From the NCBI GenBank assembly GCA_030524175.1, contig JAUNHC010000032.1:1-63485 (forward strand): a stretch of 63,485 nucleotides of DNA, written 5' to 3'. Positions 1-63,485 of the stretch are shown here, piece after piece. Under the pieces are notes generated by a model, which saw only the letters and a program-made list of their open reading frames with translations, searched no databases and was not told the origin of the DNA. Source of the DNA: Eubacteriales bacterium (GTDB taxonomy: Bacteria; Bacillota; Clostridia; Lachnospirales; Lachnospiraceae). Both the position numbers and the translations under genes were made by a program. Position 1 is the stretch's first letter. Every line of letters begins with the position of its first letter.

Positions 1-4
1 AATA

Positions 5-46
5 GCCCCTTATAGGGGCAGTGCAAGCCACCGGCTAAGCCGGTGG
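5..46 (+). other. Two adjacent hairpins at the left edge
   Basis: Two perfect stem-loops lie almost back to back: GCCCCT/AGGGGC (5-10 with 14-19) and CCACCGGC/GCCGGTGG (28-35 with 39-46, 3-nt loop). No T-run follows. Such paired GC hairpins resemble what I remember of the end of IS200/IS605-type TnpB elements, but no transposase is visible because the window starts here. They could equally be a terminator of an upstream gene. Confidence 0.35.
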
Positions 47-110
47 TCTTGACTTTAGGGCAGTTGTAAGAGAACATGGAAAATATACGGGTAACTGACA
101 AGTAATAGAC

Positions 111-179
111 TGTAAATGACAGTTTACATTGACATTAAGCGTACAAAGTGTTATCCTTCAATTAAGAGTACATCATGTA
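111..179 (+). promoter_or_regulatory. Promoter and candidate BlaI operators of the first blaI/blaR1 pair
   Basis: A good sigma-A promoter is visible: TTGACA (129-134), 17-bp spacer, TATCCT (152-157). Two dyads flank it: TGTAAA-N6-TTTACA (111-128), abutting the -35 box, and TACA-TCA-TGTA (169-179), just past the expected start. BlaI/MecI repressors are known to bind TACA/TGTA dyads, so both are likely autoregulatory operators. The operator assignment is inferred. Confidence 0.6.
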
Positions 180-198
180 ATCAAAGGAGGACGGGATC

Positions 199-576
199 GT
201 GCAGCAAATTTCTGATTATGAATTAGAGCTAATGAAGATTATTTGGGCAAATAATGGTACTGCTTTATATGCTGAAATCGCCAAAGCGCTGGAGGAGAAA
301 GGAACGCCATGGACCAAGAATACAATTATCACTCTGGCCTCCCGGCTGATTGAAAAAGGCTTTTTAAAAGCCAATAAAATCGGGCGCAGGAATGAATACA
401 AAGCTATTATTACCGTAGAGAAATATCAATCAGCACAAGCCCAGTCTTTCCTTGACAAAGTTTATGAAGGCAATGCCAAAGGGCTTGTGGCTGCACTTAT
501 GGAGAAAGAACTGCTTTCATCAGAGGATTTAGAACAACTAAAATCCTATTGGGAGGGTGGTGAACATAGTTCATGA
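199..576 (+). CDS. BlaI/MecI/CopY-family transcriptional repressor
   Basis: A 125-residue winged-helix repressor of the penicillinase-repressor family. The N-terminal half (about 1-75) carries the typical pattern ELELMKIIWANNGT followed by TKNTIITLASRLIEKGFL; the C-terminal half is the dimerisation and cleavage region. The start is GTG, chosen because AAAGGAGG sits 8 nt upstream. It overlaps the next gene by four bases (ATGA), so repressor and sensor protease are translationally coupled as in bla/mec systems. In known systems the partner protease inactivates the repressor after signal sensing. No beta-lactamase gene lies nearby, so the regulated target is unknown. The family call is firm. Confidence 0.92.
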   Translation: MQQISDYELELMKIIWANNGTALYAEIAKALEEKGTPWTKNTIITLASRLIEKGFLKANKIGRRNEYKAIITVEKYQSAQAQSFLDKVYEGNAKGLVAALMEKELLSSEDLEQLKSYWEGGEHSS

Positions 577-2486
577 ACGAAGTATTAAAAATGGCTGTTT
601 CATTGTCTTTTTCCGGTACTTTGTTGATGGCACTCCTTTTTCTTATCCGTATAGCAGTCAAGAAATGGACAAGCAAGGGATGGTGTTATTACATTTGGCT
701 TATCATTATCGCACGTTTGCTGCTGCCTTTTTCTCCGGAAACAAGCATTGCAGGGAATGTGATTGAACAAACAGATTTCTATGCGGAACAAATCAAAATG
801 CAGGTGCAGGAGGATAAGCCTCCGATGTTCATCATCCCAGAGCCGGTTCAAACAGAAGTTCAGACAGATAATGCGGCATCAGCAAAGATTTTTCGGTGGA
901 AAAATATGCTAGAGGCCGTTACGCAAAATCTGGGGGCTATCTGGTTGATCATCGCCCTTATTATGTTGGTGAGAAAGATAACGGTTTATCAGAGCTTTGT
1001 TCATTATGTACGGGCAGGAAGCACACAGGTTGCAGATATCAAGCTTTTGGAGCTGCTTGGTAAAATTGTTGAGAAAGAAAAGATCAGAGTGTCGGTTGAA
1101 TTATTTGTAAATCCGCTCATTTCATCCCCTATTCTCATTGGATTTTTTCATCCTTGTATTGTGTTTCCTTCCACGGAGATTTCAAGCACTGATTTATCAA
1201 GAATCATTCAGCATGAACTGAAACATTATAAACGTAAGGATATGTTTTATAAATGGATAGTGCAGATCACCATATGCCTGCATTGGTTTAATCCTTTTGT
1301 ATATATTATGAGCCATATCATCAGCCGGGATTGTGAGCTGTCTTGTGACGAGGCAGTGATACGGACACTGGATGTCACAGAACGGCGTTCTTACGGAGAT
1401 GCACTGCTAAATGCAGTGAGTACCGGCAGATATAGGGACAGTTCAGTTACGGCTGCATTGGGACAAAGCAGGGAGCTTCTGAAAGAAAGGTTGGATGCAA
1501 TCATGCAATACCGGGAAAAACCAAAATATTTCATATTTTTGTCTCTGCTTTTGACAGGTTTGCTGCTTTTTGGATTTGTCTTTACAGGGGCTTATCAAGT
1601 GAATGCGTTGGCCAATGATACTAAGCAGAACGAAAGCGCAGAAATGGAGAATGCGATCATCAACGGTGAAAAATGGTACTTTATTGCCAATGAAACACAG
1701 CTTCGGGGAATCGGAAACACAGCAGACAGCTTAAGTAAAAAATATTTACTAAGCAATGATATTGAGCTTACATCTGATTGGGAGCCTATCGGGACTGCCA
1801 ACGCACCGTTTACAGGTGTTTTCGATGGTAATGGCAGTACACTTCTGGGATTATCAATGAAAGATCCAAATGCAGAAATCGCAGGTCTGTTTGGATATGC
1901 AAAAAATGCAGTATTTCATAATATTGAGTTGGTTGATGTGGATATTTCATCTGCCGGAAGTAATGTGGAGAACAAAAAGGTGGATGCTGTTTGTGCAGTA
2001 CCCATAGACTGCGACATGACGGATAACCGGGTTTATCAATTAGAAAACATCTCTGAACCTGTTGAAATGGACACCATGGATTTTAAAGGAAAGACATATT
2101 ATCTTGTTTTTACAGAAGAACAGCTAAGAGCCATTTCCGCAGGACAATTCGGCATGGATAAGAATTTCATCCAACAAGGGGATATTGAAATGTCAGCCGA
2201 TGAATGGATACCCATTGGTACATATGAGGACCCTTTTACAGGCATCTACAATGGCAATGGTTATGAGATAAAAGGTCTTACTATGGAGAATCCTTATGCT
2301 CAAATTGTCGGTCTGTTCGGATATGCCAAAGGTGCACAAATCTACAATATTACCATGCGAGATTATGATATACTATCAGCAGCAGCAAAGGCAGCCACCA
2401 AAGGCGTAGCACCAATTGTCGTTTATCCTATGGGAAATACAGAGGTTTATGACAATGTGGTATACCCGAAAGAAAACGGGGACTGA
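573..2486 (+). CDS. BlaR1-like M56 metalloprotease with C-terminal GLUG-type repeats
   Basis: A 637-residue membrane sensor-protease. N-terminal membrane helices surround an M56 zinc protease domain with H214-E-L-K-H218, followed by the typical LHWFNPFVY and CELSCDEAV motifs. After a last membrane helix (about 310-330) the extracellular part is not a penicillin-binding domain. Instead it contains two copies of a W-x-PIGT-x4-PFTG-x-(F/Y)-(D/N)-GNG-x4-GL motif, near residues 398 and 542, which is the GLUG pattern of adhesin-like surface proteins. So the sensor probably detects something other than a beta-lactam at the penicilloyl serine. It is coupled to the upstream BlaI gene by an ATGA overlap. 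Protease assignment is strong; the ligand is unknown. Confidence 0.88.
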   Translation: MNEVLKMAVSLSFSGTLLMALLFLIRIAVKKWTSKGWCYYIWLIIIARLLLPFSPETSIAGNVIEQTDFYAEQIKMQVQEDKPPMFIIPEPVQTEVQTDNAASAKIFRWKNMLEAVTQNLGAIWLIIALIMLVRKITVYQSFVHYVRAGSTQVADIKLLELLGKIVEKEKIRVSVELFVNPLISSPILIGFFHPCIVFPSTEISSTDLSRIIQHELKHYKRKDMFYKWIVQITICLHWFNPFVYIMSHIISRDCELSCDEAVIRTLDVTERRSYGDALLNAVSTGRYRDSSVTAALGQSRELLKERLDAIMQYREKPKYFIFLSLLLTGLLLFGFVFTGAYQVNALANDTKQNESAEMENAIINGEKWYFIANETQLRGIGNTADSLSKKYLLSNDIELTSDWEPIGTANAPFTGVFDGNGSTLLGLSMKDPNAEIAGLFGYAKNAVFHNIELVDVDISSAGSNVENKKVDAVCAVPIDCDMTDNRVYQLENISEPVEMDTMDFKGKTYYLVFTEEQLRAISAGQFGMDKNFIQQGDIEMSADEWIPIGTYEDPFTGIYNGNGYEIKGLTMENPYAQIVGLFGYAKGAQIYNITMRDYDILSAAAKAATKGVAPIVVYPMGNTEVYDNVVYPKENGD

Positions 2487-2539
2487 ACGGTAATTTGTCT
2501 ATCTGTAAATAAAAAGTATTGTAGCGATGGCAGGACAGT

Positions 2540-2621
2540 CTAAACAAAATAGAATTCTTCAAGCAGTGGTTTGTAAATTAAAATTTCAATTCCGTTGCCT
2601 GGAGAATTTTATTTTGTTTAG
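2540..2621. terminator. Convergent stem-loop between blaR1 and the DUF5131 gene
   Basis: A 19-bp inverted repeat (2540-2558 with 2603-2621, one mismatch) starts with CTAAACAAAATA. It lies between two converging genes and is A/T rich, so it can serve as a bidirectional terminator. The 44-nt loop is longer than usual. Confidence 0.5.
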
Positions 2622-2638
2622 TGTAAGAAAGTGAATTA

Positions 2639-3361
2639 TTAAAACAATCGTTTCCCGTTTAAAATATTTATGCCAAGCTCTTTTGCCATACCGGTTTGCT
2701 TAAATGGGTTTATTTTTTCTGTTATGCCATTGCGCTTAAAGAAAGTACCGGTATTTTTAAACCAGAAGGTTACGTTTGCTTTTACACATTGTTCACGGAT
2801 ATTTAGTACCCAGTTATAATCACATTCCCGGGCTTCCCGTCCTGTTTCACCGCCAACTGTAACATGTTCTGCCCCATGAAGATAGGGTGTCAGATCTATT
2901 GGTCCTAATAAGGGGGCACAAGCTATAAAGCGCCTTTTTATGGGATAGGATAAAAACAATGGGAGTCTTTCATCAGCTAATTTTTGATTTTCAACAGTAC
3001 ATCCAATATTCACATTGTCATATCCTGCCCCCCAATCTGATGGGAGAGAGACAAGGAAACGGTCTATCCGTTTAGTTAAAATCAAAAATTCTATATCTGT
3101 TCTTTCCTTGATCATGGCCCAGACTTCCTTGCGCCATTCATCTGCTTCAGGAAGAAAAAAGTCAGTTGCAAAACAGGTGGCAAGAATTTTGTTTCCTTTG
3201 ATATTATATTCGCCCTTTGCATTCTTTCTTATAGGCCAGTCAAATTTATCTGTTTTTTGGATGGTATTTTGGCCATAGCGTTTCGCATGTGGCCCGTAAA
3301 AATAGCAATTTGTACAGCCGTCACTGATCTTGTAACAGCCTGTCCATGGTTCCCAGTTCAT
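2639..3361 (-). CDS. DUF5131 (phage Gp37/Gp68-like) family protein
   Basis: A 240-residue protein starting MNWEPWTGC. The early cysteine cluster C-x6-C-x2-C (GCYKISDGCTNCYFY) and the later VTVGGETG motif are typical of the Gp37/Gp68 (DUF5131) family. That family is found in phages and bacteria and appears related to radical SAM folds; its reaction is not known to me. The start was chosen at the ATG preceded by AAAGGAGG; an upstream in-frame start would lack a ribosome binding site. It stands alone between two regulatory loci, convergent with blaR1, so context gives no function. Confidence 0.75.
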   Translation of the reverse strand: MNWEPWTGCYKISDGCTNCYFYGPHAKRYGQNTIQKTDKFDWPIRKNAKGEYNIKGNKILATCFATDFFLPEADEWRKEVWAMIKERTDIEFLILTKRIDRFLVSLPSDWGAGYDNVNIGCTVENQKLADERLPLFLSYPIKRRFIACAPLLGPIDLTPYLHGAEHVTVGGETGREARECDYNWVLNIREQCVKANVTFWFKNTGTFFKRNGITEKINPFKQTGMAKELGINILNGKRLF

Positions 3362-3527
3362 AGTCACATTCCTCCTTTTATTAAATGCTGTAGGGATCAA
3401 AAGGTATTTTCCCCCCTGATGCCTACGGATTTCTTCCCACTTCGTGCTCCAGAAATCCTAAAAACATTCAGAATCTGCCCTGATCGGGCTGATTTTTCAT
3501 GTTTTACGGGTCCAAAACTCATCTAAT

Positions 3528-3699
3528 TGCATGCGGGCATGCATTGTATGACCTTTTGACCCTGTCATCATTAAATTGTACTATAGATAGTAATTCCCGC
3601 ATAGTAAAAATTCGACATCATTGGGAGAACAAGTGAAACGGAATTACTGTTCGCTGGTAATATCACGCGAGGGCATTACCGGGCGGAATGAACAGCAAT
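3528..3699. repeat. Palindromic intergenic element, copy 1 (in a 0.48-kb gene-free gap)
   Basis: The gap from 3362 to 3842 holds no convincing gene. It contains a TGCATGC/GCATGCA dyad (3528-3543) and a compact palindromic unit at about 3643-3699, with arms CTGTTC/GAACAG and GGTAAT/ATTACC. The stretch 3643-3672 (core CTGGTAATATC, then CGCGAGG) matches the reverse complement of 35663-35692 at about 26 of 30 bases. This makes it a dispersed small repeat, possibly a degenerate miniature element. Confidence 0.6.
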
Positions 3700-3842
3700 G
3701 AAACGTAAAATGTATATAATTGTTAGATAGGATATTATGTGTTAGAATTCTGTAATGGAACAATTGCATTGCAGATTGGCTTGCCCTTCATTCTGTATTG
3801 TGTGAGGGTTTTGAATACAACAGTGGAAGGAAGCGTGGTATA

Positions 3843-5021
3843 GTGGATTTAAGTGTAGAACAAATCAGAAATTTCCGGCTGTATTCCCATCATTTGGATA
3901 AGGAGTACCAGAAATCAGATGTGGTCAGTCTTGTGGGCGCCTGCGGGATGCAGAATTCACCACCCGGGGCGTGGGAGACAGCCCTTTACAACCGCATTCC
4001 CCAATGCGGCTTGAGTGAGATGGAAGACATGTTGCACAAAGACAAGCTTCTTTTACAGGCATGGAGCTTCCGGGGAGCCCCGGTTGTGTTTCCGGTTTGT
4101 GAAAGCGATGCATTTTTATCCTCTCTTATTCCAGAAGGAAATGAGCCGTGGATTTACACAAAGGGAATTGGGCTGGGGCTTGAGGTTTTGCAAATGACCC
4201 TGGATGAATTGCTTTGCACCTTAAAGCAGGTAATGCCACGGTTGGACGATACTGTTATTGTGAGCAAAACCACGTTGGATCAGACATTAGCTCAATGGAT
4301 GCTGCCATTGCTGCCTGGAGAAAAGCAGGAATTGTGGAATCAGCCGTCAATGTATGGAAACCCGGATAAGCAGACAGTGGGCGGTGCCGTAGTTTCCTTT
4401 TTGCTGCGGCCTTGTGCTTTCAATGGTCTGGTTGTATTTGGGGAAAGGGAAGGGATCAGCCCTTCTTTCACGTCCTATAAAGGCTGGACAGGTAATACCT
4501 TGAGTTTAGAAGAGGAATCAGGGAAGAAGATTGTACGTAAATTTCTGCACTGCTATGGACCGGCGACTGTGGATTCATTTGTAAGCTGGCTTGGGTGCTC
4601 CGGACAGCAGGGAAGGCGCATGTGGAAAAGCATTTCAGAAGAAACAGAGCCAGTGACGGTATTTGGGAAAAAGGCATTTATTCTTTCCGAGGACAGAGAA
4701 CGATTGTTTTCCCCGGAATCCTGCAGGAGAGACTTAGTCCTTCTGGGAGGACATGACCCCTATCTCGACCAGCGTGACCGATGCATACTGCAGCCGGACA
4801 AATCCTTGCACAAACAGATCTGGAGACTGGTAACAAATCCGGGAGCTGTTGTGTACCGGGGAGAGGTTATTGGAATTTGGACAAGTAAGAAAAAAGGGCG
4901 GGGAATGGAAATTAGTATGACCTTATGGAAGGATATCTATGAAGAAAAAAAGTTATTGAATCTTGCTGAGAGGTATGCGGATTTCCGCCAGGAGAGGATA
5001 ATAAGTGTAGAGATTAAATGA
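3843..5021 (+). CDS. Winged-helix DNA-binding domain protein of the AlkX/YcaQ (HTH_42) group
   Basis: About 392 residues. It begins MDLSVEQIRNFRLYSHHLDK and has the family block GMQNSPPGAWETAL near the N-terminus, the pattern of HTH_42 proteins, which include the DNA glycosylases AlkZ and YcaQ/AlkX. Those enzymes remove alkylated or cross-linked bases. Here the catalytic Q-x-Q position appears to read Q-N-S, so glycosylase activity is uncertain. I prefer the GTG start at 3843 because GGAAGGAAG lies about 9 nt upstream and the family usually begins close to the RxFRLxxHHL motif. A TTG at 3798 would add 15 residues. It is a single-gene unit ended by a strong hairpin. Confidence 0.65.
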   Translation: MDLSVEQIRNFRLYSHHLDKEYQKSDVVSLVGACGMQNSPPGAWETALYNRIPQCGLSEMEDMLHKDKLLLQAWSFRGAPVVFPVCESDAFLSSLIPEGNEPWIYTKGIGLGLEVLQMTLDELLCTLKQVMPRLDDTVIVSKTTLDQTLAQWMLPLLPGEKQELWNQPSMYGNPDKQTVGGAVVSFLLRPCAFNGLVVFGEREGISPSFTSYKGWTGNTLSLEEESGKKIVRKFLHCYGPATVDSFVSWLGCSGQQGRRMWKSISEETEPVTVFGKKAFILSEDRERLFSPESCRRDLVLLGGHDPYLDQRDRCILQPDKSLHKQIWRLVTNPGAVVYRGEVIGIWTSKKKGRGMEISMTLWKDIYEEKKLLNLAERYADFRQERIISVEIK

Positions 5022-5063
5022 TTCTGTCAAATAAAGTGTCCGGCAAGTATCCAGAAAGAAGGC

Positions 5064-5099
5064 CAGAACCGCCGGCGCATATTGGCGCCGCCGGTTCTG
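5064..5099. terminator. GC-rich convergent hairpin
   Basis: A 14-bp stem (5064-5077 with 5086-5099, one C-C mismatch, outer arm CAGAACCG) with an 8-nt loop lies between the converging AlkX-like and second blaR1 genes. There is no clear T-run on either side. Confidence 0.5.
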
Positions 5100-5120
5100 T
5101 GATCTCCGGGTAAGGATGAT

Positions 5121-6830
5121 TTAGCTTTTGAACTCTTCTGGTGGGATTTCCTTAATTTCTGAAATACTACCGGAATCATCACGGATGACTTTTAACCGAA
5201 GGGTACTGTCGTCTAAATATTTTTCAGTTCCATAGTTATAGCCGCTATCCTGGATAAATGTGACAACATTTCCTTTGTAATATATCGCATTACTGTCGGG
5301 ATCCAATGAAAATCCATTGTCTATATATTCCTTTGGTAATTTAGTCCTTGCAAGAATATATGGAAAGTCAGAGTCACTGGATATACATATTATGCGGTTC
5401 AGTTCCGGCATCTCAAGGTAAAAAAGTACGCTTGTGGATTTCGGATGCTTATCGCGGCTTTCGCTTCTGGCATTATATTCCTCCTGAGTTGCCAGGCGCA
5501 GGCCAGTGAGCTTATCACCATCGTATACTGTGCGGATATCTACATTGTCTTCCGGCATTTCCTCCTTATTTGAAATTGCTATATACACACCTATATTTTC
5601 GTCATACAATTCTCTCACAGGCTTGCCTTCATATTGCAGGTATTTGTTGTCTTTATCCAAGGTTAACCCTAAGGGCTCATAATACAGAAGCTGGTCCAGC
5701 ATTACATTTTCCAGGTTAAGGGAAACAGCGCATTCCTTAAACACGGATGCCTGATCGTCCATATCGGTACCTGATGCGAATACTGTCAGGGAACCAAATA
5801 TAAGAACAACCGCTGTGATTATACTAAAAATATTTGATTTTTTATATTTCATAATAGTAACGATCCTTTCTTGAGCTATATTTTTTCCGAAGCTGCTGAA
5901 AAGGATGGAAAGTCCGGATTTTTTCTCGGCACAGCGCAATAATGTCATGGCATAGGGTTCTTTTGCTTTGTCTCCAAGTCTGGCGATCACTTCTTCGTCG
6001 CAGGATATCTCTAAATCCTGTTGAATAAGATAGCACATCAGCCATACAAAAGGATTGAACCAATGGAGACAAAGAGCAGCGGCAGCTGCAAGCTTCCAGA
6101 TCTGGTCCCTCCGGCGGAGATGACAAAGCTCATGCTCTATTATGTAGGTGACAGACTGGATGTCGCTCATGTCCATAAATTTGGGGAACACTATTTGAGG
6201 ACGCCATATACCGCAGGCTACGGGAGTGTTGATCTGGTCAGAAACTAAAAGCCGGACCTTATGCCAGTCTGTAAGCCTTGTACCAAGATACAGATTACAG
6301 ATGTCTGGGTTAAGGGGAAGTGCTTCTTTTATTCTTCTATTGCTGCGTAAATAAGAGGCAGTTAGGATGAAAAACATGATAGCAGCACCTGCAGCCCATA
6401 AGCCTGTTAACAACATTCTGGAATAAGAATAGAGTGGAACGCCATAACTTCCGGATACTTCTGTTGAAGACTTTCTGTCTGTTCCGGCACTGAGTCCATC
6501 CATGTCATCTGAAGAATGTGTACTGTAAGATGCATCGATATGGGCGGAAGAAATATTTTCCGCATCCGTTACATCTTGTTTTCCGGTGTACAGCTTATTA
6601 TGCTGTTCTGAAAGATAACTGGTGATTTCTCGGGTAAATTCAAGCCCTGAAGATACTGGGGGGTTAAAGGTCAGGGAAAACGGCAGTATAAGACGTAGAA
6701 GGACAATACCCCAAAGGATAACAAATATTTTCCTGTGCATATACCTTTTCGTTATAATACGTATCACCGAGATTGTGGCAATGAGAAGCGCAGCCATTAT
6801 ACTACGTTCTAAAAATCCTGCTGCATTCAT
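5121..6830 (-). CDS. BlaR1/MecR1-like M56 membrane metalloprotease
   Basis: A 569-residue protein with N-terminal membrane helices, an M56 protease core with H233-E-L-C-H237, the LHWFNPFVWLM and LEISCDEEV motifs, and a further membrane segment near residue 345. The C-terminal 215 residues are extracellular and look like neither a penicillin-binding domain nor the GLUG repeats of the paralogue at the start of the window. It lies 10 bp downstream of its repressor gene and is surely cotranscribed with it. It should cleave or inactivate that repressor in response to an unknown envelope signal. Two such systems within 7 kb, with different sensor domains, is unusual. Confidence 0.88.
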   Translation of the reverse strand: MNAAGFLERSIMAALLIATISVIRIITKRYMHRKIFVILWGIVLLRLILPFSLTFNPPVSSGLEFTREITSYLSEQHNKLYTGKQDVTDAENISSAHIDASYSTHSSDDMDGLSAGTDRKSSTEVSGSYGVPLYSYSRMLLTGLWAAGAAIMFFILTASYLRSNRRIKEALPLNPDICNLYLGTRLTDWHKVRLLVSDQINTPVACGIWRPQIVFPKFMDMSDIQSVTYIIEHELCHLRRRDQIWKLAAAAALCLHWFNPFVWLMCYLIQQDLEISCDEEVIARLGDKAKEPYAMTLLRCAEKKSGLSILFSSFGKNIAQERIVTIMKYKKSNIFSIITAVVLIFGSLTVFASGTDMDDQASVFKECAVSLNLENVMLDQLLYYEPLGLTLDKDNKYLQYEGKPVRELYDENIGVYIAISNKEEMPEDNVDIRTVYDGDKLTGLRLATQEEYNARSESRDKHPKSTSVLFYLEMPELNRIICISSDSDFPYILARTKLPKEYIDNGFSLDPDSNAIYYKGNVVTFIQDSGYNYGTEKYLDDSTLRLKVIRDDSGSISEIKEIPPEEFKS

Positions 6831-6840
6831 GTATGCCTCC

Positions 6841-7200
6841 TTACTTCAACTGTTCTATGAGTTGTTTCAAACGGGCTATTTCATTACTGGAGAGATTTTT
6901 TCCGTCCAAAAAAGCAGCGAAAAATTTCTCAGTGGAACCATCAAACATTTTGCTGATCAGTTCCTGGGTTTCGTACTGTTGTACTGCTTCTCTGGATATC
7001 AGTGCATGACACATAAAGTTAGGGTCAGTACGCCGGACAGCACCCTTATCAACACATTTCTTTATAACTGTATAAGTAGTATTTCTGTTCCAGCCAATCT
7101 CATCTTTCAACAGTCTGGCAATCTGGCCGGCAGGTAAATCACCTTCTTTCCATAAAACCTCCATTATCTTTAATTCTGAATCAAAAAGTTTGATATCCAT
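6841..7200 (-). CDS. BlaI/MecI/CopY-family repressor
   Basis: A 119-residue winged-helix repressor: the DNA-recognition part GWNRNTTYTVIKKCVDKGAV matches the BlaI/MecI signature. The start ATG follows AAAGGAG on the minus strand. It is the first gene of a two-gene operon with the M56 protease downstream. Three near-identical dyads cover its own promoter, which strongly suggests autorepression. No effector gene such as a beta-lactamase is adjacent. Confidence 0.92.
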   Translation of the reverse strand: MDIKLFDSELKIMEVLWKEGDLPAGQIARLLKDEIGWNRNTTYTVIKKCVDKGAVRRTDPNFMCHALISREAVQQYETQELISKMFDGSTEKFFAAFLDGKNLSSNEIARLKQLIEQLK

Positions 7201-7214
7201 GGTTAACTCCTTTG

Positions 7215-7288
7215 ACTATTGCAATAGTTATCTAGATATTATTATACTATCACAATAGTCATATTCTGTCAATGACTATTGTGATAGT
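7215..7288 (-). promoter_or_regulatory. Promoter with three BlaI-type operators
   Basis: Three 14-bp dyads of form ACTATYRYRATAGT occur at 7215-7228 (ACTATTGCAATAGT), 7246-7259 (ACTATCACAATAGT) and 7275-7288 (ACTATTGTGATAGT), with centres 31 and 29 bp apart. The minus-strand promoter has TTGACA at 7272-7267 and TATAAT at 7246-7241 (20-bp spacer), or TAGTAT at a 17-bp spacer. The middle dyad lies between -35 and -10. Dimers on one face of the helix would block RNA polymerase. Dyads are seen directly; binding by the adjacent BlaI-type protein is inferred. Confidence 0.8.
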
Positions 7289-7401
7289 TAAGAGTTTGAA
7301 ATATAACATAGAATGATACCGAGTTTAAAAGGCTGAATTATACATGTCCAAATACAGTTGGATGACTCTGGGACCCACAGGTATCATAGCCATATAAAAA
7401 T

Positions 7402-7437
7402 AACCGGAAAATCTTTAAATATAAAGAAATTCCGGTT
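7402..7437 (-). terminator. Terminator downstream of the flavodoxin gene
   Basis: AACCGGAA (7402-7409) pairs with TTCCGGTT (7430-7437). On the minus strand the stem is followed by ATTTTTAT, as expected for an intrinsic terminator of the flavodoxin gene. Confidence 0.65.
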
Positions 7438-7528
7438 CATTTTATTAAGCTTTTTAAGAATATACTTATAGCTCAGAAAGTATCATAATTTGTAACTGCC
7501 TGCGCATGTCTCAACTGCTGCCATGATT

Positions 7529-8035
7529 TTACGAAAACAGCTCCTCTATAATTTTTTCCAATTCTGCAATATCTTTCTCGTCAGGCCGTCCGATTCCCTG
7601 GCGGTAATTAAGGAGCATAGAAGCCGCTCTGGCATCATCAGGATTGTCCTGTGTCATTTTCTCATAGCGTTTGCCGATAGAGTCGGGCATCTGCCCCTGA
7701 CACATATATGTACCAAGCAACGTATTGGAGGAAGGAAGCTGACCGAGTACATTACTTAATATGGTATGGAAATAATCCTCGCTGCCGCCGAAACCAGCAG
7801 TTCCGAACAAAAATACCTTTTTACCCTGAAGCTGCTGCATGTAAGCAGCCATATTCTCATCACAAGTTCCCTTATCAGTCCAGAACCCAAGAAGAAACAA
7901 TTCAGCATCAGGAAGTTTCTCTGTTGACGCCGCACCGTAATATACGCATTCTTCTCCGGGAAGAAATTCTCTTAATGCAGCGGCAAGTCTCTCCGTATTT
8001 CCAGTAACACTACTATACACAATTGCATACTTCAT
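7529..8035 (-). CDS. Flavodoxin-family protein
   Basis: A 168-residue single-domain flavodoxin-like protein. The FMN phosphate loop is clear near the N-terminus (IVYSSVTGNTERLA) and the flavin-binding loop region follows (LLGFWTDKGTCDEN, then FGTAGFGGS). It would act as a cytoplasmic one- or two-electron carrier. The start ATG was chosen because AAGGAGG lies 9 nt upstream on the minus strand; a longer in-frame extension has no binding site and reads as non-coding. It is monocistronic, with a terminator just downstream. The redox partner is not evident from the neighbours. Confidence 0.85.
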   Translation of the reverse strand: MKYAIVYSSVTGNTERLAAALREFLPGEECVYYGAASTEKLPDAELFLLGFWTDKGTCDENMAAYMQQLQGKKVFLFGTAGFGGSEDYFHTILSNVLGQLPSSNTLLGTYMCQGQMPDSIGKRYEKMTQDNPDDARAASMLLNYRQGIGRPDEKDIAELEKIIEELFS

Positions 8036-8125
8036 AGTCACTACCTCCTTGTAAGCAATCAAGCCCATAACCGCCGGGCCAACAAATAGATACCTAAGTA
8101 TAAATCCGATTGTCCTCTCTGTCAA

Positions 8126-8181
8126 ATGCAGAAAGAATAATTCCCCTCTTCCTATGCAGAAAGAATAATTCCCCTCTTCCC
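8126..8181. repeat. Two tandem copies of a 28-bp sequence
   Basis: Units 8126-8153 and 8154-8181 are identical over 27 bases (each begins ATGCAGAAAGAATAATTCCC). They lie in the divergent region between the flavodoxin and TetR genes. They may be a recent slippage duplication; a regulatory role is possible but not shown. Confidence 0.9.
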
Positions 8182-8198
8182 TAAAACGGTCAATGGGG

Positions 8199-8215
8199 TA
8201 TAATGGTTATTAACC
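8199..8215 (+). promoter_or_regulatory. -10 box and candidate TetR operator
   Basis: A perfect TATAAT (8199-8204) is followed directly by the dyad GGTTATTAACC (8205-8215). Two copies of GGTCAATGG flank it (at about 8189 and 8221). No good -35 box is visible. The position just upstream of the TetR-family gene makes autoregulation likely. Confidence 0.5.
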
Positions 8216-8243
8216 GATATGGTCAATGGAGGTGATCCATAAA

Positions 8244-8867
8244 ATGAATGAGAAATTTTTCAATCTTTCCCAAGAGAAGCAGCAGCGGATTATTAATGCA
8301 GGATACCGTGTATTCAGCCAGAATAATTACAAAAAAAGTCCGGTAGGAGAAGTTGCCGCGGAGGCAGGAATCAGTAAATCTTTACTGTTTCATTATTTTC
8401 GCAATAAAAAAGAACTTTATCTGTTCCTGTGGGATGAAGCAGGCCGTCTGACTCTTGAAGCTTTGGAAGAAGAAGGCTGCTATGAACACACAGATTTGTT
8501 TGAGATGATGAACTTGGGTTTCAGGGCAAAAATGAAATTGATGAGAGGATATCCTGATCTCACTGGGTTTGTTATGAAGGCTTTTTATGAAAAGGAACCT
8601 GAGATTGCCTCTGCCATTCAGGAACGCTATGCAATGGTTTCGAAGGATAGTGTGGAACCGGCATTTAAGAACCTGAGGTATGAAAACTTCAGGCCGGATT
8701 TGGATTTTAACATGATCATAAGAGAGATGTTCTTGGCAACAGAAGGTTATTTATGGGAAGAACTGCAAAAAGGAGAATTGGATTTGGATAAAATGGAAAG
8801 AGATTTTAAGGAGCTTTTGGTTTTCTGGAAAAAAGTGTATACCGTACAGGTGGAGGCAGAAGAATGA
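8244..8867 (+). CDS. TetR/AcrR-family transcriptional regulator
   Basis: A 207-residue regulator. The N-terminal helix-turn-helix (about 10-55) shows the TetR pattern SPVGEVAAEAGISKSLLFHYFRNKKELY. The C-terminal two-thirds is a helical ligand-binding domain with no recognisable specificity. The ATG at 8244 is used because GGAGGTGATC lies just upstream; an ATG 18 bases earlier precedes that site. The stop overlaps the ABC ATPase start (ATGA), so regulator, ATPase and permease form one operon. It probably represses its own exporter operon until a ligand binds. Confidence 0.9.
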   Translation: MNEKFFNLSQEKQQRIINAGYRVFSQNNYKKSPVGEVAAEAGISKSLLFHYFRNKKELYLFLWDEAGRLTLEALEEEGCYEHTDLFEMMNLGFRAKMKLMRGYPDLTGFVMKAFYEKEPEIASAIQERYAMVSKDSVEPAFKNLRYENFRPDLDFNMIIREMFLATEGYLWEELQKGELDLDKMERDFKELLVFWKKVYTVQVEAEE

Positions 8868-9748
8868 CAGAGATGATTACCACGTCAAACTTGACGAAAT
8901 ATTATGGGAAAAGCAGAGGAATTATTGATTTAAACCTTAGTGTGGAGGAAGGCGAGGTTTTTGGCTTCATCGGGCCCAACGGTGCGGGAAAAAGTACAAC
9001 CATGCGTGTGCTGCTGGGATTGGTTTCACCTACCTCTGGAAGCGCCCGTATTTTCGGAAAAGAGGTGGGGAAGGAGCAGAAGGAAATTTTATCGAAAATA
9101 GGATATCTGCCTTCCGAGGCTATGTTTTACAGCGGAATGAAAGTTTCTGAAATATTAACTCTTTCTTCAAAACTGTATAAGAAGGATTGTGTACAGGAGA
9201 GGAAGAGATTGTGTGACAGGTTTTCTCTTGACCAAAACCGTAAGGTAGAGGAGCTTTCCCTTGGAAACAGAAAAAAGGTTGCTATCGTATGTGCATTTCA
9301 GCATAAGCCTGAGCTTCTTATGCTGGATGAACCCACAAGCGGACTGGATCCCTTGATGCAAAAGGAATTTTTCGGGCTTTTACAGGAACGTAACAAAGAG
9401 GGAGCAGGCATCCTTCTCTCGTCCCATGTACTGTCAGAGGTACAGCAATATTGCAAGCGTGCGGCCATTTTACGGGAGGGGCGTCTTGTGGCCTGTGACA
9501 GTGTGGAGCGTCTTGCAGGAAAGAACTGCCGTAAAATAGAAATAAAAGGCATCAACAAGGCTCCAAAGCTTGACGGGGTGCGTAAGGCAGTGTCAGGTGA
9601 CGGTCAGGTGAGTTTTTTATATCATGGTCAGATGCAGGAGTTGATTGCAGAGCTTTCGAAATTACCTGTGGAGGATTTGAGGATTACGGAACCGGAACTG
9701 GAGGAAATCTTTCTCCATTATTATACGGAAGGCGGTGAAAGGGCATGA
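8864..9748 (+). CDS. ABC transporter ATP-binding protein
   Basis: A 294-residue ABC ATPase of the drug/bacitracin-export type. It has Walker A GPNGAGKST, signature LSLGNRKKV (degenerate, with N-R-K in place of GGQ), Walker B LLMLDEPTSGLDP and the switch histidine in LLSSHVLSE. The C-terminal 80 residues are the variable extension usual for this subfamily. Start and stop overlap the neighbouring genes by four bases each. It should power the single permease encoded next. The substrate is unknown; a locally TetR-controlled exporter suggests a toxic compound. Confidence 0.9.
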   Translation: MTEMITTSNLTKYYGKSRGIIDLNLSVEEGEVFGFIGPNGAGKSTTMRVLLGLVSPTSGSARIFGKEVGKEQKEILSKIGYLPSEAMFYSGMKVSEILTLSSKLYKKDCVQERKRLCDRFSLDQNRKVEELSLGNRKKVAIVCAFQHKPELLMLDEPTSGLDPLMQKEFFGLLQERNKEGAGILLSSHVLSEVQQYCKRAAILREGRLVACDSVERLAGKNCRKIEIKGINKAPKLDGVRKAVSGDGQVSFLYHGQMQELIAELSKLPVEDLRITEPELEEIFLHYYTEGGERA

Positions 9749-10533
9749 CAGTTTTTGCACATGAAATACGAAGAGGCAGAGTTGCTTTTTGGATTTGGAC
9801 AGGTGTTATTGTATTTATGATGGTTATGTGTATGTTTCTTTATCCGGAAATGAAAACACAGATGCAGAGCGTGAATGACCTTTTTGCCGGGATGGGAAGT
9901 TTTACGGCGGCCTTTGGAATGGATAAGGTGAGTTTTGGGGAAGTTATGGGATTCTATGCCATTGAAGGCGGAAATATGCTGGGAATCGGCGGCGGCTTTT
10001 TTGCAGCATTTCTTGGTATCGGAATGCTGGCAAAAGAAGAGAAGGAGAGGACCGCAGAGTTTCTGCTCAGTCATCCGGTGACCCGTACTTCTGTAGTGTT
10101 TCAGAAGCTCCTTGCCGTTGCAGTGCAGATTATTGTAATGAATCTTATTGTGATCATAGGCTCTGTTGTGTCTTTTAAGATGATCAAAGAAGAATTGCCG
10201 GTGACGGAATTCGCTCTGCTCCATATAGCATTTTTAGTCATGCAGCTTGAGATTGCCTGTATCTGTTTCGCTGTTTCCGCATTTTTACGAAGAGGCAGCA
10301 TGGGGATAGGGCTAGGTTTGGCTGCGGTCATGTATTTCCTCAATATAATCTGTAACCTGAGCGATAAGGCTGAGGCGCTGAAATATATCACACCTTTTGC
10401 ATATGCGGAAGCTTCTGACATTGTGGCAGACGCTGCCATAGACGGGACACTTATGGGCCTTGGAATTGCCTATGGAGTCATTGGGGCAGCTGTGGCCTGG
10501 TGGTGGTACAGAAGAAAGGATATTGTGGCATAA
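9745..10533 (+). CDS. ABC-2-type transporter permease
   Basis: A 262-residue integral membrane protein with about six hydrophobic segments and the ABC-2 membrane pattern, including the cytoplasmic stretch KEEKERTAEFLLSHPVTR near residue 95-110, typical of YhaP/BcrB-like permeases. Translation is coupled to the ATPase gene (ATGA overlap). It would form a homodimer with two ATPase subunits at the plasma membrane. It ends the TetR-ABC operon; the next gene has its own promoter. Confidence 0.87.
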   Translation: MTVFAHEIRRGRVAFWIWTGVIVFMMVMCMFLYPEMKTQMQSVNDLFAGMGSFTAAFGMDKVSFGEVMGFYAIEGGNMLGIGGGFFAAFLGIGMLAKEEKERTAEFLLSHPVTRTSVVFQKLLAVAVQIIVMNLIVIIGSVVSFKMIKEELPVTEFALLHIAFLVMQLEIACICFAVSAFLRRGSMGIGLGLAAVMYFLNIICNLSDKAEALKYITPFAYAEASDIVADAAIDGTLMGLGIAYGVIGAAVAWWWYRRKDIVA

Positions 10534-10555
10534 AAGTGCTGCGGTTTTATTGTGG

Positions 10556-10613
10556 TTGACAACTTCATGGATTCTTGTTATTGTGCTATTAAGAACTATT
10601 GTTAATAGCACAA
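10556..10613 (+). promoter_or_regulatory. Catalase promoter with a 12-bp inverted repeat
   Basis: TTGACA (10556-10561) is followed after 17 bp by TATTGT (10579-10584). A perfect inverted repeat, TTGTGCTATTAA (10581-10592) and TTAATAGCACAA (10602-10613), begins within the -10 box and spans the expected transcription start. This is where a repressor would bind. It is not a classical PerR box; a hairpin in the leader RNA is the alternative. Confidence 0.6.
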
Positions 10614-10637
10614 ATAAAAATGACAGGAGGTAAGAAG

Positions 10638-12152
10638 ATGAAAGAGTATGAGAAGCTGACCAATGAAGTCGGTGCGCCGGTGGCGGATAACGAGAACGCC
10701 ATTACAGCGGGGGTCCGCGGGCCTGTGGTTATGCAGGATGTATGGCTGATGGAAAAGATGGCCCATTTCAATCGGGAAGTGATCCCGGAGCGCCGGATGC
10801 ATGCCAAGGGCTGGGGCGCTTACGGGACCTTTACCGTGACCCATGACATCTCACAGTACACCAAGGCAAAAGTCCTTCAGAAGGGCGAGGTTACGGAGAC
10901 CTTCACCCGTTTCTCCACAGTGGCTGGAGAGCGGGGCGCCGCTGACTGTGAGCGCGACATCCGCGGCGTGGCCACGAAGTTCTATACGTCCGAAGGCAAT
11001 TGGGATCTTGTGGGTAACAACACCCCAACCTTCTTTATCCGGGACGTACATAATTTTTCGGATCTGAACCGTGCGGTGAAGCGTGATCCGAGAACCGGCA
11101 GACGAAGTGCGCAGAACAACTGGGACTTCTGGACCCTGCTGCCCGAGTGCTTCCATCAGATTACCGTTGTGATGAGTGACCGCGGCATTCCCGCGTCCTT
11201 CAGGAATATGCACTTCTTCGGTGAGCATACGTTTTCCTTCTATAATGAGAAGAACGAGCGCGTATGGTGCAAATTCCATCTCAAGACCCAGCAGGGAATC
11301 AGGAACCTGTCCAATGAAGAGGCCGCCAGGATCAATGGTATGGATCGTGAATACCACGGCAAGGATCTCTATGAAGCCATTGAGCGGGGAGATTTTCCAA
11401 AGTGGACAATGTATGTGCAGATCATGACCGAAGAGCAGGCGAAGAATCATTACGAGAATCCCTTTGATATCACAAAAATATGGCGTCATGGGGAATACCC
11501 CCTGATTGAGGTAGGTGTTTTGGAGCTGAACCGCAACCCGGAAAACTATTTCGCGGAAGTGGAGCAGGCGGCTTTTAGCCCGGCCCATGTGGTTCCCGGC
11601 ATCGGATTCAGCCCGGACCGCTTCCTGCAGGGCAGGCTCTTCGCCTACGGCGACGCACAGCGCTACCGCCTGGGAGTGAATCACAATCTCATTCCCGTGA
11701 ACCGGGCGAAATGCCAGGTCAATGATTATCATCGTGACGGCGCTATGCGGGTGGACGGCAACTACGGAGGAGCGCCGGCCTATACGCCCAACAGTGCCGG
11801 TGTCTGGACAGCGCAGCCGGAGGTTATGGAGCCGCCGCTGGATCTGAGCGGTGCTATGTACCGTTATGATCCGAAAGACGATCCCACGGACGATTGCTTC
11901 CGCGCAGGGGGAGATCTGTGGCGTGTCCTGGCCGAGGACAAGAAGCAGATACTCATTGAAAACACAGCCGGAGATATTGCGCCTTGTACCGAGAATATCA
12001 AGTATCGCCATGCTGCCCACTGTTATCTGGCCGATCCGGAATACGGCGAGCGTTTTGCCGAAGCAGCCGGACTCAGTCTGGATAAGGTGAAGGAGCTTGC
12101 CGGTCTGGACCATGCCGGATTACTTAAGGCGACACTTCCCGATACGGTGTAG
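10638..12152 (+). CDS. katA: Monofunctional haem catalase
   Basis: A 504-residue small-subunit catalase that disproportionates hydrogen peroxide in the cytoplasm. The distal catalytic histidine is H55 ([14 protein letters not shown]), the distal Asn lies in [12 protein letters not shown], and the proximal haem-ligand tyrosine is Y337 in [13 protein letters not shown]. The start ATG follows GACAGGAGG. The coding sequence is visibly richer in G+C than its neighbours (runs of GCC, CGC and GGC codons) and supports a long spurious antisense frame, which points to recent acquisition. A catalase is unexpected in a strict anaerobe but is known in some gut Firmicutes. The gene is monocistronic, with its own promoter and inverted repeat. 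Confidence 0.96.
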
Positions 12153-12268
12153 AACGGAGAATGACTAAGGAGTAGGTCCAAAGATGAAACGGCATTACGA
12201 TCTGATCTGTATAAGAAAAGGGCTGCTCTGAAAATGTAATTAAAGGATAACCCATAAACATACATTCT

Positions 12269-12298
12269 GAATAAGTCCGCCTTTTGGCGGGCTTATTC
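12269..12298 (+). terminator. Hairpin downstream of the catalase gene
   Basis: GAATAAGTCCGCC (12269-12281) pairs with GGCGGGCTTATTC (12286-12298) around a TTTT loop, with one T-G pair. The following T-run is weak, but the stem is strong and correctly placed. Confidence 0.6.
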
Positions 12299-12702
12299 AC
12301 TTGATATAAAACCTGAATCGAAAATAAATTTCACAGAACTCTATCATTTATATTGTGACTTAACTGATTCTGCGGTATGATAAATAAACATCTTTTGTAA
12401 AAAATCACATGCGCCGTATCAGCCCATATCAATCAGGTTTCCACATACTATAATGGGGATGCTTGTGCGGCAACGGAGCAAAGAAGAAAAATATTTCAAA
12501 ATGAAAATTCTAGAATCGAATTATTTAAAAAAACAACTGATATGAGTGTAAAATAGTTAAAGGCGTTTAAAGTAAGAAAAGAAGAGAAGATTTTGATGGA
12601 AAAATCATCCGAAAGGATTTGACAGAGAAAATTATGGTGAATGTACACTTAAATATAAAATAACAAAGGTATAATTATAGACAAAAGAAAGGGGAATTTT
12701 CG
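12299..12702 (+). other. Gene-free gap before the GTPase-NYN gene
   Basis: This A/T-rich stretch shows no credible gene. A TATAAT at 12670-12675, about 33 bp before the GTPase start, is the best -10 candidate, but its -35 box is poor. A TTGACA occurs at 12619-12624 without a matching -10. I see no leader peptide or attenuator of the tet(M) kind. Confidence 0.4.
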
Positions 12703-15435
12703 ATGGAAAATGCATCAGAAAATAAACCAAATAAGCATAGAAAACATGTTAGCATCGGTTTGTTGGCCCACGTGGATGCAGGGAAAACCACTTTGTCCGA
12801 AGGTCTTTTGTATCTGTGCGGGAAAATACGGAAATTAGGAAGGGTGGACCACGGGGACGCTTATTTAGATACTTTTGAATTGGAACGGGAACGGGGGATC
12901 ACGATTTTCTCAAAGCAGGCTGTGCTTGAATTTGAGGATATGGAGATCACTCTTCTTGACACCCCGGGACATGTGGACTTTTCAGCAGAGATGGAAAGAA
13001 CTTTGCAGGTCCTGGATTATGCTATTTTAGTGATCAACGGGGCAGACGGAGTACAGGGACATACCTTGACTTTATGGCGGCTGCTTGCAAGGTACGAGAT
13101 ACCTGTGTTTCTGTTCGTAAATAAAATGGACCAGGAGGGTACAGACCACGATGCCCTTATGGGAGATTTAAAGAAAAGATTAGATGATAATTGTCTGGAT
13201 TTTGCCATAGGACAGAAACAGGATACTTTTATGGAAAATCTGGCGATGTGTGAGGAACAGCTTTTAGAGCAGTACCTTGAAACGGGAGAAGTGGACGAGA
13301 AAGATATTGTCCGGCTTATTGCCCGGAGGAAGGTTTATCCCTGCTATTTTGGATCCGCCCTGAAAATGACAGGAGTGGAAGAGTTCCTGGAAGGAATCCG
13401 GAAATATGCCGTACCGCCTGTTTATCCCCGGCAATTTGGTGCCAAGGTATATAAAATTGCCAGAGATGACCAGGGAAACCGCCTTACTTATATGAAAATC
13501 ACAGGCGGGAGCTTAAAAGTAAAATCTATGGTCACCAATGGGAAAGCCCCGGGAGAACCCCTTGCACATCAGTCTTCCGTGGAGGAAATCTGGGAGGAAA
13601 AGGCGGACCAGATCAGGATTTATTCCGGTGCAAAATTTGAGACTCAAAAGGAGGCTGAGGCAGGTACTGTCTGTGCTGTTACAGGGCTTACTCATACTTA
13701 TCCCGGACAGGGACTTGGCATAGAAAGAGAATCTGAAATGCCTGTGCTGGAACCTGTGCTGAACTACCAGATCCAGCTTCCGCAGGACTGTGATGTCCAT
13801 CAGATGCTCAAGAAGCTGAAAGAACTGGAGGAAGAGGATCCGCAGCTTCATATTGTATGGGATGAGCAGCTTAATGAAATACACGCCATGCTTATGGGGG
13901 AAGTTCAGATAGAAATTCTGAAACGCCTTATATGGGAGCGTTTCCACGTGGCAGTAGAATTCGGCGCGGGGAATATTGTGTATAAAGAGACAATTTCAGA
14001 GCCGGTGGAGGGTGTGGGACATTTTGAACCCTTACGCCATTACGCTGAGGTCCATCTTCTGCTGGAACCAGGAGAACCGGGAAGCGGGCTTGTTTTTTAT
14101 ACGGGCTGCAGTGAAGATATACTGGACAGAAATTGGCAGAGGCTGATACTTACCCATCTGGAAGAAAAGGAACACAAAGGAGTGCTTACAGGTTCCCCTG
14201 TCACAGATATGCAGATCACTCTGGTAACCGGAAGGGCCCATATAAAGCATACGGAGGGCGGAGATTTCCGTCAGGCAACCTATCGGGCAGTCCGTCAGGG
14301 ACTGAAAAAAGCAAAAAGCGTACTTCTGGAACCCTACTATGAATTCACCCTGGAAGTTCCTGGCGAAATGATCGGCCGGGCTATGGCAGATATCCAGAAA
14401 ATGCAGGGAACCTTTCTTCCCCCTGAGATGGAAGGGGAGATGAGCATACTCAAAGGAAGCGCTCCAGTTTCTTCTATGCGGGACTATCAGAAACAGGTAG
14501 TTTCCTACACAAGCGGCCGGGGCCGTCTGTTCTGTGCACTGAAAGGCTACGCTCCATGCCGGAACCAGGATGAGATAGTGGCGGCCATAGGCTATGACTC
14601 AGAAAGAGATTTAGAAAATCCTACCGGATCTGTGTTCTGCGCACACGGTGCAGGTTTCGTAGTACCTTGGGACCAGGTGGAAGACTACATGCATGTGGAA
14701 AGCGGAATAGAATGGGAAGATCAGCAGGAAGAAGAGCAGGACCATACTTACCGTCCGCCTGCTTCTGCCTATATGGGAAGCTACGAGGATGACAAAGAAC
14801 TCCAGGCCATTTTCGAGCGCACCTTCGGCCCTGTAAAACGGGAGAAAGCGCCTGTCCATAAACGTGTCATCCACGCATCCCCCGACACGGCAAGATACTG
14901 CGTAAAAAAGAAAAGCCAGGAAGAATATCTTCTGGTAGACGGGTATAACATCATTTTTGCCTGGGAAGACCTGCGCGAGCTGGCAGAGGCCAATATCCAT
15001 GCAGCCAGAGACAAGCTTATGGACATCCTGAGCAATTATCAAGGCTATAAAAAGAACACCATAATACTCGTGTTCGATGCCTATAAACTTGAAGGCCATG
15101 CAGAAGAAATCTTCGATTACCATAACATACACGTAGTTTATACAAAAGAAGCCGAAACCGCAGACCAGTATATTGAAAAAACAGTACACAAAATCGGACG
15201 CCAGTACCAGGTGACCGTAGCCACCTCCGACCGCCTGGAACAAGTGATCATACTGGGCCAGGGCGCCTCCCGGATCTCCGCCCAGGGCCTCAAAGAAGAA
15301 ATTGCCGAAGCAAATAAACAACTTCGCCAGGAATGGAAAGAACACCGCCAATCAAGCCGCAATTACCTTTTTGACCAAGTACCTCAGGAACTCTCTGATT
15401 ATATGGAACAAATACGGCTGGGGAATAAGGAGTAA
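12703..15435 (+). CDS. Ribosome-protection-type GTPase fused to a YacP/Rae1-like NYN nuclease domain
   Basis: A 910-residue protein. Residues 1-650 are an EF-G/TetM-type translational GTPase: G1 AHVDAGKTT (22-30), G2 ERGIT (63-67), G3 DTPGH (86-90), G4 NKMD (140-143), then EF-G-like domains. After a linker, residues about 743-880 form a NYN domain of the YacP type: YLLVDGYNIIFAW, LVFDAYKLEG, YTKEAETADQYIEK and VATSDR (839-844). YacP of Bacillus is Rae1, an endonuclease that cuts mRNA in the ribosomal A site. The fusion thus joins a factor that binds that site to a nuclease that cuts there. True Tet(M)-type proteins are about 640 residues and lack this tail. Tetracycline resistance is possible; ribosome rescue or mRNA cleavage is my alternative inference. 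Confidence 0.85.
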   Translation: MENASENKPNKHRKHVSIGLLAHVDAGKTTLSEGLLYLCGKIRKLGRVDHGDAYLDTFELERERGITIFSKQAVLEFEDMEITLLDTPGHVDFSAEMERTLQVLDYAILVINGADGVQGHTLTLWRLLARYEIPVFLFVNKMDQEGTDHDALMGDLKKRLDDNCLDFAIGQKQDTFMENLAMCEEQLLEQYLETGEVDEKDIVRLIARRKVYPCYFGSALKMTGVEEFLEGIRKYAVPPVYPRQFGAKVYKIARDDQGNRLTYMKITGGSLKVKSMVTNGKAPGEPLAHQSSVEEIWEEKADQIRIYSGAKFETQKEAEAGTVCAVTGLTHTYPGQGLGIERESEMPVLEPVLNYQIQLPQDCDVHQMLKKLKELEEEDPQLHIVWDEQLNEIHAMLMGEVQIEILKRLIWERFHVAVEFGAGNIVYKETISEPVEGVGHFEPLRHYAEVHLLLEPGEPGSGLVFYTGCSEDILDRNWQRLILTHLEEKEHKGVLTGSPVTDMQITLVTGRAHIKHTEGGDFRQATYRAVRQGLKKAKSVLLEPYYEFTLEVPGEMIGRAMADIQKMQGTFLPPEMEGEMSILKGSAPVSSMRDYQKQVVSYTSGRGRLFCALKGYAPCRNQDEIVAAIGYDSERDLENPTGSVFCAHGAGFVVPWDQVEDYMHVESGIEWEDQQEEEQDHTYRPPASAYMGSYEDDKELQAIFERTFGPVKREKAPVHKRVIHASPDTARYCVKKKSQEEYLLVDGYNIIFAWEDLRELAEANIHAARDKLMDILSNYQGYKKNTIILVFDAYKLEGHAEEIFDYHNIHVVYTKEAETADQYIEKTVHKIGRQYQVTVATSDRLEQVIILGQGASRISAQGLKEEIAEANKQLRQEWKEHRQSSRNYLFDQVPQELSDYMEQIRLGNKE

Positions 15436-15438
15436 GAT

Positions 15439-15483
15439 CGCAAAGGGTCCGGGCGCCGGACCCTCTGCACTCCCTTCGCGCTT
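15439..15483 (+). repeat. 45-bp repeat, copy 1 (inverted partner at 17401-17445)
   Basis: This stretch is identical over 45 bases to the reverse complement of 17401-17445. Inside it AGGGTCCGG (15444-15452) and CCGGACCCT (15456-15464) form a 9-bp hairpin. The hairpin may also end transcription of the GTPase gene. The rest of the gap to 15662 is G-rich with no gene. Confidence 0.95.
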
Positions 15484-15662
15484 GTAGAAGTAGTTCTTGG
15501 TGCTACAGTGAGGGAGGGGTGGACTTGAGATAGCTAGCTGGTTTGTATCAGGCGGTGACGGGTGGCTGCTTCGCAGGGGTAATTGTGTAGGTATGCTCAA
15601 AATACAGAGGAATGTCAGGTTGGCTCGGTTTTGCACTTACTATATTGTCGGGGGCCGGATAT

Positions 15663-16472
15663 TTAGTCAGGCTGTTGGCAATTTTTACTGAATATGTCTA
15701 TGGAGTGGCTGGTAATACCTATCAAATCTTCGCGTTCGCAGGTAGCAAAGTGATATTTTAAGTATAAATCAAATGTGTCGTCATCCATAGCGTCCACGGC
15801 CTCGCGTATCAATAAAGCGCATCCATCCGCTGCCACATAATGCAGTCTGGTGACATGAAATACAGACATGAGATTGTCTATGTTTTCTTTGCGGACAAGT
15901 TCAAACAAATCTTTTGGCTCAGACTTTGCTGCAAATGTTCCGGCGTCGATCAAACCATTTTGAATGTATTCAGAGACACTGATATTACCGCGATGGAAGC
16001 CTTCATCAAGGAGACAGCCATCAGATATAACATATGCGGCAAAAATTATACCCCCTGGCTTTGTTACACGGATTGCTTCTTTTAGAGCCTGCCGTTTATC
16101 TTCTATGGTATAAAGATGGTACAAGGGTCCTAGGAGTAATGTTAAATTATACCGGTTATCTGGAATAGAGGATAAATCCATGGCATTTCCCTGCGCGATA
16201 GTCACATTTTCCTCTGGATGTGTATTCATACGGAAAATGTCTATATTATGGCCTATCAGCTCCACAGCATCAACCGTATATCCCTGACGTGCCAGCGCAT
16301 GGGAATACCGGCCGGTGCCAGCGCCAATTTCAAGTACACGATCCCCGTGTTGTATGTATTTACCAATGTAACGCATGGTAGTTAAGAACTCTACTAATCC
16401 GTGCTTTGATGACAGACGGCTGTCCTCATCATAATTACTGTAAAAATCGATTAAGTATTGGTTTGGTTTCAT
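15663..16472 (-). CDS. Class I SAM-dependent methyltransferase
   Basis: A 269-residue cytosolic methyltransferase. Motif I is VLEIGAGTGRYS, preceded by a short N-terminal region; the acidic loop after strand 2 is VDAVELIG, and LLLGPLYHLY is the motif IV region. The overall pattern is that of small-molecule methyltransferases; no substrate can be named. The ATG start was chosen because AAAGGAGG lies just upstream. A TetR-family gene ends 32 bp upstream in the same orientation, so the two probably form an operon. The pair is bracketed by exact 45-bp inverted repeats, suggesting a cassette. Confidence 0.85.
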   Translation of the reverse strand: MKPNQYLIDFYSNYDEDSRLSSKHGLVEFLTTMRYIGKYIQHGDRVLEIGAGTGRYSHALARQGYTVDAVELIGHNIDIFRMNTHPEENVTIAQGNAMDLSSIPDNRYNLTLLLGPLYHLYTIEDKRQALKEAIRVTKPGGIIFAAYVISDGCLLDEGFHRGNISVSEYIQNGLIDAGTFAAKSEPKDLFELVRKENIDNLMSVFHVTRLHYVAADGCALLIREAVDAMDDDTFDLYLKYHFATCEREDLIGITSHSIDIFSKNCQQPD

Positions 16473-16504
16473 AATTTCCTCCTTTTGTAATCCGCCCGTA
16501 TACA

Positions 16505-17092
16505 TTAAACACAGTTATCCCAATCCGGTTTTACCTGTCTTACAAAAGCCGACAAAGTATTTATCACCATTCTTTTAGCACTCTCCCTGTCCAGTGCTAA
16601 TTTCCCAGTGGCTGTTAAAACCGCAATACCATGACTATATAAGAATAAATCCAAAAAAATTGTCTTACCGTATTCTAAATCTATTCCTATAGTCTTCGAA
16701 AAAACCGCCGCCCTCTTTTCATTACCACTCTCTAAATAAAAATCCTTCGCCTCTGCCATATTCAAATCCATATCGCTTATAAATAACAGCTTAAACAACT
16801 GTGGCTCTTCCCGGGCAAATTCTATATATGAAAGAGGAAGGATTAAATAAGGACTGACACCTGCCGATTGGCCGTAATTAGTAACATACTGCTCATAGTA
16901 TTCATAAGCAAACGCAAGAAAATTACACTTTAGCTCATCCATATTCTCATAACAAGTAAAAATCGGCCGTGTGGAACACTGCAATTTATCCGCAATCCTC
17001 CTTGCATTTACAGCTTCGAACCCTGTTTCCCTCGTAATCCCCAACACAGTATCCAAAATCATTTCTCTTGATATTTTCGCTTTAGGCGGCAT
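16505..17092 (-). CDS. TetR-family transcriptional regulator
   Basis: A 195-residue protein with an N-terminal helix-turn-helix of TetR type (MILDTVLGITRETGFEAVNARRIADKL, split here as MILDTVLGITRE then NARRIADKLQCSTRPIFTCYENMDELK). The C-terminal domain is helical and of unknown ligand. The internal ATG at 17092 is preferred to a GTG six bases upstream because GGGAG lies 9 nt before it. It leads an operon with the methyltransferase. A palindrome about 50 bp upstream is a candidate operator. Confidence 0.82.
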   Translation of the reverse strand: MPPKAKISREMILDTVLGITRETGFEAVNARRIADKLQCSTRPIFTCYENMDELKCNFLAFAYEYYEQYVTNYGQSAGVSPYLILPLSYIEFAREEPQLFKLLFISDMDLNMAEAKDFYLESGNEKRAAVFSKTIGIDLEYGKTIFLDLFLYSHGIAVLTATGKLALDRESAKRMVINTLSAFVRQVKPDWDNCV

Positions 17093-17141
17093 ACACACTC
17101 ACTCCCTTACTTATACAACAATAAAATTACACACGTTACAC

Positions 17142-17151
17142 AACAATTGTT
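17142..17151 (-). promoter_or_regulatory. Candidate operator of the TetR/methyltransferase operon
   Basis: The perfect palindrome AACAATTGTT is flanked by two direct copies of GTTACACA (about 17135 and 17150). It lies upstream of the TetR gene, in the usual position of a self-bound operator. The promoter itself is unclear. Confidence 0.4.
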
Positions 17152-17280
17152 ACACATAATATAAACTATGTCAATAAAAAATACAGTCTTTTTATCTCCC
17201 TCTACACAGCAGACATTACAGCAATAAAAGAAAGCCATAAACCATCATCCAAGCCAATACACAGCAGATACAGGGAAATC

Positions 17281-17400
17281 CCCCAATCCCTTTTTCCCCC
17301 GGCGGTCCCCGCCGCCACCCCCTACCTCCCACCACAACCCAAGGCACAGCCCCCCCCTGTCAACACCTCCCCCCTTAAACAAATCCCGGCGGCTCCCCAA
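17281..17400. other. Strongly strand-biased C-rich tract
   Basis: The plus strand is very rich in C and poor in G, with runs of five to eight C. On the minus strand this gives at least four G-runs in a row (GGGGGG, GGGGGGGG, GGG, GGGGG), which could fold into a G-quadruplex. No believable gene is present in the 17093-17559 gap. Confidence 0.6.
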
Positions 17401-17445
17401 AAGCGCGAAGGGAGTGCAGAGGGTCCGGCGCCCGGACCCTTTGCG
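17401..17445 (-). repeat. 45-bp repeat, copy 2 (inverted)
   Basis: The exact reverse complement of 15439-15483, including the 9-bp hairpin. Together the two copies enclose the G-rich flanks, the methyltransferase and the TetR gene as a roughly 2.0-kb segment. Confidence 0.95.
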
Positions 17446-17479
17446 GTTTCCCATTTTTTGTCAAAAAATCCCCACCCTA

Positions 17480-17529
17480 TTGACAATCCTCCAATTATGT
17501 AATATGATAGTGATATCAAAATGATATCA
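17480..17529 (+). promoter_or_regulatory. Promoter of the SPFH operon with twin TGATATCA palindromes
   Basis: TTGACA (17480-17485), a 17-bp spacer and TATGAT (17503-17508) make a near-consensus promoter. Two copies of the palindrome TGATATCA (17511-17518 and 17522-17529) follow directly, over the start site. They may be bound by the small ribbon-helix-helix protein encoded in this operon; that link is inference. Confidence 0.65.
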
Positions 17530-17559
17530 AAACAAATCTCTTGGAAGGGGGATATAAGG

Positions 17560-18570
17560 ATGGAAAAAGGTAAATTTACAGAAGAAAAAGTTTTAAAAAC
17601 AAAATCAGGTATGTTCATGCTGCTTGCAAGTATTGTGATGATACTGCTGAGTGTTCCTGTGATTATTGCAGGAGGCATGTACTTTCAGCCTGGCAGAAGC
17701 GGTGCGGGGGTGGTTCTGGCCCTGGCGATCATAGGAGGCATTCTTCTTATCTGTGTGGGCACAGTGCTGCTCTGCGGATTGAAGATCATACATCCTAATG
17801 AAGCTTTGGTCCTTACTTTATTTGGTAATTACTACGGGACCTTGTATGAAGCAGGATTTCACTGGGTGAATCCTTTCTGCACAGCCATTAATCCTACCGC
17901 AGGACAGAAGGAGACTCCCCAGAAGGAGGCAAACAGCAAGGAAGTTTCTATCAATTTGAATCTGAATACCAGCAGCATGTCCAAAAAGGTCTCCCTCAAG
18001 ACAATGACTTTGGATAATGCCAAGCAGAAGGTTAATGACGAGCTTGGTAACCCTATTGAGATTGGGACTATTGTTATCTGGAAGGTGAAAAATGCAACCA
18101 AGGCTGTGCTCAATGTGGAGAATTTCAAGGAATATCTTTCCATCCAGTGTGATGCCATTACAAGAAATGCAGCCCGTAATTATCCTTATGATGCCAACGA
18201 TGGTTCTGATGAGAAGACACTTAGAGGCAGCAGCCAGGAGATAGCTGATATAATGCAGGAAGAATTACAGAAGAAGGTAGTGGACGCAGGGATTGATATT
18301 ATTGATGTGCGTATCACCCATCTGGCTTATGCACCGGAAATTGCCTCAGCAATGCTGCAGCGTCAGCAGGCAACTGCCATTATTGATGCAAGACAGAAGA
18401 TTGTAGAGGGCGCAGTAAGCATGGTAGAGATGGCTCTTCAGCAGCTCAGCGAGAACCAGATAGTAGAACTTGACGAAGAGCGTAAAGCTGCTATGGTGAG
18501 CAATCTTCTCGTAGTTCTTTGCGGAAATAAGGATGCCCAGCCTATTGTAAACAGCGGGTCTATTTATTAG
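17560..18570 (+). CDS. SPFH/Band 7 domain membrane protein
   Basis: A 336-residue stomatin/flotillin-like protein. Two adjacent hydrophobic segments near the N-terminus (about 20-75) are followed by the SPFH start motif IIHPNEALVLTLFGNYYGT and a coiled-coil-forming C-terminal part (YAPEIASAMLQRQQATAIIDARQ). Such proteins oligomerise on membranes as scaffolds. The ATG at 17560 is preceded by GGAAGGGGG; an upstream in-frame ATG lacks a binding site. It is followed 87 bp later by a small ribbon-helix-helix gene and a cyclase-family gene in the same direction. Confidence 0.9.
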   Translation: MEKGKFTEEKVLKTKSGMFMLLASIVMILLSVPVIIAGGMYFQPGRSGAGVVLALAIIGGILLICVGTVLLCGLKIIHPNEALVLTLFGNYYGTLYEAGFHWVNPFCTAINPTAGQKETPQKEANSKEVSINLNLNTSSMSKKVSLKTMTLDNAKQKVNDELGNPIEIGTIVIWKVKNATKAVLNVENFKEYLSIQCDAITRNAARNYPYDANDGSDEKTLRGSSQEIADIMQEELQKKVVDAGIDIIDVRITHLAYAPEIASAMLQRQQATAIIDARQKIVEGAVSMVEMALQQLSENQIVELDEERKAAMVSNLLVVLCGNKDAQPIVNSGSIY

Positions 18571-18657
18571 AGTTGGTTTGAAGGTTCATTCCGGCAATCT
18601 TCAGACACGTTCCAGGAACAGGAAATTTAAGGTATAAAGTAGAAAGGAGGGCGGCAG

Positions 18658-18843
18658 ATGGCTGATCCAAAGACAAAGGATAAGACAAAGAAACAAATAC
18701 CCTTGAGGGTTTCTGCCTCCCTTTACGATGAACTGGCCCAGTGGGCAGAGGATGACTTCCGTTCCATCAACGGTCAGATAGAATTTCTTCTTACAGAATG
18801 TGTAAAAAAACGGAAAAAATCTTATAAGGATGAAAAGGATTAA
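18658..18843 (+). CDS. Small Arc-like ribbon-helix-helix protein
   Basis: A 61-residue basic protein. KQIPLRVSASLYDELAQWAEDD followed by RSINGQIEFLLTECVKK fits the Arc/MetJ ribbon-helix-helix fold (split here for length: strand KQIPLRV, helices SLYDELAQWA and SINGQIEFLLTECV). It has a strong AAAGGAGGG site. It probably binds DNA as a dimer and could regulate the SPFH operon. The conserved pairing with SPFH genes suggests a shared role rather than a toxin-antitoxin pair, and no toxin gene is adjacent. Confidence 0.75.
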   Translation: MADPKTKDKTKKQIPLRVSASLYDELAQWAEDDFRSINGQIEFLLTECVKKRKKSYKDEKD

Positions 18844-18848
18844 GAAAA

Positions 18849-19451
18849 ATGAGGTTACATGATATCAGTAAAGAGCTGTTTTCAAGCCCTGTTTATCCAG
18901 GAGATCCGGTGCCTGAAAAGGCACCGTTTCTTTCTATAGAAAAGGGAGATGTATGTAATTTGACGATGCTGTCCATGGGCAGTCATAATGGCACCCACCT
19001 TGATGCTCCAAGACATTTCATAGCTGATGGCCGAGATGTGTCAGACATTCTGCTGGAGAAAACAATAGGGCTGTGTAAAGTAGTGGAAGCTCACGGAAGG
19101 CTCACATCTGGTCAGATTGAAGAATGGATGAGTGGAAGAACGAAAAAGCTTCTCATAAAAGGTCAGATCATAGTCACTCCCCAGGCAGCAAAAACTATGG
19201 TGCAATGGGGATTGGAATTGTTAGGAGTGGAAGGCCAGACTGTAGGGGAAGAGGGAACTCAGGAAACAGTTCATAGGATTTTGTTAGGGGCAGAAGTAGT
19301 CATCTTGGAAGGCCTTGTGCTTGAGGAACCTGAACCGGGTAGTTACTTTCTTGCAGCCCAGCCCCTTAAGATGGCCGGATTGGACGGCTCGCCCATCAGA
19401 CCTGTTTTGATTTCTACGGGAGAAGCTATGGGAAAAATGCATAATGTATAG
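18849..19451 (+). CDS. Cyclase-family (kynurenine formamidase-like) metal hydrolase
   Basis: A 200-residue protein of the PF04199 cyclase family. The metal-binding signature HNGTHLDAPRHF is present near residue 46-57, matching the family HxGTHxDxPxHF. Members hydrolyse N-formylkynurenine or related amides and lactones; this copy cannot be assigned a substrate. It starts 5 bp after the ribbon-helix-helix gene and is likely cotranscribed. The usual second half of the family is present but shortened near residue 120-150. Confidence 0.85.
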   Translation: MRLHDISKELFSSPVYPGDPVPEKAPFLSIEKGDVCNLTMLSMGSHNGTHLDAPRHFIADGRDVSDILLEKTIGLCKVVEAHGRLTSGQIEEWMSGRTKKLLIKGQIIVTPQAAKTMVQWGLELLGVEGQTVGEEGTQETVHRILLGAEVVILEGLVLEEPEPGSYFLAAQPLKMAGLDGSPIRPVLISTGEAMGKMHNV

Positions 19452-19504
19452 TTGCTATAATTTTGTGGAATTTCACGAATTTTCAAAACAGTCAGAGAAA
19501 TTAT

Positions 19505-19628
19505 TTGCTTTTGCAGCTGAAATGTGATAGAATACAATCAGGTGGATTAGGCTCTGGATTTTCCGGAGCCAGCCCCTGGAAATAGGAAACCTAAAACTCC
19601 TTGGACCAGTGTATCTGGCAAGGAGTTT
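19505..19628 (+). ncRNA. Promoter and structured leader RNA ending in a terminator, upstream of carD
   Basis: A promoter TTGCTT (19505-19510), 17 bp, TAGAAT (19528-19533) would start RNA near 19540. The leader then has a possible closing helix AGGT/ACCT (19540-19543, 19589-19592), a 9-bp hairpin GGCTCTGGA/TCCGGAGCC (19550-19558, 19562-19570), and a terminator stem AAACTCCTTG/CAAGGAGTTT (19594-19603, 19619-19628) followed by TTAT. An aptamer-like domain followed by a terminator before a gene is riboswitch-like. I cannot match it to a known class. Confidence 0.5.
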
Positions 19629-19693
19629 TTATCTCATCTCAGAGGGATGACAGAGACTCGTAGATGGAAGTTTTGAAAGGATGTGTAAACTGA

Positions 19694-20206
19694 ATGTTTG
19701 AAAAAGGTGATTATATCGTATACGGACACACAGGAATCTGTCAGGTGTTGGATGTTACAACTATGGATATGGATGGGATACCGAAAGACAGGCTGTACTA
19801 TGTACTTCGGCCGGAAGGGGAAACAGAAGGCAAGATATTTACCCCGGTGGACAATGTTAAACTGGTAATCCGAAAGATCATGTCTCAGGAGGAAGCAGAG
19901 GAATTGCTTGACTCTATTCCGGAGATAGAAGCCATTGATGTGCCGGAAGATAAACTCCGTGAAGAGAAGTACAAAGCATGTATTAAAAGCTGTGACTGCA
20001 GAGAATTAGTCCGCATTATCAAGACGATCTACGTACGAAAAAAAGACAGAGTGTCTCTTGGCAAGAAAGTGACTGCCACAGATGAGCGCTATCTGAAATT
20101 AGCAGAAGAGAATCTTTATACAGAATTGTCAAAGCTGTTAGGCGTGCCCAAGAATAAGATGGAGGCCTATATCACCACAAGAGTGGAGAAGCTTCAGACA
20201 GCCTGA
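19694..20206 (+). CDS. CarD-family RNA polymerase-binding regulator
   Basis: A 170-residue CarD/CdnL-type protein. The N-terminal Tudor-like RNA polymerase-interacting domain is evident (MFEKGDYIVYGHTGICQV, later RLYYVLRP and IFTPVDN), followed by a helical DNA-binding C-terminal domain. Members stabilise open complexes at rRNA and other promoters. It sits about 65 bp downstream of a structured leader with a terminator, so its expression may be attenuated. AAAGGA lies 12 nt before the ATG, a slightly long spacing. Confidence 0.88.
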   Translation: MFEKGDYIVYGHTGICQVLDVTTMDMDGIPKDRLYYVLRPEGETEGKIFTPVDNVKLVIRKIMSQEEAEELLDSIPEIEAIDVPEDKLREEKYKACIKSCDCRELVRIIKTIYVRKKDRVSLGKKVTATDERYLKLAEENLYTELSKLLGVPKNKMEAYITTRVEKLQTA

Positions 20207-20240
20207 ATCATATAAATCATAGAATTGTAATCGTAGAATT

Positions 20241-20310
20241 GCTGCAAAAGGAAAACTTTTCAGGCCGGTATTTTTCACACCGGAAGAAATGCTCCTTTTG
20301 CAGCATTTTT
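20241..20310 (+). terminator. Strong terminator after carD
   Basis: GCTGCAAAAGGA (20241-20252) pairs with TCCTTTTGCAGC (20293-20304), followed by ATTTTTTAT. A second small hairpin, CCGGT/ACCGG, sits inside the 40-nt loop. Confidence 0.85.
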
Positions 20311-20359
20311 TATATGTATCTCTTTGCACGAATAAATGTTATAAAAAAATATTACATAA

Positions 20360-20388
20360 TTGTTTCGTACTTAAAAATCGTGTATACT
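20360..20388 (+). promoter_or_regulatory. Promoter of the two-component operon
   Basis: TTGTTT (20360-20365), a 17-bp spacer and TATACT (20383-20388). It is the best promoter in the 380-bp gap before the response regulator and leaves a leader of about 190 nt in which I see no gene. Confidence 0.5.
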
Positions 20389-20587
20389 AATCTTAATAAT
20401 TATCTTCCATTCCGTAAACAGCAATGCTTGACCGGTACAGATAAAATATACTGCATAAAGCAGCGGATCAATGAAAGGCTGTTGTCAAAAAGAAGTTTCA
20501 CCGTTATTGTCCACCGGTAATATGAATAAAGGGAAGATGATAGAATTATGAAAGAAAACGAAGAAGAAAGAATATGGAGGTATATAC

Positions 20588-21271
20588 GTGAAAGAGAAAA
20601 TACTAATTGCAGATGACGATTATCTTCTCCGGGATTTGCTGGCTGATATACTGGAAAAAGAGGATTATCAGGTTATCCAGGCAGAAGACGGTATCCAGGC
20701 GCTGGAGAGATTCAAAAGTAATCACGATTTAGATTTGATCATACTGGATGTCATGATGCCCGGAAAGGACGGTATGGAGGTTCTGGAAAAAATAAGAGAA
20801 ACCTCTCAGGTGCCGGTGCTGATGCTTACGGCTCTGGGGGACTGTAAGAGTGAAGTGGAAGGATTCCGCAAAGGTGCCTGTGATTATGTGACCAAGCCAT
20901 TTCACGGGGAGGTGTTGCTTGCCAGGATACGGGCTGCGCTTGAGTATAAGAGTGACAGGAAGGATAATCAGGACCGCAGGCATTTCGGAAACCTGGTGGT
21001 TGATATGAAGGGATGCCGTGTAATGGTAAGGGGCAGGGACGCTGTGCTTACAAATAAAGAATACCAGCTCCTCCTGTATCTTATGGAGAATAAGAATATT
21101 GTGCTCACCAGGGATCAAATGCTGGAACGTATTTGGGGTTTTGACTATGAAGGGGATATCAGGACGATTGACACTCATATTAAAATGCTTCGTACAGACT
21201 TAGGAGAGTGCGGAAACTATATCCGAACAGTGAGAGGTATCGGGTATTCTTTTGAACCGGAGGAGGGATGA
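20588..21271 (+). CDS. OmpR/PhoB-family response regulator
   Basis: A 227-residue two-domain regulator. The receiver has the acidic pocket D9-D11, phosphoacceptor D54 (LIILDVMMPG) and the conserved K in VTKPF. The C-terminal winged helix (about 130-227) has the typical end RTVRGIGYSFE. The start is GTG with GGAGG upstream. It overlaps the histidine kinase by four bases. The dlt-like operon begins 117 bp after the kinase on the same strand, so it is a natural candidate target; that is inference. Confidence 0.93.
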   Translation: MKEKILIADDDYLLRDLLADILEKEDYQVIQAEDGIQALERFKSNHDLDLIILDVMMPGKDGMEVLEKIRETSQVPVLMLTALGDCKSEVEGFRKGACDYVTKPFHGEVLLARIRAALEYKSDRKDNQDRRHFGNLVVDMKGCRVMVRGRDAVLTNKEYQLLLYLMENKNIVLTRDQMLERIWGFDYEGDIRTIDTHIKMLRTDLGECGNYIRTVRGIGYSFEPEEG

Positions 21272-22680
21272 AGATGGGTTCTCTGCGCAAAAAATATATC
21301 TTTGCGGGATGCAGCATCATTATGGTTTTTCTTGCAGTGCTTCTTTTGTTGTCAGGAGTGTTGAAAGAGAGTCTGGTGGAGGACTGGAACCGCCGGAAAA
21401 TGGACACATTAGCCGGACAGGTCATCAGTCATCTGGAGGAGAAAAAAGGAGGTTTTTCTCAGGAGGATATTGAAAACCTGGGGTTTGAAAACAATATCTT
21501 TATTACTGTTACAGATGAAAATTTTAACATTCTGGCAACCACCAGCGGCAGGGAGGCATCACAGCAGAGACTTAGCGGTAAAAGCTCCAAAATTGTACAG
21601 GAACAGATGGAGACACTTGCAAAGACAGGAAAGAGCTTTTCCAGTAATTTTGATGATAATAATAAGGCGTTGTTTGTACAGATCAACCAAGTGCCGGGCT
21701 GGGGATATGTTATTTTAAAGAAATCCCTCACAGGTCTGAACAGCAGTATGCGGGTGATGGAAACCTGCTATGCTCTGGCTGCTTTGCTCACATTAATTTT
21801 AGGCATACCGGCCATTATTTATCTTTCAGGAAAAATGGTGCAGCCAATCAGGGACATAAATAAGGTGACTAAGCAGATCAGCCAGCTTAACTTTCAGGAT
21901 ACTGTCCGGGTGAACAGCAAGGACGAGCTTGGAACCTTGGCAGAGTCAGTGAATCTTATGTCTGACAAGCTGGAGGAGGCCTTGGGAAATCTAAAGAAGG
22001 ATGTGGAACTGCGCAACGATCTGGTGCGGAATATGGCTCATGAACTGAAGACACCCACTGCTGTGATCATGGGATATGCGGAGAACATGCCTTATATTTC
22101 CAGGAGACACCCGGAAAAGCTTGAGAAATACTGCTCCGTCATATCAGAAGAATGTGAACGCATGGACTCTATTATACAGCAGATGCTGGAAGTTTCCGCT
22201 TATGAATGCGGAGAGAGCGTATTAAACAAAGAGCATTTCAGCGCCCAGGCATTGCTGGAGGGAGTCAGCAGGTTTCTCAGAAGTGATCACCCGGACTGGA
22301 ACGGCACGTATGAGGAAGTGAATGAAGTAAAGAGTGAGATTTTCGGCGATTATGAAGCTCTGCGCAGGGCTTTGTATAACTATGTGAAAAATGCGGTGCG
22401 TTACGGCAGAAAGGACGGGCTGATAAGGATTCACGCCTGGGAGGACGAGGAATGGATCCGTTTTTCTGTTTTTAACCAGGGAGAGCCTATCCCGGAGAAA
22501 GAGCAGGAAAACATCTGGAATGTTTTCTATAAAATCAACCCGGCACGTACCAGGGAACAGAAAAGCTTCGGCATCGGGCTTTCAATTGTGAAGCAGGCTG
22601 CCAAAGCCCACGGAGGCGATGTGAGAGTGCAGAATGTGGAGGGAGGAGTGGAATTCAGCCTTTTCATAGGGAAAATCTAG
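21268..22680 (+). CDS. Sensor histidine kinase
   Basis: A 470-residue membrane kinase. It has two membrane helices (about 10-30 and 165-190) enclosing an extracellular sensor, a HAMP domain, the H-box with H258 (MAHELKTPTA), an N-box (NYVKNAVRYG) and the ATP-lid motif FGIGLSIVKQ. It is coupled to the response regulator. The sensed signal is unknown. Similar clostridial pairs respond to cell-wall antibiotics or envelope stress, which would suit the surface-modification operon that follows. Confidence 0.92.
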   Translation: MKMGSLRKKYIFAGCSIIMVFLAVLLLLSGVLKESLVEDWNRRKMDTLAGQVISHLEEKKGGFSQEDIENLGFENNIFITVTDENFNILATTSGREASQQRLSGKSSKIVQEQMETLAKTGKSFSSNFDDNNKALFVQINQVPGWGYVILKKSLTGLNSSMRVMETCYALAALLTLILGIPAIIYLSGKMVQPIRDINKVTKQISQLNFQDTVRVNSKDELGTLAESVNLMSDKLEEALGNLKKDVELRNDLVRNMAHELKTPTAVIMGYAENMPYISRRHPEKLEKYCSVISEECERMDSIIQQMLEVSAYECGESVLNKEHFSAQALLEGVSRFLRSDHPDWNGTYEEVNEVKSEIFGDYEALRRALYNYVKNAVRYGRKDGLIRIHAWEDEEWIRFSVFNQGEPIPEKEQENIWNVFYKINPARTREQKSFGIGLSIVKQAAKAHGGDVRVQNVEGGVEFSLFIGKI

Positions 22681-22796
22681 TATTTTTAAAATATTAAGCA
22701 AATATTTCACAAAGATTACACCTTGACACAGTATAACAATTTAGGAATGTTATTTCTTAAATGAAAAGACAAAAATTGAGTTAAGGAGGAAGTTTT

Positions 22797-23804
22797 GTGA
22801 GGTATTGCGAAAAATGCGGGCTGCCTGAAAGTTATCCGGGTATTATTTTAAACAACAGCGGCAGTTGTAATTATTGTGAGTTTTATCAGGAACACAGAGA
22901 AAAATTAGAAGATGCAGAATACAGGCATAAGATTTTCCGTGAACAAGTAGAGGAAGCAAAGAAAAAAGCGGCAGAGTCCAAGGCTCCTTATGATTGCGTC
23001 ATCGGTTTCAGCGGAGGGAAAGACAGCAGTTATATTGTGTGGCAGATGAAAAAGGTATATGGCATGCGCGTGCTGGCAGTAACATTTCAGAACGGATTTC
23101 ACACAGAATACGGCAGAGACAATATAGAGAATATTCTTCAGAAGCTGGATGTGGATCATATAACAGTGCGTTTGAATGAACAGACGCTGCGCAGTTATTA
23201 CAGTAAATGTATGTCCCTTATGAAAAATTTTTGTTCCGTATGTTTTCACTTTGGAAATTATTATTGTCATATGATGGCGGGAAAATACAAAATTCCTCTT
23301 ATAATCAATGGCAGGACAAAAGGACAGATTCTCCAGAATGCTTTGGATACTAAAGGGATAGAACCTTTTGATATTTCCCGTAATCTAAAAGATTTTGAGT
23401 ATCAGATGTTTGGAAAGCTGGTGGAAAAATCTGCAGAACGTAAATGTATGGATTATCTGGAGGATGTGGAAGTTACCTCCCTTTCCTATTTTGCCTATCA
23501 CGATATCACTGAGGAAGAGACTATGGCGTTCCTGGAAAAGGAAATAGGTTGGAAGCGTCCGGATACAGGGCTTCCTCATGCTGACTGCTGGGCCCACGCC
23601 ATGGCAGAAAATTTAAGCATTGAAAAGCGGGGATATCCTGTTCGTACAGGGGAACTGGCTGTTTTGGTAAGACGCGGGGAATTGACTAAGGAAGAAGCAT
23701 CTGCCGTGCTGGAAGAGGACAGAAAGCGCTATTCAGAAATCGATCCAAAACTAAGGGCACATTTCAATAAAAGAATCAGTCCATTGAAAATAAAAAGAGC
23801 ATGA
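22797..23804 (+). CDS. PP-loop ATP pyrophosphatase, N-acetyl-sugar amidotransferase-like
   Basis: A 335-residue adenylating enzyme. Two N-terminal cysteine pairs (YCEKCGLP and SCNYCEFY) are followed by the PP-loop FSGGKDSSYIVW near residue 70-80; more cysteines occur in FCSVCFHF. This is the layout of WbpG/PseA-like sugar amidotransferases, which adenylate a substrate for amide or amidine transfer. The start is GTG with AAGGAGGA. It is the first gene of a tightly packed operon with an adenylation enzyme, a carrier protein, an MBOAT and an SGNH protein. It may make or modify the unit that the operon attaches to the cell surface. Confidence 0.7.
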   Translation: MRYCEKCGLPESYPGIILNNSGSCNYCEFYQEHREKLEDAEYRHKIFREQVEEAKKKAAESKAPYDCVIGFSGGKDSSYIVWQMKKVYGMRVLAVTFQNGFHTEYGRDNIENILQKLDVDHITVRLNEQTLRSYYSKCMSLMKNFCSVCFHFGNYYCHMMAGKYKIPLIINGRTKGQILQNALDTKGIEPFDISRNLKDFEYQMFGKLVEKSAERKCMDYLEDVEVTSLSYFAYHDITEEETMAFLEKEIGWKRPDTGLPHADCWAHAMAENLSIEKRGYPVRTGELAVLVRRGELTKEEASAVLEEDRKRYSEIDPKLRAHFNKRISPLKIKRA

Positions 23805-23817
23805 GGAGGGATTTCTG

Positions 23818-25331
23818 ATGGTATATAATGTATTAGATTATCTGGAGAGAGCCGGAGAAAGGCATCCGGATAAGATACTGTTTGCAGATCCTTCCCGGGA
23901 AGTCAGTTATGGTGAATGTATACATACTGCCAAGAGTATCGGTACAAAAATTGCAGGGACAGGAGTCACGTGCAAGCCGGTTGCTGTGCTCATTGACAGA
24001 GATACAGAAAGCCTTGAAATATTCATGGGCAGTATTTACAGTGACAATTTTTATGTACCGGTGGGTAAGGCATTGCCTCCGGGAAGGATTTCAAAGATCC
24101 TGGAGACAGTGGAGCCACTTTGCCTTATCTGCCGTGAGAGGGACAGGGAATTTGCGGAATCACTGGATTTCCAAGGAGAAATATGGATTTATGAGGATAT
24201 TAGGGAGACGGAAATTAAAGAAGACGTACTTAAAGATATCCGAAAACGCCATATAGATACAAATCCGTTATATGCAATTTATACTTCCGGTTCTACCGGG
24301 ATACCAAAGGGAGTTCTTGTATGCCACCGTTCTGTCATTGATCTGGTGGAACGGTTCGCAGACTGCTTTCACTTCAGTGAAAATGAAGTATTTGGAAACC
24401 AGGCCCCCTTTGACTTTGATGTGTCTGTGAAGGATATTTATTCCACCTTGAGAAATGGGGCAACTATGTGTATCGTGCCGCCTAAAATGATATCTTTCCC
24501 CAAGCTTTTGATTCCATATCTCAATGAAAAAAGGGTTACAACGGTTATCTGGTCGGTATCTGCTTTGGCCATAGTCTCTTCTTTTAAGGGGATGGAGAGG
24601 GAGGTACCCAGGTATCTGGAAAAGATTATGTTTTCCGGTGAGGTGATGCCTGTTAAGGTACTGAATTACTGGCGGGACAAGCTGCCGGATGCCATGTACG
24701 TGAATCTTTACGGACCGACAGAAATCACCTGCAACTGTACTTATTATATTGTTGACCGGGAATTTTCTGTGGGTGAAACTCTGCCTGTGGGAAGGCATTC
24801 CCTAATACGGAGATATTATTGTTAAATGATAAGAATGAATTATGTCAGGAAGAAGAGATGGGGGAGATTTGTGTAAGAGGTACCTCACTGGCCCTTGGCT
24901 ATTTTAGAAATGAAGAAGCTACAAGGAAGGCATTTTGCCAGAACCCGTTAAACAGGGATTATCCTGATCTTATCTACCGGACCGGAGATTTAGGCAGGTA
25001 TCATGGGGGAGAGCTTTTTTACGTTACCAGGAAGGATTTCCAGATCAAGCATATGGGGCACCGTATTGAACTTGGAGAGATTGAAGCTGTACTGGACAGC
25101 CTGGAATATATATCCAGAAGCTGCTGCATATATGACAATGTACGGGAAAAGATATATATGTTTTATGAGGCAGTCGAGGCTTGTGAGAAAAAGATAGTGG
25201 AAGATTTGCATCTGCATCTTCCTAAATATATGTGTCCTAATAAATATATATATTTAACTCAGCTTCCCTTGAATAAAAACGGTAAGATAGACAGAATTTC
25301 TTTAAAAGAGAGGTATATTGTAAATGGATAG
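23818..25331 (+). pseudogene. DltA-like adenylation enzyme broken by a single-base frameshift
   Basis: An amino-acid adenylation (A-domain) enzyme of about 504 residues in two frames. The first frame (23818 to a stop at 24825) contains YTSGSTGIPKG (A3) and NLYGPTEITCN (A5). The reading then continues in another frame as AFPNTEILLLND, GEICVRG, YRTGDLGRY (A7) and NKNGKIDR (A10). Restoring one G at about 24794-24796 (a GG that should be GGG) joins the two perfectly. All core motifs survive, so the break is recent, a sequencing error or a switchable G-run. The family loads an amino or aryl acid onto the phosphopantetheine of a carrier protein, here the one at 26197. The specificity is unknown. 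Confidence 0.85.
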
Positions 25332-26169
25332 AGTTCGATCATCCGCACAGTTTGCATCCCTGGTGAAGGAATATAAGAGAGAGCATGGCCGTGTCCAGTC
25401 CAATTGCTTTTTTCTTCCCTCTGAGGTTGAGGAGATGTGCCGCAAGGAAAAGTTGTTTGTTCAGGAAACAAAAGAGGGACTTTATTTTTTTGTGGTTGAA
25501 GAAGAGTGCAGCAGGATGTATTATTATATAGAAAAGTCTCAGGCACCTTCCATTGAACTGAACAAATATGATATACTAAAAATGCCAGTAATATTAGACT
25601 ATGTCTTTAAGGAAGAGGAAGGGGAGGCATTGAAAAAAGCCGGAAGCAGCAAATGGCTTGAAAAAGGTTTCCGTCCTTATAAGAGATACCGTCGTATGGA
25701 ATGTACCAGGGAACAATTTAATGCGCCTGATGACTACATAAAATCCCGGGAAAAGTTCCGCATCGTCAAGATGAAGCCAAAAGATTACAAGGCAGTGGCT
25801 ATGCTTTGGAGAAGCGGTCTGGATGTGTACAGCACTTTTCTTCAGGAGAGAGAAGAATATGAGGAATCCTGTGAAAAGGGAGAAATCATAGGTGTGAGTA
25901 TGGAAGACGGAACACCCGGAGCAGTGAATATGGCAATTAAAAAAGGCAGGACAGCATTTTTGCAGCATCTTGCCGTAAGTCCCGGTCTTCGGGGAATTGG
26001 AATGGGCAAAGCATTATTTTGCGCCACCATGGATTTTGTTCTGAATCAATACGGAGCTGACAAGGCTAATTTCTGGGTAGATGAGGAGAATTTCCGTGCT
26101 GTTGGTATGTACAGGAAGGTTGGGTTTATAAACGACGGTATGGTTTCCAGGCAATTTATACTGGATTAA
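25324..26169 (+). CDS. GNAT-family N-acetyltransferase with an extra N-terminal region
   Basis: A 281-residue protein. The last 130 residues are a GNAT domain, with the acetyl-CoA loop pattern AVSPGLRGIGMGKALF and the terminal VGMYRKVGFI. The first 130 residues look like a second, degenerate GNAT-like fold with no clear CoA loop. It overlaps the adenylation gene by 8 bp. In this operon it could acylate the activated unit or the acceptor. The acyl donor and acceptor are not visible from sequence. Confidence 0.75.
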   Translation: MDRVRSSAQFASLVKEYKREHGRVQSNCFFLPSEVEEMCRKEKLFVQETKEGLYFFVVEEECSRMYYYIEKSQAPSIELNKYDILKMPVILDYVFKEEEGEALKKAGSSKWLEKGFRPYKRYRRMECTREQFNAPDDYIKSREKFRIVKMKPKDYKAVAMLWRSGLDVYSTFLQEREEYEESCEKGEIIGVSMEDGTPGAVNMAIKKGRTAFLQHLAVSPGLRGIGMGKALFCATMDFVLNQYGADKANFWVDEENFRAVGMYRKVGFINDGMVSRQFILD

Positions 26170-26196
26170 AAACTAAGAAAAGAAAGGAAAAGAACA

Positions 26197-26430
26197 ATGA
26201 GAGAAGAGTTAATGGAGATTCTTGGAGAATTAAGACCGGAGGTTGATTTTGCATCGGAGGTACGTTTGATTGATGACGGGATTCTTGATTCCTTTGATTT
26301 AGTATCCCTGATCGGAGAGATCAATGATTCCTTTGATGTGGAAGTTTCCTTCGATGATATTGAGCCGGAGAATTTTAATTCTGTGGATGCTATGCTTAAG
26401 CTGATCCAGAAGCTGCAAGAGGAAGATTAA
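26197..26430 (+). CDS. Acyl/peptidyl carrier protein (DltC-like)
   Basis: A 77-residue acidic carrier protein. The phosphopantetheine attachment serine is S32 in DDGILDSFDLVSLI, the usual D-S-x-x-x-hydrophobic site. It lies between the GNAT and MBOAT genes, matching the DltA-DltC-DltB logic in which the loaded carrier meets the membrane acyltransferase. The gene ends one base before the MBOAT start. Confidence 0.9.
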   Translation: MREELMEILGELRPEVDFASEVRLIDDGILDSFDLVSLIGEINDSFDVEVSFDDIEPENFNSVDAMLKLIQKLQEED

Positions 26431-26431
26431 A

Positions 26432-28015
26432 ATGACAGTCAATCAGATTGCATTTTTCGGTCTGTTTTTCCTGTCCGTGATTCTTTACTACTGTGTGCCT
26501 AAGAAGTGTCAGTGGATGACACTTCTTGGCATTAGTTTGTTGTTTTACCACCTGATGGGGGTGGACAATTTCCTTTATATTCTGGTGACTACAGGTACCC
26601 TGACTTACGGGACCAGGAAAATGTACCAGATTGACCGGAAACTGGAGGAATCACTGAAAAATGCACCTGTGAAACCAACACGGGAAGAGAAAAAAGAGAA
26701 GAAGGCTCAGGCGAAGGCCATAAAAAAGAGATGGCTTTTGGGAATCATTGTGATCAACCTGGGCATTCTTCTTGTTTTAAAGTATGGAAACTTTTTTATC
26801 AACAATATCAATGGTGTGCTGAAGCTTGTGGGTATGGACGGCATGAATAAACTGGGGCTGATAGCTCCGCTGGGGCTTTCTTATTATACACTGCAGGCGA
26901 TCGGGTATGCACTTGATGTTTTTAAGGGGAAATGTGAGCCGGAAAGCAATCCTTTTAAGGTTCTGCTTTTTGTAACCTATTTCCCCCAAATGACCCAGGG
27001 ACCCATTGGCAGATACCCGGAGCTGGCGGCTCAGTTTTTCCGGGGAAACCAGTTTTCTTATCAAAATTTATCCTATGGCTGCCAGCGTATTGTGTGGGGG
27101 CTGTTTAAAAAGGCAGTGATCGCTGACCACCTTCGGCCGCTGGTTAATGGAATCTTTAACAATCATACTTCTGTCAGCGGTTTCACCCTGTTTATGGGCT
27201 GTGTATATATGAGCCTTCAGATATATGCAGATTTTTCCGGATATTCGGACATTGTGTGCGGAGTTTCTGAAATCTATGGAATCCGTCTCATGGAGAACTT
27301 TCGGAGGCCGTTTTTCTCTAAATCCCTTGGGGAATACTGGAGAAGGTGGCATATTTCCCTTAGCTCCTGGTTCCGGGATTATATTTTTTATCCGGCATCT
27401 ATTTCCAGGACTGCAGTGAAATTCGGGAAGTTGGGACAGAAATTCTTTTCACCCAGGATCCGTAAGCTGTTTCCGGCAGTGTTCGCCCTGTGCCTTGTGT
27501 GGTTCTGCACCGGATTCTGGCACGATGCCAGCTGGCGTTATATTTTCTGGGGTGTGGGTAATGGCGTTGTGATCATATCAGCCATTATTCTGGAACCTCA
27601 GTTTACGGCTGCAAAGGAAAAGCTTCATATCAATGAGAATGCAAAGTGGTGGCAGGCGTTCTCTGTGCTTCGTACCTTTATCATCATCTGTCTTCTGAAG
27701 GTCTTTCCGGCAGGAAACAGTACCATGCACAGCTTATCCATTGCAAAGAGGATATTGCTGGATTTCAGGCCGGAACTTACATATGAAGCGTTTTTCAGAA
27801 ATACACAGTGGTATAATCTCATTTACATAGCGATCGGCCTTGTTCTGTTTCTCTGCGTCAGCATAATCCAGACAAGGGAGCCTGCCCGTCAGTGGCTTGG
27901 GTCTAAGCCGGTTGTGGTGCGGTGGGTAGTTTTTCTGGCACTCATTGCCATGATCCTGTGCTTCGGCTCATTTGATTCTACGGTGAGAGGAGGCTTCGAG
28001 TATGCGCAGTTTTAG
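26432..28015 (+). CDS. MBOAT-family membrane O-acyltransferase (DltB/AlgI-like)
   Basis: A 527-residue polytopic membrane protein with about ten hydrophobic segments. Family marks include FPQMTQGPIGRY, the FRRPFFSKSLGEYWRRWHISL block and the catalytic histidine in GFWHDASWRYIFWG. DltB takes D-alanine from the carrier protein and moves it across the membrane; AlgI acetylates alginate. The carrier protein next door supports a DltB-like role. It overlaps the next gene by 14 bp. Confidence 0.92.
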   Translation: MTVNQIAFFGLFFLSVILYYCVPKKCQWMTLLGISLLFYHLMGVDNFLYILVTTGTLTYGTRKMYQIDRKLEESLKNAPVKPTREEKKEKKAQAKAIKKRWLLGIIVINLGILLVLKYGNFFINNINGVLKLVGMDGMNKLGLIAPLGLSYYTLQAIGYALDVFKGKCEPESNPFKVLLFVTYFPQMTQGPIGRYPELAAQFFRGNQFSYQNLSYGCQRIVWGLFKKAVIADHLRPLVNGIFNNHTSVSGFTLFMGCVYMSLQIYADFSGYSDIVCGVSEIYGIRLMENFRRPFFSKSLGEYWRRWHISLSSWFRDYIFYPASISRTAVKFGKLGQKFFSPRIRKLFPAVFALCLVWFCTGFWHDASWRYIFWGVGNGVVIISAIILEPQFTAAKEKLHINENAKWWQAFSVLRTFIIICLLKVFPAGNSTMHSLSIAKRILLDFRPELTYEAFFRNTQWYNLIYIAIGLVLFLCVSIIQTREPARQWLGSKPVVVRWVVFLALIAMILCFGSFDSTVRGGFEYAQF

Positions 28016-29006
28016 GAAAATTGTCATAAGCCTGGTCATACTGCTGGCGTTTGTATTTGGTTTAAACAGTGTGAGCCGGTATATGTACGAGTCAGTGAGA
28101 AATAATATTGTCTTCGCCCGTGAGGAACTGGAGGAAAATAAGGGGACAATAGATACTCTTCTGCTGGGCACCTCTTTAGTCCACTGGGGGCTGGACCCGG
28201 AAGTGATAGATGAGGAATTAGGGGTAAAAAGTTTTAATCTGGCGACTTCGGCACAGCCTCTTTCAGGAAGCTATTATCTGCTGAAGGATCAGGTAAAAAG
28301 CAATCCCATAAAAACAGTGTTTCTGGGAGTATCCGTGCCGGGTATGGTCAACGATTACGATAAGGATACACCGGTAAAGCTTGGAGTTTTTGACCGGATT
28401 TCTTCACCTGCAGTAAAGGCTGAGTATATGGCTGCTGTGGCAGAGTTTAAGGAATATGAACAGTTTCTCTTTTTTCCCACCAGGGTGGTGAATGTGCTTG
28501 ACACGAAAGCAGTAAAGAGAAATGTAGCCTACAAGAAAAGTGAAGAATTTAAGGAAAAGATCTCTCCTGACTATGCACCTTACATATATTACGGTATGGG
28601 CTTTGAGAGTAAGGAAGAAGTGTATGACGGTTCTTTTAATGACGAAAAACTTGGGAATGATGCAATCTGGAACAGGGACAGGATAGTGGATGTGAATGTA
28701 GAGTATATTAAGAAAACAGCACAGTTCTGTAATGACAATGGTATTGAGCTGAATCTTGTTATCTTCCCCCACAGCTATGAATTTGCCAGGCTGCAGGGGG
28801 ATTTGTCGGACATGGACAAGTATATGGAGGAGCTGAGCGCTGAAATAGGCGCTGAACTTTATAATTACAACTTTACTGTACGCCAGGACATTTATGATAT
28901 CATGACCAATGACTGTTACCAGGATAAGAAGCACTTTAACAAAAAGGGTGCGGGAAGATTCGCGGAGCTGTTGTGCAGTGATTATAAGGAGACATCGTTG
29001 AAATGA
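28002..29006 (+). CDS. Membrane-anchored SGNH-like protein (DltD/AlgX-type role)
   Basis: A 334-residue protein with one N-terminal membrane helix (about 7-24) and an extracellular SGNH-hydrolase-like domain. The nucleophile block is LLLGTSLVHWGLDP and the C-terminal D-x-x-H is DKKHF. MBOAT enzymes for surface polymers work with such a partner, which completes transfer to the polymer outside the cell. The gene overlaps the MBOAT gene upstream and greA downstream. The acceptor polymer is unknown. Confidence 0.8.
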   Translation: MRSFRKIVISLVILLAFVFGLNSVSRYMYESVRNNIVFAREELEENKGTIDTLLLGTSLVHWGLDPEVIDEELGVKSFNLATSAQPLSGSYYLLKDQVKSNPIKTVFLGVSVPGMVNDYDKDTPVKLGVFDRISSPAVKAEYMAAVAEFKEYEQFLFFPTRVVNVLDTKAVKRNVAYKKSEEFKEKISPDYAPYIYYGMGFESKEEVYDGSFNDEKLGNDAIWNRDRIVDVNVEYIKKTAQFCNDNGIELNLVIFPHSYEFARLQGDLSDMDKYMEELSAEIGAELYNYNFTVRQDIYDIMTNDCYQDKKHFNKKGAGRFAELLCSDYKETSLK

Positions 29007-29503
29007 GAGAAAAGCTTACCAAAAAAGATGTGGAGAAAATTGAGCAGGAAATTGAATACCGCAAGCTGGTCGTTCGAAAGGAAGCCATAGAAGCAGTGAA
29101 GGAAGCAAGAGCACAGGGAGATTTAAGTGAAAATTTTGAATATTATGCGGCAAAAAAGCATAAGAATCAGAATGAAAGCCGTATCCGCTACCTGGAGCGG
29201 ATGGTGAGGACTGCGTCAATTGTTTCTGATGAATCAAAAGAGGATGAGGTTGGATTGGATGACATCGTTGAGGTGCTCTTTGAGGAGGACGGCGAGACAG
29301 AGAGGTATAAGCTGGTTACGTCTATCCGCGGCAATTCCCTGGAGAACCGTGTGAGCATAGAATCTCCCATCGGTAAGGCTCTGAAGGGCCATAAGGCAGG
29401 CGACCGTGTGGAAGTAAGGGTAAATGACAGCGTCAGCTACTTCCTGATCATAAGATCCATCGACAAAACCGGCTCTGAAGATGAAGAAATCCGTGGTTTT
29501 TGA
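29003..29503 (+). CDS. greA: GreA/GreB-family transcript cleavage factor
   Basis: A 166-residue Gre factor. The N-terminal coiled coil carries the acidic tip GDLSENFEYYAAK that reaches the RNA polymerase active site; the C-terminal FKBP-like domain ends with SYFLIIRSID. It rescues backtracked RNA polymerase. It overlaps the SGNH gene by four bases (ATGA), which is odd for a housekeeping gene. It may be a second Gre paralogue carried along with the operon. Confidence 0.88.
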   Translation: MREKLTKKDVEKIEQEIEYRKLVVRKEAIEAVKEARAQGDLSENFEYYAAKKHKNQNESRIRYLERMVRTASIVSDESKEDEVGLDDIVEVLFEEDGETERYKLVTSIRGNSLENRVSIESPIGKALKGHKAGDRVEVRVNDSVSYFLIIRSIDKTGSEDEEIRGF

Positions 29504-29523
29504 CAAAACTGCGGCGAATACGA

Positions 29524-29657
29524 AAGGAAACTGCTTGACCTAATGGTCAATCAGCAGCGGAACACCCAATCTTTATAGCTTGGGAATACTAAGGAAACTG
29601 CTTGACCTTGTGGTCAATCAGCGGCGAAACTCCTAATCTTTACAGCTTAGGAGTTTC
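29524..29657 (+). ncRNA. Tandem two-unit structured RNA upstream of the Na/Pi cotransporter
   Basis: Two copies of a 67-nt unit (29524-29590 and 29591-29657) share GGAAACTGCTTGACC, GGTCAATCAGC and the loop TCTTTAYAGC. Each unit folds into two hairpins: CTGC-TTGACC with GGTCAA-(TCA)-GCRG, and a second stem around the conserved loop. The second stem is CCCAA/TTGGG in unit 1 and CCTAA/TTAGG in unit 2, a compensatory change. GCAG to GCGG in the first stem also keeps pairing. The last stem (ACTCCTAA/TTAGGAGT) is followed by TTTCTTC, so it may terminate. Fold and covariation are seen; function is unknown. Confidence 0.65.
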
Positions 29658-29752
29658 TTCTATTTTACAGAAATTTAACATTGTGCTGGGGAGGATTTTA
29701 CATAAGTATTTTAAAATGAGGTCATATTAAGGATAGGAAAAGGAGAGAAATT

Positions 29753-31519
29753 ATGGACTTTTTTAGCATATTGACCTTGTTTGGCGGGCTGGCCATGTTC
29801 CTGTACGGAATGCAGGTCATGGGAGATGGTCTGGCGAAGGTATCCGGCGGAAAGTTGGAGCAAATACTTGAAAATCTTACTTCAAACCCTGCAAAGGCTG
29901 TGCTTTTGGGAGCAGGGGTGACTGCGGTCATTCAGTCTTCTTCAGCGACCACAGTAATGGTGGTTGGTTTTGTAAACTCGGGAATTATGAAGCTGTCCCA
30001 GGCAGTTGGAGTTATTATGGGGGCCAATATAGGTACCACAGCTACTTCATGGATTTTAAGCCTTGCAGGGATTCAGAGTGAAAATTTTTTCATACGGCTG
30101 CTTAAGCCCACTTCATTTGCCCCGGTGCTGGCTATGATCGGAATTGTGTTCCTTATGTTTTTAAAAAGTCCGAAAAAGAAAGATATCGGTGCTATTCTTA
30201 TCGGATTTGCAGTGTTGATGTTTGGTATGGAGACTATGAGCGGGGCGGTAAAGCCGTTGGCAGATGTTCCGGAGTTCACCGGAATCATCACCGCATTTTC
30301 TAATCCGATCCTGGGTGTTGTGGCAGGTACGGTTCTCACTGCGGTGATCCAGTCATCTTCAGCTTCGGTAGGTATTCTTCAGGCTCTTTGTATGACAGGG
30401 GCGGTTCATTACAGCGTTGCCCTGCCTATTATCATGGGTCAGAACATAGGTACTTGTGTCACAGCTCTTCTCTCCGCGATCGGAGCAAATAAAAACGCAA
30501 AACGTGCGGCAATGGTCCATCTGTATTTTAACTTGATCGGTACTGGGATTTTTATGGGAGGTTTCTATTTGCTTCATGCTGTGACAAATTTTGCCTTTAT
30601 GGAGGAGGCTGCCACACCTGCCGGGATCGCTGTGCTGCACAGTGCATTTAACATTACGGCAACCCTGGTTCTTCTGCCTTTTTCCAGAATGCTGGAGCGT
30701 CTGGCATGTCTTACCATACGCGACAGGGAGGAAACAGCGGTATCTGCAGAGGATAAGGAGTTTATGATCCTGGAATCACGTTTTCTTGAGAAACCGGCTT
30801 TCGCTATGGAGCAGAGCAGGAATGCAGCCAGACATATGGCAGTACAGTCCCACGATGCACTGTACACTGCTCTTAAGCTTGTGGAACATTATAAGGACGA
30901 GGGGGTACAGCGTGTCCAGGAGATGGAGGCAAAGGTTGACCGTTATGAGGATGAACTCGGTACTTATCTTGTGAAATTAAGCCATAAGGACTTGACGGAA
31001 AAGGACAGCCACAGTCTTTCCATGATGCTCCACTGCATCGGAGATTTTGAGCGTATTTCTGACCATGCGGTGAATATTATGGAGTCTGCCCAGGAAATGC
31101 ATGAAAAAGGTGTGCGTTTTTCTGAAAAGGCCATGCTGGAACTTAATGTACTGGAACAGGCAGTGGAAGATATAGTGGAGAAAGCTTACCTGGTATTTAC
31201 CCAGCAGGATGTGAAGCTGGCAGAATCCATTGAGCCTCTTGAGGAAGTGATCGATGAGCTGAGCCAGGAATTGAAGCGCAGGCATGTACAGAGGCTGCGT
31301 GCAGGCTCCTGTACCATCGAGATGGGATTTATCCTTTCCGACATTACAACAAGCCTGGAACGTATTGCAGATCATTGTTCAAATATTGGTGTATGTGTAA
31401 CTCAGGTGCTGGAAGATTCTTATGATACCCACAGTCATCTGGATATCATGAAGAATGCGCCGGACGAATCCTTCTATCATGATCTGGAGGAGGTACGTCT
31501 TAAATATGTGCTGCCGTAG
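29753..31519 (+). CDS. Na+/phosphate cotransporter with C-terminal PhoU-like domain
   Basis: A 588-residue protein. The first 310 residues form the NptA/YjbB-type membrane domain with both inverted QSSS motifs (IQSSSATTVM and IQSSSASVG). The C-terminal 230 residues are PhoU-like helical bundles. It moves phosphate with sodium, or exports phosphate, at the plasma membrane. A PhoP/PhoR-like pair follows 150 bp downstream and a tandem structured RNA precedes it, so phosphate control is plausible. Confidence 0.93.
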   Translation: MDFFSILTLFGGLAMFLYGMQVMGDGLAKVSGGKLEQILENLTSNPAKAVLLGAGVTAVIQSSSATTVMVVGFVNSGIMKLSQAVGVIMGANIGTTATSWILSLAGIQSENFFIRLLKPTSFAPVLAMIGIVFLMFLKSPKKKDIGAILIGFAVLMFGMETMSGAVKPLADVPEFTGIITAFSNPILGVVAGTVLTAVIQSSSASVGILQALCMTGAVHYSVALPIIMGQNIGTCVTALLSAIGANKNAKRAAMVHLYFNLIGTGIFMGGFYLLHAVTNFAFMEEAATPAGIAVLHSAFNITATLVLLPFSRMLERLACLTIRDREETAVSAEDKEFMILESRFLEKPAFAMEQSRNAARHMAVQSHDALYTALKLVEHYKDEGVQRVQEMEAKVDRYEDELGTYLVKLSHKDLTEKDSHSLSMMLHCIGDFERISDHAVNIMESAQEMHEKGVRFSEKAMLELNVLEQAVEDIVEKAYLVFTQQDVKLAESIEPLEEVIDELSQELKRRHVQRLRAGSCTIEMGFILSDITTSLERIADHCSNIGVCVTQVLEDSYDTHSHLDIMKNAPDESFYHDLEEVRLKYVLP

Positions 31520-31604
31520 AGCTGGTGTAAAGAAGGCTTACTGTTTACCACACTGCGGCGCATGCTTCACACCCTGATTTCCGAACTGTGACATATAAGG
31601 AGAC

Positions 31605-31633
31605 TTGTGAAAATTGGAAAAAACAAGTATACT
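31605..31633 (+). promoter_or_regulatory. Promoter of the PhoP/PhoR-like pair
   Basis: TTGTGA (31605-31610), a 17-bp spacer and TATACT (31628-31633), about 40 bp before the response regulator start. Confidence 0.5.
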
Positions 31634-31670
31634 GAAAAAAACGTGGCAGTACGCTGAAGGAGAGAATGAG

Positions 31671-32339
31671 ATGATCTACTGTGTGGAGGACGAACGGAAT
31701 ATCAGAGAGCTGCTTGTGTACACCCTGGAGACAACGGGATTCACAGCCAGGGGATTTGAGGACGGCAGAGCATTATGGGCTGCGCTGAAGCAGGAAACTC
31801 CTGAACTCATACTTTTGGATATTATGCTCCCGGGTGAGGACGGCTATGGTATCCTTCAGAAACTGAAAACGTCCAACTCTACCAGTGACATTCCAGTGAT
31901 CATGGTAACTGCCAAGGAGGCGGAATTTGATAAAGTGCGGGGCCTGGAGGGCGGTGCAGATGATTATATCACAAAGCCCTTCGGAATGATGGAATTTGTA
32001 GCCAGAGTGAAAGCAGTCCTTCGCCGGAGCAGCCGCCAGAATGAAAATAAGGAATTGCGGTGCGGTGATTTAAGTATTCACGTGGCCCGTCATGAAGTCC
32101 GTGCAGAGGGCAGAAAGATAGAGCTTACCCGAAAGGAATTTGAAATGCTTCAGTACCTTATGGAGAATAAAGGTCTTGTGCTCACAAGAGACCAGATTCT
32201 CTGCCATGTGTGGGGGTATGATTTTGACGGTGAGACCAGGACTGTAGATGTACATATCCGTACACTTCGTCAGAAGCTGGGCAATACAGGCAATATGGTG
32301 GAGACGGTGCGCGGAGTAGGATACCGGATAGGAGAATGA
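31671..32339 (+). CDS. PhoP/OmpR-family response regulator
   Basis: A 222-residue regulator with receiver phosphoacceptor D50 (LILLDIMLPGEDG), the K in ITKPFG, and a winged-helix effector ending VETVRGVGYRIGE. The ATG at 31671 is preceded by AAGGAGAG; a TTG 57 bases upstream has no site. The kinase starts 1 bp after the stop. Its place after a Na/Pi transporter with a PhoU domain suggests the phosphate regulator PhoP, but the sequence alone does not separate it from other members. Confidence 0.9.
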   Translation: MIYCVEDERNIRELLVYTLETTGFTARGFEDGRALWAALKQETPELILLDIMLPGEDGYGILQKLKTSNSTSDIPVIMVTAKEAEFDKVRGLEGGADDYITKPFGMMEFVARVKAVLRRSSRQNENKELRCGDLSIHVARHEVRAEGRKIELTRKEFEMLQYLMENKGLVLTRDQILCHVWGYDFDGETRTVDVHIRTLRQKLGNTGNMVETVRGVGYRIGE

Positions 32340-32340
32340 G

Positions 32341-33672
32341 ATGAAGCAGAGGATTTTGAATCATGTGAGCTTTCTTGTGATACTGTCCGTACTTCTCACC
32401 TTTGTTGCTGCAAGTACAGTCATGTACAGTAAATTCAGCACTTACATGAAAGAAGGGGTGCGTGATGAAGCCCAGTATATCCGTGTAGGTATGGAGGAGG
32501 TGGGGGAGGAGTTTCTGTCCGATAAAGTAGGGCGGCTTACCGGGAGCCGTGTTACCTTGACTGACAGGGATGGAAACGTACTTTACGACAGTGAAGCAGA
32601 TCCCAAGGAGCTTTCCAATCACAGTGACCGTCCGGAGTTTATCCAGGCCATGGAGGAAGGAGAAGGGGAGAAAGTAAGATTTTCAGAGACACTTTCCGAG
32701 CAGACCTTCTATTATGCTGTACGCCTTGAAAATGGTGAGATTCTCCGTGTGGCGCGGACGACAGAAAGTGTTTTCCTTACACTGATGTCCAGCTTTACAC
32801 TGCTGGGTGTGCTGATGGTGGCAATTCTTCTTCTGGAATTTTTCCTGGTACAGAAGCAGACCAGGGATTTGATCGCGCCTATTAATGAATTAGATTTGGA
32901 ACATCCCCTGAAAAATGTGTGCTATGAGGAACTCAGGCCTCTTCTGGTGAGAGTGGATCAGCAGAATCAGCAGATCGCGGCCCAGGTGGAGGAGCTGAAA
33001 AGTGCTGAAACCATGCGCCGGGAATTCTCTGCCAATGTATCCCATGAGCTTAAGACTCCTCTGATGTCAATTTCGGGCTATGCTGAGCTGATGATGAACG
33101 GAATGGTGAGACCGGAAAATGTTCCGGATTTTTCAGGGCGTATTTACCATGAAGCCAGCCGTTTGAGCAGCCTGGTGGCCGACATCATCCAGTTGTCCCG
33201 CCTGGATGAAAAAAGCAGCGACATGCCTTTTGAGGCAGTAGATTTGTTTGAGCTTGCGGAGGATATCACAGGGCATCTTTCCCAGGCAGCAGAAAAAAAG
33301 GGGATAAGCCTGAAGCTGGAAGGAAACTCCGTGTCCGTCCGGGGTGTCCGCCAGGTGCTCTATGAAATGTTTTATAATGTGGCTGACAATGCGGTGAAAT
33401 ATACACAGGAAGACGGCAGTGTGAAGATTTTTGTGGGGAAAAGTGAGGGACATGCTGTTTATTGTGTGGAAGACAATGGGATAGGCATTCCCAAGGAAGA
33501 ACAGGGAAGGATTTTTGAACGGTTTTACAGAGTGGATAAGAGCCATTCCCGCCAGACAGGGGGAACGGGCCTGGGGCTCTCTATTGTCAAGCACGGAGCA
33601 GCTCTTCATCATGCTCAGATCAGCCTCAACAGTGAACCGGGAAAAGGTACGAGGATAGAGCTGAAGTTTTGA
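32341..33672 (+). CDS. PhoR-like sensor histidine kinase
   Basis: A 443-residue membrane kinase. It has two membrane helices (about 7-25 and 142-165) around a periplasmic-type sensor, H-box H235 (VSHELKTPLMS), N-box YNVADNAVKYT, and ATP-lid GIGIPKEEQGRIFERFYRVD then GGTGLGLSIVKH. It forms an operon with the response regulator. It is probably a phosphate or envelope sensor, by context only. Confidence 0.9.
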   Translation: MKQRILNHVSFLVILSVLLTFVAASTVMYSKFSTYMKEGVRDEAQYIRVGMEEVGEEFLSDKVGRLTGSRVTLTDRDGNVLYDSEADPKELSNHSDRPEFIQAMEEGEGEKVRFSETLSEQTFYYAVRLENGEILRVARTTESVFLTLMSSFTLLGVLMVAILLLEFFLVQKQTRDLIAPINELDLEHPLKNVCYEELRPLLVRVDQQNQQIAAQVEELKSAETMRREFSANVSHELKTPLMSISGYAELMMNGMVRPENVPDFSGRIYHEASRLSSLVADIIQLSRLDEKSSDMPFEAVDLFELAEDITGHLSQAAEKKGISLKLEGNSVSVRGVRQVLYEMFYNVADNAVKYTQEDGSVKIFVGKSEGHAVYCVEDNGIGIPKEEQGRIFERFYRVDKSHSRQTGGTGLGLSIVKHGAALHHAQISLNSEPGKGTRIELKF

Positions 33673-33804
33673 TAAATTTATAAGTATCATATGGGAGAAT
33701 AGTATCCGCCCCTGGATTTGCCGAATAAAGAAAGCGCAAACGGTTTCCTAGATAAATACAAGGAGCAGACAGGAGGCAACCTGCTGCTTTACATTTACGG
33801 TACT

Positions 33805-34320
33805 TTAAATATATGCACTTTTGTTACTACCTGTTTCCTGCTCTTGCAATTCTGCCAACATCATTTTTTCAATTCTGATTACGTCCGGCTGCGTTGGAGT
33901 AAAACGTACCCCTGTATGTAACAGGTTGATGATCTTTCGGGCGTTTTTCTCTAATTCCTGTATCAGCTTTGGGTCTGCAATCCGTACAGGCTGCCCACCC
34001 TTAATATACTGTCCGTCTATGTACGCTTTAATCACGGGAAACATATCTTGAAATAGTAATACAGTTTTGCGGTCAAAGACCTTTACAATCTTGATTGTGT
34101 CCGTAGGCTTATGCTGCTCCTGTTTTTTCTGTATCAGCCGTTCAAACTTTTCAATCTTGGAGCTGCAAGGGACTAACCAATACAGCCCTGTACTCTCGTC
34201 CAGAAAAGCGAAATAGTGAGGCCGCTTTGTATTTTCATAATTGATTTTCAGATAAGGGTCTTGTACTTTTACGAAAAAGTCATCAGAAATAAAATATAGG
34301 CTTCCCGTTAGAATATCCAT
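33805..34320 (-). CDS. ToxN/AbiQ-like endoribonuclease toxin of a type III toxin-antitoxin system
   Basis: A 171-residue basic protein, the usual length of ToxN-type toxins. It has the layout LYFISDDFF, then RPHYFAFLDESTGLYWLVPCSSKIEKF, then a helical C-terminal half, which resembles the ToxN/AbiQ/CptN fold pattern, although I cannot assign the subfamily. The decisive evidence is upstream: tandem 45-nt pseudoknot repeats, then a terminator hairpin, then this gene. In known systems the toxin cuts RNA, including its own repeat precursor, and each repeat unit inhibits it in a ring-shaped complex. Phage defence by abortive infection is the usual outcome. The ATG was chosen for its AAGGAGAT site. 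Confidence 0.82.
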   Translation of the reverse strand: MDILTGSLYFISDDFFVKVQDPYLKINYENTKRPHYFAFLDESTGLYWLVPCSSKIEKFERLIQKKQEQHKPTDTIKIVKVFDRKTVLLFQDMFPVIKAYIDGQYIKGGQPVRIADPKLIQELEKNARKIINLLHTGVRFTPTQPDVIRIEKMMLAELQEQETGSNKSAYI

Positions 34321-34345
34321 AATCGTATATCTCCTTATATAAGAT

Positions 34346-34375
34346 AAGCCTCTTGCGTTTCGAGGCAAGAGGCTT
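34346..34375 (-). terminator. Leaky terminator between antitoxin RNA and toxin gene
   Basis: An 11-bp perfect stem (arm AAGCCTCTTGC, 34346-34356 with 34365-34375) followed on the minus strand by ATCTTAT. Type III systems carry such a terminator at this place so that antitoxin RNA is made in excess over toxin mRNA. Confidence 0.85.
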
Positions 34376-34380
34376 ACACA

Positions 34381-34496
34381 CTTTTCCACGGCCTATTTAT
34401 AATTCGCATGGCCGGAAGCGAACTACTTTTCCACGGTCTATTTATAATTCGCATGACCGGGAGCGAACTACTTTTCAAGGTAGTTGCCTACCTGTT
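34381..34496 (-). ncRNA. ToxI-like antitoxin RNA: two 45-nt pseudoknot repeats
   Basis: Two full 45-nt repeats (34426-34470 and 34381-34425, minus strand) differ at four positions; a third boundary fragment (CTTTTC on the plus strand) starts at 34471. Each unit forms stem 1 TTCGC/GCGAA (plus positions 34403-34407 with 34418-34422 in the second unit). Its loop holds one arm of stem 2 (34410-34414 with 34389-34393), giving an H-type pseudoknot. Stem 2 is CGGTC/GACCG in one unit and CGGCC/GGCCG in the other, a compensatory pair. A GGTAG-TTGC-CTACC hairpin (34479-34492) caps the 5' end. The order promoter, repeats, terminator, toxin is that of toxIN. Confidence 0.85.
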
Positions 34497-34502
34497 ACTA
34501 TT

Positions 34503-34531
34503 ATTATACGTAAGCTCTGCGAATATGTCAA
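34503..34531 (-). promoter_or_regulatory. Consensus promoter of the type III toxin-antitoxin operon
   Basis: On the minus strand TTGACA (34531-34526), a 17-bp spacer and TATAAT (34508-34503) give a perfect sigma-A promoter, about 30 nt before the first full repeat. Its strength fits high antitoxin RNA output. Confidence 0.85.
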
Positions 34532-34586
34532 CCTCATCAAATAATTTTCAAAGCACAAAAGCCTCTCGCATATTTGCGTAGATTTC

Positions 34587-35360
34587 CTATTTGGCAGATG
34601 TGTAGGGCGGGTCGGCAGGATAGCCGCCGGCGGCTTTTTGCATTGCCCGTTGCAGGGCATCTTTGGATGTTTTCCAGTCAGCATCTTTATAGCGGTAGTC
34701 GAATTTGTCGCAGAACCAGTCCAGATCGTCGTAGAGTCTTTTCATGTTATCTTTCATGAGGGGCAGGAATTCCTGGAAAAATTCTTTTTTTTCTTTATCG
34801 GAGAGGACACGGTCCCCTTCCTCCGCCAAATCTCCGAAGTGTGGGATGCAGAAGCCTTTGCTGCTGCGGAATAATTCTTTAAAGGAGGCATCTTTCCGGT
34901 ACATTTCAAAGAAAGTATCCAGGTAACGCTGATAAGTGTTTTTATAAAAGTTACATATATAACAGCTTTCTTCCTTGGTTTTTGTCCAGGCGCCAAGGGA
35001 GGTGCGGGAGGAAGTGTCTTTGGTTTTCTGTTTTTTAAGCTTATCCATAATAGAAGCACGGGAGGGGGCGAACATTTTGATCTGTTCATCCAGCTCTTTG
35101 TTAAGCTTCTGGAAGTGTGTTTTCATGATCAGACCGGAGCCAAGACGGTTGCCGTATTCATACATTTTCTTGTAATGTGTACGGCAAAAGCCATAGGAAT
35201 CAGTTTCGGCCCGTACATCGTCCTCCATATAAGAGGCGCCGGGCCCAAGGACGAAATCAAGAGTGTGTTCTTCCAGTTTTCTTTCTACAAAACAGAAGGG
35301 ACATTCATCTTCTGCCCGGAAAGCATCCATCAGAGGTATGGTATATAATTGTTCTTTCAT
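34587..35360 (-). CDS. DUF6062-family cysteine-rich protein
   Basis: A 257-residue soluble protein of a Firmicutes family of unknown function. Two matching halves each contain a CxxC and a GFC-x2-H motif: CPFC and GFCRTH in the first, CYIC and GFCIPH in the second, which suggests a duplicated metal- or haem-binding domain. GGGAG lies before the ATG. It stands upstream of, and in line with, the toxin-antitoxin operon, but that operon has its own promoter. I cannot give a function. Confidence 0.75.
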   Translation of the reverse strand: MKEQLYTIPLMDAFRAEDECPFCFVERKLEEHTLDFVLGPGASYMEDDVRAETDSYGFCRTHYKKMYEYGNRLGSGLIMKTHFQKLNKELDEQIKMFAPSRASIMDKLKKQKTKDTSSRTSLGAWTKTKEESCYICNFYKNTYQRYLDTFFEMYRKDASFKELFRSSKGFCIPHFGDLAEEGDRVLSDKEKKEFFQEFLPLMKDNMKRLYDDLDWFCDKFDYRYKDADWKTSKDALQRAMQKAAGGYPADPPYTSAK

Positions 35361-35540
35361 CTGTATTCTCCCTGTTCAATATGTTGTTTGCCGTCCAATA
35401 TTTAATAACGCCGGTATGAGGGCGGCGAATTTATGTATATCTCAAAAATATCGTTACGATTTTCGGCCATAAGGCTGCATATAATAACAGAATATCACAT
35501 TAATGTTAAAAAAGATAGTGCTAAGGGAAATGGAGCGTGG

Positions 35541-35700
35541 TATAATTGTTACTGTCCACTTCGTGGCCAGTAACACGCTTCGCGATGTACAGAAATTATG
35601 CATACTGCATAATTTCGCACGTTGTATGTCTCGGGATTTTCATGCATATATGCATGAAAACACCTCGCGGGATATTACCAGTGAAAAGTAACGTATAATT
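35541..35700. repeat. Palindromic intergenic element, copy 2 (MITE-like)
   Basis: A block of about 145-160 bp with imperfect terminal inverted repeats (GTTACTGTCCACT at 35548-35560 against GTTACTTTTCACT read backwards at 35692-35680). Inside are a 10-bp hairpin AAATTATGCA/TGCATAATTT (35593-35602, 35606-35615) and a perfect 24-bp palindrome at 35637-35660. Its right end matches the element at 3643-3672. It fills most of the 383-bp gap between the DUF6062 gene and the next; no gene is visible there. Confidence 0.7.
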
Positions 35701-35743
35701 GCTTTAGTAATTTACAAAAGAGAAGAAACAGAGGAGAAGTACC

Positions 35744-36085
35744 ATGATTGGGGAGATTTTGACAGGTATTCTGGGTGTTGGTTTTCTGACCGGCGCTGTG
35801 ATGCAGTTCCGCTGTAAAGGGCCTATCTGGTCCACGGAATATATTGCATCCACACCCAAGGAGAGGAAGAAGTTACGGACAAGGCAGGAATATTACTGGA
35901 CGGCGATCGCCTGTCTGTGGATAGGTCTGCTGTTTTTGCTGACACTCATTTACACGCTGACGGAAATCAAAGGGTTTCTGTACGCAGTGTTTGTATTGTC
36001 TGCATTTTTATTTCTTCACATTCTGTACGGGATATACAGGGCTGCGAAGAAAAGTACAATGAGAGAGCCAAAGGATAAGGAGTGA
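35744..36085 (+). CDS. Small membrane protein, DUF3784-like
   Basis: A 113-residue protein with three hydrophobic segments (about 2-20, 48-72, 76-96). The pattern GPIWSTEYIASTPKERKKL between the first and second segments recalls the DUF3784 group of small membrane proteins, but the match is from memory and weak. GAGGAG precedes the ATG. The next gene follows 6 bp later, so the two may be cotranscribed. No function can be given. Confidence 0.65.
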   Translation: MIGEILTGILGVGFLTGAVMQFRCKGPIWSTEYIASTPKERKKLRTRQEYYWTAIACLWIGLLFLLTLIYTLTEIKGFLYAVFVLSAFLFLHILYGIYRAAKKSTMREPKDKE

Positions 36086-36091
36086 TTCACT

Positions 36092-36562
36092 ATGGGAATT
36101 TCGCAGGTAAAAGAATTTTTTAAAGATCATGGAATAGAGGGACGGATTCTGGAATTTGAAGAGTCCTCTGCAACTGTAGAGCTTGCAGCTCAGGCTGTGG
36201 GATGCGAGCCTGCCAGGATTGCAAAATCTTTGTCTTTCAAGGTGGATGATAAGCCTGTGATCGTTGTGACGGCAGGAGATGCCAAGGTAGATAACGTGAA
36301 ATATAAAAATTTTTTCCACACAAAAGCTAAGATGCTATCCATGGAAGAGGTGCAGAATTTGATCGGACATGGTGTGGGCGGAGTGTGCCCTTTTGCTGTT
36401 AAGGATGGAGTCCAGGTTTATCTGGATGAATCCATGAAACGGTTTGACACTGTGTTTCCGGCTGCGGGAAGCAGCAACAGTGCCGTTGAACTGACTCTTG
36501 ATGAACTGGAGAAATATTCAGGAAGCCTGGGCTGGGTGGATGTGTGCAAAAACTGGAATTGA
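36092..36562 (+). CDS. YbaK/EbsC-family aminoacyl-tRNA deacylase-like protein
   Basis: A 156-residue single-domain protein of the YbaK/ProX editing family. Conserved parts include the catalytic-lysine region RIAKSLSFK, VVTAGDAKVD and the GVGGVCPFAV loop. Family members hydrolyse mischarged tRNAs such as Cys-tRNA(Pro) in the cytoplasm. It is preceded by AAGGAG and followed by a strong bidirectional terminator. Confidence 0.9.
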   Translation: MGISQVKEFFKDHGIEGRILEFEESSATVELAAQAVGCEPARIAKSLSFKVDDKPVIVVTAGDAKVDNVKYKNFFHTKAKMLSMEEVQNLIGHGVGGVCPFAVKDGVQVYLDESMKRFDTVFPAAGSSNSAVELTLDELEKYSGSLGWVDVCKNWN

Positions 36563-36587
36563 ACAGCCGGTAGAATAAAAGAAAAAG

Positions 36588-36625
36588 GCGGTGCAGACAA
36601 TGGCGGGATGTCATGTCTGCACCGC
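36588..36625. terminator. Bidirectional terminator between the YbaK-like gene and aroE
   Basis: GCGGTGCAGACA (36588-36599) pairs with TGTCTGCACCGC (36614-36625). The stem is flanked by AAAAA on the left and TTTTT on the right, so it works in both directions for the two converging genes. Confidence 0.9.
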
Positions 36626-36668
36626 TTTTTAGCGGCAGTTCAGGCTGGCCTGAACGGTTACACATTTG

Positions 36669-37526
36669 TCAGTTTTCTTCAAATTCTTTTTTTAAGGCGT
36701 TGTACATCACATCATAAGGCGCCTCTGTGTCTGTCCAGAGTGTGAAGTTCAGGGCGGCCTGATTCACCAGCATTCCCAGTCCGTTGATGGTCTTGGCCCC
36801 TCTTTTTGCCGCTTCCTTCAGGAAAGGAGTATCCGGCGGGTTAAACACCACATCGCTTGCAGCCATATCCGGCGTGATACTGTCGAAGTCAAGGTCAGGA
36901 ATTCCCTTCACATCCGGTGCCAGGCCGATATTGGTAGCCTGGATCAGGATGTCTGTGTCCTTGGGAATGGAAAAGCTGCCTGTCCAGGGGAGAAAATCGG
37001 CAGATGCAGGAGTTTTTTCAAGGATTAAAGCAGCAAGCTCCCTGCCCTTTTCCGGGGTTCTGTTTACCACATGGATATGTTTTGCTCCTGCAAGTGCACA
37101 TTCCACAGCGATGGCTCTGGCAGCGCCGCCGGCTCCGAGAATGGTTATCACCTTGTCCTGCGGGGATGCCTGGTTATCCATGAGCGCTTTGAGGAAACCT
37201 TTCCCGTCAGTGTTTTCACCATATAGCCTGCCGTCCTTTTGGATGACCGTGTTTACAGCGCCTATAATGGACGCTGCCTTGGAAAGCTCATCCAGAAGGG
37301 GAAGAACTTTTACCTTGTGAGGCATAGTCAGGTTGATCCCTTTCATATGTAAGGCCCGTACCGCAGCCATGGCCGATTCCAGCTCTCCGTCAGTGATACG
37401 GATGGTGAGATAACGGTAATTCAGCCCTGCAGCCTGGAAACCTGCCTCCTCCACTACACCTGTGGGGTTGTCGTCCACCGGGTCACCGAAGACACCGGTA
37501 AGTTCCGCGCGATAATTTTTGCTCAT
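36669..37526 (-). CDS. aroE: Shikimate dehydrogenase
   Basis: A 285-residue NADP-dependent enzyme that reduces 3-dehydroshikimate to shikimate in aromatic amino acid synthesis. The substrate-binding motif NLTMPHK contains the catalytic lysine, and the dinucleotide fold shows GAGGAARAIA. The strong AAGGAGGAC site fixes the start. It is not clustered with other aro genes. A quinate/shikimate dehydrogenase is the only close alternative. Confidence 0.93.
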   Translation of the reverse strand: MSKNYRAELTGVFGDPVDDNPTGVVEEAGFQAAGLNYRYLTIRITDGELESAMAAVRALHMKGINLTMPHKVKVLPLLDELSKAASIIGAVNTVIQKDGRLYGENTDGKGFLKALMDNQASPQDKVITILGAGGAARAIAVECALAGAKHIHVVNRTPEKGRELAALILEKTPASADFLPWTGSFSIPKDTDILIQATNIGLAPDVKGIPDLDFDSITPDMAASDVVFNPPDTPFLKEAAKRGAKTINGLGMLVNQAALNFTLWTDTEAPYDVMYNALKKEFEEN

Positions 37527-37547
37527 ATGTAGTCCTCCTTATATAGA

Positions 37548-37581
37548 AAAAGGCACAGAACTCTATGCATCTGTGCCTTTT
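37548..37581 (-). terminator. Terminator after nagB
   Basis: AAAAGGCACAGA (37548-37559) pairs with TCTGTGCCTTTT (37570-37581); on the minus strand the stem ends in a T-run. It separates nagB from the aroE gene that follows. Confidence 0.85.
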
Positions 37582-37640
37582 TAAACAGGGCCGGCAATAG
37601 GATCTGTGGCAGATCCCCATTATATGCAGCCCGGTTCTAT

Positions 37641-38372
37641 TTATAAATCAGTTTTTGATAAAGCAGCTTCGTCTGCCACGATAATAGCATTTGAGTGGAA
37701 CTGCAGGATAGAAGCAGGAACCTGAGGAGTTACAGGACCGTTGATCACCTGGTTGAGGATTTCTGCTTTATCCTCACCGCTTACGATCACAAGTACGGTT
37801 TTTGCGCGCATGATCGTGCCTACACCCATGGTGTACGCCTGACGGGGAACATCTGCCTCACTGGCAAAGAAACGCTTGTTTGCCTGAATAGTAACTTCGG
37901 TCAGGTCAACACAGTGTGTTTCGTCTGCGAAATGGTCAGCCGGTTCATTGAAGCCGATATGACCGTCATGTCCCAGACCCAGAAGCTGCAGATCAGCGGG
38001 ACCTGCCTTGTGAAGTGTTTCGTTGTAAGCAGCACAGGCTTCGTCACTGTCTGCCACAGTGCCGTCGGGAACATAAGTATGTTCCATAGGGATATTGATC
38101 CTGCTGAACAGATGCTTGTTCATAAAGTAACGGTAGCTCTGGTCATTGGAAGCATCCAGGCCCTTGTATTCATCCAGATTAACGGTAGTTACCTGAGAGA
38201 AATCCAGGTCGCCGCTCTCATACATGGCAGTCAGATTGTCATAAGTGCCGATAGGGGAAGAGCCTGTGGCAAGTCCGAGAACACAGTCAGGTTTCATGAT
38301 CACCTGGGCTGCGATAATGTTGGCTGCTTTACGGCTAAGCTCCTCATAATTTTTAACTTTGTAGATTTTCAT
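37641..38372 (-). CDS. nagB: Glucosamine-6-phosphate deaminase
   Basis: A 243-residue cytosolic enzyme that turns glucosamine-6-phosphate into fructose-6-phosphate and ammonia. Motifs include LGLATGSSPIGTY, VNLDEYKGL and LLGLGHDGHIGFNEP, with the catalytic D and H. The ATG is set by AGGAGAGG. It lies 53 bp after an AraC gene, at the edge of the galactosyl-HexNAc phosphorylase locus, where it can drain the hexosamine released there. No nagA is present in the window. Confidence 0.96.
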   Translation of the reverse strand: MKIYKVKNYEELSRKAANIIAAQVIMKPDCVLGLATGSSPIGTYDNLTAMYESGDLDFSQVTTVNLDEYKGLDASNDQSYRYFMNKHLFSRINIPMEHTYVPDGTVADSDEACAAYNETLHKAGPADLQLLGLGHDGHIGFNEPADHFADETHCVDLTEVTIQANKRFFASEADVPRQAYTMGVGTIMRAKTVLVIVSGEDKAEILNQVINGPVTPQVPASILQFHSNAIIVADEAALSKTDL

Positions 38373-38425
38373 AATTCTTTCCTCTCCTTTATATAAATAA
38401 AATATTTGAATCACCAGTGTAAGGA

Positions 38426-39322
38426 TCAACTCTCACGCTCAGAAAGCGCTTTAATTGAAGATGCGTACTCCGAGGGTGTCATGCCGGAAATCTTTTTGAA
38501 CTGTCTTGAAAAATAGTGTATGGAGGAATAACCAAGAAAATCCGAAATTTGTGTAAAATTCATTTGATTTTCCCGGATAAGCTGTTTGGCAAACTCTATT
38601 TTCATCTGTGAGAAAAAGTCTATTACTCCGCAGTGATGATGGTCACGGAACATTTTCTGAAGCTGGGAACGGCCGATGAGATTGTCATGGCAGATGTCCT
38701 CAATGGATACATATTCCCTGATATGCTCTTCCAGATAGAATAAAATCTTATTATATGTAGCGGAATTGTTTTTGAAGTTTGCAAACTTGCCAAGGGGCAT
38801 TGACAGCTGCGGAACTGTATTGCGGCGTATCATATAAATTAAAATCTGCTCCAGATAAAGCCGGATAAGCTGCTGTGAGCCGAATAGGGAATCCTGGCGT
38901 TTTTCCATTTTTTCCATATAGGGGTCATCCAGCGGAGATGCGATACACCGCCGCGCTTCTGCGATCAGCAGGCCCATCAGATTACGCTCTGTATCTGAAA
39001 TATTTAAGATACGGTTTTCAAAAAATTTCATACAGGGGGAATTACAGCCAAAGGAAACCACTACTATATTTGGGGCGCTTTTTCCTATTGCGGACAAGGT
39101 GTGGAACTCATTGGGTTTGTGGAAAATAACCTGTCCTCGGTTCAGTACGTGGGAACCGCTGTCTGTCTGCACCTCCGCATTTCCTTTATCAACACATTGG
39201 AATTCCCAGAAATTGTGACGCTCTCCTTCAAAATGAAAATCACTGCGGTACTCAAAATAATGTACTGTGTAGATGTTCTCTACGTGGATCTCATTCTCCA
39301 GGTAAATACTTTCGTACGCCAT
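38426..39322 (-). CDS. AraC-family regulator with N-terminal cupin domain
   Basis: A 298-residue regulator: a cupin-type sugar-sensing domain (HNFWEFQCVDKGNAEV, HKPNEFHTL), a helical linker, and a double helix-turn-helix at the C-terminus (FTQISDFLGYSSIHYFSRQFKK, cited here as FTQISDFLGYSS and HYFSRQFKKISGMTPSEYA). The second ATG at 39322 is preferred since the first overlaps the AGGAGG site. It is divergent from the first GH112 gene and upstream of nagB, so it probably activates both in response to a host glycan sugar. Confidence 0.9.
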   Translation of the reverse strand: MAYESIYLENEIHVENIYTVHYFEYRSDFHFEGERHNFWEFQCVDKGNAEVQTDSGSHVLNRGQVIFHKPNEFHTLSAIGKSAPNIVVVSFGCNSPCMKFFENRILNISDTERNLMGLLIAEARRCIASPLDDPYMEKMEKRQDSLFGSQQLIRLYLEQILIYMIRRNTVPQLSMPLGKFANFKNNSATYNKILFYLEEHIREYVSIEDICHDNLIGRSQLQKMFRDHHHCGVIDFFSQMKIEFAKQLIRENQMNFTQISDFLGYSSIHYFSRQFKKISGMTPSEYASSIKALSERES

Positions 39323-39480
39323 TTCCTGCATCCTCCTTTCGTCTATTTGACCGGGGGCCGTGATGCTATCCTATGGATTTCTGCATTCAAGGGTACCCTA
39401 TTAGTATAACGTAATCAAAGAAAAAAAACTAGGTATTTAGAGTAAAATATCTAAAAATATAAAGTCCATACCAATATCTG

Positions 39481-39527
39481 TTGTGTAAATGGATAAAAAA
39501 AAACTACGATTGTGTAATGTCTTGTAC
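39481..39527 (+). promoter_or_regulatory. TTGTGYAA boxes upstream of the first GH112 gene
   Basis: TTGTGTAAATGGATAAAA begins at 39481, TTGTGTAATG at 39510 and TTGTAC at 39522. A -10-like TATACT follows at about 39551 with no good -35 box, as expected for an activator-dependent promoter. The same box recurs before both solute-binding-protein genes. The regulator is inferred to be one of the local AraC proteins. Confidence 0.45.
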
Positions 39528-39614
39528 GGCACAAATAGAGTATACTGTAGTCAATGGAGAGAAAACCAGATAAAAAAAGTTATTATTGAGAGAGATTGCA
39601 GAGGAGGAATAGCA

Positions 39615-41777
39615 ATGGCAAAGACCAAAGGACGAGTTACCCTTCCAAGTGAATCCAATTTCCTGAATGAGACAAAGGAGATGCTGGACAGATGGGGAGC
39701 AGATGCCCTCAGAGACAGTGACGGTACAAAATTAGACGACGATATCAAAGCATTGGATGCGAAAATTTATACTACATATTTTGTGGCAAGAGGACATAAT
39801 GAATTTGCGGAAAAGCATATGGAGGAATGCCAGCAGCTCTATTTAATGTCAAAGCATAACACTGCTGTTGACAGTGAACTGTCCATTTCTTTTATGGATG
39901 GATATTACCAGGAGCAGGTGGTTCCTGATTACCTTCATGACCCGAAGAAATGGTGGGAGGTGATGGACAGGACTGCCGGGGAGATTGTTCCGGCTGACGC
40001 CTGGGAGCTTGACACCGAGAAACATCAGGTGGTGGTAAAGAATGCCAGCCCGTTCCACGACTATACAGTTTCTTTCCTTGTGTACGCTGTGTGGGACCCT
40101 ACACAGATGTACAATCATATCACAAACAACTGGGGAGATAAGCCTCATGAAATCCCCTTCGATGTGCGCCAGGCAGCTTCAGGGGAATTTGCCAGAGAAT
40201 ACCTGATCCAGTGGCTGAAGGATAACCCCTCCACGGATATTGTACGTTTTACCACATTTTTCTATCATTTCACCCTGGTGTTCAACAGCAAGGCAAAGGA
40301 GAAATTTGTAGACTGGTTCGGATACGGCGCAACGGTATCTGTCAAAGCATTGGAAGAGTTTGAGAAAGAATACGGCTATGCCCTCCGTCCTGAAGATATT
40401 GTGGACAACGGCTACTATAATTCCACCTTCCGCGTTCCTACTAAGGCATATCTGGACTATATGGATTTCATCCAGAGATTTGTTGCCAAAAAAGCAAAAG
40501 AGCTGGTGGAGATTGTCCATGATGCAGGCCGTGAAGCTATGATGTTTCTTGGGGACAACTGGATCGGGACAGAGCCTTACGGCAAATATTTCGGAGAGAT
40601 CGGTCTTGACGCTGTGGTGGGAAGTGTAGGCGGAGGAGTGAGTCTGCGCCTTATTTCAGAGATTCCTCATGTGAAATATACAGAGGGACGTTTCCTGCCT
40701 TATTTCTTCCCGGATACTTTCTATGAGGGAAACGACCCGGTTCCTGAAGCTATGAAGAACTGGGTGACAGCCAGAAGAGCCATTATGCGTAAGCCTGTTG
40801 ACCGTATCGGCTATGGGGGATATTTAAGCCTGGCTTATAAATTCCCCAAATTTGTAGATTACATTGAGAGTGTGACAGACGAGTTCCGTCTTATTTATGA
40901 TAATATTAAAGGAATCAAGCCATACAACGGGCTGAAGGTTGCGGTACTTAATTCCTGGGGATCCTTACGTTCCTGGCAGGCATATATGGTAGCCCATGAG
41001 CTGTGGTACAAGCAGTGTTATTCTTATATGGGAGTTATGGAAGCTTTAAGCGGAGCTGCCATTGATGTAAGCTTCTTAAGCTTCCGTGAAGTAAAAGAAA
41101 AGGGCATTCCGGAGGATGTGGATGTGATCATCAATGCAGGAGATGCCATGACTGCTTTCTCAGGCGGGGAAGAGTGGGCTGATCCTTCCGTGGTTTCCAA
41201 AATCCGCAGCTGGATATACAATGGGGGAGGTTTCCTGGGCGTGGGCGAGCCAAGTGCTTATCACACAGGCGGACGTTTCTTCCAGCTTGCAGATGTTCTG
41301 GGAGTTGACAAGGAATTAGGCTTTACCTTGTCCACAGACAAATATTTCACACAGGTGAAAGAAGGACATTTTATTGCAGAGGACCGTACAACTCCATATG
41401 ATTTCGGCGAGGGCATGAAGAACGTTTATGCACTTGGAGAGGATACGGAGATTGTGGAATTCTCAAACGGAGAGGTGCATATTGCTTCTCACAGCTATGG
41501 AAAAGGATGCGGTGTGTATATTGCAGGTCTTCCGTACAGCTTTGAGAATACAAGACTGCTTCTGCGGGCTCTTTACTATGCAGCGGGCAAGAAGGAAAAT
41601 CTGAAGAGATGGTTTGCCCAGAACATAAACTGTGAGGTCCATGCTTATCCTGAAGCAGGCAAATACGCTATTCTCAACAATACCTCAGAACCTCAGAAGA
41701 CAGTAGTATATGACGGAGAGGGCAGGACCCAGGAATATGAAATGAATCCGGGAGAAATTATCTGGAAGGAAATATAA
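39615..41777 (+). CDS. lnpA: 1,3-beta-galactosyl-N-acetylhexosamine phosphorylase (GH112), copy 1
   Basis: A 720-residue cytosolic enzyme that splits lacto-N-biose or galacto-N-biose with phosphate into galactose-1-phosphate and GlcNAc or GalNAc. It starts GRVTLPSESNF and carries the GH112 blocks MFLGDNWIGTEPYGKYF and EGRFLPYFFPDTFYEGNDP, close to what I recall of the Bifidobacterium enzyme. D314 in GDNWIGTEP is at the place of the general acid reported at Asp313 there. The ATG follows GAGGAGGAAT; the in-frame extension upstream is leader. Gap to the maturase gene is 5 bp, so they are cotranscribed. Confidence 0.93.
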   Translation: MAKTKGRVTLPSESNFLNETKEMLDRWGADALRDSDGTKLDDDIKALDAKIYTTYFVARGHNEFAEKHMEECQQLYLMSKHNTAVDSELSISFMDGYYQEQVVPDYLHDPKKWWEVMDRTAGEIVPADAWELDTEKHQVVVKNASPFHDYTVSFLVYAVWDPTQMYNHITNNWGDKPHEIPFDVRQAASGEFAREYLIQWLKDNPSTDIVRFTTFFYHFTLVFNSKAKEKFVDWFGYGATVSVKALEEFEKEYGYALRPEDIVDNGYYNSTFRVPTKAYLDYMDFIQRFVAKKAKELVEIVHDAGREAMMFLGDNWIGTEPYGKYFGEIGLDAVVGSVGGGVSLRLISEIPHVKYTEGRFLPYFFPDTFYEGNDPVPEAMKNWVTARRAIMRKPVDRIGYGGYLSLAYKFPKFVDYIESVTDEFRLIYDNIKGIKPYNGLKVAVLNSWGSLRSWQAYMVAHELWYKQCYSYMGVMEALSGAAIDVSFLSFREVKEKGIPEDVDVIINAGDAMTAFSGGEEWADPSVVSKIRSWIYNGGGFLGVGEPSAYHTGGRFFQLADVLGVDKELGFTLSTDKYFTQVKEGHFIAEDRTTPYDFGEGMKNVYALGEDTEIVEFSNGEVHIASHSYGKGCGVYIAGLPYSFENTRLLLRALYYAAGKKENLKRWFAQNINCEVHAYPEAGKYAILNNTSEPQKTVVYDGEGRTQEYEMNPGEIIWKEI

Positions 41778-41782
41778 AATAA

Positions 41783-42922
41783 ATGAAAAAGGAATTACAG
41801 CTTTTGCTGAAGCCGGTGTCTTCGGAATGCAACATGGACTGTGCATACTGCTTTTATCGTGATGAGGCCATGCACCGGGAAGTTCCTTCTTATGGAAAAA
41901 TGACACAGGAAATCATGGAGACTGTAGTGTTTCAGGCACTGCAGTCTGCAGATTCCTGTGTTTTTGGATTTCAGGGAGGGGAACCAACCCTTGCAGGCCT
42001 TGATTTTTACAAAGCTTTTGCTGAGGAGGTAAAACGGCGGAAGAAGCCCGGGCAGCAGGTGTCCTGGACATTACAGACAAACGGACTTATTTTAGATGAA
42101 GAATGGGGCAGGTTTTTAAAGGAGCATGATTTCCTGGTGGGAATCTCCCTGGACGGCAGCCGCGAACTCCATGATTTTAACAGAAAAGATATGGCCGGCA
42201 AGGGAACCTACGGGAGAGTGCTGAAGAATGCCCGGATGCTTCTTAGGATGGGGGTTCCGGTAAATATTCTGTGCGTGCTTACGAAGCAGAGCGCCAGGAG
42301 GATCCGTTCAGTGTACCAGGGATTGAAAAAGCAGGGATTTTTTTACCAGCAGTATATTCCTTGTCTGGAGTCTTTGGACGGAGATGAGAAGGGGGCTGCT
42401 TGTACATTGGATGCCCCTCACTATGCAGAGGCATTAAAAACTTTATTTGACCTTTGGTTTGAGGACAGGATAAAGGGGGAGCCGGTATTTATAAGAGAGA
42501 TAGATAATTGGTTCCATGTACTTAAGGGCAATACACCGGAAGCTTGTGCCATGTATGGAAAATGTACCATGCAGAATGTGGTGGAGGCCAATGGGGACGT
42601 ATATCCCTGTGATTTTTATGTGCTTGACGGTTATTGTATGGGAAATGTTAAAGACTATGGCTTTTGGGAGTTTAAAGGCATGTCAGAGACGGGGGAAAGC
42701 ACCTGGGGAGAGAAAGGAGAAAATTGGAAACAGTTTTTCAGAGACTCCCAGGTCAGGGATGATCGATGTCCAAATTGCAGGTGGTATCCTCTATGCCGGG
42801 GCGGGTGCCGCAAAGACTGCACGATTACAGGGGAAACTACAGAAAACCGCTATTGCGGAGCTTACCGGGAGTTTTTCGCCTATGCCATAGAGAGAATGGA
42901 ATGGCTTGCTGCAAGAGAATAG
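41783..42922 (+). CDS. Anaerobic sulfatase-maturating enzyme (radical SAM)
   Basis: A 379-residue radical SAM/SPASM enzyme. The SAM cluster is C16-x3-C20-x2-C23 (CNMDCAYCFY), followed by FGFQGGEPTL. The SPASM part has CAMYGKCTMQN, YPCDFYV and CPNCRWYPLCRGGCRKDC, which bind two more iron-sulfur clusters. These enzymes oxidise the active-site Cys or Ser of sulfatases to formylglycine without oxygen. The one sulfatase in the window, encoded convergently at 44116-45579, is the obvious client. It is cotranscribed with the first GH112 phosphorylase, tying sulfatase activation to galactosyl-HexNAc catabolism. Confidence 0.92.
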   Translation: MKKELQLLLKPVSSECNMDCAYCFYRDEAMHREVPSYGKMTQEIMETVVFQALQSADSCVFGFQGGEPTLAGLDFYKAFAEEVKRRKKPGQQVSWTLQTNGLILDEEWGRFLKEHDFLVGISLDGSRELHDFNRKDMAGKGTYGRVLKNARMLLRMGVPVNILCVLTKQSARRIRSVYQGLKKQGFFYQQYIPCLESLDGDEKGAACTLDAPHYAEALKTLFDLWFEDRIKGEPVFIREIDNWFHVLKGNTPEACAMYGKCTMQNVVEANGDVYPCDFYVLDGYCMGNVKDYGFWEFKGMSETGESTWGEKGENWKQFFRDSQVRDDRCPNCRWYPLCRGGCRKDCTITGETTENRYCGAYREFFAYAIERMEWLAARE

Positions 42923-42938
42923 GAGGGGGATACCCCTC

Positions 42939-43511
42939 CTATACTTTACCCATTATCGCATAAATAACAGTTCCCACGATCCCGGAACCAAAGATAATGG
43001 GAATGGGCCCTAGCTTAAATTTCCGCAGAAGGAACAGGCTTACACAGAAGAGGATCCCTTCCACTACACGGAAATCAGTAAGTTTCAGATCAAACAGAGA
43101 GGCATTGAACAAGGCCAGAAGCAGCAGGGAAAGCCCTGCAGATGCGATCATGGCAACAATGGCCGGTCTGAGTCCTGTAAGGATTCCCTGCATGGTGCGC
43201 AGGCTTCTGTACTTCATGTAAAGAAAGGACAGTATCAGGACGATGATAAAAGACGGCATGATACATCCAAGGGTACATATGATTGCCCCCGGAAGACCTG
43301 CGATATGCTGGCCCACAAAGGTTGCGCTGTTTACGGCAATGGGCCCAGGGGTCATTTCTGCTATGGTGATGAGATCAGCAAACTGGCTCATTTCCAGCCA
43401 GTGGTGTGCTTCCACGATCTGGCTCTGGATGAGCGGCACTGCCGCATATCCCCCGCCGAAGCTGAACAGGCCTACTTGAAAAAATGCAATAAATAACCGG
43501 AGATAAATCAT
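42939..43511 (-). CDS. ChrA-family transporter subunit (second half)
   Basis: A 190-residue membrane protein with about five or six segments and the CHR signature FFQVGLFSFGGGYAAVPLI and EMTPGPIAVNSATFVG. It is one half of a split ChrA; the partner gene is directly upstream and overlaps by four bases (ATGA). The start is fixed by GGAGGGAAAAGC. CHR proteins move chromate, with sulfate as the likely natural ion. As the last gene of a sulfatase operon it may export released sulfate. Confidence 0.88.
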   Translation of the reverse strand: MIYLRLFIAFFQVGLFSFGGGYAAVPLIQSQIVEAHHWLEMSQFADLITIAEMTPGPIAVNSATFVGQHIAGLPGAIICTLGCIMPSFIIVLILSFLYMKYRSLRTMQGILTGLRPAIVAMIASAGLSLLLLALFNASLFDLKLTDFRVVEGILFCVSLFLLRKFKLGPIPIIFGSGIVGTVIYAIMGKV

Positions 43512-44116
43512 GCTTTTCCCTCCTTTTTTCCTGAAAGGATCACATTCAGCAGCCCGATGGTACCGCATACCAGGATAATGATAACAGCACTTACCTTGAA
43601 AAAGCAGGTGGCGATGAAAGCGGCAAACATAAGGATGATCCACAGAACACTTTTTGTTTTAAAAATATTCTTCGCCAGGCCGATCACCACGTCAAATATG
43701 ACGGCGGCAACCCCGGCCCGCATTACCTGCAGGGCAACGGCGATATAGCTGTTGTCTTTAAACTGATTATAAAACACGGATATGATGGAAATGATCACAA
43801 GGGGAGGAATCACCGCTCCCAGGGTGGAGATCACAGCGCCCCAGAATTTCTTGATCCTGTACCCCACTACAATTGCAATATTCACTCCCAGAGCTCCGGG
43901 GGAGGACTGGGCAATGGCAGTCATGTCCAGCATTTCTTCCTCAGCCAGCCAATGAAGCTTTTCTACGAATTTCTGCTTCATCATGCCGATGATCACGAAG
44001 CCACCGCCGAAGGTACATGCGCTTAAGGTGAGTGTGATGGTGAACAGCTTCCAGTAAATCTGTGAAGCGGTGAGTTGGGATAAGCTGCCGCCGGATTTAT
44101 TTTTTTCCATTTCCAT
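43508..44116 (-). CDS. ChrA-family transporter subunit (first half)
   Basis: A 202-residue membrane protein with the CHR pattern TLSACTFGGGFVIIGMMKQKF and AQSSPGALGVNIAIVVGYR. Two short CHR proteins together make an antiparallel heterodimer. Its ATG overlaps the sulfatase stop by one base (TAATG), so sulfatase and both transporter genes form a single operon. I infer sulfate rather than chromate as the substrate because of that link. Confidence 0.88.
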   Translation of the reverse strand: MEMEKNKSGGSLSQLTASQIYWKLFTITLTLSACTFGGGFVIIGMMKQKFVEKLHWLAEEEMLDMTAIAQSSPGALGVNIAIVVGYRIKKFWGAVISTLGAVIPPLVIISIISVFYNQFKDNSYIAVALQVMRAGVAAVIFDVVIGLAKNIFKTKSVLWIILMFAAFIATCFFKVSAVIIILVCGTIGLLNVILSGKKEGKA

Positions 44117-45579
44117 TATATGTCCTCCCTGGGTGCTTCCATATAAGCAGGATAAGGCTGGCCTTCCACAAGACTGCCCCCGGAGGTGAAGCCTTCCGGC
44201 CTTCCTGTGAGCTCTTCCACCAGAATGGAACGGAGAGAGGAAATACGCTCCTGGCAGCTGTCGTCTTCAATCCTGTCATGCAGCTCATGGGGGTCTTCTG
44301 ACAGGAGAAAATATTGCTCTTGTCCGGTCTGGGAATGCCAGATATATTTGTCTCTTTCTGTGACGATCCAGTGATTGGAAAATTCGCCGTAGGAGTGTTC
44401 CCCGTGCAGCCATGGACGGATACGCTCAGTGGGATCCATAACCATAGGTATCATGCTCAGCCCGTCCACTGTCTCCGGAATGGACATATCTGCAAAGTCA
44501 AGTAAGGTGGGCATCACATCGCGGAGTTCCACCACAGAGTGGCAGATTCGGTTCCGGCGGATACCCGGAAGGATTTTATCATTGGCCGAGATTATCATAG
44601 GGATCCGGCAGCTCCCCTGGTACGGCCTGGATTTACGGAAGAAATGGTGGTCACATAGTTCCTCCCCGTGATCCGAGGTAAAAAGAATAAGAGAATTTTC
44701 GTATTCTTCGTTTTCTACCAGAGCCTGGATCAGCTTTCCGATCTGATGGTCCAGGTGGGTGATGCAGGCATAATAACCGATCTGTGCCTGCCGGATAAGG
44801 TCGGGGTCTGAAGGACCGCATTTGGAATCAAAGACCCGGCCGTTTTCCTGGAAATAAGCGGTGTCCTCCCAGTCACCCATAGCGGGAGGCGCCAGTTCCT
44901 TATCTTTATACATGTCGAAGTAAACCGAGGGTGCGTCAAAAGGCGGGTGAGGACGCAGGTAGGAAGCCATAAGGAAAAAGGGCTTTCCCGGATCTTTTCT
45001 CCGCAGAAAATCAATGCACCTGTCTGTGACCCAGTTGGTGGGATGGTATTTTTCTTCATATATCCAGGGACGTGCTGCCCAGCTGTTGCATTCCAGTCCG
45101 GTATCTGTCACATCAGCCCCTGCTCCAAGCTCCTGTTTCAGCCAGTAAAAATAGTCATCTGCCACATACTGGGATTCGCGGTAAGGAATATTGCCGCAGC
45201 GTGCAGCGTGGAGATAGCCGTCGTGAAGCTCCACGTTGTGAAAACCCAGATAATTCCGCAGAGGGTGCACATGCATCTTTCCCACACATTGAGTATAATA
45301 TCCTCCGGCAGAAAGCTCTCCTGCCAGAGTGTGAGCATAGTTCCATGGGATATTATCTTCATAGCCAACTCTTTGGTGATGGTCCTGACTCATGCCGGTG
45401 TGCAGGGCTGCCCGGGCTGCGATGCAGCTTGGACACGAGCTGTAAGCATGGTCAAAAGAAACTCCGCGGCTGGCCAAAGTGTCAAGATAAGGGGTTTTCA
45501 CATCAGGGTGCCCTGCAAAACCCAGGCAGTCGCCCCGAAGCTGGTCTGTCATAATTAAAATGATATTTGGTTTTTTCAT
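44116..45579 (-). CDS. Type I (formylglycine) sulfatase, cytoplasmic
   Basis: A 487-residue sulfatase. The N-terminus MKKPNIILIMTDQLRGD gives the metal-binding D12 and Q13 and leaves no room for a signal peptide, so the enzyme is cytoplasmic. The modified residue is C52 in C-I-A-A-R-A-A-L-H-T-G, a C-x-A-x-R variant of the usual C-x-P-x-R. A second metal site is FTSDHGEELCDHHFF. It should remove sulfate from an imported sugar. The ATG has AAGGAGGAAA upstream at a longish spacing. It leads an operon with a split ChrA transporter and is divergent from the second AraC/GH112 pair. The substrate is inferred to be a sulfated galactosyl-HexNAc. Confidence 0.9.
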   Translation of the reverse strand: MKKPNIILIMTDQLRGDCLGFAGHPDVKTPYLDTLASRGVSFDHAYSSCPSCIAARAALHTGMSQDHHQRVGYEDNIPWNYAHTLAGELSAGGYYTQCVGKMHVHPLRNYLGFHNVELHDGYLHAARCGNIPYRESQYVADDYFYWLKQELGAGADVTDTGLECNSWAARPWIYEEKYHPTNWVTDRCIDFLRRKDPGKPFFLMASYLRPHPPFDAPSVYFDMYKDKELAPPAMGDWEDTAYFQENGRVFDSKCGPSDPDLIRQAQIGYYACITHLDHQIGKLIQALVENEEYENSLILFTSDHGEELCDHHFFRKSRPYQGSCRIPMIISANDKILPGIRRNRICHSVVELRDVMPTLLDFADMSIPETVDGLSMIPMVMDPTERIRPWLHGEHSYGEFSNHWIVTERDKYIWHSQTGQEQYFLLSEDPHELHDRIEDDSCQERISSLRSILVEELTGRPEGFTSGGSLVEGQPYPAYMEAPREDI

Positions 45580-45833
45580 TTGCAGTGTTTCCTCCTTATT
45601 ATTTGAATATACTACTGATGACGCCAATATGACAAGCCGTAATCCGAAAATACAAAAGAGAGACACAGAAGGATAAATGGGTACTAAAAGATGGTCGAAA
45701 ATGCAAAAAAGGAGATTGAAAATGAAAACATGGCAATTTTGGGGTATGTTATAATGATTTCAGTGAGACAAAAAGAAAACTTGTAGTAACTGCACAAAAA
45801 AACAGGTGAAAAAATATAAATAGTGACGAAAAC

Positions 45834-46745
45834 ATGAAGAATAAAAAAGATATTGAATTTCGCTATTATGAAATACCACAAAAGGCACCGCTGATTGCAC
45901 TTTTGGGTGAACGGTGGATATTGAACTATGGGAAGGAATCCTTGCATTTTCACAATTATCTGGAAATCGGTTATTGCTACTTCGGTGAGGGCCAGATGAT
46001 CATAGAAGATGACGTGAGGGAATACAGAGAAGGGACTTATACTGTGATTCCAAGGAATTTCCCCCACTGTACCAGAAGCAAGGATGACATGGTCAACCGG
46101 TGGGAATATCTGTTTATCGATGTGGATGGATTCCTGAAGGAAATATATAAGGATAAACCCACGATGGCAGTCCGTCTCATTGAAAGGATACACAAGGCGC
46201 CCCATTTCATGCAGAAGGAGGACAGCCCCAGGATGGCGGAGATCATCTGTAGTATACTTGATGAGATGCGGAATAAGAAGGAAATGTATCAGGAGGATGT
46301 AAGAGGTCTTCTTCTGGCACTTCTTGTAGAGGTGGCCAGGCTCAACCCTGTGGATTCTCTGCGGCAGCAGAGCAGCGAACAGAACATGGAGCGTATAATG
46401 CGGACTCTGGAGTATGTGGGAGAGCATTATATGGAACAGCTCCGCATTGAAGATCTGGCTGATATCTGCCATGTAAGCGAAACCCATTTCCGGCGCCTGT
46501 TTGAAAAAGTAGTCAACACCACACCTATGGAATACATCAATCTTGTGAGGATTCAGAAAGCCTGCGAGCTTTTGGATAAAACAGAAAAAACAGTGGAAGA
46601 GATCAGAAGTAAGGTTGGATTTCCCACTGCATCCACATTCAACCGGAACTTCAAACGGCTGGTGGGGATGGCTCCCGGTCAGTGGAGAGAACAGAACGGC
46701 GGCCGTATGGTTGATTACCGTATCTCCATATACAAGGGATGGTAA
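45834..46745 (+). CDS. AraC-family regulator with cupin domain
   Basis: A 303-residue regulator with an N-terminal cupin (SLHFHNYLEIGYCYFGEG, TVIPRNFPHC) and a C-terminal double helix-turn-helix (IEDLADICHVSETHFRRLFEK, quoted as DLADICHVSETHFRRLF; then VGFPTASTFNRNFKR and MAPGQWR). It is divergent from the sulfatase operon and 41 bp upstream of the second GH112 gene. A TATAAT lies at 45750. It probably controls both directions in response to a sugar. The ribosome binding site is weak. Confidence 0.9.
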   Translation: MKNKKDIEFRYYEIPQKAPLIALLGERWILNYGKESLHFHNYLEIGYCYFGEGQMIIEDDVREYREGTYTVIPRNFPHCTRSKDDMVNRWEYLFIDVDGFLKEIYKDKPTMAVRLIERIHKAPHFMQKEDSPRMAEIICSILDEMRNKKEMYQEDVRGLLLALLVEVARLNPVDSLRQQSSEQNMERIMRTLEYVGEHYMEQLRIEDLADICHVSETHFRRLFEKVVNTTPMEYINLVRIQKACELLDKTEKTVEEIRSKVGFPTASTFNRNFKRLVGMAPGQWREQNGGRMVDYRISIYKGW

Positions 46746-46786
46746 AGACAGATATAAAAGACACTATATAGAAGGAGGAAAGACGT

Positions 46787-48976
46787 ATGAGCAAAGGGTA
46801 TATTACCTTGCCTGTAGAACAGGGCATGGATGATCTACTGAAGGATATCGCCGGGAAATGGGGGGCAGATGCTGTAAGAAACAGCGATGGTACAGAGCTT
46901 CCGGCAAGCATCGGTGAGCTGGGGCTTAAAGTCTATTCCACACTGAGCCTTACCAGGGCAGATCAGGACTGGGCCAGAGAGCACGAGGATCAGCTCACAC
47001 AGAAATTTTTACAATCCGACCCGGTTACAGCAATGGATGAGACAGTGAAGATCAATATCATGAAAGGCTGGTTCGACCAGCAGTTCAGGCCGGATCACAG
47101 AGAGGGAAGCCGTAAATGGTTTGAGGTTTACGACCGTACTACCGGTGAAAAGGTGGCAGAGGAAAATTGGACCTATGAGCCGGAGACCACCACGGTAACC
47201 ATTCATAATGCAGATAAATATCATGTGTACACAGTGAATTTCCTGGCTTATCAGATCTGGGACACTACGTCCATGTATAATTACATAACTAACAACTGGA
47301 CAGGCGAGCATATCCGTCCCATGGACCCTAATCAGCCTGAGACAAGAGAACATTTAAAAGAATTTCTCAACGACTGGCTGGATAAAAATCCTCAGACAGA
47401 TGTAGTACGTTTTACCTCCCTGGCCTATCATTTTACAAATAACTTCCAGGATGTAAACGGAGAGATACGCAGCCGTTACCGTGACTGGCTGGGTTACCAC
47501 GACTGTACAAGCGCATTGGCCCTTGAGAATTTCGAGAAGGAATACGGCTATGCTCTCACCCCTGAGGACATTATCCGTGAGGGCTGCTTCAGTGATGTAA
47601 ACAGTATTCCTACTAAGAAATACAGAGACTGGATGGATTTTATCCAGAGGACGGTAGCCGGGATCGCCAAGGAATGGGTTGATATCGTTCACGCAAAAGG
47701 CAGAGAGACAATGATGTTCTACTGCGACCATCACATAGGCTCAGAACCTTACGGCAAATATTTCGCCGGGATCGGCCTTGACGCCATTGTGAATCCGTGT
47801 ATGAGCGGTGTGGAACTTCGGCGTGTGGCAGATGTGCCCGCGGATATGGTAAAGGAAGTACGCTTGTATCCTTACTTTTTCCCTGTGAATCTGGAAGGCA
47901 AGCCGAATTTCCCTGATGGAGACCCGGTGGGTGACTGCCAGAAATACTGGAAAAATATCAGAAGGGCCATGGTCCAGAATCCGGCAGACAGGATTGGATT
48001 CGGCGGCTATTTGAGCCTGGCTGTCACAAGACCTGATTTTATTGATTATGTGGGTGTATTGGCAGAAGAGTTCCGGACGATCCGTGACACTGCCCGTACC
48101 TATGGGAAATACAGAGCACCATTTAAAGTGGGAATCCTGAACTGCTGGGGCAAAATCCGTTCCTGGATCGATGATGATATCAATGACTGGACGAAGCCTT
48201 ACCGCGGAGGAGTCCTGGAATGTCTTTCCGGTATGAATGTGGATGTGGAATTCCTTTCCTTTGAGGATGTATTGGAAGGGGATGCACTGGATAACATTCA
48301 GGTTCTCATCAATATGGGAGACGCCGGCACCGCCTGGAGCGGCGGCGGATACTGGCAGAATGAACAGCTTGCTGTCAAGGTCCGCCGGTGGGTGAATGAG
48401 AAGGGCGGCGGATTCATTGGAATCGGTGATCCTACTGCTGTTCAGACACACGGTCATTTCTTCCAGCTCTTTGATGTGCTGGGTGTTGATAAAGAACTGG
48501 GCTTTTCCAAAAGCGCTGCCAAGCTTCCGTTTACTGTACAGGAGGGACATTTCCTCACAGAAGACGGAGTATGTGCAGATGAGCTTAAAAATGTGAAGAA
48601 CGGTGTGTATATCACAAGTCTGGACACCGATGTACTCTGTGCGGATGATGACAACGTTCTCCTGGCAGCCAATTCCTATGGCAAAGGCCGCGGACTGTAT
48701 CTTACCTCGCTGAAATATTCAGAGGAAAATGTACGGCTTCTCCATCGTGCACTGTTCTGGGCAGCGGGAAAAGAGACGGAAATGAAGAAATGGTATTCTG
48801 ACAATATTCATGTGGAATGCACCTGTTTCCCGGAGGCTGGGAAGTTTATCCTTCTGAACAACAGCCAGGAGGAGCAGACAACTATGGTTTACGACGGACA
48901 GGGAAGGACAGCAGAAATTACCATTGCCCCGTTTATGAGCAAATGGTATGATGTGGACGGCTGTTTTGGGTTATAA
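46787..48976 (+). CDS. GH112 galactoside phosphorylase, copy 2
   Basis: A 729-residue cytosolic enzyme of the same family as copy 1 (start KGYITLPVEQGM, WGADAVRNSDGTELP). D314 is conserved in YCDHHIGSEPYGKYF, but the surrounding active-site block differs from copy 1 (HHIGSEP instead of NWIGTEP), and the substrate loop reads RLYPYFFPVNLEGKPNFPDGDP (split: RLYPYFFPVNLEG, NFPDGDP) instead of EGRFLPYFFPDTF. GH112 includes lacto/galacto-N-biose and galactosyl-1,4-rhamnose phosphorylases, so this copy may prefer another acceptor. GAAGGAGGAAAG fixes the start. Confidence 0.88.
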   Translation: MSKGYITLPVEQGMDDLLKDIAGKWGADAVRNSDGTELPASIGELGLKVYSTLSLTRADQDWAREHEDQLTQKFLQSDPVTAMDETVKINIMKGWFDQQFRPDHREGSRKWFEVYDRTTGEKVAEENWTYEPETTTVTIHNADKYHVYTVNFLAYQIWDTTSMYNYITNNWTGEHIRPMDPNQPETREHLKEFLNDWLDKNPQTDVVRFTSLAYHFTNNFQDVNGEIRSRYRDWLGYHDCTSALALENFEKEYGYALTPEDIIREGCFSDVNSIPTKKYRDWMDFIQRTVAGIAKEWVDIVHAKGRETMMFYCDHHIGSEPYGKYFAGIGLDAIVNPCMSGVELRRVADVPADMVKEVRLYPYFFPVNLEGKPNFPDGDPVGDCQKYWKNIRRAMVQNPADRIGFGGYLSLAVTRPDFIDYVGVLAEEFRTIRDTARTYGKYRAPFKVGILNCWGKIRSWIDDDINDWTKPYRGGVLECLSGMNVDVEFLSFEDVLEGDALDNIQVLINMGDAGTAWSGGGYWQNEQLAVKVRRWVNEKGGGFIGIGDPTAVQTHGHFFQLFDVLGVDKELGFSKSAAKLPFTVQEGHFLTEDGVCADELKNVKNGVYITSLDTDVLCADDDNVLLAANSYGKGRGLYLTSLKYSEENVRLLHRALFWAAGKETEMKKWYSDNIHVECTCFPEAGKFILLNNSQEEQTTMVYDGQGRTAEITIAPFMSKWYDVDGCFGL

Positions 48977-49104
48977 CAGTGGTTGGGAAATTTTGGTAAA
49001 AATGCCGAAAAAACCACGGAAAAACCTTCAAAATGCCGAAGAATAGTCTGAAAAAGTGCACAAAAGAATTGAATAAAATAATTAAAATAAAGTGAAAAAC
49101 ACTT

Positions 49105-49202
49105 TTGTGCAAACATCTAAAAGAATTGTGCAAATACAAATTTGGATAAAAAGACTAAAATATAGTCATAAAATGGCGTGCGATTATGCAAATACGCTAA
49201 AA
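49105..49202 (+). promoter_or_regulatory. TTGTGCAAA boxes and promoter region of the first binding-protein gene
   Basis: Three copies of the box: TTGTGCAAACATCTAAAA at 49105, TTGTGCAAATAC at 49126 and TTATGCAAATACGCTAAAA at 49184. The first two are direct repeats 21 bp apart (two helical turns), as AraC-type activators bind. A TATAGT at 49161 is the likely -10, without a good -35. Confidence 0.5.
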
Positions 49203-49221
49203 AATAAAGGAGGTACATTTT

Positions 49222-50481
49222 ATGAAGAAGAAACAAATTATGAGCGTACTGTTATGCGGAGCAATGGCAGTAACAACATTTGCAGCTACCGGCATTTCTG
49301 CCCAGGCAGCTGACAAGAAAGAACTCACCTACTGGTCCATGTGGAACTCTACTGAGAACCAGGCAAAGGTTATCCAGGAAGCAGCTGACGCTTACGAAGA
49401 AGCCACCGGTGTTCATGTAAACATTGAGTGGAAGGGCCGTGACGTTAAGACTATGATCGGTGCTGCACTTGATGCAGGAGAGAACGTTGACTTATTCGAT
49501 GATGACTTCCAGCGTGTAGTTGAGCAGGACGGCAAATATCTGGTTGACCTTACAGAGATGGCAGCAGCTGTTGATTATGAGAGTCACATCATGCCTATCA
49601 TCTTAGACCAGGCGAAAGCATGGGGAGACGGCAAACTTCTGGTTATGCCTTACCAGCCATATACAACAGGTGTTTGGTATAACAAAGACCTTTGGGAGCA
49701 GGCAGGCCTGACAGATGAAGACGTTCCGGAGACATGGGACGCTCTGCTTGCAGCCTGCAAGAAAGTTAAAGAAGGCGATTCCGGTTTGAACGCTATGACC
49801 TGTGATTCCAACTTTGTAAACCTGCTGTATGGTTTCCAGCTTGCAAGATATGTAGGCCAGGATAAAGTTATGGATATTATCAACAATGCTGACTGGGTAA
49901 ATGTTCCGGAAGCTAAACAGGCAGCAGAAGACATTCAGACACTGTTCTCAGAAGGTTACATGAGCGAATATGCTCCGGCTAACGGAACTGACGGACAGAG
50001 CGAAGTTGGATACGGCGAGTCTATCATGGTTCTCCAGGCATCCTGGGTACCAAATGAAATTATCCAGACTACAGGAACAGAAGTAAACTGGGGATTCTTC
50101 CCATGGCCCACAGTTGAGGGCGGCGTAGACGGAACTGAAGGCTCCATGGTTGGTGCACAGGGCTTTGGTATCGTGGCTAAATCTGAGATGCAGCAGGAAG
50201 CTTTTGACTTTGCTCATTCCATCTGCACAGGCGAATATGACCTTAAGATGGCTGAATCCGTTAACTCTATCCCGGCAGATACAGACAACACCGAATGGCC
50301 GGCTGCAATCCAGGGCGCAGAACCATTCTTCAAGAATGTATCTAAAGCTTATATGTGGGCAGTTGGATTCCAGACAAATACAGACTACATGGAAATCATC
50401 CAGGAACATCTGATCAAACTTGCAAAAGTAGAAGAGACTCCGGATGAATTCGTAGAAGCATTGTCAGCAGCTAAGAAATAA
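49222..50481 (+). CDS. Extracellular sugar-binding protein of a CUT1-type ABC transporter, module 1
   Basis: A 419-residue exported binding protein. The signal peptide (KKKQIMSVLLCGAMAVTTF) ends with a signal-peptidase-I-like site after AQA. The only cysteine, C12, lies inside the hydrophobic core and lacks a lipobox (L at -1), so a membrane anchor is not obvious. The mature start ELTYWSMWNSTENQ is typical of family 1 oligosaccharide-binding proteins. It is followed by two permease genes. By context it binds galacto-N-biose, lacto-N-biose or their sulfated forms. Confidence 0.92.
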   Translation: MKKKQIMSVLLCGAMAVTTFAATGISAQAADKKELTYWSMWNSTENQAKVIQEAADAYEEATGVHVNIEWKGRDVKTMIGAALDAGENVDLFDDDFQRVVEQDGKYLVDLTEMAAAVDYESHIMPIILDQAKAWGDGKLLVMPYQPYTTGVWYNKDLWEQAGLTDEDVPETWDALLAACKKVKEGDSGLNAMTCDSNFVNLLYGFQLARYVGQDKVMDIINNADWVNVPEAKQAAEDIQTLFSEGYMSEYAPANGTDGQSEVGYGESIMVLQASWVPNEIIQTTGTEVNWGFFPWPTVEGGVDGTEGSMVGAQGFGIVAKSEMQQEAFDFAHSICTGEYDLKMAESVNSIPADTDNTEWPAAIQGAEPFFKNVSKAYMWAVGFQTNTDYMEIIQEHLIKLAKVEETPDEFVEALSAAKK

Positions 50482-50513
50482 CCCATACTGACAGCGATAT
50501 GATATGACGGCAT

Positions 50514-50543
50514 AAGGGGCGGCGGTTTTTGCTGACGCCCCTT
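50514..50543 (+). terminator. Intercistronic hairpin after the first binding-protein gene
   Basis: AAGGGGCG (50514-50521) pairs with CGCCCCTT (50536-50543), followed by a weak TAGCTTTAT. It probably reduces read-through or protects the binding-protein mRNA, giving more binding protein than permease. Confidence 0.65.
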
Positions 50544-50584
50544 TAGCTTTATCCTTGAATGGAAAAGAAAAGGAGGGGGTATCC

Positions 50585-51487
50585 TTGAAAAAAAATAAAA
50601 CGATGATAATTTGTTTTACCCTGCCGGCTATAATTGTTTTTCTTGTTATGTTCCTGTACCCGGTAATCCGTACTACTATGATGAGCTTTTTCTCCATGAC
50701 AAGTGTCAGTGACCCGATGAGCACCTGGGAATTTGTGGGGTTTGGGAATTATTCTGAACTTATGAAAACCTCTATCTTTATGACATCCATGAAGAATATG
50801 CTGAAAATCTGGTTTATCGGCGGTATCGGAGTTATCTTCTTCGCTCTTCTGTTTTCAGTTATCCTGACAAACGGAGTAAGGGCAAAATCCTTCTGGAGAG
50901 CATTGATCTATCTTCCAAATATTATCAGTGCAGTGGCATTTGCAAACATGTGGATCTACTATATCTTCCAGAAAAGATTTGGTATGCTCCATAATATTTT
51001 CGCTGCACTTGGACTGGATAAGCTGGCGCGTACTGACTATATGAACGGCGATATGAAGTTCTGGTCACTGCTCATTGCCTTCTGCTTTGGTTCAGTAGGA
51101 TATTTCATGCTGATCTTCTTAAGCGGTATTGAACGTCTGCCTCAGGATTATTACGAGGCGGCTACCATTGACGGGGCCAATAAGGTGCAGCAGTTCTTCA
51201 GGATCACACTGCCGCTTCTGAAAGGTGTATTTAAGACAGTTCTCACTTTCTGGACTGTAAGTGTGGTAGGATTCTTTGTATGGTCGCAGATGTGGTCTCC
51301 AAACAATTCCGAGAGCCAGACGATCACACCGGTGGTGTACATGTATAACATTGTATTCGGAAACACGGGTATGTCAGAGCGTATGCCTGGTAAAGGCGCT
51401 GCTGTAGGCATCCTCATGGCACTTGTTGTACTGATTATCTTCTTCCTGGTAAACAGGCTGTTCAGAGAAGACGACCTGGAATTCTAG
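50585..51487 (+). CDS. Sugar ABC transporter permease, module 1 (MalF-like)
   Basis: A 300-residue membrane protein with six helices and the EAA loop YYEAATIDGANKVQQFFRITLP. The start is TTG, chosen because AGGAGGGGG lies 5 nt before it and the paralogue at 54048 starts at the same place with TTG. It pairs with the next gene to form the channel. The last residues (REDDLEF) match the paralogue. Confidence 0.92.
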   Translation: MKKNKTMIICFTLPAIIVFLVMFLYPVIRTTMMSFFSMTSVSDPMSTWEFVGFGNYSELMKTSIFMTSMKNMLKIWFIGGIGVIFFALLFSVILTNGVRAKSFWRALIYLPNIISAVAFANMWIYYIFQKRFGMLHNIFAALGLDKLARTDYMNGDMKFWSLLIAFCFGSVGYFMLIFLSGIERLPQDYYEAATIDGANKVQQFFRITLPLLKGVFKTVLTFWTVSVVGFFVWSQMWSPNNSESQTITPVVYMYNIVFGNTGMSERMPGKGAAVGILMALVVLIIFFLVNRLFREDDLEF

Positions 51488-51503
51488 AAAGGAGGAATGA
51501 GAG

Positions 51504-52382
51504 ATGGCTAAAAAAGAGAAAGAAAAGAAAGTACGGGACCCCTTTAATCCCAAAAGAGAGGCGAAGCTTATACCCGGTTATGTCCTGCTGATCATCTGGG
51601 TGGGATTTACAATTCTGGCACTGCTGTGGATTCTGGCCGCCAGCTTCTCCACCTCACCGGAGATCATGAAGGGCGAGACCATGAAGTTTGCAACCGGGCT
51701 TCATCCGGAAAACTATGCTGCGGCATGGACATCCAACAACATAAAAGTATTCTTTATGAACTCAGCCATATATGCAGTTCTGGGAACCGTTTTTACAATC
51801 CTTATTTCTGCTCCCTGTGCATATGTGCTGGCCAGATTTACTTTCCTCGGGAACAAGGTGATAAGCTCAGGCTTTATTGTTGCAATGAGTATACCGCAGA
51901 TCATGATCGTTCTTCCGCTGTTCGGACTGGCTACCAAAGCCCATATGACCGGGACTAAGCTCATATTGATCTTGCTGTACATAGGTATGCAGGTACCGTT
52001 TACCACAACCTTCCTGATGACCTTCTTTGCAAACCTGTCCAGGACCTACGAGGAGGCGGCAGCTATTGACGGCTGTTCACCCATGAAGACTTTCTGGAAG
52101 ATCATGCTTCCTCTTGCACAGCCAGGTATTGTCACGGTTGGTATTTTCAACTTTATGAATATCTGGAATGAATACTTTATTTCATTGATTTTCGGTGCGA
52201 CAGAGAAGAACATGTCTGTAGGACCAGGCCTTAAGAGCGTATTGACATCTATGCAGTACACTGGTAACTGGGGCGGTCTGTTTGCGGCAGTTATCATTGT
52301 ATTCCTGCCTACATTCATTATTTATATTGTACTTTCAGAAAAAATTATTGCCGGAGTTACCGGAGGCGGTATCAAAGGTTAA
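51504..52382 (+). CDS. Sugar ABC transporter permease, module 1 (MalG-like)
   Basis: A 292-residue membrane protein with six helices and the EAA loop YEEAAAIDGCSPMKTFWKIMLP (split: YEEAAAIDGC, MKTFWKIMLP). A long charged N-terminus (KEKEKKVRDPFNPKREAKL) precedes the first helix. It follows the first permease gene by 16 bp and ends the module. No ATPase gene is present, so a shared MsmK/MsiK-type ATPase encoded elsewhere must drive it. Confidence 0.92.
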   Translation: MAKKEKEKKVRDPFNPKREAKLIPGYVLLIIWVGFTILALLWILAASFSTSPEIMKGETMKFATGLHPENYAAAWTSNNIKVFFMNSAIYAVLGTVFTILISAPCAYVLARFTFLGNKVISSGFIVAMSIPQIMIVLPLFGLATKAHMTGTKLILILLYIGMQVPFTTTFLMTFFANLSRTYEEAAAIDGCSPMKTFWKIMLPLAQPGIVTVGIFNFMNIWNEYFISLIFGATEKNMSVGPGLKSVLTSMQYTGNWGGLFAAVIIVFLPTFIIYIVLSEKIIAGVTGGGIKG

Positions 52383-52390
52383 GGAAAAAT

Positions 52391-52431
52391 AAAAGAAGGC
52401 GCTGCTCATTCATTTGACAGTGCCTTCTTTT
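52391..52431 (+). terminator. Terminator after transporter module 1
   Basis: AAAAGAAGGC (52391-52400) pairs with GCCTTCTTTT (52422-52431) and is followed by ATTTTT. Confidence 0.88.
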
Positions 52432-52527
52432 ATTTTTGTCAGATAAACGCAGGACAACTACATGTGTATCCGGTGAGGAGACAAGCAAAATAATGTTATA
52501 AAATTATCAATAAATTCCCCTGTTTAT

Positions 52528-52600
52528 TTGTGCGTTTTATCTTTTTGTACAAAAGAAATGAATGATTGTGTAAATACTAATTGTGCAAAAATGCTAAAAT
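52528..52600 (+). promoter_or_regulatory. TTGTGYAAA boxes upstream of the second binding-protein gene
   Basis: TTGTGC at 52528, TTGTACAAAAG at 52545, TTGTGTAAATACTAA at 52566 and TTGTGCAAAAATGCTAAAAT at 52581. The boxes at 52545 and 52566 are 21 bp apart. A TATATGTATAAG stretch just downstream holds the -10. The rest of this 300-bp gap has no gene. Confidence 0.5.
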
Positions 52601-52684
52601 TATATGTATAAGGGTGCAGAAATGATGAATAATTGCTAAAGTACGCACCGCAGAACTATTCAAAAATCTAAGGAGGTAAGTATT

Positions 52685-53932
52685 ATGGGATTGAAAAAGA
52701 AAATTCTTAGCGCGGCATTATGTGCAGCAATGGTAGGGACAATGGTGGCTCCGGCAGCTACAGTTCATGCTGCTGATGACACACTTGTTTACTGGTCAAT
52801 GTGGGAGTCCACAGAGCCTCAGGGCCAGGCTATCCAGGAGGCTGTTGACGCTTATATGGCAGACACAGGCGTTAAGGTTGATCTTCAGTTTAAGGGCCGT
52901 ACCGGTAACCGTGAGGCACTGCAGCCTGCATTGGACGGCGGCACACAAATTGACATTTTCGATGAGGATATTGACCGTGTAAACGGCATGTACGGCAAAT
53001 ATCTCCTTGATCTGGAAGACCTTGTAAAAGAAGCAAATTATGAAGAGACAGCAATTCCTGCAATGATGTCAGCATGCAGAGAGGCTGGCGGCGGAACACT
53101 TAAGACAATTCCGTATCAGCCGAATGTATTTGCATTCTTCTATAATAAAGATCTGTTTGAGCAGGCAGGGATCGAGAGCGAGCCTACAACATGGGCAGAG
53201 TTCCTGGATGTATGCCAGAAGTTAAAAGATGCAGGCATCACACCGATGACCATGGACGATGCATATGCTACAAGTGTGATCGGATATCATCTGGGAAGAC
53301 TTGTTGGTGAAGAAAAGGTAGTTGAGATCGTTACAGACGGCAAATGGGATGACCCTGCAGTTCTTCAGATGGCAAAAGACATTGAAGACCTTGCTTCAAA
53401 GGGATATTATTCTGAGATGGTTGGCTCTAATGTATGGCCGGCAGGACAGAATACTGAGCTGGCTCTGGGAACAGCTGCTATGTACTTAAACGGCTCCTGG
53501 CTTCCGAACGAAGTAAAAGATATGGCCGGCCCGGACTTCAAATGGGGCTGCTTCGCATATCCGGCACTTGAGAACGGCGCAAACGGAGTTGAGACAAATA
53601 ACTTCGGAGCACAGGTATTCGGTATCAACAAAGACACAAAAATGGCTAAAGAAGCACTTGATCTGATTACATATATCACCAAGGGCGAATATGACAAGAA
53701 GTTATCTGAGGCATCCGTAGGTATTCCGGCGGACACCACAAATTCTGAGTGGCCGGAGATGGTTGCTTGTGCAAAACCTGTTATGGATAACAGCACAACC
53801 CGTTTCACCTGGGCTGTAGGCGTTGAGACAAACGTAGACATGACTCCTATCATTAAAGAAAACTTCATCAAATTAATGGCTGGCACTATGACAGCAGATG
53901 AGTTTGTAGAAGCTATGCAGAACGCTGCATGA
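52685..53932 (+). CDS. Extracellular sugar-binding protein of a CUT1-type ABC transporter, module 2
   Basis: A 415-residue paralogue of the binding protein at 49222. The signal peptide is followed by a signal-peptidase-I-like site after VHA; the cysteine in SAALCAAM is in the hydrophobic core without a lipobox. The mature start TLVYWSMWESTEPQGQ matches module 1. The middle and C-terminal parts diverge, so the ligand may differ. It begins the second binding-protein/permease/permease module. Confidence 0.92.
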   Translation: MGLKKKILSAALCAAMVGTMVAPAATVHAADDTLVYWSMWESTEPQGQAIQEAVDAYMADTGVKVDLQFKGRTGNREALQPALDGGTQIDIFDEDIDRVNGMYGKYLLDLEDLVKEANYEETAIPAMMSACREAGGGTLKTIPYQPNVFAFFYNKDLFEQAGIESEPTTWAEFLDVCQKLKDAGITPMTMDDAYATSVIGYHLGRLVGEEKVVEIVTDGKWDDPAVLQMAKDIEDLASKGYYSEMVGSNVWPAGQNTELALGTAAMYLNGSWLPNEVKDMAGPDFKWGCFAYPALENGANGVETNNFGAQVFGINKDTKMAKEALDLITYITKGEYDKKLSEASVGIPADTTNSEWPEMVACAKPVMDNSTTRFTWAVGVETNVDMTPIIKENFIKLMAGTMTADEFVEAMQNAA

Positions 53933-53940
53933 TCATATAG

Positions 53941-54006
53941 CCCGCAGTAAGCTGCGGGGATAAAGTAAGTAAGAGATGGTGGCATCGTTTATACGCTGCC
54001 GCCATC
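53941..54006 (+). terminator. Two hairpins after the second binding-protein gene
   Basis: CCCGCAG/CTGCGGG (53941-53947, 53952-53958), then GATGGTGGCA/TGCCGCCATC (53975-53984, 53997-54006) followed by TTTT. As in module 1, a leaky stop between binding protein and permeases is likely. Confidence 0.7.
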
Positions 54007-54047
54007 TTTTGCTTAGCAGAAATATATAGGAAAGGGAGGGAGCCCAT

Positions 54048-54953
54048 TTGAAAAAAAATAAAACAATGATAGTTGTTTTCCTTACGCCGGCGGTTGTTCT
54101 GTTCCTGGGTATTTTTCTTTACCCTATTGTGCGTACAGTCATTATGAGCCTTTTCAAAATTGAAGGGGTTACAGACCCTATGAGTCTCTGGAGCTTCGTA
54201 GGTCTTGATAATTATGTAAAGCTGGTTAATACCAGTCTGTTCCGCACTGCATCATTTAACCTCTTCCGTATCTGGCTGATCGGCGGTCTTATTGTAATGA
54301 CATTGTCTTTGTTGTTTGCGGTAATACTCACCAGCGGTATCCGGTTTAAAAAGCTTTTCCGTGCTATTATCTACATGCCGAACATTGTAAGTGCTGTTGC
54401 ACTGGCAACTATGTGGCTTCAGTATGTATACAGCCCGCGTTTCGGACTTATCAAGAGTATTTTGGAAACACTGCATCTGGATAATCTGGCAAAAGTCCAG
54501 CTTCTGGATAATGAGCATAAATTCATGGCATTGCTCCTTGCATACTGTTTCGGTATGGTTGGTTACCACATGCTGATCTGGCTCAGCGGTATTGAGCGTA
54601 TCAGTCCGGAATACTATGAGGCAGCAACTATTGACGGTGCCAATAAAGTGAATCAGTTCCGCTATATGACATTACCTCTTCTCAAGGGAGTATTTAAGAC
54701 AAATATTACTATGTGGTCTGTAAGCTGTGTAGGCTTCTTTGTATGGTCGCAGCTTTTCTCCAATGTTACTGCGGACACCCAGACCATTACCCCTTACGTA
54801 TATATGTACGCCCAGATCTTCGGCGGCGGCAATACAGTCACAGAGCGTAATTCCGGTCTTGGCGCGGCCATCGGTGTACTGCTCAGTATCTGTGTGGTAA
54901 TTGTGTTTACTGTCTGCAACAAGGTGATCAAAGATGATGACCTTGAATTCTAA
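54048..54953 (+). CDS. Sugar ABC transporter permease, module 2 (MalF-like)
   Basis: A 301-residue membrane protein with six helices and the EAA loop YYEAATIDGANKVNQFRYMTLP (split: YYEAATIDGANK, FRYMTLP). It begins with TTG after GGGAGGGAG, like its paralogue at 50585. The C-terminal IKDDDLEF repeats the paralogue ending. It forms the channel with the next gene. Confidence 0.92.
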   Translation: MKKNKTMIVVFLTPAVVLFLGIFLYPIVRTVIMSLFKIEGVTDPMSLWSFVGLDNYVKLVNTSLFRTASFNLFRIWLIGGLIVMTLSLLFAVILTSGIRFKKLFRAIIYMPNIVSAVALATMWLQYVYSPRFGLIKSILETLHLDNLAKVQLLDNEHKFMALLLAYCFGMVGYHMLIWLSGIERISPEYYEAATIDGANKVNQFRYMTLPLLKGVFKTNITMWSVSCVGFFVWSQLFSNVTADTQTITPYVYMYAQIFGGGNTVTERNSGLGAAIGVLLSICVVIVFTVCNKVIKDDDLEF

Positions 54954-54967
54954 AGGAGGGATGAGCT

Positions 54968-55846
54968 ATGGCAAAAGAAAAAGAACCACGTAGACCGTTT
55001 AACTTAAAAAAAGAGCTGAAGCTTGCCCCTGGCTACATAATCATATTGCTTTGGGTCATATTTACCATTGTACTTTTAGGCTGGGTATTCGGCGCCAGCT
55101 TCTCTACTACCGCGGAAATCTTCCAGGGCAAGGCTCTGAAATTTGAGACAGGACTCCATTTCGAAAACTATGCAAAAGCATGGAACGGATCAGGTGTGGC
55201 AGTCTTCTTCGGAAACTCTCTGCTGTACTCTGTTATCTCCTGTACAGTGCTGATCCTCGTATGTGCCCCGGCAGCTTATGTGCTGTCACGTTTTGAATTT
55301 ATTGCCAACAAATTTATCCAGACAGGATTTGTTTCTGCCATGGGTGTTCCTGCGATCATGGTCGTACTGCCACTGTTCAGCCTGATTTCCGGTTTGGGAA
55401 TTTTAAATAATGTTCCTTTGGCAAAGACCACGCTGATCATCCTGTATGTGGGTATCAACGTGCCCTATACCACTATTTTCCTGCTGACCTTTTTCAGTAA
55501 TATTTCCAAGACCTACGAGGAGGCGGCTGCGATTGACGGATGCCCTCCAATGCGTACCTTCTGGAAGATCATGTTTCCCATGGCACAGTCAGGAATCGTC
55601 ACAGTGACTATATTTAACTTTATTAATATCTGGAATGAATATTTCCTGTCCCTGATCTTCGCAAGTTCAGATAAACTGAAACCAGTTGCCCCCGGGTTAT
55701 ACGGAATGATCAACTCCATGAAGTATACCGGTGACTGGGCAGGTATGTTTGCAGCAGTTATCATCGTATTCCTGCCTACATTTATTCTCTATATATTCCT
55801 TTCTGAGAAAATTATCGGCGGAGTTACCGGCGGCATTAAGGGATAA
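54968..55846 (+). CDS. Sugar ABC transporter permease, module 2 (MalG-like)
   Basis: A 292-residue paralogue of the 51504 gene, with the EAA loop YEEAAAIDGCPPMRTFWK and a similar charged N-terminus (RRPFNLKKELKL). It ends module 2 and is followed by a strong terminator. Again no ATPase gene is adjacent. Confidence 0.92.
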   Translation: MAKEKEPRRPFNLKKELKLAPGYIIILLWVIFTIVLLGWVFGASFSTTAEIFQGKALKFETGLHFENYAKAWNGSGVAVFFGNSLLYSVISCTVLILVCAPAAYVLSRFEFIANKFIQTGFVSAMGVPAIMVVLPLFSLISGLGILNNVPLAKTTLIILYVGINVPYTTIFLLTFFSNISKTYEEAAAIDGCPPMRTFWKIMFPMAQSGIVTVTIFNFINIWNEYFLSLIFASSDKLKPVAPGLYGMINSMKYTGDWAGMFAAVIIVFLPTFILYIFLSEKIIGGVTGGIKG

Positions 55847-55855
55847 AGCCAGCGA

Positions 55856-55885
55856 GAGGTACCTGCGTAAGGTACCTCTTTTTTT
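55856..55885 (+). terminator. Terminator after transporter module 2
   Basis: GAGGTACCT (55856-55864) pairs with AGGTACCTC (55870-55878), then seven T. Confidence 0.93.
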
Positions 55886-56010
55886 CATATCAGGGGGAAA
55901 GCCCGATTTGTTCTGCGAATCAAAAGAATAAAAAAAAAGAACAATCGACAAAAGATTCAAAATGGCGTAAGCTATATAATGGTTAAGAATAAAAGAAGGG
56001 AATGAACATT

Positions 56011-56940
56011 ATGAAAAAACCAGTATTAGTTGTTATGGCAGCAGGAATGGGAAGCCGTTACGGCGGCCTGAAGCAGATCGATCCTATTGACAGCGAGGGA
56101 CACATTATCATAGACTTTTCTATTTATGATGCAGTCAAAGCAGGGTTTGAAAAAGTTGTGTTCATCATTAAAAAAGAAAATGAGGCTGACTTTAAAGAGG
56201 CGATCGGAGACCGCCTGAGCAGGCAGATTGAAGTAGAATACGTATATCAGGATCTTAATAATCTTCCGGAAGGATATGAAGTGCCGGAAGGAAGAGTGAA
56301 ACCGTGGGGTACAGGACACGCTGTTCTGAGCTGTATGGGAACTGTGGACGGACCATTTGCAGTGATCAATGCAGATGATTACTACGGCAGCCATGCATTT
56401 AAGATGGCTTATGATTTCCTGGCAGAGAATGAAGATACAGACGGGCTTTATCAATATATGATGGTGGGATATAAACTGGAAAATACGCTGACAGACAATG
56501 GACATGTGGCCAGAGGTGTGTGCGTGACAGATGAGGAAGGCCATCTGGTAAAGATCAATGAGCGTACCCATATCGAGAAGAGAGAGGGCGGCGCCGCTTA
56601 CACAGAAGACGACGGGGCTTCCTGGACGGAAATCCCGGAGGGCAGCACTGTATCCATGAATATGTGGGGATTTTCTGCAAGTATTCTCGGGGAGCTGAAG
56701 GACAGATTTGCTAAATTCCTGGATGAAAACCTGGAGAAAAATCCGTTGAAATGCGAATATTTCCTGCCTTTTGTTGTTGATGAGCTGCTGAATGAGAAGA
56801 AGGCAAGTGTAAAAGTCCTGAAATCAATGGATAAATGGTACGGAGTGACATATAAAGAGGATAAACCTGTGGTAGTGGCTGCAATCCAGAAATTAAAGGA
56901 TGAGGGATTGTATCCTCAGAAATTATGGGAGGAAGTATAA
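56011..56940 (+). CDS. Sugar-1-phosphate nucleotidyltransferase (GalU/NTP_transferase family)
   Basis: A 309-residue cytosolic enzyme. It opens with the nucleotide-binding motif VVMAAGMGSRYGGLKQ and has the metal-binding VINADDYYG. It should join UTP (or another NTP) to a sugar-1-phosphate. In Bifidobacterium the equivalent slot is held by a GalT-type transferase, which is absent here. I infer that this enzyme activates the Gal-1-P or HexNAc-1-P made by the GH112 enzymes and the kinase. The second ATG is preferred since GAAGGGA lies before it. The kinase gene follows with no gap. Confidence 0.85.
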   Translation: MKKPVLVVMAAGMGSRYGGLKQIDPIDSEGHIIIDFSIYDAVKAGFEKVVFIIKKENEADFKEAIGDRLSRQIEVEYVYQDLNNLPEGYEVPEGRVKPWGTGHAVLSCMGTVDGPFAVINADDYYGSHAFKMAYDFLAENEDTDGLYQYMMVGYKLENTLTDNGHVARGVCVTDEEGHLVKINERTHIEKREGGAAYTEDDGASWTEIPEGSTVSMNMWGFSASILGELKDRFAKFLDENLEKNPLKCEYFLPFVVDELLNEKKASVKVLKSMDKWYGVTYKEDKPVVVAAIQKLKDEGLYPQKLWEEV

Positions 56941-58044
56941 GTGGAGATAAATGACAACATAAAAGAGGCCATAGAGGCATTTGCCTTTGACGGACTGCTG
57001 GAGGAGTGCATCCCCTTCGGCAGCGGCCATATTAATGATACGTACCGCCTTACTTTCCGAACGCCTAATGGGGTGGAGCGTTTTATTCTTCAAAGAATGA
57101 ACAAGAGTATTTTCACCAGGCCGGTGGAGCTGATGGAGAATATCAGCGGCGTTACTTCCTGGCTGAAAAAGAAAATTCAGGAAAACGGCGGGGATACCCA
57201 GCGGGAGACCTTAAATCTTGTGCATACCCATGAAGGAATGCCTTATTACGTGGATTCTCAGGGTGAATATTGGCGTGTATATCTCTTTATAGAGAATGCC
57301 ACAAGCTTCGATCAGGTGGAGAATGATAATGATTTTTACCAGAGTGCAGTTGCCTTCGGCCATTTCCAGAGACTCCTTGCGGATTATCCTGCAGAGACAC
57401 TTCATGAGACAATTGTGAATTTTCACAATACTGTGGATCGTTTCGATAAATTCAGGACTGCTCTTAAGGCAGACGTTCTGGGCCGTGCCGCCGGGGTAAA
57501 AGAAGAAATACAGTTTGTGCTGGACAGAGAGTCACTTGCCCACACTCTGTGTGATTTACAGGCACAGGGACAGCTTCCCCTGCGGGTTACTCACAATGAT
57601 ACGAAGCTGAACAACATAATGATCGATGATTTCACAGGAAAAGCTATCTGTGTCATTGACCTGGACACGGTTATGCCTGGTCTTTCTGTAAATGATTTCG
57701 GAGATTCCATCCGGTTCGGTGCCAGCACTGCCGCAGAGGATGAGAAGGATCTGTCCAAGGTTTCCTGCGACCTGCACCTGTATGAGGTATATGTGAAAGG
57801 GTACGTGGAGGGCTGTGCCGGGGCCTTGACGGACTTGGAGACGGAGATGCTGCCTATGGGGGCGATCCTGATGACTTTCGAGTGCGGAATGAGGTTCCTC
57901 ACAGATTACCTGGAGGGAGATACCTATTTCAAAATACACAGAGAAGGGCACAATCTTGACCGCTGCCGCACACAGTTCAAGCTGGTGAGGGATATGGAAG
58001 AGAAGCTGTCACAGATGAAAGCTATTGTAGAAAAATATAAATAG
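56941..58044 (+). CDS. nahK: N-acetylhexosamine 1-kinase-like phosphotransferase
   Basis: A 367-residue kinase of the aminoglycoside-phosphotransferase fold. The start IPFGSGHINDTYRL, the catalytic loop THNDTKLNNIM and the metal site VIDLDTVMPG match the NahK/LnpB family (about 359 residues). It phosphorylates GlcNAc or GalNAc at C1 with ATP. The start is GTG, directly after the nucleotidyltransferase stop, with GGGAGGAAG upstream. Its place after two GH112 genes and transporters supports the call. Confidence 0.9.
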   Translation: MEINDNIKEAIEAFAFDGLLEECIPFGSGHINDTYRLTFRTPNGVERFILQRMNKSIFTRPVELMENISGVTSWLKKKIQENGGDTQRETLNLVHTHEGMPYYVDSQGEYWRVYLFIENATSFDQVENDNDFYQSAVAFGHFQRLLADYPAETLHETIVNFHNTVDRFDKFRTALKADVLGRAAGVKEEIQFVLDRESLAHTLCDLQAQGQLPLRVTHNDTKLNNIMIDDFTGKAICVIDLDTVMPGLSVNDFGDSIRFGASTAAEDEKDLSKVSCDLHLYEVYVKGYVEGCAGALTDLETEMLPMGAILMTFECGMRFLTDYLEGDTYFKIHREGHNLDRCRTQFKLVRDMEEKLSQMKAIVEKYK

Positions 58045-58176
58045 TGATAAAATAACAAGGTAATTGTCAACAAGACAGCGTCTGTGCGGCAATTTTGGCG
58101 GTGATATTCCGGAAGCAGAAATGGAGCCGCCCGGGGTCTGCAAGGATGCTACGCATTAGTTTAGGAGGACGAGATT

Positions 58177-59193
58177 ATGGCAATTTTAGTTACAGGCGGA
58201 GCAGGATATATCGGGAGCCACACTGTGGTAGAGCTGCAGGGAGCAGGCTACGAAGTGGTGGTTTTGGATAACTTGAGCAATTCCAGCGAGAAGTCTCTGG
58301 AAAGAGTAGAAAAAATCACAGGCAAGCCAGTGAAGTTTTATAAGGCCGATATTTTGGACCGGGACGCACTGAATGAGATTTTTGACAAAGAAAATATTGA
58401 TTCCTGTATCCATTTTGCCGGATTAAAGGCAGTAGGCGAATCCGTTGCAAAGCCATGGGAATATTACGAAAATAATATTGCAGGAACCCTCACACTTGTG
58501 GATGTGATGAGACAACACGGCGTTAAAAATATTATTTTCTCTTCCTCAGCAACCGTTTACGGCGACCCCGCGATCATACCTATCACTGAGGAATGCCCGA
58601 AAGGACAGTGTACCAACCCTTACGGCTGGACCAAGTCTATGCTGGAGCAGATCCTTTCCGACATACAGAAAGCTGACCCGGAATGGAATGTAGTGCTTCT
58701 GCGCTATTTCAATCCCATCGGCGCACATAAGAGCGGAACTATCGGTGAGAACCCCAACGGTATCCCCAATAACCTGATGCCGTACATAACACAGGTAGCT
58801 GTGGGCAAACTGAAAGAACTGGGCGTGTTCGGAGATGACTATGACACACCGGACGGAACAGGCGTGAGAGATTACATTCATGTGGTTGACCTTGCCAAGG
58901 GACATGTGAAAGCATTGAAGAAGATTGAGGACAAGTCAGGACTGAGTATCTATAATCTGGGAACAGGTAAGGGATACAGTGTTCTGGATATCGTGAAGAA
59001 CTTTGAAGCTGCCACAGGTGTAAATATTCCATATACCATCAAACCCCGCCGCCCAGGCGATATCGCAACCTGCTATTCCGATGCTGCAAAGGCTGAAAGA
59101 GAACTTGGATGGAAAGCAGAATTCGGCATTAAAGAAATGTGCGAGGACTCCTGGAGATGGCAGTCCAATAATCCAAATGGATATGATGATTGA
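58177..59193 (+). CDS. galE: UDP-glucose/UDP-HexNAc 4-epimerase
   Basis: A 338-residue NAD-dependent epimerase. It has the dinucleotide motif GGAGYIGSH, the catalytic SSSATVYG serine/threonine region and the Y-x3-K pair in NPYGWTK. It interconverts UDP-Gal with UDP-Glc and possibly UDP-GalNAc with UDP-GlcNAc, closing the pathway. TTAGGAGG precedes the ATG. A 132-bp gap separates it from the kinase gene; it is ended by a strong terminator. Confidence 0.95.
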
Positions 59194-59200
59194 TTAAATT

Positions 59201-59253
59201 CAAGGACAATGTCACTGTGCCTGCCTGTATGACAGGCACTGACATTGTCCTTG
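59201..59253 (+). terminator. Terminator after galE
   Basis: CAAGGACAATGTCA (59201-59214) pairs with TGACATTGTCCTTG (59240-59253). Inside, GTGCCTG pairs with CAGGCAC, so the hairpin is almost fully paired. TTTAT follows. Confidence 0.9.
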
Positions 59254-59255
59254 TT

Positions 59256-59446
59256 TATATACTAGGAAAGTACTCCATTTTGTTCTGACCAGAAGGTTAT
59301 GACTTTCCTAGTATATAAAAACCCTCCGGGGGATGCACACAATGTGCAGAGGAAGGCTGCTTCGCAGCTGCACATTGGCGCACAAAGTGTACAAGTCCCT
59401 CATGAGTGAGGGATTCAGGGAGTTGAAGTGGACTTGTCCACTTTGT
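59256..59446. repeat. Block of nested inverted repeats between galE and pxpA
   Basis: Three separate inverted repeats fill this gene-free block. First, a perfect 16-bp pair, TATATACTAGGAAAGT (59256-59271) and its complement at 59302-59317. Second, CAATGTGCAG/CTGCACATTG (59340-59349, 59368-59377) with GCTGC-TTC-GCAGC inside. Third, a 17-bp pair with one mismatch (59382-59398 with 59430-59446) enclosing CCCTCA/TGAGGG. It may be a small mobile element remnant, a structured RNA or the terminator of pxpA. Confidence 0.7.
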
Positions 59447-59490
59447 TCTATTTACAGGTAATCTGCTCTTATGTTCTGTAAGCTTCGAAT

Positions 59491-60255
59491 TTACAGTTCT
59501 TCCATATTGCAGATGGTGATTCCGGAGTTCTCCAGTGCCTTTCTGACTTTATGTGCATAATTCAATGCCATGGCTGTATCACTGTGGATACATACGGATT
59601 CTGCCTGAATTTTAATCTCCTTGCCGGTTACACTGGTCACGACACCCTCTTTTATCATACGGATCACCCGTTCAATTGCAGCATCCTCGTCTGTTAAAAG
59701 CGCTTCCGGATAAGACCTGGACAGCAGGTATCCATCGTCCTGATATGCCCGGTCAGCAAAAACTTCACTCACTGTACGTAGTCCCATATCCCTGGCCATA
59801 TGAAGAGTCATGGTGTTTGTGGGAGCCACCAGAATGAGATCAGGGTCAAAGTCAAGAAGTGCTTCGCAGATTTCCCTGGAATACTGCTCACTATAGGGCA
59901 TCATATTATTAAGGGCACCATGAGGTTTCACATGCTGCAGCCTGGTTCCGTTCTTCCTTGCAAATGCGCTTAAAGCCCCAAGCTGGTATATAATGTAGTT
60001 CTTTAATTCGCCCTTATTCATATGCATCTGTCTTCTTCCGAAACCCTGGAGATCAGGAAAACCGGGATGTGCGCCCACAGCAGTTCCCCATTTTGTACAC
60101 AGCTTTACAGTCCGGTCCATAACCATAGGATCTCCTGCATGAACGCCACATGCAATATTCACAGAGGACACAGTCTTTATAATATCCCTATCAAACCCGA
60201 TTTCATAATGTCCGAAACTTTCCCCTAAATCACTGTTTAAATCTACTTTGTACAT
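59491..60255 (-). CDS. pxpA: 5-oxoprolinase subunit A (LamB/YcsF family)
   Basis: A 254-residue protein with the LamB/YcsF start YKVDLNSDLGESFGHY and the conserved INIACGVHAGDP-type motif (here VNIACGVHAGDP) and VKPHGALNN. PxpA works with PxpB and PxpC to hydrolyse 5-oxoproline to glutamate. The partner genes are not in the window, so either they are elsewhere or this copy acts alone. The start is fixed by AAAAGGAGG. It is divergent from an AraC-family gene. Confidence 0.92.
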   Translation of the reverse strand: MYKVDLNSDLGESFGHYEIGFDRDIIKTVSSVNIACGVHAGDPMVMDRTVKLCTKWGTAVGAHPGFPDLQGFGRRQMHMNKGELKNYIIYQLGALSAFARKNGTRLQHVKPHGALNNMMPYSEQYSREICEALLDFDPDLILVAPTNTMTLHMARDMGLRTVSEVFADRAYQDDGYLLSRSYPEALLTDEDAAIERVIRMIKEGVVTSVTGKEIKIQAESVCIHSDTAMALNYAHKVRKALENSGITICNMEEL

Positions 60256-60565
60256 AATTTCCTCCTTTTCATTTCCAAACGCTGCTATGATAATGTCTTG
60301 TAAAACTACAGTAAGTATAAAAGTTTTCCCGAGAGAAGAATATAAATGAATTACCAGAATATATAAAAATATTATCAAGTATCCGGTTGCAGGAAATCCA
60401 TAAAAGCGACATAATATGATATATGCCTGAAAGTACGCCGCGCTGTCAGGCTGAACAGAAATGTGTCACCACACCAATGCACTGACCGGTTCCGGCAGCT
60501 TTCCGGTACTTAGATTATGAGATTAAAAAAGAAATTTTTGCAGTACACAAGAATAAGGAGCAGCT
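60256..60565. other. Divergent intergenic region between pxpA and an AraC gene
   Basis: No gene is visible. It contains a GCCTGA/TCAGGC hairpin (60425-60430, 60446-60451) and A/T-rich stretches that can hold promoters for both directions, but I cannot pick -10/-35 pairs with confidence. Confidence 0.4.
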
Positions 60566-61450
60566 ATGAGTGACGGAATTACAGTTGATAAAAACAAAAA
60601 AGCAGACTTTTCCATGCCCTACGATTTTCCCATCCGGGTATACGAAACAGACTTAAAGAAAAAATCATACGGCCTTAACAGCTGGCATTGGCATGACGAG
60701 TTTCAGTTCTGTGTTGTCACTTCAGGATGCGTACACATGACGGTCCTGGATCAGGAGTATTGTCTTAAGCAAGGAGAAGGGATTTTTATTAACACCGGCT
60801 GTGTCCATATGTCAAGGTCACAGCAGAATTGTCCGGCACAATACTTATGTGTGAATATCCACCCCAAAATGCTGACCTTTTTCCGCGGAAGTGTGATGGA
60901 GCAGAAATATTTTCAGCCCTTTATCCAGAATAAAAAAGTACAGGCAGTGGTACTGAGACCGTGTTTATGCTGGCAGAAACAGATTATTGACCTCCAGTTT
61001 GAAATATCCGGCCTGATGAAAGAAAAATCCAGGGGATATGAATTGGAAATATATATACGGATGATGGAACTCTGGAAGCTTTTGATTCTCAATACAGATA
61101 TCACGGATACGACAGCAGCCCCATTCCTGCGATATGGGGAAGTGAAGAAAATTATTACTTATATTCATGAAAATTACGGCAGACATATTTCTCTGGAAGA
61201 AATGGCACAGCAAATACATATGAGCAAAGGGGGATGCTGCCGTATTTTCAAAAAAATGTTGAATTGCACCATTTCAGATTATCTTGCAGAATACAGGATA
61301 CAAAAGAGCATAGAGCTGTTGGAAAATACAGATCTGACTGTGACCCAGATAGCATATGAGACAGGATTCTCCAGCGTCAGCTATTTTATTAAAAAATTCC
61401 GTGAAATTGTACACAGGACGCCTGGTGAATACCGGGGCGCTGATAAATAA
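60566..61450 (+). CDS. AraC-family regulator with cupin domain
   Basis: A 294-residue regulator: cupin part WHWHDEFQFCVVTSGCVHMT (split: WHWHDEFQFCVV), then INTGCVHMSR; C-terminal double helix-turn-helix (SLEEMAQQIHMSKGGCCRIFK, quoted as EEMAQQIHMSKGGCCRIF; TQIAYETGFSSVSYFIKKFR, and TPGEYR). It is divergent from pxpA and outside the sulfatase/GH112 locus. Its target is unknown. AATAAGGAGCAG precedes the ATG. Confidence 0.9.
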   Translation: MSDGITVDKNKKADFSMPYDFPIRVYETDLKKKSYGLNSWHWHDEFQFCVVTSGCVHMTVLDQEYCLKQGEGIFINTGCVHMSRSQQNCPAQYLCVNIHPKMLTFFRGSVMEQKYFQPFIQNKKVQAVVLRPCLCWQKQIIDLQFEISGLMKEKSRGYELEIYIRMMELWKLLILNTDITDTTAAPFLRYGEVKKIITYIHENYGRHISLEEMAQQIHMSKGGCCRIFKKMLNCTISDYLAEYRIQKSIELLENTDLTVTQIAYETGFSSVSYFIKKFREIVHRTPGEYRGADK

Positions 61451-61478
61451 ATGGATGAAATCCTCTTCTCCCACGGCG

Positions 61479-61507
61479 TTGAAAATATTTGGAAAATAAG
61501 CTATAAT
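61479..61507 (+). promoter_or_regulatory. Promoter of the NYN/OST-HTH gene
   Basis: TTGAAA (61479-61484), a 17-bp spacer and TATAAT (61502-61507), about 125 bp before the start codon. Confidence 0.65.
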
Positions 61508-61633
61508 TATACTTATTATGGGCTTCAGGATAAATTGCAGCGAAATCACACACACTTCTTCCATCTCCCACAGGGGGAATTGGATTAAGGGGAAATCAAA
61601 ACAAGTAAGCCCGGACAAGCATAGGAGAATATA

Positions 61634-62419
61634 ATGGATATTGAACTAAGATTTGCCATACTGATAGATGCGGATAATATTTCCGATAAGTACATGAAGG
61701 TTATTTTGGATGAGACTGCCAATAATGGAGTGGCTACCTACAAGAGGATTTACGGAGACTGGACCAGTCCCAGGCTGGCATCCTGGAAAAATGTACTGCT
61801 GGATAATTCTATTATTCCAATGCAGCAGTACAGCTATACCTTTGGAAAAAGTTCCACAGATTCAGCCATGATCATTGATGCTATGGATATCCTGTATTCC
61901 GGAAATGTGGATGGTTTCTGCATTGTATCTTCAGACAGCGATTTTACCAGACTTGCCGCACGGCTTCGTGAGTCAGGAATGCAGGTGATCGGAATGGGCG
62001 AGGAGAAAACTCCCAAGCCCTTTATATCTGCATGCAACCAGTTTAAATATCTGGACCTTTTATATTCCAACCAGCAGAAACAGGAAAAAGAAGAGGTTCT
62101 TGTTGAGAAACAACTGGAGATCAAAAATCCTGAGACCACATCCGTAAAACAGCAGAAAGCGACTCCAAAAGAGAAGGAACTGCGGCGTATCCGTAAGACC
62201 ATCAATGCGATCATAGACAAGTTTTCTGATGAGGACGGCTGGCTTTCCTCCGGAAAACTGGGAGACCAGCTGTCAAAACGTCTCCCTGATTTTGATGTGA
62301 GGAATTACGGATTTTCCAAACTTACCCCATTTATAAAATCCCTTGGTGATTACGAAATCGGAAAGATTTCTATTGGAGGCGGACAGAAACAGATACACTT
62401 CCGGCTGAAAGGGAACTGA
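61634..62419 (+). CDS. NYN-domain protein with C-terminal OST-HTH/LOTUS domain (LabA-like)
   Basis: A 261-residue protein. The N-terminal NYN (PIN-like) domain has the acidic site residues in AILIDADNIS, DSAMIIDAMDIL and CIVSSDSDFTRLA. A charged linker (about 150-185) leads to an OST-HTH/LOTUS domain (about 190-258, GWLSSGKLGDQL, FDVRNYGFSKL). The same pairing occurs in animal MARF1-type RNA regulators. It is probably an RNA-binding nuclease in the cytoplasm; the target is unknown. A Mg-dependent activity is inferred from the aspartates. Confidence 0.88.
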   Translation: MDIELRFAILIDADNISDKYMKVILDETANNGVATYKRIYGDWTSPRLASWKNVLLDNSIIPMQQYSYTFGKSSTDSAMIIDAMDILYSGNVDGFCIVSSDSDFTRLAARLRESGMQVIGMGEEKTPKPFISACNQFKYLDLLYSNQQKQEKEEVLVEKQLEIKNPETTSVKQQKATPKEKELRRIRKTINAIIDKFSDEDGWLSSGKLGDQLSKRLPDFDVRNYGFSKLTPFIKSLGDYEIGKISIGGGQKQIHFRLKGN

Positions 62420-62465
62420 TTGAAACAGAAACGATACAAACACCGAAACAAGGAGCAGCAGTAAC

Positions 62466-63170
62466 ATGGAACATAGGTTAGAAATAACACACAATGACAG
62501 AGAACAGGAGAAGGAGGAACGAAAGCGGCGGATACAGGAACAAAACGAGCCGCCAAAGCTCTCACTTGCGGAAGAAGTGGGAAATGCAGTCACCCACGGA
62601 GCAGGGGCACTCCTGGCTTTAGCCGGTATGATCCTGCTTTTGATGAAATCAGATACCCCCCTGAAAGTGACGGCTGCCTGCTTTTACGGACTCAGCCTGT
62701 TTCTTATGATGCTTATGAGCTGCCTGTACCACAGCTTTGCCAGCGGGTCAAAGGTGAAACGGGTGTGGCGCAGGTTCGATTACAGCTCTATTTATCTCCT
62801 GATCGGAGGAACCTTCGCCCCTCTTTATCTGGTGAACTGGGGAAACACACTTGGAATCACCCTTTTCTGTGTGCAATGGGCGATCATCGTTTTCGGCATT
62901 ATTATGATAGCCGTTTTTGGCCCGGCGAAGTGGAAACCACTTCATTTTTCGCTGTATTTTATAATCGGGTGGAGCGGTATCATGTTCCTGCCGGGCTGGT
63001 ATCATTACAACCGCCCGCTGCTGTGGATGATCCTGCTTGGCGGAGTAAGCTATACATTGGGAATGATACCTTTTGCACTAAGCAAAAAATACAGTCACTT
63101 TGTGTGGCACCTTCTTGTGATGCTGGGGGCGGTGTTGCATTGGATCGGGATATATTTCTTTATCTATTGA
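62466..63170 (+). CDS. Hemolysin III/TrhA-family membrane protein
   Basis: A 234-residue member of the PAQR/hemolysin III family with seven predicted helices after a charged 35-residue N-terminus. Family motifs are EEVGNAVTHGAGALLAL, SCLYHSF, RFDYSSIYLLIGGTFAPL and the late HFVWHLLVMLGAVLHW, whose histidines and aspartate form the metal site in relatives. Bacterial members affect membrane fluidity and energetics; the hemolysin name is historical. It follows the NYN gene by 46 bp and may be cotranscribed. Confidence 0.92.
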   Translation: MEHRLEITHNDREQEKEERKRRIQEQNEPPKLSLAEEVGNAVTHGAGALLALAGMILLLMKSDTPLKVTAACFYGLSLFLMMLMSCLYHSFASGSKVKRVWRRFDYSSIYLLIGGTFAPLYLVNWGNTLGITLFCVQWAIIVFGIIMIAVFGPAKWKPLHFSLYFIIGWSGIMFLPGWYHYNRPLLWMILLGGVSYTLGMIPFALSKKYSHFVWHLLVMLGAVLHWIGIYFFIY

Positions 63171-63271
63171 CGGTGCCCATCGTACACGCTCCAGGAAGAT
63201 GAGGTGAGATCGAGCGGCTGGGGCTCCTGATCATCAATAAAGACAGATTTAATAAAAGATAATTAAAAGGC

Positions 63272-63326
63272 AGGCTGTAATACATAAGTCCGGGTTTTAC
63301 AGGAATATGTATTGCGGCCTTTTTTG
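63272..63326 (+). terminator. Terminator after the hemolysin III-family gene
   Basis: The stem 63272-63286 pairs with 63306-63320 (outer AGGC/GGCCT, inner AATACATA/TATGTATT, with wobble pairs) and is followed by TTTTTT. The remaining bases to the window end hold no visible gene. Confidence 0.8.
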
Positions 63327-63451
63327 ATGGGAATTTTGCCTTATAGTTGTAGGAGGATTTGAGAGGCAACGAGTAATGGAGGGGCTGGATAGGCAAATAT
63401 GTGGATATGTGGAATAGAAGAATAGCAGGATGAAAATGAAATGATAAGATG

Positions 63452-63483
63452 TAAAAAAATGCCGCTTATTATTTCCATAAGCG
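63452..63483 (-). terminator. Minus-strand terminator at the right edge
   Basis: On the minus strand CGCTTAT/ATAAGCG (63483-63477 with 63469-63463) is followed by GCATTTTTTTA. It implies a minus-strand gene just beyond the window. Confidence 0.7.
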
Positions 63484-63485
63484 AC

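Follow-up and report, generated by a model that had tools for sequence, protein, structure and literature searches.

Anatomy of the locus

The locus that we have analyzed lies on the reverse strand (-) of a contig from a Lachnospiraceae genome; by the window we mean the whole 63,485-nt stretch of that contig. From position 34531 down to 33805, one finds in order a promoter, a leader hairpin, two 45-nt repeats, a strong hairpin, the motif AAGGAG, and a 171-codon gene. The promoter (34503-34531, -) has the form TTGACA-17 nt-TATAAT, and agrees with the sigma-70-type consensus at 12/12 positions. Weaker promoter-like sites are frequent by chance (the same scan finds 4, versus 2.2 in shuffles), and the one at 34531-34503 is the only perfect one. 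TTGACAT together with TATAAT or TATGAT occurs at the same place in 15/16 related loci, the exception being L013, which was left out of the promoter comparison run on these loci. The ribosome binding site AAGGAG (34331-34336, -) is read from the sequence 10 nt before the ATG of the gene (33805-34320, -), which we call cptN, as its 171-aa product is assigned to the CptN endoribonuclease family by the profile NF047359, by the structure 4RMO, and by its relatives. A sequence-only reading of this DNA had already given these coordinates, the perfect promoter, the two 45-nt repeats, and the 171-codon gene, and all of them are borne out when checked against the sequence.

Between the repeats and the gene there is a strong hairpin (34344-34377, -), in which 34377-34365 pair with 34356-34344 around an 8-nt loop. 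The same reading had described an 11-bp terminator. The hairpin is there, with 12 Watson-Crick and one G-U pairs; what follows it is ATCTTATA, a weak U-tract at best, and a terminator scan did not list a hairpin at 34344-34377. A long stem is found at the same place in 15/15 close loci, and we presume that it acts as a leaky terminator.

Two genes outside the system mark the site by synteny. Upstream there is a gene for a DUF6062 protein (34587-35360, -; PF19538, 332.7 bits), and downstream, in convergent orientation, an open reading frame (32341-33672, +) that, from its sequence read by eye, we take to be a sensor histidine kinase. They are 914 bp apart, with the module in between.

A search of Rfam with positions 34300-34600, allowing E-values up to 1, has RefA1 as its sole match, at a chance-level E-value of 0.94. 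Elsewhere in the window, a Clostridiales-1 RNA (RF01699) at 3417-3570 (-), with 94.3 bits, is the only Rfam match at the gathering score.

Identity of the toxin

Three families of type III toxin-antitoxin systems were reportedly defined in a 2012 paper. The 171-aa protein scores 163 bits against NF047359, the NCBIfam equivalog model for CptIN, whose cut-off is 90, with residues 7-154 aligned over model positions 2-150. Compared with the sequences of the PDB, its only match at E 0.001 is 4RMO, the CptN of Eubacterium rectale (E-value 2.3e-35, residues 6-152), while Pfam and PADLOC return no match at E 0.001. It is 76-84% identical to 12 intact relatives, and 36-43% identical to four E. rectale-like CptN proteins. 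By each sequence test made, the protein is the CptN toxin of a CptIN system. Since the NF047359 cut-off is passed and 4RMO is matched, the system is assigned to CptIN, and not to ToxIN/AbiQ or to an unnamed subfamily with a divergent toxin, as the sequence-only reading had proposed; on this point its proposal does not hold.

The residues named for the active site of CptN are S51, S52, R53, D81, S85, and Y104 in 4RMO numbering (PMC4627078), which by our own count on the PDB sequence alignment correspond to S53, S54, K55, D83, T86, and Y105 here. All the positions are kept, with two conservative changes (R53 to K55 and S85 to T86). S53, S54, and Y105 are invariant across 17 CptN sequences, as is K55 among the 13 close-clade toxins (the window's and its 12 intact relatives). 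Positions 83 and 86 are looser, since within the close clade the former can be D or N (N in four sequences) and the latter T, S, or A (A in L009). An AlphaFold prediction using 13 sequences (the window's and 12 relatives) produced a poor model, with mean pLDDT of 53.8.

Repeats and pseudoknot pairing

Repeat 1 (34429-34473, -) and repeat 2 (34384-34428, -) adjoin each other. In repeat coordinates, stem S1 pairs 7-12 with 20 and 22-26, stem S2 pairs 14-19 with 36-40 and 42, loop L1 is position 13, and loop L2 is positions 27-35. Between the two units L1 changes from C13 to U, and exactly one base pair differs, the S2 pair 18-37, from U-A to C-G. This is the two-sided change in stem 2 that had been put forward as a sign of selection on the fold; the change is real, and one pair alone is thin evidence. 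The H-type pseudoknot proposed along with it is also real, and slightly larger than described, as U12-A20 and C14-G42 also pair in 30/30 repeats according to our own reading of the repeat sequences. When folded for minimum energy with a program that cannot form pseudoknots, the two repeats pair with each other instead.

The same design has been described for the CptI RNA of E. rectale: two 45-nt repeats, each folded as an H-type pseudoknot in which L1 is a single base and L2 is A-rich and nine bases long (in the crystal structure, G13 and 27-35, respectively; PMC4627078). The E. rectale repeat, as given in that paper's primer table, and the repeats in the window fit the same 45-column frame for S1, L1, S2, and L2, in line with the crystal structure, and L2 is equal at 7/9 bases. 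A29 is invariant in 38/38 distinct repeats; in E. rectale, antitoxicity was lost altogether when it was changed to U (PMC4627078). Position 30 varies in base and is never deleted in the 38 distinct repeats; in E. rectale it is an outward-facing kink, the deletion of which abolished activity (PMC4627078). Because the loop does vary, searching with a fixed loop motif misses most repeats.

Is the pairing conserved by selection? A search for related loci resulted in 16, of which 14 were scanned for repeats together with the window (L013 and L016 were left out). In 15/15 scanned loci, out of the 17 formed by the window and the 16, two repeats are found exactly 45 nt apart. We have evaluated two sets, A1 with the 30 repeats (26 distinct) of these 15 loci, and A2, which adds to A1 E. 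rectale-like repeats, 12 of them distinct (22 in all, from 12 loci picked by eye), for a total of 38 distinct ones. In A1, 99.0% of the cells pair, compared to 94.1% after shuffling and no more than 40.4% with the partners slid, a control that leans toward the pseudoknot because the structure was derived from these same repeats and the E. rectale paper. Changes on both sides are seen for 5/12 pairs in A1, and for 8/12 in A2, where 98.9% of cells are paired. The number of cells paired, the number of cells changed on both sides, and the covariation score are reached by 0/500 shuffles in either set. The count of two-sided pairs (reached by 6/500 shuffles in A1 and 34/500 in A2) and the count of further pair types (70/500 and 44/500) are weaker measures. 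The pseudoknot pairing is under selection, as had been claimed from the two units of the window, now on the basis of 26 distinct repeats from 15 loci that pair beyond chance.

The repeats also tend to group by their position in the locus. With ties given to repeat 2, the nearest sequence to repeat 1 is again a repeat 1 in 13/15 loci, and to repeat 2 again a repeat 2 in 15/15. Over the 45 positions, mean identities are 37.3 between repeats 1, 40.2 between repeats 2, and 35.5 between repeats 1 and 2 of other loci, according to which repeat 2 separates clearly and repeat 1 only slightly. Repeat 1 resembles repeat 2 in the window and is identical to it in L009, as conversion would produce.

A hairpin in the leader

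Near the expected transcript start, there is a hairpin that the sequence-only reading did not describe (34478-34493, -; AGGTAG-GCAA-CTACCT). A leader stem of 6-7 bp is found in 15/15 close loci that keep repeats, although shuffles exclude chance poorly in 2/15 (0.03 for L005, 0.13 for L007). For the covariation analysis, 14/15 sequences were typed (L015 is identical to L001), 13 of them distinct; 100% of the cells are paired, and 2/6 pairs changed on both sides. The cells paired, the changed cells, and the covariation score are never reached by shuffles. The covariation evidence is still modest, because many shuffles do reach the number of two-sided pairs (212/500) and of pair types (465/500). 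Outside the close clade, in a check of 24 loci using mononucleotide shuffles, a clear stem is found in some (L019, L022, L025, L037, and L043, for example), L020 and L021 have no leader stem of at least 4 bp, and the E. rectale-like loci have no consistent leader hairpin. We make no claim that the leader hairpin is present family-wide.

Transcripts that begin with a hairpin commonly decay more slowly, and for that reason a stabilizing cap is the likely role of the leader hairpin. We have met no description of it in the portion of the CptIN literature covered here. Candidate structured RNAs that precede ToxN have been reported from Clostridiales and Leptotrichia (PMC8040213), and one of these might include the leader hairpin. 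It is conceivable, though doubtful, that the leader hairpin caps the precursor and sets its lifetime, and that at the same time the repeats are positional lineages that cannot be interchanged (except in the window and L009), their pseudoknots possibly having different roles.

Toxins and repeats in the close clade

A full-length toxin is found in 13 of the loci formed by the window and its 16 relatives, and all 13 have both repeats. The other four (L013, L014, L015, and L016) have broken toxins. L013 lacks the N-terminal part of the toxin; L014 lacks an internal part and its frame ends early; L015 lacks the first 108 residues; and in L016 the toxin is broken and the repeats are deleted, while the promoter and the ribosome binding site remain. 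L014 and L015 keep their repeats, while the 290 bases preceding the match show none in L013 or in L016. Homologs without repeats, or with repeats that fail to pair, would have spoken against the system that the sequence-only reading proposed. What we observe goes in its favor: 13/13 intact toxins keep two pairing repeats, the loci lacking them have broken toxins, and none of the intact toxins among the window and the 16 loci was without repeats.

How the module would work, and other readings

We give a probability of around 95% to the locus being a complete chromosomal CptIN (type III) module, probably inserted where it is, whose cleavage, 2:2 complex, toxicity, and neutralization we infer from those of E. 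rectale. In this reading, a single promoter would produce a transcript with the hairpin first and then the two 45-nt repeats. Most transcription would end at the hairpin after the repeats, and a minority would continue into cptN. CptN, an endoribonuclease, would cut the precursor between repeats, and the resulting 45-nt H-type pseudoknots would keep it inactive in a 2:2 ring, as in the CptIN of E. rectale. If RNA synthesis ended, either by loss of the locus or by phage takeover, the pool of antitoxin would drop, and free CptN would cut cellular RNA. The module probably persists as a mobile element that secures its own retention. In E. coli, the CptIN of E. rectale was not seen to give phage resistance (PMC4627078).

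The resemblance to the CptIN of E. rectale (4RMO; PMC4627078) extends to the two 45-nt repeats, the pseudoknot with its one-base L1 and nine-base A-rich L2, the toxin match at an E-value of 2.3e-35, and the active-site positions. The locus in the window differs in having other stem sequences, K in place of R53 and T in place of S85, a leader hairpin, and a pre-gene hairpin without a clear U-tract. In the locus L032 both repeats equal the E. rectale repeat, and the toxin is 36% identical to the one in the window. With ToxIN/AbiQ, the gene order, the expected general mechanism, and an active site that is similar (PMC4627078, PMC5086642) are shared; ToxI of P. atrosepticum, in contrast, has 36-nt repeats and assembles as a heterohexamer, and the CptN of E. 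rectale is less than 15% identical to ToxN (PMC4627078).

Could this then be a member of ToxIN/AbiQ, or of a fourth, unnamed type III family? The gene order is that of published type III loci, and the lack of any Pfam or PADLOC match at E 0.001 could resemble divergence. The protein, however, scores 73 bits above the cut-off of the CptIN equivalog model, and its identity to the four E. rectale-like CptN proteins lies in the range reported for three CptIN systems that have been tested (35-44%; PMC4627078). Among PDB sequences at E 0.001 it does not match ToxN, and the sole match is CptN, even though the PDB has ToxN structures (entries are named in PMC5086642). The NCBIfam match is to CptIN only, with the presence of a ToxN model in NCBIfam or Pfam being unconfirmed. 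We thus consider a ToxIN/AbiQ or unnamed family highly improbable. Equally hard to sustain is that the repeats form a structured 5′ UTR controlling in cis how the downstream gene is translated, instead of an antitoxin RNA acting on the protein. A structured RNA just before a single gene, and a hairpin ahead of the ribosome binding site, are in its favor; against it are the two tandem exact 45-nt copies with covariation, the published CptI layout, and a toxin of the CptN family.

There is also a small chance that the locus, a true CptIN by descent, is now inactive in this genome. The broken toxins in 4/16 related loci (L013-L016) indicate that decay is common in this clade, and K55 and T86 differ from the 4RMO residues. 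Against it, the frame is full length, the promoter is perfect, and the change between repeats is compensatory; moreover, the active-site positions are kept or conservatively changed, and K55 is shared by the 12 intact close relatives. The claim of a type III toxin-antitoxin locus with pseudoknot repeats is in sum strongly supported by the toxin family, the repeat layout, and the pairing. The locus is an ordinary further copy of CptIN, a known family, and leaves what is known of the mechanism unchanged. It does show that a type III locus can be recognized in raw sequence by its anatomy alone.

Insertion site, distribution, and a second copy

The DUF6062 gene was searched in 60 genomes of the genus, the window's own included. 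It matched in 23, and loci were taken for 19 of the 22 others (L048-L066). No match to CptN at E 1e-8 appears in the stretches examined of these 19 loci. The kinase gene is also visible in 8/19, always in convergent orientation, at a distance of 18-189 bp according to the match coordinates, so that all 8 relatives showing both flanking genes have the site without CptIN; in the other 11 the kinase is not visible, and they are uninformative about the site. Conversely, the examined stretches of the 16 related CptIN loci have no DUF6062 gene, and L012 alone has a kinase, with 30% identity. Because the convergent flanks occur without the module in 8/8 relatives, an insertion of CptIN in the lineage of the window, between two convergent genes, is probable and is the simplest reading, the alternative being repeated loss elsewhere. 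The clade offers intact, antitoxin-only, and broken CptIN members as well as module-free sites, and is suited to studying how toxin and antitoxin co-evolve and how the module moves.

NF047359 has matches at E 0.001 in 29/200 genomes (the window's own included), with 23 over the cut-off. Relatives of the toxin are found in 7/72,556 plasmid records, all with less than 60% identity, and none at E 1e-5 in 50,697 phage records.

The same genome carries a second CptIN (L017, at G000:C88:120-563) that scores 182.5 bits against NF047359. Its toxin is likewise a CptN, 43% identical to the one in the window, and comes with a 45-nt repeat of the E. rectale type. Its contig starts inside the repeat array, with only one full repeat visible. 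Three tested CptIN pairs with identities of 35-44% showed no cross-neutralization (PMC4627078), and for that reason we expect the two systems of this genome to act apart. A more distant relative of CptN, L043, has 59.9 bits to NF047359, under the cut-off, and from about position 1325 on its toxin strand it has an array of quite different repeats, with CACAATGT...ACATTGT units, possibly another antitoxin design.
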